Positions 1-64,000 of a DNA stretch of 64,000 bases are shown one piece after another. This DNA comes from Pogonophryne albipinna (Eukaryota; Chordata; Actinopteri; Perciformes; Artedidraconidae), in assembly GCA_028583405.1 (NCBI GenBank), contig JAPTMU010000032.1, positions 831,001 to 895,000 of the forward strand. The letters run 5' to 3'. Each line of letters opens with the position of its first letter. Position 1 is the stretch's first letter. Below the pieces are notes generated by a model. The model was not told the origin of the DNA. It saw nothing but the letters and a program-made list of their open reading frames with translations, and searched no databases. The position numbers and the translations under genes are program-made.

Positions 1-153
1 TTCGAGCAGCGGCTCCTGGACATTAACTTATCACTGGGACAGTTCATCTTCGTAAATAGACGGAGGGTTTCAGCCATATTTCAACATTTTTACGACGACC
101 TCAGTCTTACAGTAGCGTGGCCTAGCAACAGCTAAAGCCTGGTAGGCTACTGC

Positions 154-1740
154 ATGCTAGTTGGTAGCAAAATGCCTCCGTTCTCTACAGATGACTTCCA
201 CAAACATATACAGAAGATCGATGTGTTGGAAATGAAAATGCAACGGTTGGAAGTTAATGTGGAAGTGAATGGACTATGTCGTGGGAATGACACCACTTTA
301 CCAGTGTTGCAAAATAATGGAGAAGGGTGTGCTAACTCACAGCTAGTTAGCAGCTACAAGGATTCCAAGGAACAGGAGGGCTGTGTACCGGGTAATAAAT
401 CTACAAGTGGTAGTCCTTCCTGGAACTCTCTGGGTGCAAAGCCTAAGAGTAAATCATTCCCATGGGATTTGGGAGGACGGATAACAGGCAGAGCCCAGCG
501 CTCTGAAATCTGTGATGCGACCGGCTGGCCTGCATTGTTATTACCCAGGAAGAGCGCCTCTTCAACCCCTGTTCATACTAGGAAACAGCAGTGGACAGCT
601 GCTAAAGGGAGAACTACAAACAATCCTCCTAAACCACCAAGTGTGCCAATCCAGAACAGATACGCTCCGCTGACCGAGAACAGGAGATCTCTTTCTGATG
701 ACCTGTATAACCTGTCCTCTTCACACAGCAGGGTAAGGACCAATAGCTACTCCAAAAGTAAAAGGCTAGAGGCAAAGCTAACGACTGGGCATGAAACTCT
801 GATTGTGGGTGACTCTGCTGTAAGAGATGTAAAAGGTCTGTGTAGTAAGAACAACACCAAAGTACTCTGTTTTCCCAAGGATGTGGTATCGGACTTGGCT
901 GAGAAGATCCTGCATATTGGGGTTGAACATCAAACTGTGAAGAATGTGGTACTACACATTGGAACAAATGATGTTGTGAAACAACAGTCAGAAATGCTGA
1001 AAGAAGACTTTAAATGTCTGTTGGAAACTGTCAGCTCTCTAAATGCGGAGGTGTTCATCAGTGGCCCTCTACCGCCAGTCAGAAGAGGAGTGGAGAGATT
1101 CAGCAGATTGTTTGCACTGAATACCTGGCTTTCAACTGCCTGTACTGACCATTCTGTCCATTTTAACTTTTTCTGGGATCGTAGACATCTTTTCAAGGCA
1201 AATGGAGTTTGCCTGAACAAGTCAGGAGTGAAATTGTTTATCTCTAACATATTCAACTGCCTGCGTCATCAATCTGTTCCCTCTGCCAAGGACAAGCGGC
1301 AAGAGGAATCAAAACAGGAGAAAGACACAACACATCGCGCAGAAAACCCTGAAGAATTATCACTGCACCCGCCTGAGGAATGTTCTGATTATGGGAGACA
1401 AATGAGACACATGGAGGAGTCTCCACTGCCCGTCACCCCCCCCCCCCCTGTCAACGCCTTTGAGGATACTCTTCATTCATCCCCCAGCTCTCTCTACTCT
1501 CCGCTCACCCTTTCACCCTTGCCCACCCCCCTGGAGTTCGATGACCACATGAAGGCGAGACGCAGGGTTGGCAGCATGTCCTTTACTCCCGCCCCTCAAC
1601 GACGCCCACCAAAATCACCGAAGCAGAGATGCGCACCATCTCCCCCGGCTTACAGTGTAGCCCTCACCCTGCCGTCCTATGATGAGAGGAGCAGGGTGGT
1701 TGGTCCTCCCTCCCCTTCAAAGCCTGATAGGGATGTGTGA
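154..1740 (+). CDS. LINE ORF1 protein with SGNH-esterase-like domain (528 aa)
   Basis: Intact 528-codon frame. Residues 1-210 are low in recognisable structure, with a possible short coiled coil at 20-40. Residues about 214-372 resemble the SGNH/GDSL hydrolase domain known in ORF1 of CR1/L2 LINEs: a GDS block at 219-221 (LIVGDSAVRDV) and an HIGTND block at 268-273 (VVLHIGTNDV). Where esterases of this fold usually carry Asp-x-x-His near the end, the sequence reads GVCLNKSG (351-358), so the catalytic His may be absent. Residues 400-528 are Pro/Ser-rich. Family knowledge: such ORF1 proteins bind RNA and membranes during retrotransposition. This ORF is intact while ORF2 of the same copy is broken. 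The start at 154 is simply the first ATG; the one at 172 is equally possible. Confidence 0.75.
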   Translation: MLVGSKMPPFSTDDFHKHIQKIDVLEMKMQRLEVNVEVNGLCRGNDTTLPVLQNNGEGCANSQLVSSYKDSKEQEGCVPGNKSTSGSPSWNSLGAKPKSKSFPWDLGGRITGRAQRSEICDATGWPALLLPRKSASSTPVHTRKQQWTAAKGRTTNNPPKPPSVPIQNRYAPLTENRRSLSDDLYNLSSSHSRVRTNSYSKSKRLEAKLTTGHETLIVGDSAVRDVKGLCSKNNTKVLCFPKDVVSDLAEKILHIGVEHQTVKNVVLHIGTNDVVKQQSEMLKEDFKCLLETVSSLNAEVFISGPLPPVRRGVERFSRLFALNTWLSTACTDHSVHFNFFWDRRHLFKANGVCLNKSGVKLFISNIFNCLRHQSVPSAKDKRQEESKQEKDTTHRAENPEELSLHPPEECSDYGRQMRHMEESPLPVTPPPPVNAFEDTLHSSPSSLYSPLTLSPLPTPLEFDDHMKARRRVGSMSFTPAPQRRPPKSPKQRCAPSPPAYSVALTLPSYDERSRVVGPPSPSKPDRDV

Positions 1741-1949
1741 GTACAAAACGCTGCAAACTGATATCTGCTGGGTCCAGGCTCAAAGGCGTATGGCACTCTC
1801 AACTCTTTCCAGGACATGCCGGGGCCCTGCCTGCCTGTAGCTTTGCCGATATCTGTGTTGATAGGTAATAGATTAAGAGCGGTGAATCATCTTAGATACA
1901 GGAAGCGCTCAAACGTTTGTGTGAGTTTATCTAATTTAGCAGTGATTCC

Positions 1950-4900
1950 ATGTCAGCCACAGCTTGTTACAAAAACCTGACTGATAGTGTGTTTAACGAA
2001 CTTAAACTAGCTTTATTAAATGTCAGGTTTTTGGCAGGAAAAACATTCTTAATCAATGATTTTATCACTGAGCACAATCTCGATTTTATGTTTTTAACAG
2101 AAACTTGGATTGAACAAAATAACAGTGCAGCTGTTCTTATCGAATCAACCCTTCCCAACTTTAGTTTTATGAGTCAGGAAAGAATGCATAAGAAAGGGGG
2201 TGGAGTTGCTATTCTGTTCAATGATTCCCATCTTATGGGAACTTTGCTTCTTTTGAATATGTGGCCCTTCAGCTGAAATGCTCCTCTCGAGCTCTGTTCC
2301 AAAATATCTATAGACCACCCAAATACTGTGCAAGCTTTTTTGATGATTTTACCGAACTGCTGTCTATAGTGTGTATTAGGGCTGCACGGTATTGAAAAAA
2401 ACTGACACCGCGATTTTTTCCCCCCCTGCGGTATATATTGCGTTTTTTTTAACCTGTTAAGCCCCAAAGTCCACGCGGGTACTTTACTTTTTTTTTCACG
2501 ACAGTGTCTCAGGGGATCGTAATATTTAAGAACCTATTAATGTGTTATACCAGATTAACGGAAATAATCTCAGCTAACTGACGATACAAACTATTTTTAC
2601 CAAAACAAAACACAAGTCTCATAAGAAGCATCTAAATGACCCCTGAGCGAAAAATGCTAACGCACTTTGGCACAGAACTCAAGATAAAAGATACCCTTAT
2701 TACTTATCGTAGCTGCACATACAAGATATCCGATTAAAGCTGAGGTTCCACAGATTATTTAGGTATATATTATCATCACTGAGTGATCTGATCTCGCAAC
2801 AGGGAAAGCAAACACAGACATCACAACACGTACCTTTACGTAGCTTCTAGGGGAGATGTCTCACTGTAGCTGTCAATCTGATCAAAAGACGTGTTCAATG
2901 GCATTAAAACGAGAAAGAAAAAACGCGGCTGAATCGGTTAATCCATAGGTTTTTAACGTCTCTGTATAAAAAAAATGATTTAATTTATAATCCATAATTC
3001 CATTTTTATGTAAATATCGCAGCGCAAAAGTTAGCTGCTAATGGTAGCCACCAGAGTGGCTGCTGCTTCCGGTCTTGGCATGTTGCTTACCCTCAAATAA
3101 GGGGGTTCATCTGTGAATGAAGAAGAGTGGTAAGGGATCCAAGAGATTAAACGTATTTGTTACGACCCATTAAACTATAGGAAGCTTCTTGGAAGTAAAT
3201 CTTCATTCTCTCCGGTATTGTCCTCCTGTGTCTCGCTCATTTTTTACCAGTGTTTTGATGGTCTGCAAACTAGCGGGGCGGGGCCTGCTGTGATCTGATC
3301 AAGAATGATTGTGATTGGTAGTTTGCTGTGCATGCAGGGGAAGTTCTACACACACCAACACATAAACAAATAAGGAGTGAGAGTGACGCGTAGCCAAAAC
3401 CGGAAGCTGCATACACTCTGGTGGCTACCATTAGCAGCTAACTTTTGGGCTCCGATTTTTACATAAAAATGGAATTATGGATTATAAACAATTGCTTCAA
3501 AGCCACAGATACATTATCAACCTATGGATCAACCGATTCAGCCGCGTTTTTTCTTTCTCGTTTTAATGCCATTGAACACGTCTTTTGATCAGATTGACAG
3601 CTACGGTGAGACGATCTCCAGTAAAAGCTCCGTAAAAGGTACGTGTTGTGATGTCTGTTTGCTTTCCCTGTTGCGAGATCGGATCGCTTAGATACTATAC
3701 TTAAATAATCTGTGGAGTCTCAGCTTTAATCGGATATATTGTATGTGCAGTTTCGATAAGTAATAAGGGTATCTTTATTTTGAATTCTGTGCTAAAGTGC
3801 GTTAGCATTTAAAAAAAAAAGAAGAATAAAACCGCACGTCCCTGCGGTGTGAATACCGCGCATGCGCATACCGCGGTTATCGCCATGACACGGTATATCG
3901 TTCAGCCCTAGTGTGTATTGACTTTGACCGTCTAGTCATTGTTGGTGATTTTAACATCCATGTTGACAACCCCCAGGACAGAGGGGCAAAAGAACTGTTT
4001 TGTGTTCTTGATAGCTATGGACTGACTCAGCATGTGACGGAGCCCACGCACAATAAGGGGCACACTCTGGATTTAATTATCTCAAAGGGTCTGAATATCT
4101 CTAAGGTTGTGGTGACTGATGTTGCACTCTCTGACCATTCCTGTGTTTTCTTTGAGAGCTCTATTTCTGTTCACAAAAATGTTCAGAAAGAGGTAACCAC
4201 AAAGCGATATTTAACTGAAAATACTAGGGAAATGTTTACTCAGAATTTTTCTTCAACACTTGCCCCTGCCAACATCCCAGTAAATAAGCTAGTAGATCGT
4301 TTTAATTCAAAAATTAAAAATGTTATAGATGCCATTGCTCCAACTAAGGTAAAGGAAGTGTCTGGCAAGAAAATATCTCCATGGAGAAAGGCCATGACCG
4401 TGAAAACAGAAAAAAGAGAATGTCGAAAAGCTGAACGCAGGTGGCGAAAAACAAATCTCCAGGTTCACTTTGAAATCTATAAAGAGAGACTTGGCCTTTA
4501 TAATTTGGAATTGAAAAACGCACGACAATCGTTCTTCTCTGACATCATTACCAAAAACAAAAACAACGCACGTGCCTTGTTTGCTACCGTCGACAGACTA
4601 AATAACCCCCCAGTGTCAGTAGCCTCTGAATTTCTATCCATCAGGGCATGCAATGATTTTGCCTCCTTCTTCACTGACAAAATTCAGAAAATCAGACAAG
4701 CAGTCAGTGCCTCTGCATCAGGAACAGCAAATGTGTTGTCTCTGTGTCCACTTAACATCAATTCAAACACCATGACACAATTCCATCAGATTAATGATAA
4801 AAAAACCTAGAGGACATTATTCAACTTCTGAAATCCTCCTCCTGCTGCCTTGATATTATTCCAACAGGATTTCTCAAAGATGTTTTGCCTTGCATGGCCT

Positions 4901-6354
4901 TAGATCTACTTCATATAGTAAACAAATCTCTTCACTCAGGTATTTTTCCACAGGCCCTGAAAACTGCAGTCATTAAACCGCTCTTAAAAAAGAATAATCT
5001 AGATGCTTCAGTAATGAACAATTCTCCACAATAAAACAGGCCCATATCAAACCTCCCATTTCTAGGTAAAATCATTGAAAAAGTTGTTTTTCAACAGTTG
5101 AGTAACTTCTTGCATTTAAATAACTGTTTGGATGTGTTCCAGTCAGGCTTTCGTCCAAACCACAGCACTGAGACTGCTCTTGTAAAGGTCTTTAATGACA
5201 TCCACTTAAACACAGACAGTGGCAGAACTTAAGTGTTAGTATTATTAGCTCTCAGTGCTGCGTTTGACACTGTTGACCATAGCATATTACTAGACCGACT
5301 GGAAAACTGGGTGAGACTTTCGGAAACAGTTCTAAATTGGTTTGAATCCTACTTAAAGGACAGAAACAACTTTGTTTCTATAGGTAAATACACATCTGAG
5401 TTGACAAATATGACATGTGGGGTACCTCAAGGCTCCATCTTGGGGCCTCTTCTCTTTAACGTCTACATGCTACCACTGGCTCAGATAATGAAGAACAACA
5501 AAATAAGTTACCATAGCTATGCGGATGACACACAAATTTACGTAACAATTTCACCAGGAGACTATGCTCCAATTCAAACACTGAGAAAGTGCATTGAACA
5601 AATCAATGACTGGATGTGTCAGAACTTTCTCCAATTAAACAAAGATAAAACTGAGGTAATAGTTTTTGGAGCCAAGGCAGAATGTATAAAAGTTAGCGCT
5701 GAGCTTCAGTCTGCAATGTTCAAAACAACAGATAAAGCCAGAAATCTAGGTGTAGTCATGGACTCTGACCTGAGTTTCAACAGTGACATTAAAATAGTTA
5801 CTAAATCAGCCTACTATCACCTAAAGAATATATATAGGATTAAAAGACTAATGTCACAGCAGGATTTGGAAAAACTTGTCCATGCTTTTATCTTCAGTAG
5901 ACTCGACTACTGCAATGGTGTCTTCACAGATCTCACTATTAGAAAGCTGCAGCTGATTCAGAACGCCGCTGCTCGAGTCCTCACCAACACTAAGAAAGTG
6001 GATCACATCACTCCTGTTCTGAAGTCTTTACACTGGCTTCCTGTGTGTCAAAGAATAGATTTCAAAATACTGCTGCTGGTTTATAAAGCACTTAATGGTT
6101 TAGGCCCAAAATACATTTCTGACCTCCTGCTAAATTATGAACCATCCAGATCTCTCAGGTCTTCAGGGACTGGTCAGCTTTCTGTCCCCAGAGTCAGAAC
6201 TAAACATGGTAAAGCAGCGTTCAGTTATTATGCTCCAAATATCTGGAACAAACTCCCAGAAACCTGCAGGTCCGCTGCAACTCTTACTACTTTTAAATCC
6301 AGGCTGAAGACTTTCTTTTTGTCGCTGCTTTTAATTGAACTATTCATATCTTAG
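1950..6354 (+). pseudogene. LINE ORF2 (APE endonuclease + reverse transcriptase), disrupted
   Basis: Endonuclease pieces: FLTETW (2090-2108, catalytic Glu), VGDFNIHVD (about 3942-3968) and LSDHS (about 4127-4141). Reverse transcriptase pieces: SAAFDTVDH (5251-5280), GVPQGSILGPLLFN and YADDTQ (5518-5535), then the C-terminal HITPVLKSLHWLP block near 6006. Breaks: a frameshift near 2225-2250, where the other frame continues FASFEYVALQL; the transposon at 2377-3910; a stop at 4808; a stop near 5031 in the PISNLPFLGK block; and a stop at 5230 just before motif A. Motif A reads LALSAAFD where LDLSAAFD is expected, so the first catalytic Asp is Ala. The codon is GCT, one base from GAT. The product is certainly inactive. 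Confidence 0.88.
2377..3910. mobile_element. Composite hAT-like element, copy 1 (8-bp TSD GTGTGTAT)
   Basis: Termini TAGGGCTG...CAGCCCTA flank a 1534-bp element, bounded by a perfect 8-bp duplication GTGTGTAT at 2369-2376 and 3911-3918. That is the duplication length of hAT transposons. It encodes no transposase. The subterminal blocks are AC/GC-rich (GCACGGTAT and ATACCGCGG). The interior is a fold-back: the arm at about 2650-3075 is the reverse complement of about 3398-3811, with a loop of roughly 320 bp. At 2449-2465 the sequence TTAA-CCTGTTAAGCCCC matches the left end of the TTAA-target elements at 20097 and 33810, but the matching right end is missing. Copies 2 and 3 are at 31668-33198 and 47757-49303. 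Confidence 0.85.
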
Positions 6355-6523
6355 ACTGCACTGTAACTTTTATCCATGTATTTTTTCTTTTAATGTTTCT
6401 TTTATTCACTTTTCTTTTTAATGATTTTAATTTCCATTTTCTTAATGTCTTTCATTTTTTGTAAAGCACTTTGAATTGCCTTGTGTTGAAAAGTGCTATA
6501 TAAATAAACTTGCCTTGCACTGT

Positions 6524-8389
6524 ACATTTCCCCGCTGTGGGACTCATAAAGGAATTCTGATTAGATATATATTAAGATATTTGTATTGATCCAAATTTGG
6601 AATATTATTTTGTCACAGCAGCATGTAGCCAAAGAATGGCACATTAATTAAAAATTAAACTAATAAAAACACTAAATATCTATATATCAACAGTGAAAAA
6701 TGTATACTAATAAAGTATCTCAATTAAATGCACAATATTAATACACAGGTGGAAGCCAGTGTAACTGTGATAGGCCAGCCTAAAACTAACTAAATGTATT
6801 CAGAATATACTATTAACATTATAAGCGAGCTAAGTCAGTACAGTATTACATTCACATTCATTCACTCGGAGCGACTGTTCGCCGCTTCTCTGTCCGAAAA
6901 TCTCGTCTTTCTTTGTGTTAATCTAAGAGTTTCTGACCACTTTCTACTGCTATAGTTTTCTAACTCTTCTGTGGCTTTTGTGTTCTGATCTGGACACATA
7001 TGTTACACCCGATTGCCACTTTTGACGGACGCTCTGGTTTTCTACCCTGCTACACCTGCCATTGTAGCCCACCTGCTAACGCTGCTCCATCCATCAAATA
7101 ACCAGCCCCATTCTTCGTCCTGCCCCTCCCCGTGGGTCCTGACCAGTGTTGGGCAAGTTACTTCCAAAATGTAATATATTACATATTACTTATTACTCTC
7201 TTTTGAAAGTAATAAGTTACATTACAATATTACTGTTTCTGAAATGTAATGAGTTACACTACTTTTTAGTTACTTTCACCAAAATAACTGCAAAAGATTG
7301 GCTAGGTATTTTAAATGCTAAAATGTAGTTTAGTGCAGCTCATTATACATCCAGTGAAGGGCAATGTGGTGTAGCATAACAACTGTGTAGGCCCTTAAGG
7401 CTACTAACAACTTGTATTACACGGCTTAGTTGAATACTCGATTCTGATTGTAAATTCTTAACATGTGACACGTTGTTAATCCAGCAGTACAGACCAGTGT
7501 CAAGGACTATAATGAAGGTTGCTAAGGAGGATCAAGAAAGAGAAAGGAAAAGAGGTTAAAAGACGGAGCGCTGGCCGTCAGATAAATCACCAGAAGAAGG
7601 CAGACAGGAAGTAAACAATAACAGGACACGGAATGGGCTCTATAGTGTGTTTAGTATATGGCCGTGTACAGGCCCGGTTCCAGAACAAAATGACTCAAGG
7701 TGCCTCTGAGATTACAGGGGGCGCAGCAGTAGCAGGTTTACATGAACAATAGTGGCCGGCAACAGCAATGAAAAATAGCATTGATGGTCCCCAATGAACA
7801 GATTATGGCATTTGTTATGTTTTAAAACCAAGCAAGTGAGAACATTTCAAGTGAGTTAAAAGTGCAATCCTGAAATATTTCATATAGTCCAAAGTGGACT
7901 ATGGCAAAGAAAAGCACAAAAGCTTCAAAGCTGTACTGATAAAACAAATGAGAACATATTGTAAATCAAGGCAAATATTATTTGAACCAGCTCATGGTTT
8001 GAAATGGCAAACATTGAAAAGCAAAAGTATTATTAAAACCATGTACTACATCACTTTGGTCCCATCATATACTCTGGGAAGAGAATATTTACTGTGCTTG
8101 AAAACTGGTATCACATCATCATGTGAGGTTGACTTTGTGACCTGGAGAACATTTCAGCTGCAACATTAGCTTGTTGATAAGCTTGGGATATGAGATCTTT
8201 TTGTAGCCATTCGTGGTGAAGGCATCTGTGCTATTGTATGCATTATGTTTGACCCAACATTTCTACAGGCATGGCAGAATATGGCACTATTTTCACATGA
8301 ATATTCTAGCCCTTGTCTATTTGTATACCACGAGCTGCAAAATGACCGCCTAACCCCACTGTACAGGCGGGTACTTGTTTAGATATACC
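6524..8389. other. Gene-free stretch with old repeat fragments
   Basis: No coding exon was recognised. About 6524-6620 looks like the 3' tail of another non-LTR element (TTTCCCC...ATAAAGGAATTC), followed by a phrase like ATTTGG...CAGCAGCAT that recurs near 36190 and 55850. Nothing clear is seen at 6700-7140 or 7300-8389. The open frame at 7894-8169 has no recognisable domain. Confidence 0.5.
7143..7275. mobile_element. hAT-type MITE terminus (CAGTGTTGGGCAAGTTACTT)
   Basis: The sequence begins with a phrase widespread at the ends of teleost hAT MITEs and continues with the usual run of interrupted AGTTAC / GTAATA words. A clear opposite end and target duplication were not found, so it is probably a truncated copy. 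Confidence 0.55.
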
Positions 8390-9637
8390 TGGGCAGGCTC
8401 TGTTTTTCCGTGGTATCCTGGCACCTGCGGGCCGCAGAGGGGCGGCGTAGTTTCGGCTCCAGTCCTACCTCACTGAACGATCCCACTTCATCTCCCTCCC
8501 CAACCACTCCTCTGCCACAGCCTCAGTGCGTTCCACAAGGATCAGTACTTGGCCCCCTCCTCTTCATCATTTACATCGTCCCCCTCGGTCAGATACTCCG
8601 CCACTTCAACCTGGACTTCCACTGGTATGCTGATGACACTCAGATCTACCTCAGCACCAAATCCCTCCATAACCCACCCCTTACCCACATCGATTCCTGT
8701 CTGACAGCTATTAAAACTTGGATGCAACATAACCTCTTCAAACTGAACAGCAACAAAACAGAACTCCTCCTAATCGGCTCCAAATCCACCCTCAGCAAGG
8801 TCACTAACATAACACTCACCATCGATGGCACCATTGTTTCCCCCTCCAATCAGGCACGCAACCTTGGCGTAATCTTTGACCCCACCCTCTCCCTCGAACC
8901 TCACATCCGCCAAACAGTCAAAACCTCATTTTTCCACCTCCACAATATTGCAAAAAATCCTACCCTCTCTCACCCACCCCTCAGCCGAACGACTAATCCA
9001 TGCGTTCATTTCCTCCCACCTCGACTACTGCAACTCACTTCTTTACAGCATCAGCACTACATCCCTCAACAGACTCCAACGGGTTCAAAATGCAGCTGCA
9101 CGTCTCCTCACGCATACCAAATCATGGCATCACATCACCCCAGTCCTCAAAGACCTCCACTGGCTTCCTGTCTCCCAATCGCATCAACTACAACATTCTG
9201 GTCCTCACCTACAAAGCACTCCACCATCTGGCCCCCCCTTATCTCACAAACCTTCTCACTCCTTATCAACCCCCACGGTCCCTCAGATCCACCGCAGCCG
9301 GACTCCTATCCACTCCCACATCCACACTCTGCAGCTTTGGGGACAGAGCCTTCTCAGTGGCAGCTCCTAGGCTCTGGAATTCCCTCCCCGAAGATCTTCG
9401 TGACTCTGAGTCCCTCACAGTCTTTCAGTCCCGCCTCAAAACACATATTTTCAACTCTGTCTACCCATAAGCCCCCCCCCTCTCAATCAACTTCCTCTTG
9501 ACTGCCTTTTTTTTGTTTATTTTACTATATTTATTTGTTTGCCTGTCCTTGTTTGTCTACCCTCCCTCATACTGTAAAGCGTCTTTGAGTTGTGAAAAGC
9601 GCTATATAAATAAAATGTATTATTATTACTACATTTG
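8390..9637 (+). mobile_element. 5'-truncated L2-type LINE fragment
   Basis: This is the 3' part of a second LINE family, richer in C than the copy at 1-6523. It starts within reverse transcriptase and ends with AAAGCGCTATATAAATAAA followed by an ATTATTATT tail near 9637. 5' truncation with a short simple-repeat tail is the usual outcome of target-primed reverse transcription. It lies upstream of fah exon 5 in window coordinates. If fah continues to lower coordinates, the fragment is inside its intron 5. Confidence 0.85.
8440..9469 (+). pseudogene. LINE reverse transcriptase C-terminal half, frameshifted
   Basis: The coding remnant runs from the FRSYL block (about 8455) through a [12 protein letters not shown] block, YADDTQIYL (about 8623-8649), [14 protein letters not shown] and RNLGVIFD. 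It then shifts frame near 8950 into [17 protein letters not shown], and again near 9180 into [16 protein letters not shown], ending [12 protein letters not shown] at 9469. At least three frameshifts are needed to read it, including one between the FRSYL block and the PQG motif. The YADD catalytic motif is intact but the enzyme lacks its N-terminal half. Confidence 0.85.
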
Positions 9638-10056
9638 AATGCACAAGGTACAGTGTGAGAACTATACACATACGAGTGAATTAGGGTTTTTGAAAGGGGA
9701 AATTAAATATTGAACATGAAGGGGATTTCACTGAGCAGCTTTGTCTTTTTTGATAGAAGTACTTATGTTACAATTAGAACATGTATAGAGGATGTTGGGT
9801 CAGTTGTAAAACAGTTCTCTTAAAATATATTGAAAATGAGCATGTTTAGATGTCCCAATACTACCCAGGTGATCTCTGGGAAATGAAGTGCAGAAGTGCT
9901 GGCGGGTTTAAACTTAAAGTTCTGGGGTGCTTTTGAATTAAAGTAACCTTGAAGCCTCCCTCCATATCAAACCGTCTGCAGAGATTGATGAACAGTTTGC
10001 TGTCACTTTCTGCCCCTAGTGGAAAGTATCAAGGCCTGGTTTGATGGAGTGTGTAC
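9638..10056. other. Probable fah intron 5 sequence
   Basis: Lies just beyond the fah exon 5 donor (minus strand). No further fah exon, in particular the one that should follow codon 152, can be read here or anywhere down to base 1. No other feature was recognised. Confidence 0.5.
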
Positions 10057-12850
10057 CAGTTTGGCATCAGAGCGTTCTCCTTCCCCCGGAACATGGTGCC
10101 CACGTTTGTGGCGTGGTCTCTGGAGGAGTAGAAGTCGGTGTAATCTCCTGTAAAAACAGATCAGATGAGAGGAACAGGCTGGAAGAGTCTCATCTGCTGG
10201 ATGTACTTCAGCACCAACTGGACTGAATGAACCAAGTCACCAGTGGTAGAGATGTAATACGATGCTAAACAGCGCCCTCTGGTGCTGATGGGCCCCGACT
10301 ACATTCTACTATGGGAATGCTATTGCCATTATTTATTTCTTCTTAGCAAATAAAGCAAATTACCTTTATTGTGCCTTTCTTTATGACCCAAAGAATCAAA
10401 AATGTTGGTGTTAGTTATCAAACATACATTTACAGTTGGTTAAAAACACAGAAATGTCAGTAATTACTAACACAATTAGTGTCATTTTTGCTCGGGACTA
10501 TTTTTGCATATGAATCTTTAAAGTTTAAGCACATGAGAACATTTTAAGGCTTATTATGTGTACATATAAATGTGGGTATTCTGTTTCTATTCACGAAAGA
10601 ATTAAAAAAATGTGAGTAAAACCTACTGATGAAATCTTAATAACTAGGTGCCGTACACACCAGCATTCAGCGAGAAACAGCTGATACTTTTATGAAGTAC
10701 AGTTCATCAGATAGGTCAGATTTCTGCACAGGGTACAGAATCAGAGCTGACTGCTATGGCTAACACAGTCACAAAGCCACTTGTTCTTTAGTGGCATTCT
10801 GAGAGGATGTTCCCTGGAAGGAGAGACTCACCGATGTCTGCAGGAAGGTGCATGGTCGCTGCACTCTGATGGACCAACGCTCTGCAGAGATAAACACAGA
10901 AACATATTTGTATATAAATGTATGATGGAATAAGCCGTCTCGAGAAAGGCCAAATAACCAGCCAGCACGTGAAAGAGGAGAAGCTTTGTGTATAAGATTA
11001 GGGTCCAAACTGTACAAGATATTATTTTCGCAAATAGGTTTTGAAGGGCTTTTCCTTAGATGTTATATTTATATTTTCTAATGGTTTGTTTAACATGTAC
11101 GGAAGAAGATTAGGGCCAGAAGTTAAATCTTTTGAGTTCTGAGAATAAAAAGCTAGAACTGTTCTTAGGATTCGGACTTCAAGTCAGAATTTTGACTTGT
11201 TTCTCAGAAATCTGTATAATTTCAGAAATCCTACTTTAATTTCAGAACTGAAGAAAAAACTGATGTAAGAACAGTAACATTTTGAGGGTTTGAGACACCT
11301 GTTACAGGTTAAAGGAGAAGAAAAATGTAGGGATATCAAAAAAACTAACAATTACATTACATGTCACTTAGCTGAGGCTTTTATCCAAAGCAACTTAAGA
11401 ACGTTTGAATACCGCAGACAGGCTAAATCGATAACATTTAAACGGATTACGTAATCAGGATACAAAAAAAGGTAACTGTATTCCCTTACAGTTACATACA
11501 AAAAAAGGCATAATCAGATTACTGTTACATTTCTAAAAGATTATTTTGATAATCACATAGGGTTAATGTTTGCATTTTTTCTAGTAACTGTAACAGAATC
11601 CATTTTTAAAGTCCCCCTCCCACTCCTGACTGACCTGCTGCGGAGGCTGACATCATCCCTCAGAGCGCTCTCATTGGCTGACAGCAGCCCCTGCACCGTG
11701 CTCCTGGCCTCCCTCCAGGACTCACAGCCCAGAGCCATGAAGGCGTTCAGAGTGGGCTGCAGACACAGAAAAACATTCAATATGACACATTAATGATGGG
11801 ATAGATTCAAAGTATGCTTCTGAATGTAACCTTCCTGTTGTCCTCGGCTCACATTCGTCCTGCTCCTAATGTAATTCGGTTGGACTAAGGGGTTATAGAT
11901 TGATGATTTCTTACTACATTATTTGCAAGAAAAAGTAATGATTACTACTTTAATTGAATGATGTGTTTAATTTAAGTCAATAGCATCTGGTGTCCTCAAA
12001 TTTGAAATGTTTACAAACTTTGACATCAATAAATGTGCCCTTGATCTCTCAACTATAAGAAAAATAATTCAATTGTGATGCCTAATCGGCCCAAAAATAA
12101 GGTTTTATTTTTCTGTAAATGATATGTATTGACCATAAATGCCAAAAAGGAAAGTAAAACTTGGTAAAAAGTTGGGATGAAGTTGAATTAAAAGGTTAAA
12201 CAGATTTGGGTGAGGATTTTTTTAAATGCATTTAAAACAGTCAAACCAGGACAAAAGTTCCACAGTTGATGGGAAGACAACACAAAGATTATCAGTGATA
12301 ATAACATAGACAAATAAAATAATGATCATTAAATATTATTACACTAACCCCTTTACTCAACCCAAACACTTCTCAAATCATCACTGTAGTTTCTGTAAAG
12401 TGGCAGGAACATAATAATGTTGTATACAACCACAGGAACAGGACTGAGTGGACCTGCAATTTAAATGCCATACTGTAGTAAGATAATAATATTTCCCTGC
12501 CATTAGAGTAAATTAATTGATTGATTAAAGGGTCAACTCTCTGATAACCCCTAGAGGTCAAAGGTACCTGGTCAAAGACGTCCTGATGTTGGGACAGCAG
12601 CGGCCCTCGGAACATGGACATGATCACACTGAGGTCCAGTATCTGGTCTCCAATGGCAACACCGACGCGGCGTTTGGGCTGGGGTAATAAAACACCTTGA
12701 CATGAATACAGGTCATCACAGAACTACAATCAATAACTTTATTTGTTTAAACATGTTTTCAATGTTTCAGCAAGGATCACTTGAAGTATATCGGTTTTCC
12801 TGGGCTTATAGCTCAAAAACTTTTTTTTTTGCATTTAAAGTATATAATAC

Positions 12851-12881
<31 letters not shown>

Positions 12882-13142
12882 TGGTTATTAAGTTTGTAAT
12901 GGATTTGGTATTTGGGGATTTCTTGATGAGAGTGGCAAAGGTTCCTCGATGACCGTCTTTCCCCTGTATGAAATGCTGTTGTTTTGAAAAACAATAAGTA
13001 CTTATTGTTTCTGACATGACACAAATCTGTGTAAAGCAGGTAGAAAGAAGACTGCACTTACATTATTATCTGTGGAGAATATTCCATAGGGCAGGTTGTG
13101 GAAGGAGAAGTCGGACGATGGATCCACTTTAATGAACGACAT
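10057..13142 (-). CDS. fah: Fumarylacetoacetate hydrolase, exons 1-5 (partial gene)
   Basis: Five coding exons on the minus strand join in frame: 13142-13062, 12678-12568, 11756-11635, 10881-10832 and 10147-10057, all with AG acceptors and GT donors. They encode residues 1-152 and align by eye with vertebrate FAH without a gap. Recognised blocks are [51 protein letters not shown] and [23 protein letters not shown] cleaves fumarylacetoacetate to fumarate and acetoacetate in the cytosol, the last step of tyrosine catabolism. The N-terminal SH3-like domain is complete, and the catalytic domain begins with Asp126 (metal), Tyr128, His133 (base) and Arg142, all present. Exon 5 ends after the second base of codon 152, as I recall for the human gene. 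Exons 6 onward (Glu199, Glu201, Asp233) are not in the window. Confidence 0.93.
11342..11412. repeat. Teleost interspersed repeat motif
   Basis: Contains the phrase CTTAGCTGAGGCTTTTATCC-AAAGCAACTTA. It resembles a motif scattered through many fish genomes (usually TTTAGCTGACGCTTTTATCC-type). It lies in fah intron 3, about 220 bp from the exon 3 donor. The parent element is not identified. Confidence 0.5.
12857..12881. repeat. (TA)n microsatellite in fah intron 1
   Basis: An uninterrupted run of about 12 TA dinucleotides inside fah intron 1, between exons 1 and 2. Likely polymorphic. Confidence 0.85.
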
Positions 13143-13260
13143 CTTCTCTCTGTTCTTCTCTGTGTTCCTGAGTTACTGAATGAGCTGAGCAGTAAGAGCT
13201 GCCAGATGTGGGACTTTGTACAGTCCCGCCTCACTTTGCACCGACCAATCACACGCAGCC
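13143..13260 (-). promoter_or_regulatory. Putative fah proximal promoter and start context
   Basis: Upstream of the fah ATG (13142-13140) the minus strand carries an inverted-CCAAT-type GATTGGTCGG word at 13237-13246 and a GGCGGGAC word near 13224. There is no obvious TATA box. The start context GAGAAGATGTC has A at -3. The assignment rests on position and motif only. Confidence 0.45.
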
Positions 13261-15565
13261 TTCAGCATCCACCCCAACCCAGACCCCTGCTAGTTAATGC
13301 AAACCAGCCTGTGGAATGACTCAGCGAAATGCACTCGATACTGATCAGCCTCCTCTGTTTTTAGAGCAGATTCTTAAATGCCTAGCAGTTGTTTATCAAT
13401 TAAAAACACTTTTCAAAAAACATTACAACTTAAGTGGAAGATTGAACTGAGCAATAGTTTCAGAAAATAACAAAATGTAAAAACAGAGGGTTTGGGTTTC
13501 ATATGATAGGTATAACATGAAAGAAAAATAAGGATTTAAAGACTCCTTAAAGATATTAAATGAAAATAGGAAAGAGTTAAGACATCAAATAATAATAACA
13601 GAATAAATCAGTTGAATGTAAATGGAATTGAAAGCTTTTCATTTTGTAAAACTATTCCAAACAACGTGTGGATAAAATCAAGAGTTACTCGAGTATAAAC
13701 TGACTGGTCTAATGGAGAAAAGCTTTTTCTTTAAGGTTAAAATGTACTGAGAGAACTTTGCCTGAAATTGTGAGCGATGCCGTTGTTTAAATATTGTTTT
13801 GTGTTGGTGTTGTGACTGCATGATGGTGGTAATTAAGTTGCTCTGTTAGAATGGTCTTTCTTCAGGATTTACAACGTCTTTACAACTGCACAAACGGCAG
13901 ATCACATGTCTACTTCTGCCTCTGAAGCTGAACAATTATTTGTATGAAGACTTGGTTTCTGACATGGGCCCTACAAAACTGCTACAGGTTATCAGAATGT
14001 CAATCATTAGGTTTTAATGTGCAATATTATTGACTTCTGCATCAAGATACTTCAAGAGAGAATTGCATTAGATCTAAGAATGGATTCCCCCCCATACACT
14101 AGTTAATTGTTACAGAAATATTATTAATATCCTGTCCTATAATTTCTCCAATTGCTTTTTTGTAGAGGGAGCCATTGCTATGCTAACTTCATGGTCAGCC
14201 TACATCATCACTGCACCACACCATATTAGCATGGTATATTTAGCATGCTAATTTGTTCAACAGGTGGTCAGTATTTGGTCACAACAGTGCAACGTCAGTC
14301 CTATTTGATTAACTTACACTAATAATTGAAAATATTGCCCATATATGTGAATTTTTAGGTGGTTTCGGAGTGTGTCAATGGGAAAACAGATAGAAAACAC
14401 AGGTTTTATAAGTACAAATATGTCACATTTGCCACAAAACAGTCCTGTAGTCAGTGAAAGCAGAAAACGGCAGGTGGATGGTTTCTGTTCAGAAAAATTG
14501 TCGAGTGAAAGTATCAATTTTCTGTTTTTACGACTGTCAGAAAATGCACCAGGAGACCAAGCATTGCAACCATGGAAACCTCAGAGTCCGCTTGACCCTG
14601 GCCTCTCACCTTCCATTAAACTACATTATATACAACTATAATCCTAATACTCAGCAAAATATTAAAATAATAAAGCCCCTAAAACTCGATTTTGAAAAAA
14701 AGGTCTCGTTATATGTAAAATATGAGCTAATAATTTCATCAAGGCACACACATGCAACGTTTGACAAGGGCCAAACATATTTCTATTGAGAAACATACAA
14801 CCATACCACAAATAAATTCTCCAATTATTGCAAAATACAGTCTTTGTTTATTTCAAATAATGTATAGAAATGCGTGAAATTACTGACCGTAATCCTCCAG
14901 TGTCCATATGGACAGCATCTGGCTCGGCTGTTTGACCACATTCCTCCGTTGATGCATTTTAAGCTAAATAAAGCCTTTTTTAAATAAAAGACACAATATA
15001 AAATATATTTTCTGCAGTAGGTTTACTGTATCATCCTGTCTGTCAAATACATCCACTGTACCATATGACAATATTTTTTTAGTCATATGTAACAAAGTAT
15101 TTTTACAATGTGGTTTTATACTTTCACGAAAGTAATAAAATATCTTCCTCCTTTTTCCACCACTGCTAAAATCTAATTCCATACTTTCCATACTGTGTAG
15201 GAAGCCTAAGCTACTGTAAAGTACGAACAAAATGACATCCATGAAAATATATTTTGCAAGGTGTTTCTTGGCAACTCTAGATACAGGTCAGAGTGTGAGG
15301 AGTTTTCTTCAGGGGAAAAACTAAGTTCACCTTTAGATCTGCTGTCATTTGTCTTCACAGCATCACAAAACCAATCAGCAGTAATCAAACCATGTTTGGT
15401 ATTGGGGGGGGGGGGGCTTCAAATGTATTGAATATTCTGTCCAGTCAGCTCTTCCTGTGCTTCATGTTTCTAGAGTCAGGTTGCTGTTCCTGCTTTCTCA
15501 GTCTGAATCTTTTCAAAGATATTTTTTCCAGTTTAGGATCCATCACCGTGGTAACCTGTGTGCAG
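13261..15565. other. AT-rich interval between rwdd3 3' end and fah
   Basis: About 2.3 kb with no recognisable coding exon on either strand. It must contain the rwdd3 3' UTR on its right side and any distal fah promoter on its left. One minus-strand AATAAA lies at about 14839-14845, but no single poly(A) site can be chosen. A poly-G run sits at 15403-15415. Confidence 0.45.
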
Positions 15566-18500
15566 TCAGCCACTTAAAGATGGCAGTATCTGCTGGTAGA
15601 TCTCCATCATGTTGAGTTCCTGGAAGGCTGCGCTCAGCTCTGGTAACGACTCGTAGCTCTTCACCACGAAACCCTGCAGCCTGACAGAGAGGTGGAGAGG
15701 AACACAATATGAGGAGTATTGTGTAGTCAGACCTGGGGGGGACCAAGTACATGCAACAGGAATACTTTATAAGATAACCAAAATACATTTATAAAAAGAT
15801 GTAACATATGGTTATATATTTTTTTTATGGGGATTACTAGCAAGATTACAATAATTGTTACACTACATTTTGAAGTAAGGATACATGTATATTACAAAGC
15901 ACATGCTTACACATTACAAGTCTAAAGGCACATGGTGAAACCAGTCTTGAATGCTTCTTTTACTCTATTTTAAAATACAGTAAGTGGACACATTTAAACA
16001 AGAATACTGCGTATGGTTTTATTAAAGCATTAAATAAAGCTAAATGAATTAGCTTTATGGTTTTCACTTTTTGGTCGACATTTATTTTCTCTTGTATTTA
16101 TCTGCATTGCATTTGATATACAGGTAATCAAAAGTAATCAGGTAACATTACTTTTGTATAGTTATACTTAGATTAGTTTAATGATGACATGTTGTACAGG
16201 TAACTAGTAATTGTAGAGGAATACATTTTTAATCTCACACTGCCCTGATTTCTTTCTACAGCAGTGATTGTATGGTGGCCCTGAAGTGCAAGTCAAAACA
16301 GCATTTCACAAAACACCACAGCATTTCAGAAAACACCACATCATTTCAGAAAACACCTCAGCATTTCACAAAACACCTCAGCATTTCACAAAACGCCACA
16401 GCATTTCACAAAACACCACAGCATTTCAGAAAACACCTCAGCATTTCACAAAACGCTACAGCATTTCACAAAACACCACAGCATTTCAGAAAACACCTCA
16501 GCATTTCAGAAAACACCTCAGCATTTCAGAAAACGCCACAGCATTTCACAAAACACCACAGCATTTCAGAAAACACCTCAGCATTTCAGAAAACACCACA
16601 GCATTTCACAAAACACCACAGCATTTCAGAAAACACCTCAGCATTTCAGAAAACGCCACAGCATTTCACAAAACACCACAGCATTTCAGAAAACACTACA
16701 GCATTTCACCTTATACGGAGAGGGTATTCCTTTAGGGAGAACACTTCTTGTTTGTGATTGGACAGAGCCAGCCAGAGAAGCACTGCTGTGATTGGTTGTT
16801 TTTGCTGCCAGTCAAGAAATGACGCTTCGTGATTGGTCAACACCCGACAGCGCAACATGTCCCGAAACATCAGCCGTTAGCTGTTAGCACTCAGAGCTCT
16901 TCATATCTGTTCAGAAACTAGACAAAAGTTAAACAAGTACAAACCACAGACTGTCTGTGTCATGGAGAATACAGTCGCTGCTTTATTTCTCTCTGTATGA
17001 CGTTGTTGTGAGTGTGGACGGAGCAGCTACAGGTTAGTTTATCCTGATCGATCCGATCTCAATTCAGAAAACAAGCATTTTAAAAAGGTGTTTCGCCTGC
17101 CATCTGTCTGCAGACTTGTCAAAGCGTTAATTCATGTTTTTTACTAACCGGTATCAGTATGTAGTTACTTCGGCACCACTTTGAAACGTGTATTATAATT
17201 AAATCACGGTAAAATATGTTCATTGTGTTGTAGTTGGTATCTACCATAGTATTTGCATGGAGATACGCCCCACCCCCTCTCCAGCGCCTCTTGTTTGAAT
17301 GACAGGAGCAAACACAGCTGACAGCCGCGGTGAAACCTGAAACTCGAGCTATGCGAATATTCGGGGCTTATATCCATGTAAATACTGTGGTAGACTACAA
17401 CAAAATTAATATATTTTACCGTGATTTAATTGTAATACACGTTTCAAAATGATGCCGAAGTATCAACATACTGATACCGGTTAGTAAAACCCATGAATTA
17501 ATGCTTTGACAAGTCTGCAGACAGAAGGCAGGCGAAAAACCTTTTAAAATGCGTATTTTCTGAATTGAGATCGGATCGATCAGGATAAACTAACCTGTTG
17601 CTGCTCCGTCCACTCACTCACAACAACGGCCTACAGACATAAATAAAGCAGCGACTGTATTCGCCATGACACAGACAGTCTTTGGTTTGTACTTGTTTCA
17701 CTTTTGTCTAGTTTCTGAACAGATATGAGGAGCTGTGTGCTAACAGCTAGCGGCTGATGTTTCGGGACATGTTGCGCTGTCGGGTGTTGACCAATCACGA
17801 GGAGTCATTTCTTGACTGGCAGCAAAAACAACCAATCACAGCAGTGCTTCTCTGGCTGGCTCTGTCCAATCACAAACAACAAGTGTTCTCCCTAAAGGAA
17901 TACCCTCTCCGTATAAGTTGAAATGCTGTGGTGTTTTCTGAAATGCTGTTTTGACTTGCACTTCAGGGCCACCGTAGATTTGTCAGTGATACATACCCAT
18001 GTCCAGCAGAGGGAGACGAAGGGCTTTCAATGAGGACCTTCATCATCCTCTCTTTGCACTTCCTGCCTGAAGAATCCACATCCACCTTCACTGTCTTCAA
18101 CAGGCGACAAAACTCCTGAACAGAAATCAGAATAAACCAGAACAAAAAACCTACAACATTAATTTAACTCAAGTAACTGTAGCAGTAGAAACCAACGTTA
18201 CAAGTTATTTAAATAAGGGTTATAACCATAGACTATATATTTAAACCTTTATGAAATGGCTCCTTCAGTTGTGGCTGCTATCACTAATACAGGACAATAG
18301 TGTTAATGTTATAAAGACGTTGTTGCTTTTTATTGTCTGTTTATTGTTATTTTATTGCCCATAGACTGCACACAGAAAATAGCTTTTAGTTACAAAATGT
18401 TTAAGTTATCTTTCTCTTTTAGACATTGTTTTTTATAAATATTAAAACATTATTGTATTTTTTTACGCGGCCTCTGACTAATTCTTTAATTGTATTTTCA

Positions 18501-21500
18501 TCTACAGTATCTCCTGATGTAAGAAGTGCAGAGGTTAAAAGTTGCGGTATTCTAGATACTAAAATAAATATTGTTCTCCTGTGTCGAGCAAAAGAGGAAG
18601 TCATGTGACGTTTTTACAGAGTAACAGAGTAACAGAGTGGGAGGCTGGGAGGATGGAGGGGTGACAGAGTGTCTGATTCTACACCAGAGAGCGCTGTTCA
18701 GATCAGTGCTGCGAAATACAGGGGAATAGTGTAAATATTTTAAATAATAGATATCACTTTTAAAGCTGATTACTTACATGAAGGCAATTACCTTTCCTGT
18801 TACCAGTTTTTAATTTAACAAATGTGCTTATTTGCAGACATTTCCAGAGCAGAAATTGGACCATTGGATGAAGCCAATTTTAAAATGATCTTTTCCTTTA
18901 ATAAACATAATAGAGTCGAACGTGTTTTAGTAATAAAATGTAATATAAATCTGGCAGTGAATGATATATGACAGATACTTCTATAGAAAGTGCTACTGAA
19001 ATGGAGATGTCCGTTGGTGTGTGATTGTCATTGCCATGAAACTTCCAGTTGGACACACACATTAAGACAAATATTTTAGGCGTAGGCTTTATATTATTAA
19101 ATATGTGCTTCTGAAGTGGAGATTTATAGTAGATGGTATGAGAAGAATTTTGAGAAAGATATGTATTGTAAAATGATTTACATTTTGCATGACACCACAT
19201 TACTACTTCACCATAAGGTAACACCATTTACTTAAATATTTCACCATGAAACTTTATGATTGATACCTTAAATTATGATTATTTTGTACGAATGTTACTG
19301 AAATGTTATGTTTAAATATTAAAATGAGACATGATCTGATGTTAACCTCTGGTGAATTTAGGAAACTCAGACATTGTTGGTAAAACACCTAAATATGTTT
19401 ATGTGGGACCACATTACTCCTGTTTGCCTTACACTGGCTCCCTATAGAACACAGGATAGAATTTAAAATTCTTCTTCTGGCCTACAAAGCCCTTAATGGG
19501 CAAGCGCCATCTTACCTGAAAGAACTCATTATACCCTACTGTCCTACTAGGGCATTGCGTTCCAAGAATGCAGGGTTGTTGGTTGTTCCTAGAGTCTCTA
19601 AAAGTACAATGGGAGCCAGAGCCTTTTCTTATCAAGCTCCACATTTATGGAATCAGCTTCCAGTTTGTGTTCGGGTGGCAGACACCCTATCCGTTTTTAA
19701 GAGTGCGCTTAAGACCTTCCTTTTTGATAAAGCTTATAAAATAATCTAATAAGAGTGCATTGACGTAGACACCTTGTGCCTCTTCACCTATACATCTTAG
19801 TTCTTACTCTTTTTCCTTACTGATGGTATGTAATTTGGTTGTGTGTGTAGACGGTGGAACCCGGGAGAGGCATATAGGTGCCTTGATCCCTGCCGAGTCG
19901 ACGCACAACTGTTGATTGGTGTCAGTGCCAGAAACACTTTTTAGGAGCAATGCGCTCATGGTATAGATGTGGCACATACATCTTAGTTCCTACTCGTTTC
20001 CCTCACCCTATCCTAAGGGAGTGCATGTACGTAGACACGTTGTGCCTCTCCACCTCTGTTCCTTACTTGCTACCCCTTTCCCTCAACCTATCTTAACCGG
20101 TTAAGCCCCGAGCCTGTTTTTCAGGTCTTAGGCTCGAAAATGACATTCCCAGAACAAATGACCATAACTTCACTTCTAAAAAGGGGTAAATTAATAATCT
20201 TTTTTCTCAAAGCAATGATAAACATGTGAGTTGGATGTAGAAGAGTCAGAATCAATATAGTTTTTTTATTTTAAAGTAAATTCAGATTGAACTTAGTAAA
20301 AAAATGTGCATTAGCATTTTTTCGCTCAGGGCTCATTTAGACGCTTCTTGTTGTGAAACTTGTGTTTTGTTTCGGTAAAAATGGTTCATATCGCCAGTTA
20401 GCTTAGTTTCTTCCCGTTAAGTGAGTATGACACATTCATAGTTTATAAAAAAAAAATTCTTTAGCCCCGGACAATTCTCCCTCAATAATATAATACATTA
20501 ACCGTGCTTTACCTGAACCTCATCATGACACTAGAGAGGACGGCTGGATTGTAATTTCCCGTGTTCAGTGAATGCAACAGAGGCAAGACACCAGACCAAC
20601 CATCAGAGAGTTGCATGGAAATAAACGTGTCTTATTGGCTGACAGGTACCTATCCTGTGACAATGTTTAAACTGTCAGTCGGACTCTGAGTTTTTGAAGA
20701 TGGACATAAGAACATTTTTTCTTAAAAAAGACGACAATGTGAGGCTCACACAACAACCCCAGAGCCACCACTTGCGCCAGGTAAACAAGGTATGTAAATG
20801 TCAGTAAACTTGCGAACATGCAAGCAAAGCATAAATTACAGCTACGTTGTTGACGTTACTTTGAATCGCGCAGGTAAGCTAAACCGTTAGCAAGTAGCTA
20901 TAGCTAGCCAGAGATATTAAATTAACACTTTGTCATACAATATAAATGTTGTGTTTTTCAACTTTACCTGGTGATTTAAAAAAATCCTCTGGAAAATGTT
21001 GACTTACTGTCAGTGTTCGACATGAAGCTAGAAGCTACCTTACATTACACAGTCACAGGGGAGTGATTTGTAAAATATCCATAAAGAAAAAGAAAATCTG
21101 CTTACAGTTCTGTTTCATGGGTGTTGAGAGATGTATCCATAGATCTCTTAATGTTGCTCTCAAAGTGCACCAGATTGATGCTTTTAACTTCAATATTTAA
21201 AAAAAAATCTTCCCGGGGGAGCATGCCCCCGTACCCCCCATAGGAGGTGAGGACCCCCCAAGAGGAGATTAGGCTCGCCCCCCACTTATTAAAAAAATAG
21301 CACTTTACCCCTGCTTACACCTATATGCCGCGAGCTGATTATTGAGCCTTCATTGTAACAGTCGCGGGTGTACTGTCCATGTGCGTGTGGGGAGTGTTGC
21401 ATTCCACTGTAGCGCCCGGTACCTTAATGTACCTTAATGAACTGTGGGCTAAGCCCAGAATGTTTCCAGGTCCAGGAAACACCCCTGCCTGAGACACAGT

Positions 21501-23524
21501 TTCGTGAAAAAAAAGCCTGTTAAGCCCCGTAGCCCCCGCCGGTGGGGGCTATGGGGCTTAACAGGCTAAGGGAGTCCATGTACGTAGACACGTTAGTTTT
21601 GCTGCAATAGGCTTAGACTGTCGGGGGACACCTTACTTCTTCCTTCTGTCTGTCTGTACCTGTTTACTCTCATGTTCCGAATAACCCAGCTTCCCCCAAA
21701 TTTCTTTTTGGTGCCTCTCTACGCCGGGATCCTGAGTCGTGGCTGATCCTGTTGCTGCGGTCCTGTGTCCTGGATCCTGAATCATGTGTCCTGGATCCTG
21801 CACCCTGAGTCCTGGATCCGGAGTCCTGGATCCTGAGTCCTGGATCCTTAGTCCTGAGTCCTAGATCCTGTGTCCTGGATCCTCTATCCTGACTTCTGGA
21901 TTTGAGTCCTGGACTTCAATCATCAATCAATGTTTATTTATATAGCCCAATATCACAAATGTTACATTTGTCTCAGTGGACTTCACAGTTTTACAGAATA
22001 TCAGTATGACAATATGACACCCTCTGTCCTTAGACCCTCTGTCCTTAGACCCTCACATCGTACAAGGAAAAACCTCCAAAAAAGGAAAAACCCCAACGAC
22101 TTCGAGTCGTGGCTGAACCTGTCTCTGCGGTCCTGCCTGACTCTCATCATACTACTTCCCTGATGGCTCCCACAGGATTGTTGACATCCTCATGGATTCA
22201 TCTTCTTATTACAGACACATGCATTTCCTAACATCTGGTCTACCTATGCTGTAAATGTATTATCTCTTCGATTTACACACGGCATCTATTGCACGTCTGT
22301 CCGTCCTGGGAGAGGGATCCCTCCTCTGTTGCTCTCCCTGAGGTTTCTCCCATTTTTCCCTTTAAACTGTGGGTTTTCTCCGGAAGTTTTTCCTTGTACG
22401 ATGTGAGGGTCTAAGGACAGAGGGTGTCGTATTGTCATACTGATATTCTGTACAAACTGTGAAGACCATGAGACAAATGTAACATTTGTGATATTGGGCT
22501 ATATAAATAAACATTGATTGATTGATATATTTACTTTTTCTTCCTTCTTTCCAGTAGTCTTAAAGAAGACATGTAATTAGAGCAACATATCCTAATCTAT
22601 AGCCTATACCTCAGGGTATTCACTGTGTTGTCTTAGTGAACCTGCTGTATATGTTAACATGCATGTCATCATGTCTGCTGGCGTACCTTGATGCTGGGCC
22701 TGGCTCCCAGCAGGATCACCAGTATGCAGCGTCCCAGTAACAGCCTCCCAGTGAGCTGCAGCTGCAGGCTCCAGCGCTGCAGCTGCCCCACGTACCGGGT
22801 CCGGGAGCGGATGTGGTCCAACGACAGCACCGCCGTCCACTCCTCCTCCTCTTCTTCCTCTTTCACCTCCTCACACATCTCTGTCACCTCCACACACTCC
22901 TGATTCCAACACAGATCGAATCAAAATGAAATTAGTTTTCTTTCAAAGGTCTCCTATCATGCAAAATGCACTTTTTTACGTCTTTTATACATTAACATGT
23001 GTCCCCGGTGTGTAAGGTAACCCAAAAAAACGGGGGTACAACAGATTTGCTGCCGATATGACGTAATATCTGAAATTTGGGCTGGCTTTACGCCCACGGC
23101 CCTATCAGAAACGTTGCCATCAGAAACAATGCCCGACTGTTTTGGACGTAAAATCGTCTTTGTTTACATTAGCAAGCATCGCTAACACTCAGAGCTAACC
23201 TGTACTGGAGAGAGAATGGCCCTTTCTCATTTCTCTAATTCCCCTCCTCGACTCCTATCCTCGACTCCTATCCTCGAGACTTAGTCCCGCCCACAGGAGA
23301 TGCGAGCGGAGGAGGGGAGCCGAGGAGAGAGGAGGGGAAGCAGCAGGCGGTTAGAGAAATGAGAACTCCTCTCCTCTGAGCGGTCATTTTAAAGAGACGT
23401 CCATCAATGATGACAGGAGGCACAGCAGCCCTCTGTCTGATGGACAGATGTGTTCATGACCACTTATTTACTTTGATTCATTCACAGTGCGGTATAATGA
23501 GACAATAACAGGCTACAGATGCAG

Positions 23525-23559
<35 letters not shown>

Positions 23560-26500
23560 AATATATACAATTTCAGAATCAAACAAGTATAAGATGGACT
23601 TTTATTAATCCCTCGTTTGGAAATTGTTTCTCTGCATTTGACCCATCCTAGTGTTGGGAGCAGTGTGCTGCCATTTTGAACGGCGCCCGGGGAGCACTCT
23701 CATAATAACGTAACACAATCAGAGACTGGATATATCCCCCCCCCCCCCCCCCTCTCTCTGGTAGCTGAAATGGGGAATTGAAATTACGGGCCAAAAGTTG
23801 TATTTACAAGTATTAAAAGTAAGCAGAGGACACCAAACCAACTGAGACCCGTCTGTCCGCCGCATCTACGCACTGTACAACACACACACCTACACACTGT
23901 ACCACACACACACTGTACAACACACACACACCTACAGCTCCTAAAGCAAAATCAGGCTACAGCCGTTGTGTATTTTATTAACACATCTGTCCATCAGACA
24001 GAGGGCTGCTGTGCCTCCTGTCATCATTAATGGACGTCTCTTTAAAATGACCGCTCAGAGGAGAGGAGTTCTCATTTCTCTAACCGCCTGCTGCTTCCCC
24101 TCCTCTTTCCTCGGTTCCCCTCCTCAGTCCTCCGCTCGCATCTCCTGTGGGCGGGACTAAGTCTCGAGGATAGAAGTCGAGGATAGGAGTCGAGGAGGGG
24201 AAATTAGAGTATTGAGAAACCTCTCTAGTCTGTCCGCCGCATCTACGCACTGTACCACACACACCGACAGCTCCTAAAGCATATAATCAGGCTACAGTCG
24301 TTGTGTATTTTATTATGTGAAGCACTAAATGGTTTTAGAAAAATATCAACTCTTTGTTTGTAGATATCTACTAAACTACAGCAAATAAAGAGAGTAGGCC
24401 TGTTATACTGAGTGATATATATTTTACACACTGCTCTGCTTTCTGCATGGACCTCACAGCTGTTCTCTCTGGAAACATCGCGTCGCTATGAAAGCCGTTA
24501 ATCAAATAATATCCAGGGGATGCATGCAGAGCTGTCATTGGCTGAGATAAGTCCGGCCGTGCGTCACGACTCTTTGAAATATCACTGTTGTCAGAAATGC
24601 ATCCACGAAGGAGCCGCGGAGGACCCATCAGTGTATCCTCGGTTAGAGCTCCTCCAGAGAGCCTCCTCGAAGCTCGATCCTCGATGTGCATTTAGAGAAA
24701 TGAGATGTCCTTCAAAATGGCGCGGTGAAATTCATTTCCGGGTCACTACCGGAGGACCAAGGAGTCGAGGAGTCGAGGAGGGGAAATCTTTGAAATGAGA
24801 AAGGGCCTATGTGTAAAGAAGCAGGAATTAAAAAAGAAACTCACCTTGTAGTAAACCTGCGAGAGAGAAAGCCTTTGAGCTGTTTCAGAAATAATCCTTG
24901 ATGTGGTTTGGAACATGATATGCCGTTTAATCAGGGCAGCATTTAGCGGAGTTTCTGCTGGTAGAATTTTCCTGCATGAGCTCCCCCCCCTTTTTTTTTT
25001 TTTTTTTTTTAAATTACATTTGTTATCAAAGCTACGGACCAAGAATCAGCACTTTAGTAACAGGCCTGAAATAGAGGGGTATGAGGCATGGCTAGAATGG
25101 GTGATCGGTTTGGTATTTTGAGCAAAACACTTCATAGAAATGTTTTTTACATATTTGTATATATCTGAGACCTATAATATACGCCTAACAATAGTATATT
25201 AGGAGAGCTCTAATGTGATAGTGTTGCTCATTAGACAGGAAGTGTGTTTACCTGCAGCCGCTCCACCAGCCGGTGCACCATGGGCTCTGGAGGCAGAGCT
25301 GCAGCCTGACCCAGCAGCTTCTGTCTGATGTCCTGACACTGAGTCCTGGAGAGACTGCTGGAGGAGACCGAGATGGCAGGGGGGCACAGAGGGTAGGGGG
25401 GGTGCAGGTAGAACAACAGACTCACGTCCAGCCTCCTTTCTCCTCCAACGCTGGTATTGATCTGCACCATGACTCCATCCTGAGCTGGGAGCCAATCAGA
25501 GACGTGTTCAAGCACTGCTACAGCACCAACAGATGCGATGTGTGAGGGTTTTAATTCTGAGGATATAATATCAGACCGCTTTGAATGTTATCTTTGAAGG
25601 GTCAAACCCCATATCTCAGCGGTAACAATAATGTAGAAGGTGATAAACAATAAACCTTAAAAATAACATGACAAATCTTATACTTGAAGTTGGCAAATTA
25701 CAAAAACATATTCTAGATGTTCTAAATCCTTCCCAAAAATTTAATTCAGATTTAAATCCCTGATCTAATGTACGATAGAGGGTCTTGAGCATGTTTCTCT
25801 TCAGTGATGGTGATGCGATGTTAAATGTCTGTTTCCTTCTTCCATGTCTTAAATATTTGTCCTTGTTGATGTTGCAAATTGAGCTGCTGTGATGATGGAA
25901 AAATGCCAGACTCAATCTGAAAATAAAGTCTTATCGTATCCTATCGTAAAATCGATACAAATAATGACAACTCTAATGACAAACAAAAAAAAAGTACAAT
26001 ATTATATTTTAATTAATATGTACATGTAGCCGCCGATAAGCTGGATTGATTTTTTTTAGATGTTATTGTTTATTTATATATTAAAATATATATATATATA
26101 TATATATATATTTATCTATTTCCCTTTCCTATTTCATTTGATTGACATTTATATTTGTTCCCACTATAATTCTGAATGTTCAAAAATGTGCAATAGAGAG
26201 ACAAGAAAAAATAAGTAAAAAAGAATGCAGATAAAACCGACTGAAACGGTCTTTGGTACTCTTTCACTATTAAACGTATTAAAGAAGTTTATGAACAGAA
26301 AACAACTTTATTTGAATCATTATTAACATATGGCCTATTTGGAAGTGTTTGCATAGAAGTTTGTGGAAACTTTAACTAAATGTTCCTGTCTCTTGATGCC
26401 AGTGGTGTTAAGTAACTAAGTACATTTAATCAAGTTCTGTTCTTAATTACAATTTTGAGGTAATTGTACTTTACTTAATTATTTCCTTTTAGCTATTTTG

Positions 26501-27009
26501 TTCTTCTACTCCACTACAGTTCAGAGGTAAATTGTGTACTTTTACTCCACTACAGGTATTTAATACCTTTAGTTACTTTACAGATCTGGATTAATGATGT
26601 GAAATATAATCAAGTGTTGAATCAGACTTTAGTTCCACCTGGAGTAAATCCACAAGCTACCCTGCAGTCTACAAAGTCATTCAAACTAGCTGCACCTTTA
26701 CCAGCTTTGAGAACACTTTCATGATCAATCATTATAAATCATATATATTATTCTGAAATGGACCAATCTGCACAATCACTACTTTAACTATATTTTGATG
26801 ATAACACTTTTCTACTCGCGTACTTCAGAGTATAATATCTGAGTACTTCCCCGCCCCCTCTCCCCAGGCCTCATGGTGTTTTCAGAGGTTGGAGGTGTCT
26901 CCAGTGCCAGGCTGCTCTCACCATCCTGCTGCCGGACTCTGAGCTCTCCCTCCCCGCAGTAGATGGAGGACAGCACGGAGACTTCCTCGAGAGCAGCTTC
27001 AGACATCAT
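15566..27009 (-). CDS. rwdd3: RWD domain-containing protein 3 (RSUME), complete
   Basis: Five coding exons: 27009-26922, 25484-25252, 22899-22687, 18115-17997 and 15680-15566 (stop included). Phases match at every junction and give 255 aa, close to the 267 aa of human RWDD3. Family knowledge: RSUME binds the SUMO E2 UBC9 through its RWD domain and raises SUMO conjugation, with links to HIF-1alpha and NF-kappaB control. Residues 1-110 are the RWD domain, including the family YPxxxP motif as [10 protein letters not shown] (60-69). Exon 3 carries seven consecutive Glu (121-127) and the [17 protein letters not shown] block. Exon 4 carries [15 protein letters not shown], strongly like mammalian RWDD3. 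Exon 5 ends [12 protein letters not shown]. Either of two adjacent ATGs (27009 or 27006) could start. The introns are filled with transposons. Confidence 0.92.
16274..17973. mobile_element. 1.7-kb palindromic DNA element in rwdd3 intron 4
   Basis: The left end GGTGGCCCTGAAGTGCAAGT is mirrored at 17954-17973. The inverted arms, roughly 500 bp each outside the tandem array, pair almost continuously around a central spacer near 17230-17340. The arms carry paired CCAAT/ATTGG words (GTGATTGG, ACCAATCAC). In the left arm there is a short ATG frame followed by CTACAGGTTAGT, which looks like a splice donor. No transposase and no clear target duplication were seen, so the superfamily is open. The right edge lies only 23 bp from the rwdd3 exon 4 donor. 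Confidence 0.7.
16301..16708 (+). repeat. 20-bp minisatellite, about 20 units
   Basis: Tandem units of the type GCATTTCAGAAAACACCTCA vary at a few positions (CACA/CAGA, CACC/CGCC). The array occurs only in the left arm of the palindromic element; the right arm has about two units at 17920-17945, so the expansion is arm-specific. Two overlapping open frames through the array arise from the stop-free unit and are not genes. Confidence 0.92.
18116..19400. other. rwdd3 intron 3, gene-free part
   Basis: Between exon 4 and the Rex1-like LINE. AT-rich, with a tandem GAGTAACA word near 18617-18636. No exon or complete transposon was recognised. Confidence 0.5.
19430..19749 (+). pseudogene. LINE reverse transcriptase C-terminal remnant
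   Basis: Only about the last 110 residues of a LINE ORF2 remain. The region before 19555 is broken by stops (first block reads TGSL-stop) and the rest is open to 19749, ending in a DKAYKII tail. It matches the C-terminal domain of L2/Rex1-type ORF2 and contains no catalytic motif. Confidence 0.8.
20097..21565. mobile_element. TTAA-target DNA element (piggyBac or Kolobok type), copy 1
   Basis: The left end TTAA-CCGGTTAAGCCCC is mirrored by the right end GGGGCTTAACAGG-CTAA. The sequences outside the two ends rejoin into a phrase repeated in the host LINE (CTAAGGGAGTGCATGTACGT at 20012 and TAAGGGAGTCCATGTACGT at 21567), confirming insertion at a TTAA/CTAA site. Most of the interior (about 20457-21492) is a hAT-like copy. 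The left flank matches, in reverse complement, the right end of the element at 33810-35583. It encodes no transposase. Confidence 0.7.
20457..21492 (+). mobile_element. Fragment of a CAGGGGCG-terminus hAT-like family
   Basis: Matches 50649-53210 in reverse complement. Shared blocks include GTTGCATGGAAATAAACGTG, CTCACACAACAACCCCAGAG followed by a GTATGT donor, and GGTCCAGGAAACACCCCTG at the right end (compare CAGGGGCGTCGCCTGGACC at 50649). An ATG frame starting [12 protein letters not shown] ends at the donor-like site and resembles the start of TTF/ZMYM-type hAT transposases. The left end and the 8-bp duplication are not clear. Confidence 0.6.
21722..21915 (+). repeat. GTCCTGGATCCTGA tandem repeat
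   Basis: About a dozen imperfect 14-15-bp units built on TCCTGGATCCTG, in the 3' UTR of the Rex1-like LINE. Rich in BamHI-type GGATCC words. Confidence 0.8.
21920..22085 (-). mobile_element. Inverted copy of the Rex1-like 3' tail
   Basis: The sequence CAATCAATGTTTATTTATAT and onward is the reverse complement of 22390-22525 (CTTGTACGATGTGAGGGTCT ... GGGCTATATAAATAAACATT). It contains a local duplication of a CCTCTGTCCTTAGA unit. It is a short 5'-truncated insertion in opposite orientation inside the LINE, 300 bp from the resident tail. Confidence 0.75.
22531..23217. other. rwdd3 exon 3 flanks and possible MITE end
   Basis: Apart from exon 3 (22687-22899), the phrase TCCTATCATGCAAAATGCAC at 22953 resembles ends of fish MITEs, but no mirrored end was found. 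Nothing else was recognised. Confidence 0.4.
23218..24807. mobile_element. GGCCCTTTCTC-terminus DNA element, copy 1 (mosaic)
   Basis: GGCCCTTTCTCATTTC at 23218 is mirrored by GAAATGAGAAAGGGCC ending at 24807; flanks are AAT and TAT, an imperfect 3-bp duplication. The interior is a mosaic: 23240-23460 recurs as reverse complement at 23985-24215, and the phrase GTCTGTCCGCCGCATCTACG occurs at 23850 and 24228. Simple repeats are (CA)n(TA)n at 23525-23560, poly-C near 23737-23752 and CACA-rich 23878-23935. It sits in rwdd3 intron 2. Other copies are at 29585-30716 and 45904-49764. No transposase. The 3-bp duplication recalls PIF/Harbinger, but the target words differ from the usual TWA. Confidence 0.7.
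24808..25251. other. rwdd3 intron 2, unique part
   Basis: Contains the candidate microexon and a poly-C/poly-T block at 24986-25010. No transposon was recognised. Confidence 0.45.
24845..24856 (-). other. Candidate 12-nt rwdd3 microexon (VYYK)
   Basis: On the minus strand a pyrimidine-rich tract ending TTTCTCTCTCGCAG is followed by GTTTACTACAAG and then GTGAGTTT. That is a good acceptor, 12 nt, and a near-consensus donor. It lies between exons 2 and 3, which meet in phase 0, so including it would add Val-Tyr-Tyr-Lys without changing frame. No transcript data are available here. Confidence 0.45.
25485..26394. other. rwdd3 intron 1, mostly featureless
   Basis: Contains a (TA)n run at about 26084-26110 and poly-A stretches. 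No exon or complete repeat was recognised. Confidence 0.4.
26395..26600. repeat. Common teleost MITE-like repeat in rwdd3 intron 1
   Basis: Words of the kind GTAACTAAGTACATTTA, AATTTTGAGGTAATTGTACT and CTTCTACTCCACTACA are in an order widespread in fish genomes. Ends are degraded and no target duplication could be read. Confidence 0.6.
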
Positions 27010-27236
27010 CTACATATTAACACCAGGCTGAGAGCGTCTGCACTTTAACCAGCGATACTTTCTTTAAACACGGTATTTACAGTCAAACTTCACAAGTATC
27101 AGTGATAAGTTGACAAGCATGTCCGCTTCTCCGACCTTACCGTCCGGGTAAATCCCATGGATGTATAATAAGAACTGGATAGTACAGCGTGGGAGACGGG
27201 GCCTCATTCATTCCTATCGAGTTGCTCATTGGCAGT

Positions 27237-27480
27237 AGGCTTGTTTGAGACGCATTGCGGCTCGCCTCGAAAGTAGACGAGAATAGCCGATAGCAGCCGG
27301 GGGAGGTCTCAAAAAGCTCGCCTGAAATCGGACAGCTCGGAGTCGGCTTCTTCTTCTTCTCTCGGTTTTTTGGCGGATTGCAAACAACTTTAAGGTGCAT
27401 ACCGCCACCTCCGGAGTCGGCTTGACTCGGTTTGCATTTATGAAGAATGCACACATGTCATGTAATCGTTAATGTCAGAT
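27237..27480 (+). mobile_element. AGGCTTGTTTGAGAC-terminus element, truncated copy
   Basis: Starts AGGCTTGTTTGAGACGCATT and stays parallel to the copy at 29484 through the GGTGCATACCGCCACCTCCG block. It breaks off near 27480, where a non-LTR tail begins. The ~75 bp before it (27158-27236, GGATGTATAATAAGAACTGG) recurs at 31373 and, inverted, near 62730-62800. Confidence 0.65.
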
Positions 27481-27565
27481 ATTCAATTCAATTCAAAACC
27501 TTTATTTATCCAGGTAAAATCCCATTGAGATCAATGATCTCTTTTTCAAGGGAGACCTGCAGCCA
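27481..27565 (-). repeat. Non-LTR retrotransposon 3' tail (inverted)
   Basis: The phrase CCTTTATTTATCCAGGTAAA ... CTTTTTCAAGGGAGACCTG is, on the minus strand, a common fish LINE/SINE 3' end with a poly(TTGAA) tail. The family is not identified. Confidence 0.55.
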
Positions 27566-27887
27566 GGGGGGTGAAAAGTTAGGACGATTCTAAGGGCCCG
27601 TGACTGACAGGGGCCCCAAAAAAATGTAGAACATTAAGAAAAAAAAAGTAAGTAACCTTTCATCAATCATCGATAATTAACATTAATATAACGTCATATT
27701 GATAATGTACTCACTAAACTTACGATTCATTTAACTTATTTTCTTCCAAAAGTTAATTATCCAAAGCCTCTGAACACCCCCCTCTATTTACATGTAATGG
27801 TTTGGTCCTGCCTCCAAACGCTGTGCCCGCACTTAATTCTAGCAGCAGAGAGTGAGAGCATGTGAGGAGGGATGCTAGTACTTACTA

Positions 27888-28886
27888 GGCTTGTTTGAGA
27901 CAAGCGAGACCTGCGCAGACCTGCGCAGTTGCGATCAACGTCTTGCTAGTGCGTTGCATGATGGTTAGTCATTTTGTCCGACTTGCTCTGGAGGCTCGCC
28001 TACATGAGACGTTGAAATCTCGCGGGACAAAGACACCCGCAGCCTTGAGAGCGAGGCGCGGCGAGGCGGCGCAGTTCCTCTCCACGGGCTGCGGAAGCGA
28101 AATGCTTGATGGGAAACGACTCACTGGTAGCGCTCATTGGTGGTTTTTTGCCCCGTGCTGCTGATGAAATTGGCTCGGCAAAAGTTTGTTGTTGTTTTGT
28201 GTCAGTTTTACATCGCCACTTCCATTATCATTTTTCATCATTGTTCCACAATGTTTATCATCATGAGATTAATATCTTTATACTATACTTGCACTGCTTA
28301 CCGTTTTCACTTATATATCTTAGCATATTCATACACACTGTTCATACTGCTCACAGGCTGCTGTGTATATCTAGTGTATTCATACACACTGTTCATACTG
28401 CTCACAGGCTGCTGTGTATCTCTAGTGTATTCATACCCCTCACTGTTTATTCATCATTCAATTCATTCTATATTTTATTCTGTAGATTGTGTACATTACT
28501 TTTCACTTTACTGCTTGTTGCACCTGGTTAGAAGCTAAACTGCATTTCAGTACCTGTAATATGTGCAATAACAATAAAGTTGAATCTAATCTTGAGCAGG
28601 AACAAATTTATTTACTTAGTACATATCTGACATTAACGATTAAACACATGTGTGCATTCTTTATAAATGCAAACCGAGTCAAGCCGACTGCGGAGGTGGC
28701 GGTATGCACCTTCAAGTTGTTTGCAATCCGCCAAAAAACCGAGAGAATAATAAGAAGAAGACGACGACGACGAAGCCGACTCGGAGCTGTCCGTCTTCAG
28801 GCGAGCTTTTTGAGACCTCCCCCGGCTGCGATCGGCTATTCTCGTCTACTTTCGAGGCGAGCCGCAACGCGTCTCAAACAAGCCTC
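27888..28886. mobile_element. AGGCTTGTTTGAGAC-terminus DNA element, about 1.0 kb
   Basis: The left end AGGCTTGTTTGAGAC at 27888 is mirrored by GTCTCAAACAAGCCT ending at 28885, with CTA at both outer edges, compatible with a PIF/Harbinger-like 3-bp target. The right arm (28620-28885) is the reverse complement of 27237-27480. The interior (28200-28600) carries a non-LTR tail ending CAATAAAGTTGAATCTAATC and a roughly 50-bp tandem duplication around CACACTGTTCATACTGCTCA. The overlapping open frames here are translations of terminal repeats, not genes. Confidence 0.6.
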
Positions 28887-29040
28887 TAACCGAGGAACCA
28901 CCAGACCATCCTTCAATGAAATCCTCAGACACTCGCCCCGCCCCCTTACTGTGTATCATGCACTGATCTGATGCTTCTTGACATGAGAGCAGTTTCCCAG
29001 CAGAGTGAAGAAAATACATGAACCTCACGGGAGTCACTCC

Positions 29041-29480
29041 TCAGTTCATACCGTGTTTTGTTTCAATTCATGTATCATTTAGTTACAAATATGTGATATA
29101 TCTGAACAACAAAGTGGGCAAAAATCATTTTATTCATTTTTTGGAGAAAAAAAATCATGATCGCTTTTTTCGTTTTCCATTTTCATTTATTGTCATTTCC
29201 ATTCAGTCAGTCATTAAGTGCTATTTAAAATGTTAATGTGCTACATATCCACACAAACAAAGTGTGCAATCCAATGAATGTTAATCTAACTGGGTTTTGA
29301 TAGATAACATCTCTTTTTCTTCTCTGAATTATTTATTTTGTGCACTCTAATCAATATTAATCAAACTATTGTTCGTTTATACATTTTAAGAATGGCGTTT
29401 ATCTTTTTTGAGAATTAGTTCTTATTTTATTTTATTTATTTGGGTCTACAACAGATGATACAAATGTTTGTGTCAGTAAT
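29041..29480. other. AT-rich stretch without recognised features
   Basis: Upstream of rwdd3 and between two copies of the AGGCTTG family. Short poly-T and poly-A runs only. Confidence 0.4.
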
Positions 29481-29483
29481 TAG

Positions 29484-29993
29484 GCTTGTTTGAGACGCGT
29501 TGCGGCTCGTCTCGAAAGTAGACGAGAATAGCCGATCGCAGCCGGGGGAGGTCTCAAAAAGCTCGCCTGAAGTCGGACAGCTCGAGAGGTTTCTCAATAC
29601 TCTAATTTCCCCTCCTCGACTCCTTTCCTCGACTCCTATCCTCGATACTTAGTCCCGCCCACAGGAGATGCGAGCGGAGGACTGAGGAGGGGAGCCGAGG
29701 AGAGAGGAGGGGAAGCAGCAGGCGGTTAGAGAAATGAGAACTCCTCTCCTCTGAGCGGTCATTTTAAAGAGACGTCCATCAATGATGACAGGAGGCACAG
29801 CAGCCCTCTGTCTGATGGACAGATGTGTTCATGACCACTTATATATTTACTTTTAATTAATTGACGGTGCGATATATGAGACAATAACAGGCTACAGATG
29901 CGGACATACACATATATTTATATAAATATATACAATTTCAGAATCAAACTAGTATGAGAGCACTCTCATAATAACATAACACAATCAGAGACT

Positions 29994-30028
<35 letters not shown>

Positions 30029-31440
30029 CCCCCCCCCTCTCTGGTAGCTGAAATGGGGAATTTAAATTACGGGCCAAAAGTTGTATTTACAAGTATTAAA
30101 AGTAAGCAGAGGACACCAAACCAACTGAGACCCGTCTGTCCGCCGCATCTACGCATTGTACAACACACATACACCTACACACTGTACCACACACACCTAC
30201 AGCTCCTAAAGCATAATCAGGCTACAGCCGTTGTGCATTTTATTATGTGAAGCACTAAATGGTCTTAGAAAAAGATCGACTCTTTGTTTGTAGATATCTA
30301 CTAAACTACAGCAAATAAAGAGAGTAATGTAGGCCTGTTATACTGAGTGATATATATTTTACACACTGCTTTCTGCACGGACCTCACAGCTGTTCTCACT
30401 GTAAACATCGCGTTGCCGTTCAAGCGGTTACTAAAATAATATCCAGGGGATGCATGCAGAGCTGTCATTGGCTGAGATAAGTCCGACCGTGCGTAACGCT
30501 TCCACCGTTCCCGGAAATGGATCCGCGGAGGAGCCGTGGAGGACCCATCAGTGTCTCCTCGGTTAAAGCTCCTCCAGAGAGCCTCCTCGATGCTCGGTCC
30601 TCGATGTGCATTTAGAGAAATGAGATGTCCTTCAACATGGCGCGCTGAAATCCATTTCCGGGTCGCAACCGGAGGACCGAGGAGTCGAGGGGAAATTAGA
30701 GTATTGAGAAACCTCTTCGGAGTCGGCTTCGTCTTCTTCTTCTCTCGGTTCTTTGGCGGATTGCAAACAGCTTGAAGGTGCATATCGCCACCTCCGGAGT
30801 CGGCTTGACTCGGTTTGCATTTATAAAGAATGCACACATGTGTTCAATCGTTAATGTCAGATATGTACTAAGTAAATACATTTGTTCCTGCTCAAGATTA
30901 GATTCAACTTTATTGTTATTGCACATATTACAGGTACTGAGACAACGAAATGCAGTTTAGCTTCTAACCAGGTGCAACAAGCAGTGAAGTGAAAAGTAAT
31001 GTACACAATAGACAGAATAAAATATAGAATGAATTGAATGATGAATAAACAGTGAGGGGTATGAATACACTAGATATACACAGCAGCCTGTGAGCAGTAT
31101 GAACAGTGTGTATGAATACACTAGATATACACAGCAGCCTGTGAGCAGTATGAACAGTGGGTATGAATATGCTAAGATATATAAAGTATGAAAACGGTAA
31201 GCAGTGCAAGTATAGTATAAAATATATAGATATTAATTTCATGATGATAAACATTGTGGAACAATGATGAAAAATGGGAATGGATGTGGCGACGTAAAAC
31301 TGACACAAAACAACAACAAACTTTTGCCGAGCCAATAGGAGAGTTTCATCAGCAGCACGGGGTAAAAACATGGATGTATAATAAGAACTGGATACAGCGT
31401 GGGAGGCGGGGCCTCATTCATTCCTATGAGAGTTGCTCAT
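29484..31440. mobile_element. AGGCTTGTTTGAGAC-terminus element, interrupted copy
   Basis: The left arm starts at 29484 and stops at 29584, where a 1132-bp element is inserted. It resumes at 30717 (GGAGTCGGCTTCGTCTTCTT) and runs to the GGTGCATATCGCC block, a non-LTR tail in minus orientation (30880-31330) and the GGATGTATAATAAGAACTGG block at 31373. The right AGGCTTG end is absent. Confidence 0.6.
29585..30716. mobile_element. AGAGGTTTCTC-terminus DNA element with TCG duplication
   Basis: AGAGGTTTCTCAATACTCTA at 29585 is mirrored exactly by TAGAGTATTGAGAAACCTCT ending at 30716. Flanks are TCG on both sides (29582-29584, 30717-30719). The uninterrupted target is visible at 27325-27350 (CAGCTCGGAGTCGGC), so the 3-bp duplication TCG is certain. 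The interior is the same family as 23218-24807, with a TA microsatellite at 29997-30025 and a poly-C run at 30026-30036. No transposase. Confidence 0.85.
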
Positions 31441-31667
31441 TAGCGCATGAAGATAAAATGGCCCAACTTTTGAGAGAGTGAAACGTCACAGATTACCCGT
31501 CATGCCTGAGAAGTACCCGTATGTGCACTCATAGAGCATGCGCAACTTTAACCACGCCGCCCAAAAGGCTCGTTCACATTAAGCACGTGAATTTGCGTAC
31601 ACGTAACAGCACCGCACGTTCATGACAGCATGGTACTGGATTTATATTAACGAGGCGGTGTAGGTAC

Positions 31668-33198
31668 TAGGGCTGCACGGTATTGAAAAAAACTGACATC
31701 GCGATTTCCCCCCCCCCCTGCGGTATATATTGCGGTTTTTTTAACCTGTTAAGCCCCAAAGTCCACGCGGGTACTTTACTTTTTTTTTTCACGACAGTGT
31801 CTCAGGGGATCGTAATATTTAAGAACCTATTAATGTGTTATACCAGATTAACGGAAATAATCTCAGCTAGCTGACGATACAAACCATTTTTACCAAAACA
31901 AAACACAAGTCTCATAAGAAGCATCTAAATGACCCCTGAGCGAAAAATGCTAACGCACTTTGGCACAGAACTCAAGATAAAAGTACCCTTATTACTTATC
32001 GTAGCTGCACATACAAGATATCCGATTAAAGCTGAGACTCCACAGATCATTTAGGTATATAGTATCATCACTGAGTGATCCGGACTCAGACAGGGGAAGC
32101 AAACAGACATCACAACACGTACCTTTACGGAGCTTCTAGGGAGATCGTCTCACCGTAGCTGTCAATCTGATCAAAAGACGTGTTCAATGGCATTAAAACG
32201 AGAAAGAAAAAACGCGGCTGAATCGGTTAATCCATAGGTTTTTAACGTCTCTGTATAAAAAAATGATTTAATTTATAATCATAATTCAATTTTTATGTAA
32301 ATATCGCAGAGCAAAAGTTAGCTGCTAATGGTAGCCACCAGAGTGGCTGCTGCTTCCGGTCTTGGCATGTTGCTTACCCTCAAATAAGGGGGTTCATCTG
32401 TGAATGAAGAAGAGTGGTAAGGGATCCAAGAGATTAAACGTATTTGTTACGACTCATTAAACTATAGGAAGCTTCTTGGAAGTAAATCTTCATTCTCTCC
32501 GGTATTGTCCTCCTGTGCCTCGCTCATTTTTTACCAGTGTTTTGATGGTCTGCAAACTAGCGGGGCGGGGCCTGCTGTGATCTGATCAAGAATGATTGTG
32601 ATTGGTAGTTTGCTGTGCATGCAGGGGAAGTTCTACACACACCAACACATAAACAAATAAGGAGTGAGAGTGACGCGTAGCCAAAACCGGAAGCTGCATA
32701 CACTCTGGTGGCTACCATTAGCAGCTAACTTTTGTGCTCTGATTTTTACATAAAAATGGAATTATGGATTATAAACAATTGCTTCAAAGCCACAGATACA
32801 TTATCAACCTATGGATCAACCGATTCAGCCGCGTTTTTTCTTTCTCGTTTTAATGCCATTGAACACGTCTTTTGATCAGATTGACAGCTACGGTGAGACG
32901 ATCTCCAGTAAAAGCTCCGTAAAAGGTACGTGTTGTGATGTCTGTGTTTGCTTTCCCTGTTGCGAGATCGGATCGCTTAGATACTATACTTAAATAATCT
33001 GTGGAGTCTCAGCTTTAATCGGATATATTGTATGTGCAGTTTCGATAAGTAATAAGGGTATCTTTATTTTGAATTCTGTGCTAAAGTGCGTTAGCATTTA
33101 AAAAAAAAGAAGAAGAAAACCGCACGTCCCTGCGGTGTGAATACCGCGCATGCGCATACCGCGGTTATCGCCATGACACGGTATATCGTTCAGCCCTA
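31668..33198. mobile_element. Composite hAT-like element, copy 2 (8-bp TSD GTAGGTAC)
   Basis: Same 1.5-kb structure as 2377-3910, with TAGGGCTG and CAGCCCTA ends and a perfect 8-bp duplication GTAGGTAC at 31660-31667 and 33199-33206. The fold-back interior and the TTAA-CCTGTTAAGCCCC block are at the same relative positions. Differences from copy 1 are scattered substitutions and small indels. Confidence 0.87.
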
Positions 33199-33209
33199 GT
33201 AGGTACCAT

Positions 33210-36046
33210 GGTTGCGTTCCAATAGTCCATTTAGCTTAGGAACCTTCCTAACCAAGTGAAATGACCCGGAAGTCCCTCAGTGGCAGCCATGATAAGTGAC
33301 GTTCCAATTCTCTAAATGAAAGGAAAGGAGGTTTCAAACTTCCTTTATAACCTCCTTTAGCTTAGGAACCACTGGACCTCCCTTGACGAAAGGAGAGGAG
33401 AAAATGCTGCCCCACAATGCATTGCAGCCGCAGCATTTGCCTTCACTCAACAGTCAGTCGTTCACGGAAACAACCGATTATGACCAAGAAATTATATCAT
33501 GAACGTTACGGTGCTTATTAAGCATTTTAAAACTATGTGGTAAGTTGCCAAAGTGCTTTGTTCTGAACGTTCATCAGTATTATAATCATAGAGAGAAATA
33601 TGAACGTTAGTTTTTACTGAAATGATCAAATAAAGTCAACATTTCACAGTCTTTACTGAGCTGTGTGGGGTTTGTTCAACTTTTAAAAGATGTTTGAATG
33701 GTGATATACACAGTGATAGATGTTAAGGACTAACGTTTATAATAAATACATTTGTATTGATTTTAAGATCTTTTCATACAATCATACGTATTGGGATCAT
33801 TTGTATTAACCTCTTAAGCCCGAGGGTCCCCCCAGGGGACCCCTCCCACCGTTTTTTTATGAGACTAAGTCTCAGGGCTTCTTAACATTTATGAAACTAT
33901 TAATGTTCCATACCCTTTTAACGCTAAGAAACTCCGCTAACTGACAATGTGAACCATTTTTAGCTAAAAGAAACACAAGAGTAATACCAAGCCTTTGAAT
34001 TAGCATGGAGCGAAAAAATGATAACTAATGCTAATCCAATGTCTTTGTGTCACGTAGAAATTTTGACTGATAATCCTTCATCATATTTATGGCAATATAC
34101 TGGGTATAAAGTTTCGCCGTCCAGGCGTGCACTTTTAGATATGCTTTGTCCGTTTCTCTAGTACGTCCGCTATGGTAATGTTTACGTTGATTTGGGAACT
34201 GCCCATCGATTCTATTGGTTCTGATGGTTAAGAAAAAGGTGTAAATCACACGAATCGACCAATGGGTTCCAGAGATATGGTCCTGCGTAAAGTATAAAGA
34301 ATGCCAGCCAGTTTAAGTACTTTACGCAGGCGGCTTCATTTATTGTTTACTACTCACAGCAGGCATTACAGCAGAACCCAGAACACACGGAGGACAGAGC
34401 GGACAGCAGATAACGGAATTGCAGTTTTATTGCTTATAGATTATCAGAACATTTCAAAGGGGACACAGCCACATTGGATATTAACCTATGGATTAACTAC
34501 ATCATCGTTTTTATCGTTTTAATGCCATTGAAGACCAGTTTAGACCAGGCAAAGACGAAGGTAAGCCATTAGCCTAGCGCATGCTAGTACCTAACTCCAC
34601 TTGTTTTGATGTACGTTTTTGTTGATAACGTCGCAAGTTTGTATCTTTCAGTGTTGAGGTGGGTACCGTTAGATTCTGTGTCTTTACGATCAAAAACGAT
34701 GTGTTGGATGTGCAGCTAGGATAAGTAGTAAGGCAGCTAGGATAAGTAATAAGGGAGCTAGGAGTGATTTTCGGTGCAGTAATAGGTTAGCATTTTTCGC
34801 TCGGGGCTAATTCAGATGCTCACTGTTAGCATTGTGGTTTTTTTGAAAAAATAAATGAAAAAGATTAGTTAAATGAGTTTTTTCCCGTTATATGGATATA
34901 AAATATTCATAGTTTATTAAATAGTAAGGTTCCTTAGACGTTGTTTCCTGCAAATGACGCGATTTCGGTCCGTGGGGCCTATAAGTGCTATATAAATAAA
35001 CTTGCCTTGCCTAAGAGGATAACAGAGTATGTTCTTATATTTTATTTTTTTTAATTTTATTTTTCACAACAGTTGTATTTGGATGGAATGAATACCTATA
35101 GTGAAAATTCAAAGTAATAAAATGATTTTTACAGTGAAAAAGTTCAAATGGAACTGATGGTTCCCAAATTACCCAGAGGTGAGTCCGCCTGGACTTTATT
35201 TTTCTAAACCTCTCTAAAAAGGTCAAATTTAACTTGTTTTGCATCAATCTTGATACAGGGTACTTATTATATGTTATAGTTTGGATTCCTAAAGCTTTTA
35301 GTCTACTAACCCATCATTCAAGGGTGGTTTTTACTATAAGTAATGGGTATTTTTTAGGCGGACATTAGAATTTACATGTTTTTACTATGTTCCATCTGAA
35401 TTTACTTTAAAATAAAAACATCTATATTGATTCTGACACTTCTACATCCAACTCACAGATGTAACCTTGCTTTGAGAGAAAAGATGATTAATTTACCCCT
35501 TTTAGAAGTGAAGATATAGTCTTTGTTGTGTTAGTGGCATTTTCGAGCCTGAAACCTGAAAAACAGGCTCAGGGCTTAAGAGGTTAATGTGGACCGGAGG
35601 GAGAGGGTGACGAGCATAAGTTTCACTTTCCTTTTTTATTTAAATTCCAACTTTGGTCATGAAGACTAATATGTTTCTCTGTTGTCCACGTTCATAAAGC
35701 AAAGCAACAGCATCAGAGCACGGTGCAGAGTCTCTAGATGAGTTTACAGTAGTCCCTCCTTCTTATTAAACATCCATGTTGTAGTCCGCTGTATAGAAAA
35801 CTGTAGTTTCCATGGTTTCCCCACAGCAGCAGACGCACATTCATGACGTCCGCTGGCGCATCATGAACACGTCGGATAGTGAAAGTGCGGTCGATTCTCT
35901 AAAGTACCGCAGTCTCTTCTCCTAAGTCCTTTTGAATTCTCCTATCCACTATTCCTTAACCCCGTGACGTTTCACTCAGAGGTCAAGGAATAGACTATAG
36001 GGTTAGACGATAGGAGCTGATTTTTGGATTATCCGACCGCAGACCC
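33210..36046. mobile_element. GGTTGCGTTCC-terminus element A (with TTAA insertion)
   Basis: The left end GGTTGCGTTCCAATAGTCCA and the degraded right end TTGGATTATCCGACCGCAGACC are flanked by CAT on both sides, a possible 3-bp duplication. Without its insertion the element is about 1.06 kb. It contains repeated GCTTAGGAAC words, a CCACAATGCATTGCAGCCGC block and GACGTCCGCTGGCGCATCAT. It is non-coding. Inverted copy C lies at 42856-45110, and a shorter direct copy B at 36446. Confidence 0.7.
33810..35583. mobile_element. TTAA-target DNA element, copy 2 (perfect TTAA TSD)
   Basis: Ends CCTCTTAAGCCC and GGGCTTAAGAGG are mirror images, flanked by TTAA at 33806-33809 and 35584-35587. The empty site is present in copy C (reverse complement near 43314, TTTGTATTAATGTGGACC), proving a TTAA duplication as in piggyBac and Kolobok elements. 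The block near 34480-34570 (CTATGGATTAACTACATC, GTTTTAATGCCATTGAA, then GAAGGTAAGCC) parallels the inner part of the composite hAT elements and looks like a leader exon with splice donor. No transposase. A short L2 tail fragment lies at 34983-35012. Confidence 0.85.
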
Positions 36047-36445
36047 ATGTGCTTTGCTTGACAAACCCCGTAATTTGTCCTCAAGCTCTGTGATTGGATG
36101 TTGGAGTGGCAGTGCGCGAAGTTTACGCCGAGCGTCAAACAGCATTTTGAAATGGAATGAAACCCATGCATCGACGGCACACTATTCAAAACAATCCCAA
36201 TTTGGGAAATTGTTTTTGTTGCAGCAGCATAAAAGACAAGGCATTTTACAATAAAACAAAACTACGAATAAACAAGAATAGAAAGAATAGAAAATATACA
36301 TGTTGAAATAGAAAATATACATGTAGATATTATATATGCAAATATATATGACATATGGAATATGGAATATTAAATATTGAACAGATTATATATGTGTAAA
36401 ATGTACAGCGAGGTTTTATTCCAAGAGAAACTACGGAGCAGTCCA
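36047..36445. other. Spacer with repeat fragment between elements A and B
   Basis: Contains TCAAGCTCTGTGATTGGATG, also found inverted near 45270, and a fragment CCCAATTTGGGAAATTG...GCAGCAGCATAA that recurs at 55852. Both are repeat-derived. No gene. Confidence 0.5.
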
Positions 36446-36823
36446 GGGCTGCAGTCGAATAGTCCATTTAGCTTAGGAACCTTCCTAACGGAGTGAAATG
36501 ACCCGGAAGTCCCTCAGTGGCAGCCATGACAAGTGCCGTTCGAATTCTCTAGAATGATAGGAAAGGAGGTTTCAAACTTCCTTTATAACCTCCTTTAGCT
36601 TAGGAACCACTGGACCTCCCTGACCGAAAGGAGAGGAGAAAATGCTGCCCCACAATGCATTGCAGCCGCAGCATTTGCGTCACTCAACAGTCGGTCGTTC
36701 ACGGAAACAACCGATTATGACGGAGCAGCATCAGAGCACGGTGCAGAGTTTCTAGATGAGTTTACAGTAGTCCCTCGTTCTTATTGAACATCCATGTTGT
36801 AGTCCACTGTATAGAAAACGATA

Positions 36824-37087
36824 GTTATGGCTGTAACTACGGTTCTATGAGTCCCGGATGACCGCCAGAGGCGGTGCTTTAAGCACTGGATATGTCCATT
36901 GCGCGCATGCGCAGCTCGAGTACCAATAACAACAAAGTCATCTGTGACCCACGTGACACCGGCTATATCAGCCGGTGTCGTCAGAGGATCTGTTCCCAGA
37001 ATCTTCTCGCGAGCACACAAGAATTCTGAGTGACAGGGAACTCTGGCGGTCATCCGGGACTCATAGAACCGTAGTTACAGCCGTAAC
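36824..37087. repeat. Inverted-terminus unit at the DIRS left end
   Basis: TATGGCTGTAACTACGGTTC and the following GAGTCCCGGATGACCGCCAG are mirrored at 37040-37087, making a ~260-bp unit with about 40-bp inverted ends. Immediately after it, at 37088, the terminal sequence GTTCTATTTCATCCCTACTG starts again in direct orientation. It could be a short terminal-repeat derivative inserted into the DIRS end. Confidence 0.6.
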
Positions 37088-37145
37088 TATCGTTCTATTT
37101 CATCCCTACTGACTGCCAGAGGCGGTGCTTTAAGCACTGGATGAC

Positions 37146-37986
37146 TTATACCAACAATGTCATGAAGAATCCAAGCCCTTGCTCACCACTGGAAGCAGCG
37201 GAGCTCGGCAAAAGGACCACGCCCAAAGAATGGGGAGTGGCGACATTGACCTGATGACAACTGGAGAATGTGCCAGAAGACACCCACGACGCCGTGGCGC
37301 AGATGGTCTCCAGGGGCACCACCCTCAGGGCAGCTCAAGATGTTGAGATGCTCCTTGTAGAGTGGCATCTCAGCCTGATGGCAGGGGGCGGCCACTGGCC
37401 CCGTGAGCCTGTGAGATGGTATCGACAACCCAGTGGGGCAGCCACTGGTTAGAGGGCATAACCTCCTTTCGTGCCGCCAGGGCAAAATCAAGAGTTGCTC
37501 CTCCTGCCGTATACAGGCAGTAGCCTTGATATATACCCTTTGGGCACCCCCAGGGCACAGCAACTTCGACGTGCCGTACTCCTGAATGTCAAAGCGTGCC
37601 AGCTGGGCAGGCTGATTGAAGTGGGTTTGTGGAAGGACCCCGGGCGGGAATGCCACATTTGCCCAAAGGGCAACGCCTGAGAGTCCCACCTCGGGCATGT
37701 ATTGTTTATGGAGAGGACATGCAACTCCCCAACTTGCTTCCCTGAGGCTATGGCAAGCAGAAATGCTGCCTTCGTGGGCAGCCACCTAAGCCCCACCTGG
37801 GCCAGGGGCCCGAAGGGAGGAGATGATAGGGCATCCGGCAGCAGGGGCAGGTCCCAAGCCGGAGCCCTCGGGGTGCTAGGGGGACGCTGCCGTAAAGCCC
37901 CTCTCATAAAGAGGGACACCGACCTATGGCACCCCGCCGTGGCGCCGTCGACCCGAACATGTCGGGCAGAAATCGCAGCCACATAA
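37146..37986 (-). pseudogene. DIRS tyrosine recombinase remnant
   Basis: Recognisable blocks in several frames: WDLPLLPDALSSPPFGPLA, KAAFLLAIASGKQVGELHVL, HWVVDTISQAHGASGRPLPS, CHSTRSISTS-stop-AALRVV, PLETICATASWV and TFSSCHQVNV. In this enzyme family the nucleophile Tyr sits in an FYR-like block just before VNV; here the position reads His (CAT). The first catalytic Arg (normally KRV-x-EL) is Gln. The HSTR box is intact, but the following Trp codon is TGA. The recombinase is therefore triply disabled. The stop at 37146 gives the expected C-terminus. Confidence 0.78.
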
Positions 37987-38032
37987 ATTCAGAGTGGAGT
38001 GAGAACGTCCACTATCTAGAAGGGACTGTTGT

Positions 38033-39181
38033 CTAGCAACAACGTACATGCTGTCCCCAAGGAACACGCACATTCTTGCCCCCCAGTTGGGGTAGAAAGT
38101 GCGTGAGTGCAAGCTGCACAGCCCGAAGCTCTAGCACGTTGACTTGGCGCGCACTCTCCTGGGCAGACCGCTGACCCTGAACGGTCCTGCCCTGCCGCAC
38201 TGCACCCCACCCTGAGAGACATGCACCTATGGTGATGGTCTCCTGGCGTGATGGGATGGCGCCCATGGGCACGCCCACCAGGAGATAGGCCCTGCCCCTC
38301 AAGCGTGACAGAGAGTGGAGGCAATGCTGCGACACCCTGACTCCCCTGTGCCTGTGCCACTTGGCGTCCAAGTGAAGGCTGTTCAGCCACATCTGCATGG
38401 GGCGCAACGACAGCGGGCCTAAGGGCCCAACGGCCGAGGTAGCTGCCAGTCTGCCCAAGGGCCGGAGGAACTGAATATAAGGCACCCTCTTGCCCGGCCC
38501 ACGTGGAAGTAGGCATCCCTCAAGTCCACGGTTGAGAACCACTCCACCTGTGCATATGCAGTGGTCAGCATATAGAGTGGCAGCACCTTCAGGAATCTGT
38601 TGATTCCTCTGAGGTCCAAGATCGGGCGAAATCCGCCGACTTTCTTGCTCACGAGAAAGTACGCCGAGTAGAACCCCCTGGGCTAAGCAGAGGGTCTTAC
38701 TGGCTTGATTGCGTCCTTGGACAGAAGGACGGACAACTCTTGGGCCAGAGCTAGGGCCTCTGCCGGATCGCTGACGACTGTCAATTAGACCCAGCCGAAG
38801 GCTAGGGGCCGGAGCTGCGGTCCATACCCCTGGGTTAAGGTGAAAACCACCCAAGGGACGGAAGTACAGACCGCCCAGTAACTGAGCTGCTGCTGGGAAA
38901 GCAGCCGACGACCGCCCCCGGGATTTCAGGGCCCAGCCCCCCGGAGCCTCTTGGGGGGCGCCGGTAAGGCTCTGGGGCACGAGGCCGCCTGGAAGGCGGG
39001 TGACCTGGGGCACGAAAGTCATTGGGAGGCGGTTGAGTGGGTCGCTAAGACCTCTGCAGACCACCCCTGTAATCCGGCGGCTGAGTGCGGCTGCTAGAGC
39101 GGCCCCTGGGCCTGCTGGGAGTGGGCACAGGTCTGCGAAGACCCGAGAGCTGCTGCCTGGTCTGCCTAGCTTGGGCGGCAC
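38033..39181 (-). pseudogene. DIRS reverse transcriptase / RNase H remnant
   Basis: Blocks KKVGGFRPILDLRGINRFLK (about 38640-38582) and WFSTVDLRDAYFHV (motif A, about 38545-38504) are followed abruptly by the RNase H part (GACLSGWGAVRQGRTVQGQR; VNVLELRAVQLALTHFLPQL). The segment that should hold the YxDD palm motif is missing, an in-element deletion of a few hundred bases near 38500. RNase H stops after GGKNVRVP and runs into recombinase sequence near 38000, a second deletion. Several frameshifts. Confidence 0.8.
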
Positions 39182-39903
39182 GCTCCAGTGCCTCCAGGGC
39201 AGCTGACCTAAACAGCTCCCCTGGCACGACTGGTACGCTACGGAGGACTCTCCTACATGCCTCCGTTAGTGGTGACTGGGCCAGCGAAACCTGGCGACGA
39301 GTCTGTACCAGCGACAAGGCGTCCTCATACAGAGGTGCGTCAACCGAAGGAGGTGCGTCAGCCGAAGGAGGTGCGCCAGCCGAAGGAGGGGCGTCAACCG
39401 AAGGAGGGGGGGGGACAGGCGGCCCGCTAGCAGCCCCTACACCGGGCCCAGGCTGAAGGGCCAAGAGGCGACTTCATCATGCCCCTATCGGCAGCTAGCC
39501 GATCCACTTTAGAGGACAGCCTGTTTCTAGTCCTTCTATTGGGGGGAGCACACATAGCCATCGCTCCCTCAAGTCGCCGGGAACGGCCGAATTGATCTGG
39601 AGGAGGATGTGACAAGGAGAGGTGTCTGTTGGCTGCTGCCAGACGTTCCACCTCAGTGATTCTAGCCACTCTGAGCGCCCGAGGCATGCAGCTACAGCTC
39701 ATGCAGGCGTTTACCGTGAGAACCTCCCTCAGATGCTCACATTTCGTCCCCACTGACCACCAGAGGCGGCCGAGGCAGGAGGGGCAGCGGTCGCGGCCGT
39801 CCTCGGGCTCAAGAGAAGCCATACAGGCGCTACATGAATGAACCATTCTGTAGGTAGCCAGATGCAGCGTAGCCGGGAGCGGGTGCGGGAACACAGCCTT
39901 CAC
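39045..39903 (-). pseudogene. DIRS Gag-like protein, frameshifted
   Basis: The N-terminal frame (39903-39427) carries a Cys-rich knuckle, SCSACMASLEPEDGRDRCPS then CLGR, typical of DIRS/Ngaro Gag-like proteins. The downstream frame (39464-39045) has four or five repeats of a PPSVDAPPSADA-type decapeptide, then a basic Arg/Ser-rich tail. One frameshift near 39430-39464 separates them. Presumed role is RNA/nucleocapsid binding. Confidence 0.65.
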
Positions 39904-40745
39904 CAGCTACCTGCTTAATGGAAAGAGTAGAGCGTTGCTGCTACTCGCCGAACAGAAAGAGGGATGTAATTACACCCACGTTACCAGCAGAGGGAGCGGG
40001 AGCGAGAGCACTGCCTTCACCTGGCTGGATTAATAAACACGGCAGTTCAGCATAACCGGGAGCGGGTGCGGGAACACAGCCTTCACCGGCTACCTGCTTA
40101 ACGGAAAAACGAGGCAGTTTGGCGTCTACCAGGAGCGGGGGCGAGAACTGCCTTCACTGGTTGAGTTAGAGACGAATGCCAGATGCAGCGTAACCGGGAG
40201 CGGGTGCGGGAACACAGCCTTCACCGGCTACCTGCTTAACGGAAAAACGAGGCAGTTTGGCGTCTACCAGGAGGGGGGGCGGCGAGAACTGCCTTCACTG
40301 GTTGAGTTAGAGACGAACGCCAGATGCAGCGTAACCGGGAGCGGGTGCGGGAACACAGCCTTCACCGGCTACCTGCTTAACGGAAAAAACGAGGCAGTTC
40401 AGCGTCTACCAGGAGCGGGGGCGAGAACACTGCCTTCACTGGTTGAGTTAGAGACGAATGCCAGATGCAGCGTAACCGGGAGCGGGTGCGGGAACACAGC
40501 CTTCACCGGCTACCTGCTTAACGGAAAAGCGAGGCAGTTCAGCGTCTACCAGGATCGGGGGCGAGAACACTGCCTTCACTGGTTGAGTTAGAGACGAATG
40601 CCAGATGCAGCCTAACCGGGAGCGGGTGCGGGAACACAGCCTTCACCAGCTACCTGCTGAACGGGAAGAGTAGAGCGGTGCTATTACTCGCCGAACAGAA
40701 AAAGGGATGTAGCTACATCCGCATTACCGGTAGAGGGAGCGGGAG
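39870..40745. repeat. ~140-bp tandem repeat array in DIRS leader
   Basis: About five to six units of roughly 138-142 bp. Each starts near CGTAACCGGGAGCGGGTGCG and contains CACAGCCTTCACCGGCTACC and GCCTTCACTGGTTGAGTTAG. Outer units are more diverged (AGTAGAGCGTTGCTGCTACT variants). Related words reappear at 41600-42060, suggesting an older array. Confidence 0.88.
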
Positions 40746-40899
40746 CGAGAGCACTGCCTTCACCTAGCTGGGTTAAATAAAGAAGCTTAACAGTATACGC
40801 AAGACGATAGCTGAGTGGCTGCTGCTAACGATCAAGCGAGATCAAGTCAAATAACACACATGTTTAAGACCAGTTAACTAGCTTCTAAAGAAGAGAACA

Positions 40900-41420
40900 G
40901 CACAGAGCCGTAGTTACAGCAGTAACCATGGCCAGTGCTCACACGGCATATAACCGTAGTTACAGTAGTAACTCTGGCCAGTACTTGCACAGCTTGGAAC
41001 CGTAGTTACAGTAGTAACTATGGCCAGTACTTACATGGCTTAGAACCGTAGTTACAGTAGTAACTATGGCCAGTACTTAAACAGCATAGAGCCGTAGTTA
41101 CGGTATTGACTATGGCCAGTACTTGCACGGCTTGGAACCGTAGTTACAGTAGTAACTATGGCCAGTACTTACGGCTTAAAACCGTAGTTACAGTAGTATC
41201 TCTGGCCAGTACTTGCACGGCTTGGAACCGTAGTTACAGTAGTAACTATGGCCCGTAGTTACAGTAGTAACTATGGCCAGTACTTACACAGCATAGAGCC
41301 GTAGTTACGGTATTGGCTATGGCCTGTACTTACACGGCTTGGAACCGTAGTTACAGTAGTAATTATGGCCAGTACTTACGGCTTAGAACCTTAGTTACAG
41401 TAGTAACTGTGGCCGGTGCC
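40900..41420. repeat. ~45-bp tandem array (CCGTAGTTACAGTAGTAACT)
   Basis: About ten units of the type CCGTAGTTACAGTAGTAACT-ATGGCCAGTACTTACACGGC, each containing a short palindrome GTTAC-AGTA-GTAAC. The start of the unit resembles the DIRS terminal sequence GAACCGTAGTTACAG, so the array may derive from the element's own end. Confidence 0.88.
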
Positions 41421-42600
41421 TAAAAGTGTCAGCCAAACGGCTGCCCACTAGATAATATAATATTGGGAGGATGAAATCCTCCTTAATGGCCACACATGCA
41501 GAGCACACAGCACACACAGTGAAGATTGTTCTCTGCATATCGTCCTAGTGCTAGGAGTCTAGTACTAGGAGCAGTAAATACAACGATATAGCGCTACTGC
41601 AACCATACCATGCGTTTGCCGGGAGCGGGAGCAAGAGCACTGCCCTCACCGGCTGAGTTAAATAATGAAGCTTAACAGTACATGCAAGGTGTTAGCCAAG
41701 CGGCTGCTGCTAACAATCAAGCAACCAAGTCAGAACACAATGTTAAGACCAGATAATTAGCTTCTAAGAAAGAGAACAGCCCGCATAGAACCGTAGGCCA
41801 TGGTTACAGTAGTAACCGCACATGCAGAGCACACAGCACCCGCAGTGAAGATGTTCTCTGCATATCATCCTAGTGCTAGGAGTCTAGTACTTGGAGCAGT
41901 AATACAACGATCTAGCGCTACTGCAATCAAACCCTATGTTACCGGGAGCGGGAGCACTGCCCTCACCGGCTGAGTTAATAGTTAAGCTCAACAGCAAGGT
42001 GTTAGCCAAGCGGCTGCTGCTAACAATCAAGCGACCAAGTCAGAACACAAATGTTAAGACCAGATAATAGCTTCTAAGAAATAGAAAGTACTTGCCTTAC
42101 TCTCTGCATCTAAACGAAAAACGGGTTTAAAGTATGACACTATGGGCTTTCCATAGTAAATTGAATGAGGGACACAGCCAAAGCTGGGACTCAAATGCTA
42201 ATGATAGCTCGGGCACAACGCCACAAGCAGAACTTTCAAAAGAGCATAAGGGCAACTTTATGGGAGAGGAAGCGGGAACACTGTCGTCACCAGAAAGTCT
42301 AAGCCAAACAAAAATTAAGACAGCAATCAGGACAACTTGGCTGGGAGAGGGTGCGGGGACACAGCCATCACCAGCAACAAGCTGACACAAACCTGTCTGT
42401 CGAGGCTCTGCACAGCGCACAGCCGGCCACAGCTCCTGGAGGACGCGTTAACGACCCGTAGCTCCGACTGTCAGTCGCGAAGCTGCACGCGGCCAGCTGC
42501 TTGCAGAGCAATCCCTCAGATCAAACACTCAAACCTGAACGCTGTAGGCTACAAAAATGTAGCCACGGTACCCTCGCGCAGCGAGAAGATGAAAGGAACA
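41421..42600. other. DIRS leader, repeated non-coding sequence
   Basis: Two roughly 300-bp stretches (41500-41780 and 41820-42080) are diverged direct duplicates: both contain CACAGTGAAGAT / CGCAGTGAAGAT, CATCCTAGTGCTAGGAGTCT-like words and AAGGTGTTAGCCAAGCGGCT. No protein was recognised. Confidence 0.6.
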
Positions 42601-43336
42601 GATCCTCTGACGACACCGGCTGATATAGCCGGTGTCACGTGGGTCACAGGTGACTTTGTTGTTATTGGTACTCGAGCTGCGCATGCGCACGATGGACATA
42701 TCCAGTGCTTAAAGCACCGCCTCTGGCGGTCAGTAGGGACGAAATAGAACTGTAGTTTCCATAGTTTCCCCACAGCAGCAGACGCACAAAATGACGTCCG
42801 CTGGCGCATCATAAACACGTCGGATAGTGAAAGTGCATTCGGATTCTCCGACCCAGGGTTGCGTTCCGATAATCCAAAAATCAGCTCCTAAATTCTAACC
42901 CTATCTCCTATTCCTTGACCTCTGAGTGAAACGTCACGGGGTTAAGGGATAATGGATAGGAGAATTCAAAAGGACTTAGGAGAAGAGACTGAGGTACTTT
43001 AGAGAATCCGAATGCATTTTCACTATCCGACGTGTTCATGATGCGCCAGCGGACGTCATGAATGTGCGTCTGCTGCTGTGGGGGAACTATGGAAACTACA
43101 GTTTTCTATACAGCGGACTACAACATGGATGTACAATAAGAAGGAGGGACTACTGTAAACTCATCTAGAGACTCTGCACCGTGCTCTGATGCTGTTGCTT
43201 TATGCTTTATGAACGTGGACAACAGAGAAACATATTCTTCATGACCAAAGTTGGAATTGAAATAAAAAGGAAAGTGAAACTTATGCTCATCACCCTCTCC
43301 CTCCGGTCCACATTAATACAAATGATCCCAATACGT

Positions 43337-44526
43337 TAGGGGTGTAACGGTTCACAAACATTTCGGTTCGGTACGTACCTCGGTTTTTAGGTCACGGTTC
43401 GGTTCGGTACGTTTTCGGTACAGCAGAAAAAATTATCACAAAACATAACATTTTTTTTTTTTATTAAACTGTGAATAATGTATTCACTCAAATAAATACA
43501 AAATATAATAAAATAAACATTAAGGTGCAGCATTTCGATGAACTGAAATAATCTGTATTTGAACTTTACTGTACTAGTACTCACAAAACATAAACTATTA
43601 GTTTTGGGTTTTTAATTATTATTAAACTATGAATATTCACTCAAATAAATATAAAATATAATAAAATAAACATTAAGGTGCAGCTTTTCGATGAACTGAA
43701 ATAATCTGTATTTGAACTGTACTGTACTAGTACCTAAGCAGCCAGTTAGACATAATGACTTGCTTGTCATTGTATTTTCATGTTTTTTTAAAGAAAAATT
43801 AACTTGTCCACATTGCTTGCTGAAAGGGCAGATCTGCTGGCACTAACAATGTCTCCTGCTGTGGAGAACACCCTCTCGCTAGGGACAGAGGTAGCAGATA
43901 CAGCCAGGTAGCGCTTTGCTAACATGGCAACATAAGGATATTTGGCGTTTGTAATAGCTTTAGCTCGGTCTGAACTTTTTGCGAGTGTTGGAGGCTTAAA
44001 TGCTAGTGGGAGTTGGGTTTGCACTTCAGTCTTTTGGTACCGGTGATATTCACGTTCGGGTGATGCCTTTTCAAATGAGTGTGCATGCAAGTTTGATGTA
44101 TTGCCAGCCGCGTAACCAATTTTAGTTGAACAATGCCGACAAACAGCTTTGGTTCGGTCCACCTGTCTTTGTCCGTCATCCTTGTACGTAACTGCGAAAC
44201 CAAAATGTTCCCAAACCGGAGACTTCAATGATGCTGGAGGATTTTCGAGCTCAACTTTATCTGCGTTCGCCATTTCGACAGTTCCTCAAATTACTGACTA
44301 CATTTGAACGCATCCCTCTGACCAGCTCGTCCAATGGAATGACTTGCTCGCTCTATGACGCGTTGAACACAATGGGAGAAAATTACTCTGAATGCTGCGA
44401 CGCAGCACCTGAGATTACTTCCAAGAAGTTGTTCACGTTCTCAATTTTTTACGTTTAACGTTATATTCGTTCGGTACACTTCGGTACACACGTGTCGGTA
44501 CGGGTACGTGTACCGTTACACCCCTA
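43337..44526 (-). mobile_element. Internally deleted hAT transposon (8-bp TSD CAATACGT)
   Basis: TAGGGGTGTAACGGTTCACA at the left is mirrored by CGTACACGTAACG-type repeats and CCGTTACACCCCTA at the right. A perfect 8-bp duplication CAATACGT lies at 43329-43336 and 44527-44534. Subterminal TTCGGTTCGGTACG repeats are typical of this fish hAT family. An imperfect direct duplication of roughly 140 bp (43440-43580 and 43600-43730) lies downstream of the ORF. The 1.19-kb element keeps only the start and end of the transposase gene. Confidence 0.92.
43788..44273 (-). CDS. hAT transposase deletion derivative: BED start joined to dimerisation end (161 aa)
   Basis: Open frame of 161 codons. Residues 18-26 (SPVWEHFGF) and C45-x2-C48 with NLHAH at 61-65 are the first part of a BED zinc finger. 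Residues 66-84 read in a different frame from the family pattern, whose other frame gives HLKRHHPNVN, so the last zinc ligand is lost unless frameshifted. Residues 85-109 rejoin the family frame (QTQLPLAFKPP, SDRAKAIT). After a deletion junction near 110, residues 112-161 are the hAT C-terminal dimerisation domain (LAKRYLAVSATSVPSERVFS, TAGDIVSASRSAL). The whole catalytic DDE region is missing, so it cannot be an active transposase. Whether the fusion is expressed is unknown. Confidence 0.82.
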   Translation of the reverse strand: MANADKVELENPPASLKSPVWEHFGFAVTYKDDGQRQVDRTKAVCRHCSTKIGYAAGNTSNLHAHSFEKASPEREYHRYQKTEVQTQLPLAFKPPTLAKSSDRAKAITNAKYPYVAMLAKRYLAVSATSVPSERVFSTAGDIVSASRSALSASNVDKLIFL

Positions 44527-45110
44527 CAATACGTATGATTGTATGAACTATGAAAATATCTTAAAATCAATACAAATGTATTTATTATAAACGTTAGTCC
44601 TTAACATCTATCACTGTGTATATCACCATTCAAACATCTTTTAAAAGTTGAACAACCCCCACACAGCTCAGTGAAATGATGACTTTATTTGATCATTTCA
44701 GTAAAAACTAACGTTCATATTTCTCTTTTTGATTATAATACTGATGAACGTTCAGAACAAAGCACTTTGGCAACTTACCACATACGTTTTAAAATGCTTA
44801 ATAAGCACCGTAACGTTCATGATATAATTTCTCGGTCATAATCGGTTGTTTCCGTGAACGGCCGACTGTTGAGTGACGGCAAATGCTGCGGCTGCAATGC
44901 ATTGTGGGGCAGCATTTTCTCCTCTCCTTTCGTCAAGGGAGGTCCAGTGGTTCCTAAGCTAAAGGAGGTTATAAAGGAAGTTTGAAACCTCCTTTCCTAT
45001 CATCTAGAGAATTGGAACGTCACTTATCATGGCTGCCACTGAGGGACTTCCGGGTCATTTCACTTGGTTAGGAAGGTTCCTAAGCTAAATGGACTATTGG
45101 AACGCAACCC

Positions 45111-45903
45111 TGATCTCTGTAGATAAAAAATATTTAATGCAGCCGAACCATTTATTACAATGCATTCATGTGATGACTTTCAAAGAGTAAAGCAAGCACT
45201 GCTGAATAAAGTATGATTGTATCTTTTACGAAACCTTTTTTTTCATATGGAATGCATTTGGAGGTCAACCAATCACAGAGCTTGAGGCAAAGCGGAACAA
45301 TAGCTGAGGATTCTGGTTAGTGTAGTGTCTTCGGCCATCCTAAAGTCTGAACAAATATTTGTTTCTCCTAATCGAAGGGGAAAATTACAAAAGCATTGTA
45401 CACAATTTAAACCAATCAATGTTGTGTAATTAACAAGGATAATCTGGTGTTTTTGAGTTGATGAGTAGTGCAGATATCACTGTAAAATCAATCGACAGTA
45501 AGGAGAATACTTACTTCCGGGTGTAAAAGCCTCTGTTATCCAATGGGAATGGATTGCTCTTTGGGTCCGTAATACAATAAAGGGGACATGATCAAATAAT
45601 ATAATTATCTTTTAAATAACGTTAACTAAAGGGAACAAACAAACAACAAACAAACTTGTTATTTTGGTATATTTTGCTTCCATGTTTTCTTTCACTCTAA
45701 TAGAAATAAAACTTCCATGAAACACATATAAATGGTGTTCGTTTTACTACCATGTCTGCATTTATCTAAGTAACTATCTGGGGAAGTTGTGAGGTTTCAC
45801 CTGCAATGCCTTGGTAACTGCATGCAAGCTGTAAACTCGAGGCACTGGCAGTTTAGTCATTTGTTCATCACCACTCACCTTCAAAATAAGCCAAGAAAAG
45901 CCG
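45111..45903. other. Spacer without recognised gene
   Basis: Contains CCAATCACAGAGCTTGAGGC, related inversely to 36074-36098, indicating another repeat shared with the A-B spacer. The rest has no recognisable feature. Confidence 0.45.
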
Positions 45904-46466
45904 GGCCCTTTCTCATTTCACTAATTCCCCTCCTCGACTCCCCTCCTCGACTCCTATCCTCGAGACTTAGTCCCGCCCACAGGAGATGCGAGCGGAGGAC
46001 TGAGGAGGGGAACCGAGGAAAGAGGAGGGGAAGCAGCAGGCGGTTAGAGAAATGAGAACTTCTCTCCTCTGAGCGGTCATTTTAAAGAGACGTCCATTAA
46101 TGATGACAGGAGGCACAGCAGCCCTCTGTCTGATGGACAGATGTGTTCATGATGACTTATATATTTACTTTTAATTCATTGACAGTGCGGTATAATGAGA
46201 CAATAACAGGCTACAGATGCGGGGACACACACACACACACACACATATACAGTGGGGCAAAAAAGTATTTAGTCAGCCACAAATTGTGCAAGTTCTCCCA
46301 CTTAAAAAGATGAGAGAGGCCTGTAATTGTCATCCTAGGTATACCTCAACTATGAGAGACAGAATGAGAAAAAAAAAATGCAGAAAATCACATTGTCTGA
46401 TTTTTAAAGAATTTATTTGCAAATTATGGTGGAAAATAAGTATTTGGTCAATAACAAAAGTTCATC

Positions 46467-47475
46467 TCAATACTTTGTTATATACCCTTTGTTGGCAATG
46501 ACAGAGGTCAAACGTTTTTTGTAAGTCTTCACAAGGTTTTCACACACTGTTGCTGGTATTTTGGCCCATTCCTCAATGCAGATCTCCTCTAGAGCAGTGA
46601 TGTTTTGGGGCTGTCGCTGGGCAACACGGACTTTCAACTCCCTCCAAAGACTTTATATGGGGTTGAGATCTGGAGACTGGCTAGGCCACTCCAGGACCTT
46701 GAAATGCTTCTTACGAAGCCACTCCTTCGTTGCCCGGGCGGTGTGTTTGGGATCATTGTCATGCTGAAAGACCCAGCCACGTTTCATCTTCAATGCCCTT
46801 GCTGATGGAAGGAGGTTGTCACTCAAAATCTCACGATACATGGCCCCATTCATTCTTTCCTTTACACGGATCAATCGTCCTGGTCCCTTTGCAGAAAAAC
46901 AGCCCCAAAGCATGATGTTTCCACCCCCATGTTTCACAGTAGGTATGGTGTTCTTTGGATGCAACTCAGCATTCTTTCTCCTCCAAACACGTCTAGTTGA
47001 GTTTTTACCAAAAAGTTCTATTTTGGTTTCATCTGACCATATGACATTCTCCCAATCATCTTCTGGATCATCTAAATGCTCTCTAGCAAACTTCAGACGG
47101 GCCTGGACATGTACTGGCTTAAGCAGGGGGACACGTCTGGTTCTGCAGGATTGGAGTCCCTGGCGGCGTAGTGTGTTACTGATGGTAGCCTTTGTTACTT
47201 TGGTCCCAGCTCTCTGCAGGTCATTGACTAGGTCCCCCCGTGTGGTTCTGGGATTTTTGCTCACCGTTCTTGTGATCATTTTGACCCCACGGGGTGAGAT
47301 CTTGCGTGGAGCCCCAGATCGAGGGAGATTATCAGTGGTCTTGTATGTCTTCCATTTTCTAATAATTGCTCCCACAGTTGATTTCTTCTTCTTATTGGAG
47401 ATTCAGTCTTCCCAGCCTGGTGCAGGTCTACAATGTTGTTCTGGTGTCCTTTGACAGCTCTTTGGTCTTGGCCAT
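46467..47475 (-). pseudogene. Tc1-like DD34E transposase, disabled
   Basis: Expected start ATG at 47475 (MAKTKELSKDTR) and expected stop at 46467 (ANKGYITKY) span about 340 codons, the family length. Two frameshifts and a stop break the N-terminal helix-turn-helix region; the main frame (47375-46653) is open from [10 protein letters not shown] to SPDLNPI. Catalytic residues: first Asp in WSDETK and second Asp in the HDNDPKHTA block are present. The third, Glu after DLNPI, is replaced by a TAA stop at 46655-46653 (one base from GAA). C-terminal sequence continues in frame after the stop. Function in life: cut-and-paste into TA sites. Confidence 0.93.
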
Positions 47476-47756
47476 AGTGGAGTTTGGAGTGTGACTGTTT
47501 GAGGTTGTGCACAGGTGTCTTTTATACTGATAACGAGTTCAAACAGGTGCCATTAATACAGTTAACGAGTGGAGGACAGAGGAGGCTCTTAAAGAAGAAG
47601 TTGCAGGTCTGTGAGAGCCAGAAATCTTGTTTGTTTGTAGGTGACCAAATACTTGTTTTACCGAGGAATTTACCAATTAATTCATTAAAAATCCTACAAT
47701 GTGAGTTCCTGGATTCGTTCCCCCCATTCTGTCTCTCATAGTTGAAGTGTACCTAG

Positions 47757-49303
47757 TAGGGCTGCACGGTATTGAAAAAAACTGACACCGCGATTTTTTC
47801 CCCCCCTGCGGTATATATTGCGGTTTTTTTAACCTGTTAAACCCCAAAGTCCACGCGGGTACTTTACTTTTTTTTTCACGACAGTGTCTCAGGGGATCGT
47901 AATATTTAAGAACCTATTAATGTGTTATACCAGATTAACGGAAATAATCTCAGCTAACTGACGATACAAACTATTTTTACCAAAACAAAACACAAGTCTC
48001 ATAAGAAGCATCTAAATGACCCCTGAGCGAAAAATGCTAACGCACTTTGGCACAGAACTCAAGATAAAAGATACCCTTATTACTTATCGTAGCTGCACAT
48101 ACAAGATATCCGATTAAAGCTGAGGTTCCACAGATTATTTAGGTATATATTATCATCACTGAGTGATCTGATCTCGCAACAGGGAAAGCAAACCCAGACA
48201 TCACAACACGTACCTTTACGTAGCTTCTAGGGGAGATGTCTCACCGTAGCTGTCAATCTGATCAAAAGACGTGTTCAATGGCATTAAAACGAGAAAGAAA
48301 AAACGCGGCTGAATCGGTTAATCCATAGGTTTTTAACGTCTCTGTAAAAAAAAAATGATTTAATTTATAATCCATAATTCCATTTTTATGTAAATATCGC
48401 AGCGCAAAAGTTAGCTGCTAATGGTAGCCACCAGAGTGGCTGCTGCTTCCGGTCTTGGCATGTTGCTTACCCTCAAATAAGGGGGTTCATCTGTGAATGA
48501 AGAAGAGTGGTAAGGGATCCAAGAAATTAAACGTATTTGTTACGACCCATTAAACTATAGGAAGCTTCTTGGAAGTAAATCTTCATTCTCTCCGGTATTG
48601 TCCTCCTGTGTCTCGCTCATTTTTTACCAGTGTTTTGATGGTCTGCAAACTAGCGGGGCGGGGCCTGCTGTGATCTGATCAAGAATGATTGTGATTGGTA
48701 GTTTGCTGTGCATGCAGGGGAAGTTCTACACACACCAACACATAAACAAATAAGGAGTGAGAGTGACGCGTAGCCAAAACCGGAAGCTGCATACACTCTG
48801 GTGGCTACCATTAGCAGCTAACTTTTGGGCTCCGATTTTTACATAAAAATGGAATTATGGATTATAAACAATTGCTTCAAAGCCACAGATACATTATCAA
48901 CCTATGGATCAACCGATTCAGCCGCGTTTTTTCTTTCTCGTTTTTTCTTTCTCGTTTTAATGCCATTGAACACGTCTTTTGATCAGATTGACAGCTACGG
49001 TGAGACGATCTCCAGTAAAAGCTCCGTAAAAGGTACGTGTTGTGATGTCTGTTTGCTTTCCCTGTTGCGAGATCGGATCGCTTAGATACTATACTTAAAT
49101 AATCTGTGGAGTCTCAGCTTTAATCGGATATATTGTATGTGCAGTTTCGATAAGTAATAAGGGTATCTTTATTTTGAATTCTGTGCTAAAGTGCGTTAGC
49201 ATTTAAAAAAAAAGAAGAATAAAACCGCACGTCCCTGCGGTGTGAATACCGCGCATGCGCATACCGCGGTTATCGCCATGACACGGTATATCGTTCAGCC
49301 CTA
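47757..49303. mobile_element. Composite hAT-like element, copy 3 (8-bp TSD GTACCTAG)
   Basis: Same family as 2377-3910, 1547 bp, with TAGGGCTG and CAGCCCTA ends and a perfect duplication GTACCTAG at 47749-47756 and 49304-49311. A short local duplication TTTTTTCTTTCTCG near 48930-48955 and single-base changes distinguish it from the other copies. The target is the Tc1 right terminal repeat. Confidence 0.88.
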
Positions 49304-49764
49304 GTACCTAGGATGAAAATTACAGGCCTCTCTCATCTTTTTAAGTGGAAGAACTTGCACAATTGGTCTCTGACTAAATACTTTTTTGCCCCACTGTATA
49401 TGTATATATTTATATAAATATATACAATTTCAGAATCAAACAGAGCACTCTCATAATAACGTAACACAATCATGACTGGATATTCCCCCCATGCGTCACG
49501 ACTCTTTGAAACATCTCTGTTCCCGGAAATGCATCCAGGAAGGAGCCGTGGAGGACCGTGGAGGACCCATCAGTGTATCCTCGGTTATAGCTCCTCCAGA
49601 GAGCCTCCTCGATGCTCGATCCTCGGTCCTCGAAGTGCATTTAGAGAAATGAGATGTCCTTCAACATGGCGCGCTGAAATTCATTTCCGGGTCACTACCG
49701 GAGGACCGAGGAGTCAAGGAGTCGAGGTGTCGAGGAGGGGGAATTGATGAAATGAGAAAGGGCC

Positions 49765-49981
49765 CCGGCATAACATGGGACAGTAAAGTGGGAGGTGCTT
49801 ACACCTGTCTGTCTGAAGTGACTGCCGATGTCCGCACCGCTGTGCAGGAGACGTGGAGAGGGGGAGAGCTACGGAACTTCACAGTCTAATCTCCCGACCT
49901 GATATTTTAATTTTGTATTCAATCAATATATTTTGGGAAAGGGAAAATGTGCGCAAACAGCAGTAGATTCATTTATTCTAT
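49765..49981. other. Short spacer
   Basis: No recognisable feature between the 3-bp-duplication element and the ISL2EU-like element. Confidence 0.4.
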
Positions 49982-50269
49982 AGAGAACCGCAGTTTAGCG
50001 TCGTAAAACCCGGAAGTAAACTTCTTCCGGTTCCTTCGTGAAAAACCAATACAAATTCTCCATAGGATTTTGGAAAATAGCTCGAAATAAGGTCTGTGGT
50101 TGACACACATTTAAGAGAGGGAGCACGTTTTGTTCAGCCGGATAATCTCCACATGTCAACCCTTCTTTTATAATTTTTGAATCAGAAATCTTGTCGCCAG
50201 AAGCAAAATGCTAACGTTATGCTATAAACGAACTACAAGCTAGTACAGCAGCAGGGTCGCACGACTTCA

Positions 50270-50525
50270 ACGTCACGCCAACTTAAGATCGTTTCAACTG
50301 ACTTGCACTGAAACTGCACTTTGAACACTTTAAATATATTCTTAACATTTTAAACTGTATACCCCGTTTATCTAGGCCCTTTTTGTTTGTTTTATGTATA
50401 CCACGTTTATCTAGGCCCTTTTTGTTTGTTTTATGTATACATGTCACACTGTGGGAAACGATATTTCGATATTTCTGGATGTATAACACATGTAGAATTT
50501 TTGACAATAAAGCTGACTTTGACTT
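50270..50525 (+). repeat. Non-LTR tail fragment with 42-bp duplication
   Basis: Ends with TTTGACAATAAAGCTGACTT-TGAC, typical of fish LINE 3' ends. Within it a unit around CGTTTATCTAGGCCCTTTTT-GTTTGTTTTATGTATAC is tandemly duplicated (50360-50440). Confidence 0.6.
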
Positions 50526-50648
50526 TTGCGCGCTTGCATATTTTAACAAAGCTTTTCATTTGAGCCACACAGAATTTAACTAGAAGTCATGGCTGTGTCA
50601 ATTACCAGTCTGATATCGTTTTACAAAGATGACAAGAAGAGTGTAGAT

Positions 50649-53210
50649 CAGGGGCGTCGCCTGGACCTGGAAACATTCGGGGCTTAGCCCACAGTGGCGG
50701 CGCTACAGTCAAATTTTCTACTGCAAGACTCCCCACACCACATACACAATTGCGCCATCTGGTGTCACAAACGTGTGCCTGCATTAGCTTTGTTACGGCA
50801 ATGGATTGTGGGAGATTCTCATAGCACGTGAGGATCTCTTGACAAAATGTATGTTTTTATTTTATAAGGACAATAACGTACTGTTGTGTTTGTTGAGTTT
50901 AATGTTAATTGTTTAATGCTCACAGTCACAGCAACATGTTTTTTGTGTGAAAAACATGTTCTGAGTGATCTGTTGCCGAGGGGACACTACACCGGAGTTA
51001 CATAAGCAGAGATAAAGTGCTATTTTGAGGGAACTCACCTCCTCTGGGGTCCCCAGGAAGATTTTTTTTAAATGTTGAAGTTAAAAGCATCAATCTTGTG
51101 CACTTTGAGGGCAACATTAAGAGATATGGATACATCTCTCAACACCCATATGTCAAAAAAAATCAAAGAATCAGAATCAGAAATGGGTTTATTATTTAAA
51201 AACACTTTATTTTCCAATTAAATCATAAACTATGTCAAATTATTAGAAGTTGTTAGTAATCAGATTAAACAGAAAAAAGAGATATAATAATCCCTCCTCA
51301 CTTGCTGCTTCCCTCATCTCTTGCTGTTCCCCTCATCCCTTGCTGTTTCCCTCATCCCTTGCTGCTTCCCTCATCTCTTGCTGCTTCCCTCATCCCTTGC
51401 TGTTTCCCTCATCCCTTGCTGTTTCCCTCATCCCTTGCTGTTTCCCTCATCCCTTGCTGCTTCCCTCATCTCTTGCTGCTTCCCTCATCCCTTGCTGTTT
51501 CCCTCATCCCTTGCTGTTTCCCTCATCACTTGCTGTTTGCGGTTGAAATTATCTCTTTTGCTGGCCAAACATGCTGGATGGAAAGCAGTGGTGTCTCACT
51601 TGGCTTGGCCCTGTATCTGCAGTCCCTAAATCAGTCATGTTACCCATTGACTCTTGTCTGTTCTGGTGTTCCTGTTCATTGTTGTGTCCATTGTCGTTCT
51701 TGTCTGTTGTATCTCCTTCTTGTGTGTCCCTTGCTCCTGTTCTCCTTTCTTCATCCTCTACTCTGTTTGGCTCATCTGTGATGAATGTGTAGGTAAACAC
51801 AAACAAGTATGTAAGTCAATCAGTTTCCAGCTCTGTCAAATAAATGAATTTCAAGATACACAAATGTGTCTTCATTAAAATGAGTGTCACCACACTGTCA
51901 CAAAATGTAATACTAACCAATTGAAAATAGTTAAATGTACATTGGAAACCACTTGTAGATATCACTATTAAGAGTAGTTATCTGCCAATAGGACAGAATC
52001 ATTCCTATACAAATGCAGTTTGAGTAATTCACTTAATATATTCACTTAATACTCTAATATAGTCATCTTTCTGCATTCAAAACTAAGGAAAGCTGTACAA
52101 TTTGACATGATGATGAGGAAAAAAGGCCTCCGACAATGCAGATCATTTTTTGATCATATCAATTTTAAGATGGGGGTCAAGGCTTAATATTTGGGAGCAT
52201 AGTGTCCCTTGCGAGGAGCCCCACTCGATTAGCTTTGATCTGAAAGCTTGTTAGGTGGCTGTCCATCTCATAATGTACACATATAAACTAGCTGTCAATA
52301 GGAAATATCAATCAGAACAATTATAATTTCATGCAAAAATCTGTCACAAAAAGAGGTTGTACATTTAAATTCAGGTGTTGTTATGGCAACGTTAGTGGCC
52401 AAACAGCCACATTTACTGCTGCAAATACGTTCAAACATGACACGTAAAGCAGTGGCAACTATGCCACCATTTCAGCTGACTTTTCCTCAGAAATACCGTC
52501 ACATAACATCCATATATTTCAGTGCTAGGTTGATGCTTAGCTAAGCTAACTATGAAACACTTTAACTGACAGGACTCAGGATCAACTGTGTACTGTAAGG
52601 TAGCTTCTAGCTTCATGTCGAACACTGACAGTAAGTCAACATTTCCCAAAAAGCTTTCTTTGAAATCACCAGGTAACGCTAAAAAACACAACATTTAGAT
52701 TTTATGACAAAGTGTTTATTTAATATATCTGGCTAGCTATAGCTACTTGCTAACGGTTTAGCTTACCCCCGCGATTCAAAGTAACGTAAACGTAGCTATA
52801 ATTTATGCTTTGCTTACATGTTGACATAACTTGTACGTTTACTGACATTTACATACCTTGTTCACCTGGCTCAGGTGGTGGCTCTGGGGTTGTTGTGTGA
52901 GCCACCACTTGAGAATTGCCGTATTTTTTCTTCAGAAACTCTGCGTCCGCGGCTGAAAGTTTAAAGTATAAACACTGTCACAGAGGAGAGGTCAGCCAAT
53001 AAAACACGTTTATTTCCATGCAACTCTCTGATTGGTCTGGTGGTGTCTTGCCTCTGTTGCATTCACTGAACACGGGAAATTACAATTCTGCCATCCTCTA
53101 GGTAAAGTACGGTTAATGTATTATATTATTGAGGGAGAATTTGTCCGAGGCTAATGAAAAAACATCGGGGGCTAAAGCCCCGGATGCCTACCCCTACCCC
53201 GACGCCCATG
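50649..53210 (-). mobile_element. CAGGGGCG-terminus hAT-like element (8-bp TSD GTGTAGAT)
   Basis: CAGGGGCGTCG at the left and CGACGCCCATG at the right are mirror ends; the 8-bp duplication GTGTAGAT at 50641-50648 and 53211-53218 is perfect and lies in a codon-aligned position of the host gene's exon 1. Read on the minus strand the right half holds a possible exon (AADAEFLKKKYGNSQVV, donor GTATGT near 52855), paralleled at 20700-20790. Another open stretch, 51806-51549, is Asp/Glu/Asn-rich. No complete transposase was recognised. Relatives are at 20457, 57580, 58992 and 63455. Confidence 0.78.
51297..51540 (+). repeat. 19-bp minisatellite (CCCTCATCCCTTGCTGTTT)
   Basis: About 12-13 tandem units of 19 bp with C/T variants (CTTGCTGCTT/CTTGCTGTTT, ATCCC/ATCTC). 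It is stop-poor in several frames, which explains the apparent Pro/Ser/Leu/Cys-rich open frames, none of which is a gene. Confidence 0.92.
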
Positions 53211-53427
53211 GTGTAGATAGAGAAGAGAACCACTACAAGTCAGGACACGTAAAACAGTGCAGCCTAGATGAAGGTGTGCTTACCGGTGTTGTCAGGGCTA
53301 GCATGAGGGACAAGGTTTATAGTGTCGGTGAGTAGTGATAGCAAGAGTACCGTTAACCTAGAGTTAATTTATTCACATTGATTCCCATCAACAAATCCAT
53401 TTTATGTGTCACATGAAATCTTTATTA

Positions 53428-54509
53428 GGCAAGGCAAGTTTATTGATATAGCACAATTCAAAGTGCTTTACAAAAAATGAAAGACATTAAGAAAATGGCA
53501 TTTAAAATCAGTCATTAAAAAGAAAAGCTAATAAAATAAACATTAAAAGAAAAAATACATGGATAAAAGTTACAGTGCAGTTTAAGATATGAATAGTTCA
53601 ATTAAAAGTAGCGGCAAAAAGAAAAGTCTTCTTGCTGGATTTCAAAGTAGTAAGAGTTGCAGCGGACCTGCAGGTTTCTGGGAGTTTGTTCCAGATATTT
53701 GGAGCATAATAACTGAACGCTGCTTCTCCATGTTTAGTTCTGACTCTGGGGACAGAAAGCTGACCAGTCCCTGAAGACCTGAGAGATCTGGATGGTTCAT
53801 AATTTAGCAGTAGGTCAGAAATGTATTTTGGGCCTAAACCATTCAGTGCTTTATAAACCAGCAGCAGTATTTTGAAATCTATTCTTTGACACACAGGAAG
53901 CCAGTCTAAAGACTTCAGAACAGGAGTGATGTGATCCACTTTCTTAGTGTTAGTGAGGACTCGAGCAGCAGCGTTCTGAATTAGCTGCAGCTTTCTAATA
54001 TATTTTTTAGTGAGACCTGTGAAGACACCATTGCAGTAGTCCAGTCTACTGAAGATAAAAGCATGGACAAGTTTTTCCAAATCCTGCTGTGACATTAGTC
54101 TTTTAATCCTAGATATATTCTTTAGGTGATAGTAGGCTGATTTAGTAACTGTTTTAATGTGACTGTTGAAACTCAGGTCAGAGTCCATGACTACACCTAG
54201 ATTTCTGGCTTTATCTGTTGTTTTGAACATTGCAGACTGAAGCTCAGCGCTAACTTTTATACGTTCTGCCTTGGCTCCAAAAATCATTACCTCAGTTTTA
54301 TCTTTGTTTAATTGGAGAAAGTTCTGACACATCCAGTCATTGATTTGTTCAATGCACTTACTCAGTGTTTGAATTGGAGCATAGTCTCCTGGTGAAATGG
54401 TTACGTACATTTGTGTGTCATCTGCATAGCTATGGTAACTTATTTAGTTGTTCTTCATTATCTGAGCCAGTGGTAGCATGTAGACGTTAAAGAGAAGAGG
54501 CTCCAAGAT
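53428..54509 (-). mobile_element. 5'-truncated L2-type LINE, same family as 1-6523
   Basis: On the minus strand this runs from a GSILGPLL-type block (54509) to the tail AAACTTGCCTTGCC (53428). It closely matches 5435-6523. It sits in the intron of the ISL2EU nuclease gene. Confidence 0.92.
53598..54470 (-). pseudogene. L2 reverse transcriptase C-terminal fragment
   Basis: After a stop codon just before the HSYADDTQ motif, 270 codons are open (54410-53598): MYVTISPGDYAPIQTL, FLQLNKDKTEV, ARNLGVVMDSDLSF, HAFIFSRLDYCNGVF and HITPVLKSLDWLPVCQRIDF. Differences from the 5.2-6.4 kb copy are few. It has GLTKKYIRKLQ where the other copy lacks two residues (DLTIRKLQ). It lacks motif A and the endonuclease. 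Confidence 0.9.
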
Positions 54510-55495
54510 TACAAATATTACACACCAGAAAACACAGAAATATCCATGAAATAAACATACAGTAGGCTATAAACAATTAAAGGGATAATTGGGAAGGCAT
54601 TACAAATGTAAATATATTTTAAATAATTAAACAATCCACCACCACAGGTATCTACAGGAGAAGAGGGAATTCTCTCCACAAAATGTGAATGCCCATGTGG
54701 AGAATGGAAATGCAGTCATGCGGCTGCATTAGCCATCTTTGCCATCCACAATTTCAGCTGCACTGACACCCCCTGTCAGTGGAAGAAGCCAAAGGCAGCT
54801 AAACGTACGCATTCAGTGGAGGAGCTATTTCCTCCAACCAATAAGTCATTCAACCCGCTGACAAGAGAGCCCACCTCCGAAGATCGTGACTGGCTGAGGG
54901 ACAGACTCGGGGGCAGGTTCTCAGGAATGTCTTGGCTTCTCTCCCCCGAGCCAGAAGAGGAACACTACAGCTTGGAAACACATTGTCTGAGGAGCAACAG
55001 AGGGCAATTCAGGTGGCTACTACTGGTCAACAAACCAACCCAAACTGGCATTTGTTCAGGAAAGGAAGGTTGACTGCCAGCAACTTTGGAGCTGTCCTGA
55101 GGTCAAAGCGTGTGACTGCTTCCCTTATTGCCAGGGTGCTAGGGCAACAACAGGCCCTTGATGGTGTTTTGTCTGTACAGTGGGGGACTATGAATGAATG
55201 TGAGGGCGTCAGGGCATTCACCACTGCAACCCAGATGCAGGTCCATGAGTCATGTTTGTGGCTCTCCCAATCAGGATTGTTGGGGGCATCTCCAGATGGT
55301 CTGGTAGGGTCTTCCGCTGTGCTGGAGGTAAAGTGTCCCTACGGAGCCAGGGAAATGACAATTAGTGAAGCATTGCAAATCAAGGGCTTCTGTGTCAGTA
55401 AGGAAGGAGAAACATTCAGCCTGCGTGAGGAGCATCCTTACTGGCACCAAGTGCAAGGTCAGCTTCACCTCACTGCAAGAAAGAAGAAGAAATAA

Positions 55496-56273
55496 AAAAA
55501 TTGTGAATCGTTTTTAATTTACATTTACTCGCCTTTGCAATGTTGTGGTTGTTAGAGTGTCAGCTCATCTGTTGGGAAGATATAAAATATTAGTTTCATG
55601 GAAGTCACACCGTCACATATAAGAGCATTAAGACATACAGTACATAGGCTAAAACAAAAACATCTAAAGATATAACCTTGCACTTTGTCTCGTGAACATT
55701 TTCACTATTTTGACATTTTTATAGATGAAAATTGAACTAAAGAAATAAATGGTAGATTAATCCATATTGAATATAGGTGTCAGCTGCTACACTAATTATA
55801 ATAGTTATATTTCTTAATTAATTAAGATAAGATATTACTGTATTGATCCCAATTTGGGAAATGTTTGTGTTGCAGCAGCATAACAAGAAAAACTAAATAT
55901 AAGTTATTATATATACAAAAGTATGTGAGGGACGGAATATTAAATTGAATATAAATGTAAAATGTACATGTGATTTGACGTCCAAGAGAAGCTATGGAGC
56001 AGAGAGTTCTCTGCCAGCCAGAGGTGATTTGTTATTAGTTCAATATGTCAAACTGATTTCCCTGACTACAATCTTTAGTCACATGGTGAAACGTTATGCT
56101 GCTTGTACTAATTAGACTTATCACATAAGCCACACAGGTTTTAATAGGATGTATTCATTATCTTTACTTATGTTGCGGTCTTTTCAGCAGTGCCATCTCT
56201 TAAACTGCGATACAGTCACTACCCATCATTTACATTTCACCGTGACATGGACAAAAATGTAACGTCAGCTTAC
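55496..56273. other. ISL2EU interior without recognised coding sequence
   Basis: AT-rich. Contains the fragment CCCAATTTGGGAAATGTTTG-TGTTGCAGCAGCATAA (55850-55990), a repeat shared with 36190. The remaining transposase exons expected downstream of the THAP exon on the minus strand were not found here. Confidence 0.5.
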
Positions 56274-56386
56274 CTCATAGCACGAATCCAGACTCTCCTT
56301 TGGAAAACATTGGCCGGGAAACGATAGAACGAGCACGTTTCATGCGAAGACCTGTGGCTGCAACCCGGAGCAAAGCAACAAACCAT
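56274..56386 (-). pseudogene. THAP-domain first exon (ISL2EU transposase start)
   Basis: On the minus strand ATG at 56386 opens 37 codons plus two bases ending at a GTAAGC donor: MVCCFAPGCSHRSSHE, then FYRFPAN and RRVWIRAMR. The spacing C-x4-C with the following F-x-FP and R-x-x-W pattern is that of a THAP zinc finger N-terminal half. THAP fingers bind terminal repeats in several animal transposases. The exon is 550 bp inside the right end and transcribed inward, facing the YqaJ gene. No continuing exon was found, so only this exon survives. Confidence 0.68.
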
Positions 56387-57459
56387 TGCGTAGCTAACTA
56401 GTAGCGCTAGCTTTAGCTAACGTTAGCTAACGAAACGAACTGCAGAGTAAAATTGGAAAACACCGGTAATTAATTATTCTATAATTTGTAAAACTACGGT
56501 GTTAAAAACGACAATTTCAAAAATACAGATTCTAATGGTCAGATATAGATATACAGATACTAAAGATAGGCAGGTACTTGCTTTCAAGCAGAACACAGGG
56601 GAAAACAAACTTAGCGGGAGTGTTTACGTGTTCGGCGTAATGACGTACAACGGCCTCGACAATTTCTGTAGTCCTATTCAGCCACTCGGTAACAACCATC
56701 GTTTTTCAGACACGTAAACTCTTCAAAAATCACCAGTGGGGTCACTGCTGATGTATTTAATGTCATAGAACAAAACGTGATTTATCTCTTAAATTTGTGT
56801 CAACCACAGACCTTATTTCGAGCTATTTTCCAAAACCCTATGGAGAAAATGCATTGCTTTTTGACGAAGGAACCGGAAGTGCTAAAAATGCTAACTTACT
56901 TCCGGGTTTTACGACGCGTCACTGCGGTTCTCTATTGCCGTGTTTTTTAGTGTTATGAATGTGTTTGTATTTTTTGCACACCGGGACAGAGTTGCATCTG
57001 AACCTCGTTATACTCTGTGTATAATGACAATAAAAGGCTTTAACTTTATAAAAAAAAAATAAAAAGGGGGAAAAAGGGCACTTTCTCTGGAGGAAGAAAA
57101 AGGGCAGGGGCTCAAGCCCACTTTGATGTCTATGTGTGCACGTGCCTGCTCTCATCTATAGAGTGGCGAAGTCCCTCCCCTTCCGTTGGACCTCCATGGG
57201 ACCTTATTTCGGAAAAATGATGTATTGAAGTCAATGGCGAGAGAAAAGTTATCTTTCGATCCTGTTTGAATTGTGCCACGAATTACACATATGATGTTTG
57301 TCAATTTAAAAGATAATTTTGCAAGTAAAACTTTGAAGTAACACTTTTTTGTGTGAAACCGCTCAATGAACTACATCTCTGGTCTCGCACAACAACACAC
57401 GTCACCAAGATGGCCGTCACTACTGTCTTGCCAAACTATCACTATCACCACAATGAAAC

Positions 57460-58778
57460 CAGGGCTGCCAACATTTTAGTTCAGCTTGGAGTGAGTTTTT
57501 TTTTTGGTGAACCGAAAAAAGAAACTTTCATGTGTACAGTGTTACAAATGTATTGAACATGTACAAACTAGGGTTTCCCATTAATGTACCGGGCGCTACA
57601 GTGGAATACGCACATACACAGTGTACCCGCGACTCTTACAATGAAGGCGATAATCAGCTCACAGCATATAAAATGGCATATAGGTGTAAGCAGAGGTAAA
57701 GTGCTATTTTATAAGTGGGGAGGGGTCCTCACCTCCGGGGGGTCCGGGGGCATGCTCCCCCGGGAAGATTTTTGTTTTAAATATTGAAGTTAAATGCATC
57801 AACCTGGTGCATTTTGAGAGCAAAATGAATTTCTGGTAAACAGATTTTCTTTTTCTTTATGGATATTTTACAAATCACTCACCTTTTAAACTGTATTCTT
57901 GTTTTACTGTCACATAGTAGGCCTATTTCATAACTGTTTTTCATTTATTCTCATAAATGGTGACCAAAATGTTTGAGACCCACTGAGATAACTAGGCTAA
58001 AGTTAACTATCTAAACAGAGTCCCTTACCTCACTGAGCTGTAGTTATCTCTCAGTCTGACAGGACAGAGCTCTCCCTCTCCTTGTTTTAGAAACAGCTTC
58101 TAATATCCGTTAAGCTAACCAGATGCTAACAACAACAATGCAAATAGTGAGTTAGGTAGAAACATACTGTATAATAGTAAAGTTATTTAAGATGATGCCA
58201 TATTTATTGAAGATTTTAGATTTTAAGATTTTACGCTGTAGTATGACACACAGGAGACTATTGATGTGTGTAGTGAGTTTGGTAGAAATAAGCTGTATAA
58301 TAGTGATTGAATATTATTATATTCTCTTTTTTGGGAGTTGCACTTTGCAGACGGTCGCTGAGCACTCGTTTCTTCTCCAGCTGCAGATAGAGACCAATGT
58401 AATGTGTCCAGCTTGGAGGACGGCGCGTATTGGCTTTTTATTTTTTGGATCAAAATGTGATTGTAGTTTGTTGTCAACCTTACCACGGTACTTAGGAGAC
58501 GTCATTTGTGTCTGAATAACGTTTTGTTCATGAGTTATTGATCCGTGAAATCAGAATCTCACAATATCGTTCCAACTTTACTGAACTAAGCCAGAAGACC
58601 GTCTCATTTCGTAGACCGCTCGGTTTGCTGTTCCTTCACTTTATTTTTATCTTTATATAGGCCTACATTTATTTTGGACGAAGACTTTGCGTGAGGAAAG
58701 GCAAGTGTGGCGTCAGTGCGTGAGATATGGGTTAATTGCGTGACTCTCACGCTCAATGCGTGAGTGTTGGCAGCCCTG
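57460..58778. mobile_element. CAGGGCTGCCAACA-terminus hAT-like element
   Basis: CAGGGCTGCCAACA at 57460 is mirrored by TGTTGGCAGCCCTG ending at 58778, with ATGAAAC directly repeated at 57453-57459 and 58779-58785 (7 bp readable, 8 expected for hAT). The right subterminal block GAGTCACGCAA / CTCACGCTCAATGCGTGAG is typical of this family. The interior includes a minus-oriented piece of the CAGGGGCG family (57575-58140). No transposase was recognised. Confidence 0.72.
57575..58140 (-). mobile_element. Fragment of CAGGGGCG hAT family (copy a)
   Basis: Shares GTTTCCCATTAATGTACCG, GGTCCGGGGGCATGCTCCCC-CGGGAAGAT and TTGAAGTTAAATGCATCAA with 63455-63780 and with the inverse of 21190-21440. Its other end (58020-58140) is the reverse complement of 59200-59320 and 59930-60015, so it is the same family as copy b but without the solo LTR. 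Confidence 0.65.
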
Positions 58779-59324
58779 ATGAAACACGTCCAGAAGAATG
58801 TCATGCAAAGCTGCCTGCCTGCCTGCCTTTGATTCTCTCTGAACTGCCTGATCTTTTTAATGTTCAATGTTAACCATTTGTGCAGATAGCATGAAGTAGA
58901 AAAGATTGCCGATGCTAATGTAGCGTTAGCGTTAGCATCTCTCCCCCGGGGGCATCTGGGCTTAAACGGTGTATTATAGAATGATCACACCCATGGGCGT
59001 AATTTCCACTGGGGACAGGGGGGACATGTCCCCCCCACTTTTCAAAATCCCGTTTGTGTCCCCCCCACTTTTCAAATGTGTTTATTATTTTTACGCATGC
59101 GGTCATCGTCTCTGTGTGTGTGGCACGAGCGCATTTTGGGTGAGTGCGAGAGAGACAGTGAGAGAGACAGAGGCAGAGAGAGAGACAGAGAGAGTTATGG
59201 GGGTTGTTGTTAGCATCTGGTGCTAGCTCGGAGCTAACGGAGATTAGAAGCTGTTTCAACAATAAGGAGAGGGAGAGCTCTCTCCTGTCGGACTGAGAGG
59301 CTGAGATAACGTCAGCTCAGGGAG

Positions 59325-59928
59325 TGTTACGACCCTGGTCGTTATGTGTATTGTGTGTAGAGACTTTTCCCTCCTCCTGTGTCTGTGTGTGTGAGCAAGC
59401 AGGTGGTGCCCGTTAGCTGATTAGCTACCTTCAACAGGCTGATTGGTCCACCTGAAGAAGAGGGGAGCATTTAAGCTGCAGCCATGCAGTCACTCTGCCG
59501 CTCTCTCCGACTCAGCTTCGCCTGCTCCCAACTGTTGCGTATTTGTATCTGTCCTTTTGTACTTCTGTCCTGGTATATTTTGTAAACCTTGGAAGGATAG
59601 ACATAACTTTAACCTGTCCTTGTTGGACACGCCTTAAGTCTACGTGAAAGTGTAAAGCCCTTTTTCTTTTGGTTGGTTCTCGTTTTCTCCTGTTTTTACG
59701 TCAGTGTAGGTAAGAGTCCTGTATGTTTATTTTCTTATTTGTTAGGCAAGATTTTTGTGTTCAGAGATTTGTTTATTTTTGTGGGTTGTTGCACTTAAAA
59801 AGAAAACGTTGGTAATTAAATTTACCAAAAGGCATTCACTGTCTCATTGTCTATGTTCTTGGGAGTGGGAAAAGAGGAGAGGGGGCACATTTTATGCTGC
59901 GATAAGGTTCCCCTATCTGGGCGTAACA
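59325..59928 (+). mobile_element. Solo LTR, 604 bp, 5-bp TSD GGGAG
   Basis: Starts TGTTACGACCC and ends GGGCGTAACA, with perfect GGGAG duplications at 59320-59324 and 59929-59933. The flanks rejoin into the sequence seen uninterrupted (inverted) at 57990-58045. Inner features: GAGCATTTAAGCTGCAG as a weak TATA-like word near 59466 and a transcribed-looking CCTGCTCCCAACTGTTGCG block. Length, TG...CA ends and 5-bp duplication fit a Ty3/Gypsy-type LTR retrotransposon. No internal coding region is present. Confidence 0.88.
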
Positions 59929-60039
59929 GGGAGGTAAAGGACTCGCTGAGCGATTAGATTGTAAACTTTAGTCTAAGTTATCTCAGTGGGTCTCAAAAGG
60001 TTTGGTCATTTATGTAAACAAATATTTCCATCTATTTAA

Positions 60040-60422
60040 AGGTGGGGTAGGTAATTTTGGAGAAACCAGCTCGAGTGCGCTAGAATTTGAAAATACACAG
60101 CCGGTAAAAAATCTGCCACTTCCTTACAGAGCCCCTCCTCCAACACACACGAACGTGCACATGACCAATGAGGGCACAAGATAAGTTTGTGCACAGATGG
60201 AAGGCTGACAGGCAGGTAGGCCATCCAGTTATTTTAGCCGGGCCGGCTCAGATGATTGGTCGTGCTTTTTACAGTACTACGGCTTCCACAGATGACATAT
60301 TTGTATGGATTTGTTGTCAAAGCACTTCAGATATTCATTGCTATCGGGATGTTAAGCGCATTCCATGGAATATAACAAAAAGTGTATCTTGAGCTGGTTT
60401 CTCAAACGTACCTACCCCACCT
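60040..60422. mobile_element. 383-bp MITE with TTAA duplication
   Basis: AGGTGGGGTAGGTAATTTTG-GAGAAACCAGC at the left is mirrored by GCTGGTTTCTC-AAACGTACCTACCCCACCT at the right. TTAA flanks both ends (60036-60039, 60423-60426). The target choice indicates a piggyBac- or Kolobok-type transposase acting in trans. It is non-coding. Confidence 0.88.
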
Positions 60423-61548
60423 TTAATATAGTTGTTAAAAATAAGTTAATAAATCATTCCACTGTGTGCTATAGGTCAGTAAAAAATTAAAAACACAGTT
60501 TGAAAGGGGAGTGATTAGTAAAATATGCATAAATAAAAAGAAAGAATGCAGACTAGGTAAGCTAAAGATAGGAGAGAGGAGTATATCAATGATGTGTTAT
60601 TGGTTGTGAGCATATTATAATGGTTTTTGGAGTATTGAAATATATACAGTTTTGTTTCATATGAGTGTTGAGAGCTGTATCCATAAATCTCTTAATTTGT
60701 GCACCAGATTGATGCCTTTAACTTCAATTTAAAGAAAACAAATCTTCCCAGGGGTGCATGCCCCCGGATCCCCCTAGAGGATGTGAGGTCATCACAAATA
60801 AAACAGGCTCACATGGAGAGGATACTAGATAAGTTTGCGCACTCATTATATACACTACACATTTGTCTTGGATTTGTTAACACCATAGTCCCTAATATAT
60901 TTGTAGAAAGGCAGGAAATGGAATTAAATCGAGAACAATGTTTCATTGCGGAGGACCTTCTGTTTTGTGTCCCACACACCTCTCAAACCAAAGTTACACC
61001 CTTGATCACACCGGTGTGACAGTACTCTTCAAAGGGTTCACGAAATATGACTACTACTCTTACTGTACTTACTACATTTTGGGTTACTTAATGTTACTTC
61101 ATGTTAAGGCTAATAAAAATGACAAGGCTAAGGCTGTAATGCTAACTAACGTGCTCACTTACGCGACTCTGGGATTTGTAGTCTTTCTAGTTGCGTATTT
61201 TGCATCGTCTTATATTTCAACAGTTTTACGACAAACTGTGACTTTTTTGACATGGAAATGATTTTTTAAGATTGACAAACATCATATGTGTAATTCATGG
61301 CACAATTCATCCAACACACACGAAAGATACGTTTTCTCTCCCCAATGACTTCAATACATAATTTTTCCGAAATAAGGTCCCATGGGTCGGAAGTAGATGG
61401 GCGGGACTTCGCCTCTCTACATACATATATCTTAGCTCTTAGCTTGACTCGTTGAGTTAGCATGTATGCTAACTGGACATGCTCGCTCAGTTAGCATACA
61501 CACATATATATATATATTATGTATGTATTCCATATAGTATGTAATTAT

Positions 61549-62477
61549 TAGGGCTGTCAAGTTAACGCGTTAATAACGCGTTAATGCAAAAAAAAATAAC
61601 GCCACTAATTATTTTAACGCGATTAACGCATGTGTATTTTTTGTCCTCGGCCGCCCCCCGTAGTTTCAGAGCGCATCGAGTTTAAAATACCATCTACAAG
61701 CTGATGCTGACAGCCCCGCTCCTGCTGCCCGCTTGTGGCAGACCACACTTCCACGCTCACCGGCAGGCACCGACTGGCCATCGGGAGGACCGGGAGGGTG
61801 TGTGTATGTGTGGCATGAGCGAGCGAGCGAGAGAGAGAGAACGTGCACACCTTACGTGTATTGTTGTTGTTAGCATCTGGTGCTAGCTAGCTGCGCTAAC
61901 GGATATAAGGAGCTGTTTCAATGAAAACAGAGGAGCGACATTTCGCCGACAACTGCGCCGAGCACTTGACTTTATGCAGGAAGCCAGACAGTGGGACATT
62001 GTACGAACAGTCAGCACACTCAGCACGGATAGTGCGCGCAACATGATTGCAGCGTCCAGGCAGTTCCCGTTCGAGCATATGCCTTGAGTTGCACAGAGCT
62101 CCAACGATCCATCACAGTGTCTCTCCACACACACACACACACACACACACCCACACACACACACGCACACGCACGCGCGCACACACACACGCACTCTGTA
62201 TTGTATGAGAGAGGTTCCAGGTTGAATTGAGGTGGATATTTTTAATGTTCAGAGGTTATGTTTAATAGTCATGAAAATATTTGTCATTGATAAAATGATA
62301 ATAAACAAACATTTGCATAAAGCATATTTGTCCACTCATATATAAGAGTATTAAAAACTTAAAATATCCCTCTAAGGTACATTTAGAACAGATAAAAAAT
62401 GTGCGATTAATCGCGATTAACTATGGACAATCATGCGATTGATCGCGATTAAATATTTTAATCGACTGACAGCCCTT
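61549..62477. mobile_element. 929-bp hAT-like element (8-bp TSD GTAATTAT)
   Basis: TAGGGCTGTCAAGTTAACGC at the left and GACTGACAGCCCTT at the right, with perfect GTAATTAT at 61541-61548 and 62478-62485. Subterminal blocks are repeated TTAACGCG/CGCGATTAA words, a hallmark of a widespread fish hAT family. It includes a (CA)n run at 62125-62190 and a GTTAGCATCTGGTGCTAGCT block shared with 59203. No transposase. Confidence 0.92.
62125..62194. repeat. (CA)n/(CG)-interrupted microsatellite
   Basis: About 33 CA-type dinucleotides with GC interruptions inside the 61549 hAT element. Confidence 0.9.
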
Positions 62478-62639
62478 GTAATTATATCTAAAAACACAAG
62501 ACGTTAATTACCTGTACTCAGTGCGCCATATTGTCTGTTGTCTGTTCTCTGTAAAGCTCCATGTCTAATTAAATATCCTTGTGTCAGCGTCTCAAGTGTT
62601 GGGCGCGCTCTCTTCTGACCATATTTGGAAGTACAACTT

Positions 62640-62935
62640 CCTACAACTTCCTACAGGTTCAACCTCCACCGGCTGCGGCTGCAGCTGGACCCTTCTCTCA
62701 AAAGGTGGGCCATTTTGACTTCATGCTCCAATGAGCAGCTCTCATAGGAAAGAACGAGACCCCGCCTCCCACGCTGTATCCAGTTCTTATTATACATCCT
62801 TGGGTGATACTAGGCTTGTTTGAGATGAGCTGCGTCTCGCCTCGAAAGTAGACGAGAATAGCCGATTGCAGCCGGGGGAGGTCTCAAAAAGCTTGTCTGA
62901 AGCAAGCCCCCAGGAAGTGTGCCGGACTCTGATGA
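62640..62935. repeat. AGGCTTG-family end plus inverted GGATGTATAATAAG block
   Basis: 62730-62800 is the reverse complement of 27160-27236 and 31373-31440 (CCGCCTCCCACGCTGTATCC). 62815-62905 is another AGGCTTGTTTGAGA left end with GGGGGAGGTCTCAAAAAGCT. It is truncated after about 90 bp. Confidence 0.6.
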
Positions 62936-63202
62936 AAATATTCGTTGTGTCCAAACGGCGTTAATACAATTTCCGTATCAGTCCGTGACGTCATTGGGCC
63001 CAGAAAGACTTTTCCCCATTGACTAACACTGGGAAAGAAACGTCTGTAAATCAGCGGCTAATTTTTTTTAAACTAAATAAACTACCCAGTATGAACAATT
63101 GTATAGCCCTTATTATAATCATTAGGTACTTAAAGTTGTAAAATGCACTAAAAGCCGAATCTAGATTTGTTTTCTGTCTCCATTAATTCTACTGAGCCGA
63201 GG

Positions 63203-63305
63203 TTGCGGTCCAATAGTCAATTTAGCTTAGGAACCTTCCTAACCGAGTGAAATTACCCGGAAGTACGTGAGTGGCAGCCATGATAAGTGCCGTTCCAATT
63301 ATCTA
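63203..63305 (+). mobile_element. Truncated GGTTGCGTTCC-family end
   Basis: GGTTGCGGTCCAATAGTCAA through CCGTTCCAATTATCTAGA matches the first 100 bp of elements A-C and then stops. Confidence 0.7.
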
Positions 63306-63307
63306 GA

Positions 63308-63365
63308 TCAGTGGTTCCCAAACTTTTTCTTTCAGGCCCCCCCTTTGGAGAAAAAAAAACACAAG
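63308..63365 (+). mobile_element. hAT terminus (CAGTGGTTCCCAAACTTTTT)
   Basis: A phrase typical of one end of a large vertebrate hAT family, followed by a GGCCCCCC block. Only this end was recognised. Confidence 0.55.
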
Positions 63366-63454
63366 TCAGGCTCAGTGGTGACGCCAGAGATTTGTTTTGG
63401 GGGTGCTGTGGGGTAGCTTGACGTTTCATAGAGGGTGCTCAAACATTAAGGGTT

Positions 63455-63790
63455 TCCCATTAATGTACCGTTCGCTACAGAGGAATGTTCTACTGCAACA
63501 CTCCCCACGCAAATACACAACGTACCCGCAACTGTTACAATGAAGGCTCGATAATCAGCTCACGGCATATAAGTGAAAGCAGGGGTAAAGTGCTATTTTT
63601 ATAGGTCGTGTGTGGACCTTACATAGGGGGGTCCGGGGGCAAGCTCCCCCGGGAAGATTTATTTTTAAATATTGAAGTTAAATGCATCAATCTGGTGCAC
63701 TTTGAGAGCAAAATGAAGAGATCTATGGATACCTCTCTCAACACCCATATGAAACAGAACTGTAAACAGATTTCCTTTTTCTTTATTTTT
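63455..63790 (-). mobile_element. Fragment of CAGGGGCG hAT family (copy e)
   Basis: Parallel to 57575-57860 and inverse to 21100-21440 (GTCCGGGGGCAAGCTCCCCC-GGGAAGAT; CAACACCCATATGAAACAGA). Truncated at the hairpin that follows. Confidence 0.65.
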
Positions 63791-63794
63791 AAAA

Positions 63795-63925
63795 CATCAC
63801 AACATAAGACAACAAATACACGCAGCATACATACTTAGGAATAAGGAATAAAGGAATAAGGAATTCCTTTATTCCTTATTCCTAAGTATGTATGCTGCGT
63901 GTATTTGTTGTCTTATGTTGTGATG
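63795..63925. repeat. Near-perfect 131-bp hairpin
   Basis: The left arm from CATCACAACATAAGACAACA to AAAGGAAT is exactly mirrored by the right arm ending TGTTGTCTTATGTTGTGATG, with arms of about 63 bp and only about 5 bp between them. No mismatch was seen in the arms. Confidence 0.92.
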
Positions 63926-64000
63926 CTTTTATTTTTTGTTTTGATGGCACCCTTGAAAGGGAGAAGCATTTATTATTATCTCATTGTACATGTATAATGA

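Follow-up and report, generated by a model that had tools for sequence, protein, structure and literature searches.

A segment bounded by two long inverted repeats in the 64-kb stretch of DNA analyzed here (the window) is, with a probability of about 0.9, a decayed and non-autonomous ISL2EU DNA transposon (PHIS superfamily) in a notothenioid-like fish. As an earlier note on this DNA had proposed, the ISL2EU-like element carries a SWIM-YqaJ nuclease gene and, on the opposite strand, a THAP exon, here assigned to its own transposase. The copy belongs to a kind of transposon known in teleosts and is in itself ordinary, but it offers a readable example of ISL2EU decay in notothenioid-type fish. 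The fresh point, suggested by sequence comparison, is that an N-terminal SWIM finger appears near-constant in transposon nucleases and absent from the viral relatives checked.

Terminal repeats and assignment to ISL2EU

The arms of the terminal inverted repeat align over 154 nt on the left and 166 nt on the right, with two 6-nt gaps and a local alignment score of 213 (Table 1). Among 495 random pairs of segments from the same window (500 were drawn and 5 discarded for lying too close), the best score was 69, which upholds the inverted ends noticed earlier. A 32-base terminal pattern, with three free bases and up to three mismatches, occurred twice in the 64-kb window, at the two ends and nowhere else, and in none of 100 shuffles. 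AT borders both ends. AT is palindromic, so a single copy cannot separate a target-site duplication from a part of the repeat, and the duplication is kept here as a candidate. The element's terminal bases are AG, and its outer bases read T/AT/T, the base preceding the left AT being T.

Published ISL2EU elements combine a THAP/HTH/DDE transposase with a YqaJ exonuclease and have AT target duplications (Han et al. 2015, PMC4482050; PMC9179366). Their terminal inverted repeats span 6–259 bp, their ends usually, not obligatorily, start with GG, and their target surroundings are given as A/AT/T (PMC4482050, PMC9179366). The present copy shares with them the two-gene design as far as its THAP half shows, the AT at its ends, the long inverted repeats (154 and 166 nt, inside the published range), the teleost host, and a YqaJ exonuclease gene between the ends, though one broken by insertion, frameshift, and truncation. 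It differs from them in its AG ends, which we do not treat as defining because GG is published only as usual, in the absence of a DDE domain, and in its nested insertions: of the 6,952-bp span, the hAT-like element takes up 2,562 bp, and a LINE fragment is included as well. The AG ends, and the T in place of the reported A ahead of the left AT, weigh against the assignment. Since no DDE domain is left in the window copy, its placement in the family rests on relatives. The pairing of nuclease and transposase, earlier described as little explored in fish, is already in print, also for teleosts (PMC4482050; Harbinger-like survey of teleosts, PMC9179366). We found no mention of ISL2EU in the notothenioid papers listed by a literature search on transposable elements.

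Table 1. Features of the degraded ISL2EU copy, in window coordinates
Feature	Position	Strand	Details
AT beside left end, candidate target-site duplication	49980..49981		
Left terminal inverted repeat	49982..50135	+	154 nt aligned
SWIM-YqaJ exon 1, portion ahead of nested insertion	50589..50648	+	Starts MAVSITSLISFY, resembling the N-termini of relatives
8-bp duplication GTGTAGAT	50641..50648 (left copy); 53211-53218 (second copy)		
Nested hAT-like element in exon 1	50649..53210		2,562 bp; termini CAGGGGCGTCG / CGACGCCCATG
SWIM-YqaJ exon 1, rest beyond nested insertion	53211..53327	+	Ends at GTGAGT donor
SWIM-YqaJ intron	53328..54657	+	Enlarged by LINE fragment
LINE reverse-transcriptase fragment in intron	53598..54443	-	93% identical (277 aa) to LINE ORF 5233-6354
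SWIM-YqaJ exon 2	54658..54980	+	SWIM finger CECPCGEWKCSH and linker to frameshifting deletion
YqaJ nuclease domain, shifted frame	54983..55495	+	GASPDG, LEVK, QVQ; early end ARKKKK, then stop
Internal-deletion junction, truncated nuclease/transposase remnant	55484..55558		Approximate, estimated from protein matches
Candidate THAP exon 2 remnant and following sequence	55532..55568	-	Behind possible acceptor (CCCAACAG ends at 55569)
THAP exon 1 of transposase (first THAP half)	56274..56386	-	Followed by GTAAGC donor
Right terminal inverted repeat	56768..56933	-	166 nt aligned
AT beside right end	56934..56935		

The SWIM-YqaJ nuclease gene

On the plus strand, exons 1 and 2 join in phase through a GT..AG intron, and the joined frame gives the SWIM finger. 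The in-phase joining claimed earlier stands for this junction and fails further on, where the frame of the YqaJ domain is no longer that of the SWIM finger. The order of a SWIM finger followed by a nuclease with GASPDG and LEVK motifs was borne out. The YqaJ domain matched its Pfam model with an E-value of 2.2e-14; the SWIM finger reached 0.00099 (19.0 bits, just below the cut-off of 19.6) with a query including part of exon 1, and 0.0022 without that part.

The closest known systems for the nuclease are lambda exonuclease and LHK-Exo (PDB 1avq, 3sm4, 3syy). Hallmarks of this group include a 5'-3' exonuclease activity and a trimer in the form of a ring. The relative P0004, used instead of the window protein, is predicted from its structural model to have the lambda-exonuclease (YqaJ) fold; few rows of the fold comparison cover the part before residue 166, and the absence of other folds there is uninformative. 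The catalytic D, ExK, and QxQ all lie upstream of the truncation in the window copy. SPDG, ExK, and QxQ occur together in 97 of the best 120 nuclease matches (out of 808 found), and ExK with QxQ in 92 of the 97 listed matches that extend 90 residues or more beyond SPDG.

The THAP exon and the remnant of the transposase

The THAP-like first exon, transcribed inward from the right end, was confirmed by a Pfam THAP match (E-value 1.5e-05) covering the first 38 of 87 profile positions. The candidate exon 2 remnant, matched by eye, resembles RAD...TLTTTTLQR of the Gymnodraco protein P0121, minus four residues that P0121 has, and contains an in-frame stop where P0121 has none. The DDE domain is gone from the window copy, and the transposase is reduced to the first THAP half and this candidate remnant.

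THAP domains also occur in host genes, and viral contigs often encode YqaJ-like exonucleases: a search of such contigs with the A2 query gave at least 600 stretches, at least 503 of them encoding a relative, from which 80 were kept. The nuclease gene and the THAP exon might on these grounds be independent host or viral genes that lie between two repeats by chance. Against this, the THAP half-exon of the window copy has 91% identity to a counterpart that a Pseudochaenichthys gene model (P0122) fuses to DDE_Tnp_4, which speaks against the possibility, raised beforehand, that the exon belongs to an unrelated host gene. Only two candidates were scored in the length range of this THAP search, and the first ~60 residues of P0122 itself look unrelated, so that this model could contain errors. 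A second Pseudochaenichthys model, P0123, starts with MRRADRKPN and has HTH_Tnp_4 and DDE_Tnp_4. Among the best 120 transposase matches of the 1,011 found, the THAP pattern was present in 14 overall and in 12 of the 18 that reach at least 440 aa; the remaining 6 of these 18 have the second THAP half only, behind odd first residues.

Relatives in Gymnodraco and a shared internal deletion

Comparisons with Gymnodraco and Pseudochaenichthys were made with database gene models rather than genomic DNA. In Gymnodraco acuticeps, LOC117538673 (P0002) has a nuclease truncation identical to that of the window copy, and LOC117559081 (P0121) has the same THAP half opposed to a YqaJ exon, as in the window. 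Because these models share both truncation and arrangement, the deletion derivative is also present in another notothenioid, and a single internal deletion is apparently common to the window and Gymnodraco acuticeps copies. This recurrence also speaks against the chance proximity of independent genes.

P0002, which stands for six database sequences, has an open frame where the window copy carries its frameshifting deletion. Together with the position of the catalytic residues ahead of the truncation, this might indicate that the deletion derivative was selected for a working nuclease, some copies making a truncated SWIM-YqaJ protein that acts alone or modulates the transposon. However, the gene model of P0002 begins downstream of the SWIM finger, the window copy is split and frameshifted, and the truncation would, on the model of a full-length relative, cost the fold two strands and the last helix (about residues 359–405). 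We consider selection of this kind very improbable.

Distribution of the SWIM finger

We counted the SWIM finger by the pattern C-x-C-x6-C-x-H. Among the best 120 nuclease matches, it was found at the N-terminus in 68 of the 73 long enough to contain it (limit, 235 residues ahead of SPDG), compared with none of 40 viral relatives (the first 40 of the 80 loci retained). The A1 query took in 16 and the A2 query 46 of the 120 listed matches. Identity of the YqaJ relatives in the 80 viral-contig loci was 27–35%. No relatives of one fish protein were confirmed in viral contigs, and none in genome contigs with the A1 query. In the papers searched, we found no mention of a SWIM finger on the ISL2EU nuclease.

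All listed nuclease matches that bear an organism name are from animals. Eight of the listed nuclease matches appear to share a contig with a listed DDE-type match, judging from contigs of equal length (119 of the 120 were used; P0084, which has no contig, was omitted). Nuclease and transposase thus appear to lie on the same contigs in other animals, which, as far as it goes, speaks against the possibility, raised beforehand, that the YqaJ gene lies outside the terminal repeats. With the THAP–DDE_Tnp_4 fusion, the recurrence in Gymnodraco, the restriction of named matches to animals, the 27–35% identity of the viral loci, and the absence of SWIM from the viral relatives checked, both the host-gene and the viral-gene readings were rejected, and an origin as independent genes is highly improbable.

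Decay of the window copy

The nuclease gene, which the earlier note described as retained, is interrupted by an insertion in exon 1, shifted in frame, and cut short at its C-terminus. None of these lesions had been noticed, and neither had the LINE within the intron nor the missing DDE domain. The insertion in exon 1 is a later one, foreign to the ISL2EU element. It is flanked by an 8-bp target duplication and has hAT-type ends, and we call it hAT-like on the basis of this duplication and the terminal motif. Local alignment of its two 100-base ends gave only an 18-base subterminal match, and one scanned ORF of the insert (51549–51815, minus strand) matched no Pfam hAT model. The ISL2EU copy is dead: exon 1 is split, the SWIM and YqaJ parts are out of frame, the nuclease has lost its C-terminus, and little of the transposase is left.

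Proposed origin and mechanism

The autonomous parent of the degraded ISL2EU copy would have had a pair of convergent genes flanked by long inverted repeats: from the left end, on the plus strand, one for a SWIM-YqaJ exonuclease, and from the right end, on the minus strand, one for a THAP-HTH-DDE transposase. Both ends would have survived a later internal deletion that took the C-terminus of the nuclease and almost the whole transposase. Since the deletion spared the ends and cost the transposase, such copies could move only with a transposase supplied from elsewhere, and were presumably mobilized in trans. In the window copy, the nested hAT-like element, the intronic LINE, and the frameshift add to this damage.

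In the intact parent, the DDE transposase presumably cuts at the ends. A protein of the lambda-exonuclease fold, held on DNA or on partners by its SWIM module, may then resect the 5' strands at the break; resection would favor copying repair, and internal deletions could be its aborted products. We offer this role for the nuclease at the donor break tentatively, as a possibility with the odds against it. The earlier note's proposal that the nuclease processes ends or recombination intermediates is likewise deduced from its fold and motifs. A more specific version is decidedly speculative and in our estimation unlikely: the SWIM module would be a fixed, transposon-specific addition that recruits a phage-type 5'-3' exonuclease to the broken donor site, where resection would push repair toward copying and the element would gain copies, internal-deletion derivatives being a by-product. 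If true, a SWIM-recruited nuclease would let a cut-and-paste element gain copies. The apparently intact pairs of nuclease and transposase, for example those of Actinia and Rhopilema, make it testable what a cut-and-paste element gains by retaining an exonuclease of the resection type.

Structure of the degraded ISL2EU copy

The copy in the P. albipinna window is a degraded, previously undescribed example of the already known ISL2EU type. The alignment of the inverted repeats bounding 49982-56933 covers 154 nt of one arm and 166 nt of the other and scores 213; 495 random segment pairs from the same window reached at most 69. This bears out the 150-bp inverted ends described in an earlier note. 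AT adjoins both ends. In the stretch that separates the left end from exon 1 of the nuclease gene, a 39-bp unit occurs as two near-identical direct copies (50356-50433).

Features of the ISL2EU copy, in window positions
Feature	Position	Strand	Remarks
SWIM-YqaJ exon 1	50589 to 53327	+	ends at GTGAGT donor
Nested element, 2,562 bp	50649-53210		splits exon 1; flanked by 8-bp duplication GTGTAGAT
LINE reverse-transcriptase fragment	53598-54443	-	in intron of SWIM-YqaJ gene
SWIM-YqaJ exon 2	from 54658	+	in phase with exon 1
THAP exon	56386-56274	-	first 38 THAP positions, E 1.5e-05, then GTAAGC donor

Exon 2 encodes a SWIM finger, CECPCGEWKCSH, which Pfam matched with E 0.00099 when part of exon 1 was attached, slightly below the curated cut-off. 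Downstream lies a YqaJ domain (Pfam E 2.2e-14) with the nuclease motifs GASPDG, LEVK and QVQ. The split gene of the earlier note, with its SWIM finger, GASPDG and LEVK, therefore stands, but the insertion in exon 1, the LINE in the intron, a frame change, an early stop and the lack of a DDE domain had been overlooked. Likewise, its in-phase joining holds for exons 1 and 2, as derived by hand from the coordinates, whereas the stretch from SWIM to YqaJ has lost a piece and changes frame relative to P0002, a truncated YqaJ nuclease of Gymnodraco acuticeps (LOC117538673).

The length of the duplication and the terminal motif at the ends of the nested element suggest that it is hAT-like; no Pfam hAT model matched the one of its ORFs that was scanned. 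It also contains a 19-bp minisatellite of about 13 copies (51291-51538). The LINE fragment in the intron is 93% identical over 277 aa to a LINE at 5233-6354, the two being copies of one family.

The separate THAP-like exon proposed earlier was confirmed. Among proteins of suitable length it had two matches: P0121 of G. acuticeps (LOC117559081; 100%) and P0122 of Pseudochaenichthys georgianus (91%), in which the THAP half is fused to DDE_Tnp_4 (E 7.3e-47). No DDE domain was found in the window by tblastn with five transposase-type relatives (E up to 0.01): P0122, P0126, P0136 and P0186 matched at the THAP half-exon only, and P0123 of P. georgianus, which starts with MRRADRKPN and carries HTH_Tnp_4 and DDE_Tnp_4, matched nowhere. 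Behind an acceptor-like CAG at 55569 stands what may be left of THAP exon 2: compared by eye, it resembles RAD...TLTTTTLQR of P0121 but lacks four residues and contains an in-frame stop. GCTGAC occurs both behind this CAG (55559-55568) and directly behind the THAP exon 1 donor (56260-56275), and because tblastn placed the RAD of P0121 at the latter, the remnant is uncertain in detail. The doubling may be coincidental or stem from a small duplication of sequence around the THAP intron.

Relatives in fish and other animals

Searching the nuclease pieces against 5.8 billion proteins yielded 808 matches, the best from fish. P0121 combines the THAP half with sequence read from the opposite strand of the YqaJ exon (98%, 88 aa); Gymnodraco thus seems to carry a copy in which the two genes are likewise opposed and closely packed. 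In the window nuclease a stop follows ARKKKK, about 50 residues short of where full-length relatives end; P0002, which represents six sequences, has the same ARKKKK end. The most plausible reading of the truncation in the window and Gymnodraco copies is a single internal deletion common to several copies. Near-identical matches of this kind point to a notothenioid host.

We compared 119 nuclease matches with a contig (from the best 120 of 808) with the best 120 of 1,011 transposase matches, and eight contig sizes coincided exactly among the matches listed. When sizes were shifted by 1 to 10 either way, for nuclease contigs of at least 2,000 bases, the 20 shifted comparisons together gave eight coincidences, four of which came from a single shift; all eight real coincidences exceed 2,000 bases. 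Two pairs are named, Actinia LOC116286787/LOC116286789 and Rhopilema LOC135685036/LOC135685039, whose nucleases carry YqaJ and SWIM and whose partners carry THAP, HTH_Tnp_4 and DDE_Tnp_4. In the two further pairs scanned, P0051/P0156 and P0070/P0158, Pfam matched YqaJ but not SWIM in the nuclease, and HTH and DDE but not THAP in the partner. From equal sizes and locus numbers, we infer that nuclease and transposase of these pairs share one contig.

Possible function of the nuclease

In intact ISL2EU elements, the DDE transposase moves the element by cut-and-paste. Judging from fold and motifs only, our preferred guess is that the exonuclease would resect 5' strands at the donor break, which would favour repair by copying.

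A teleost survey (PMC9179366) names the YqaJ protein an exonuclease and describes ISL2EU transposons as expressed in fish, with no proof of activity reported. The earlier note had called this pairing little explored in fish; however, Han et al. 2015 (PMC4482050) and the survey already document ISL2EU elements that combine a THAP transposase with a YqaJ exonuclease and show AT duplications, teleost members included. Beyond these, searches for YqaJ, transposase and THAP returned only papers that look unrelated by title. No link of SWIM with YqaJ or ISL2EU was found in the literature searched, which excludes Repbase entries and subscription papers; co-mentions of SWIM appear unrelated by title and abstract, or concern a virus name containing "swim", cattle mycoplasmas and Deinococcus, and a third PHIS paper, PMC12730594, mentions neither YqaJ nor SWIM.

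Other features of the window

A Tc1/mariner-type transposase remnant (Pfam HTH_Tnp_Tc3_2, DDE_3) lies at 46653-47402 on the minus strand, and large tandem arrays of 141-bp and 46-bp units at 39993-41414. A 534-aa open frame (136-1740) precedes frames for a LINE endonuclease and reverse transcriptase; it matches OSK and GDSL-lipase models weakly, below their cut-offs, and is perhaps an esterase-type LINE ORF1.
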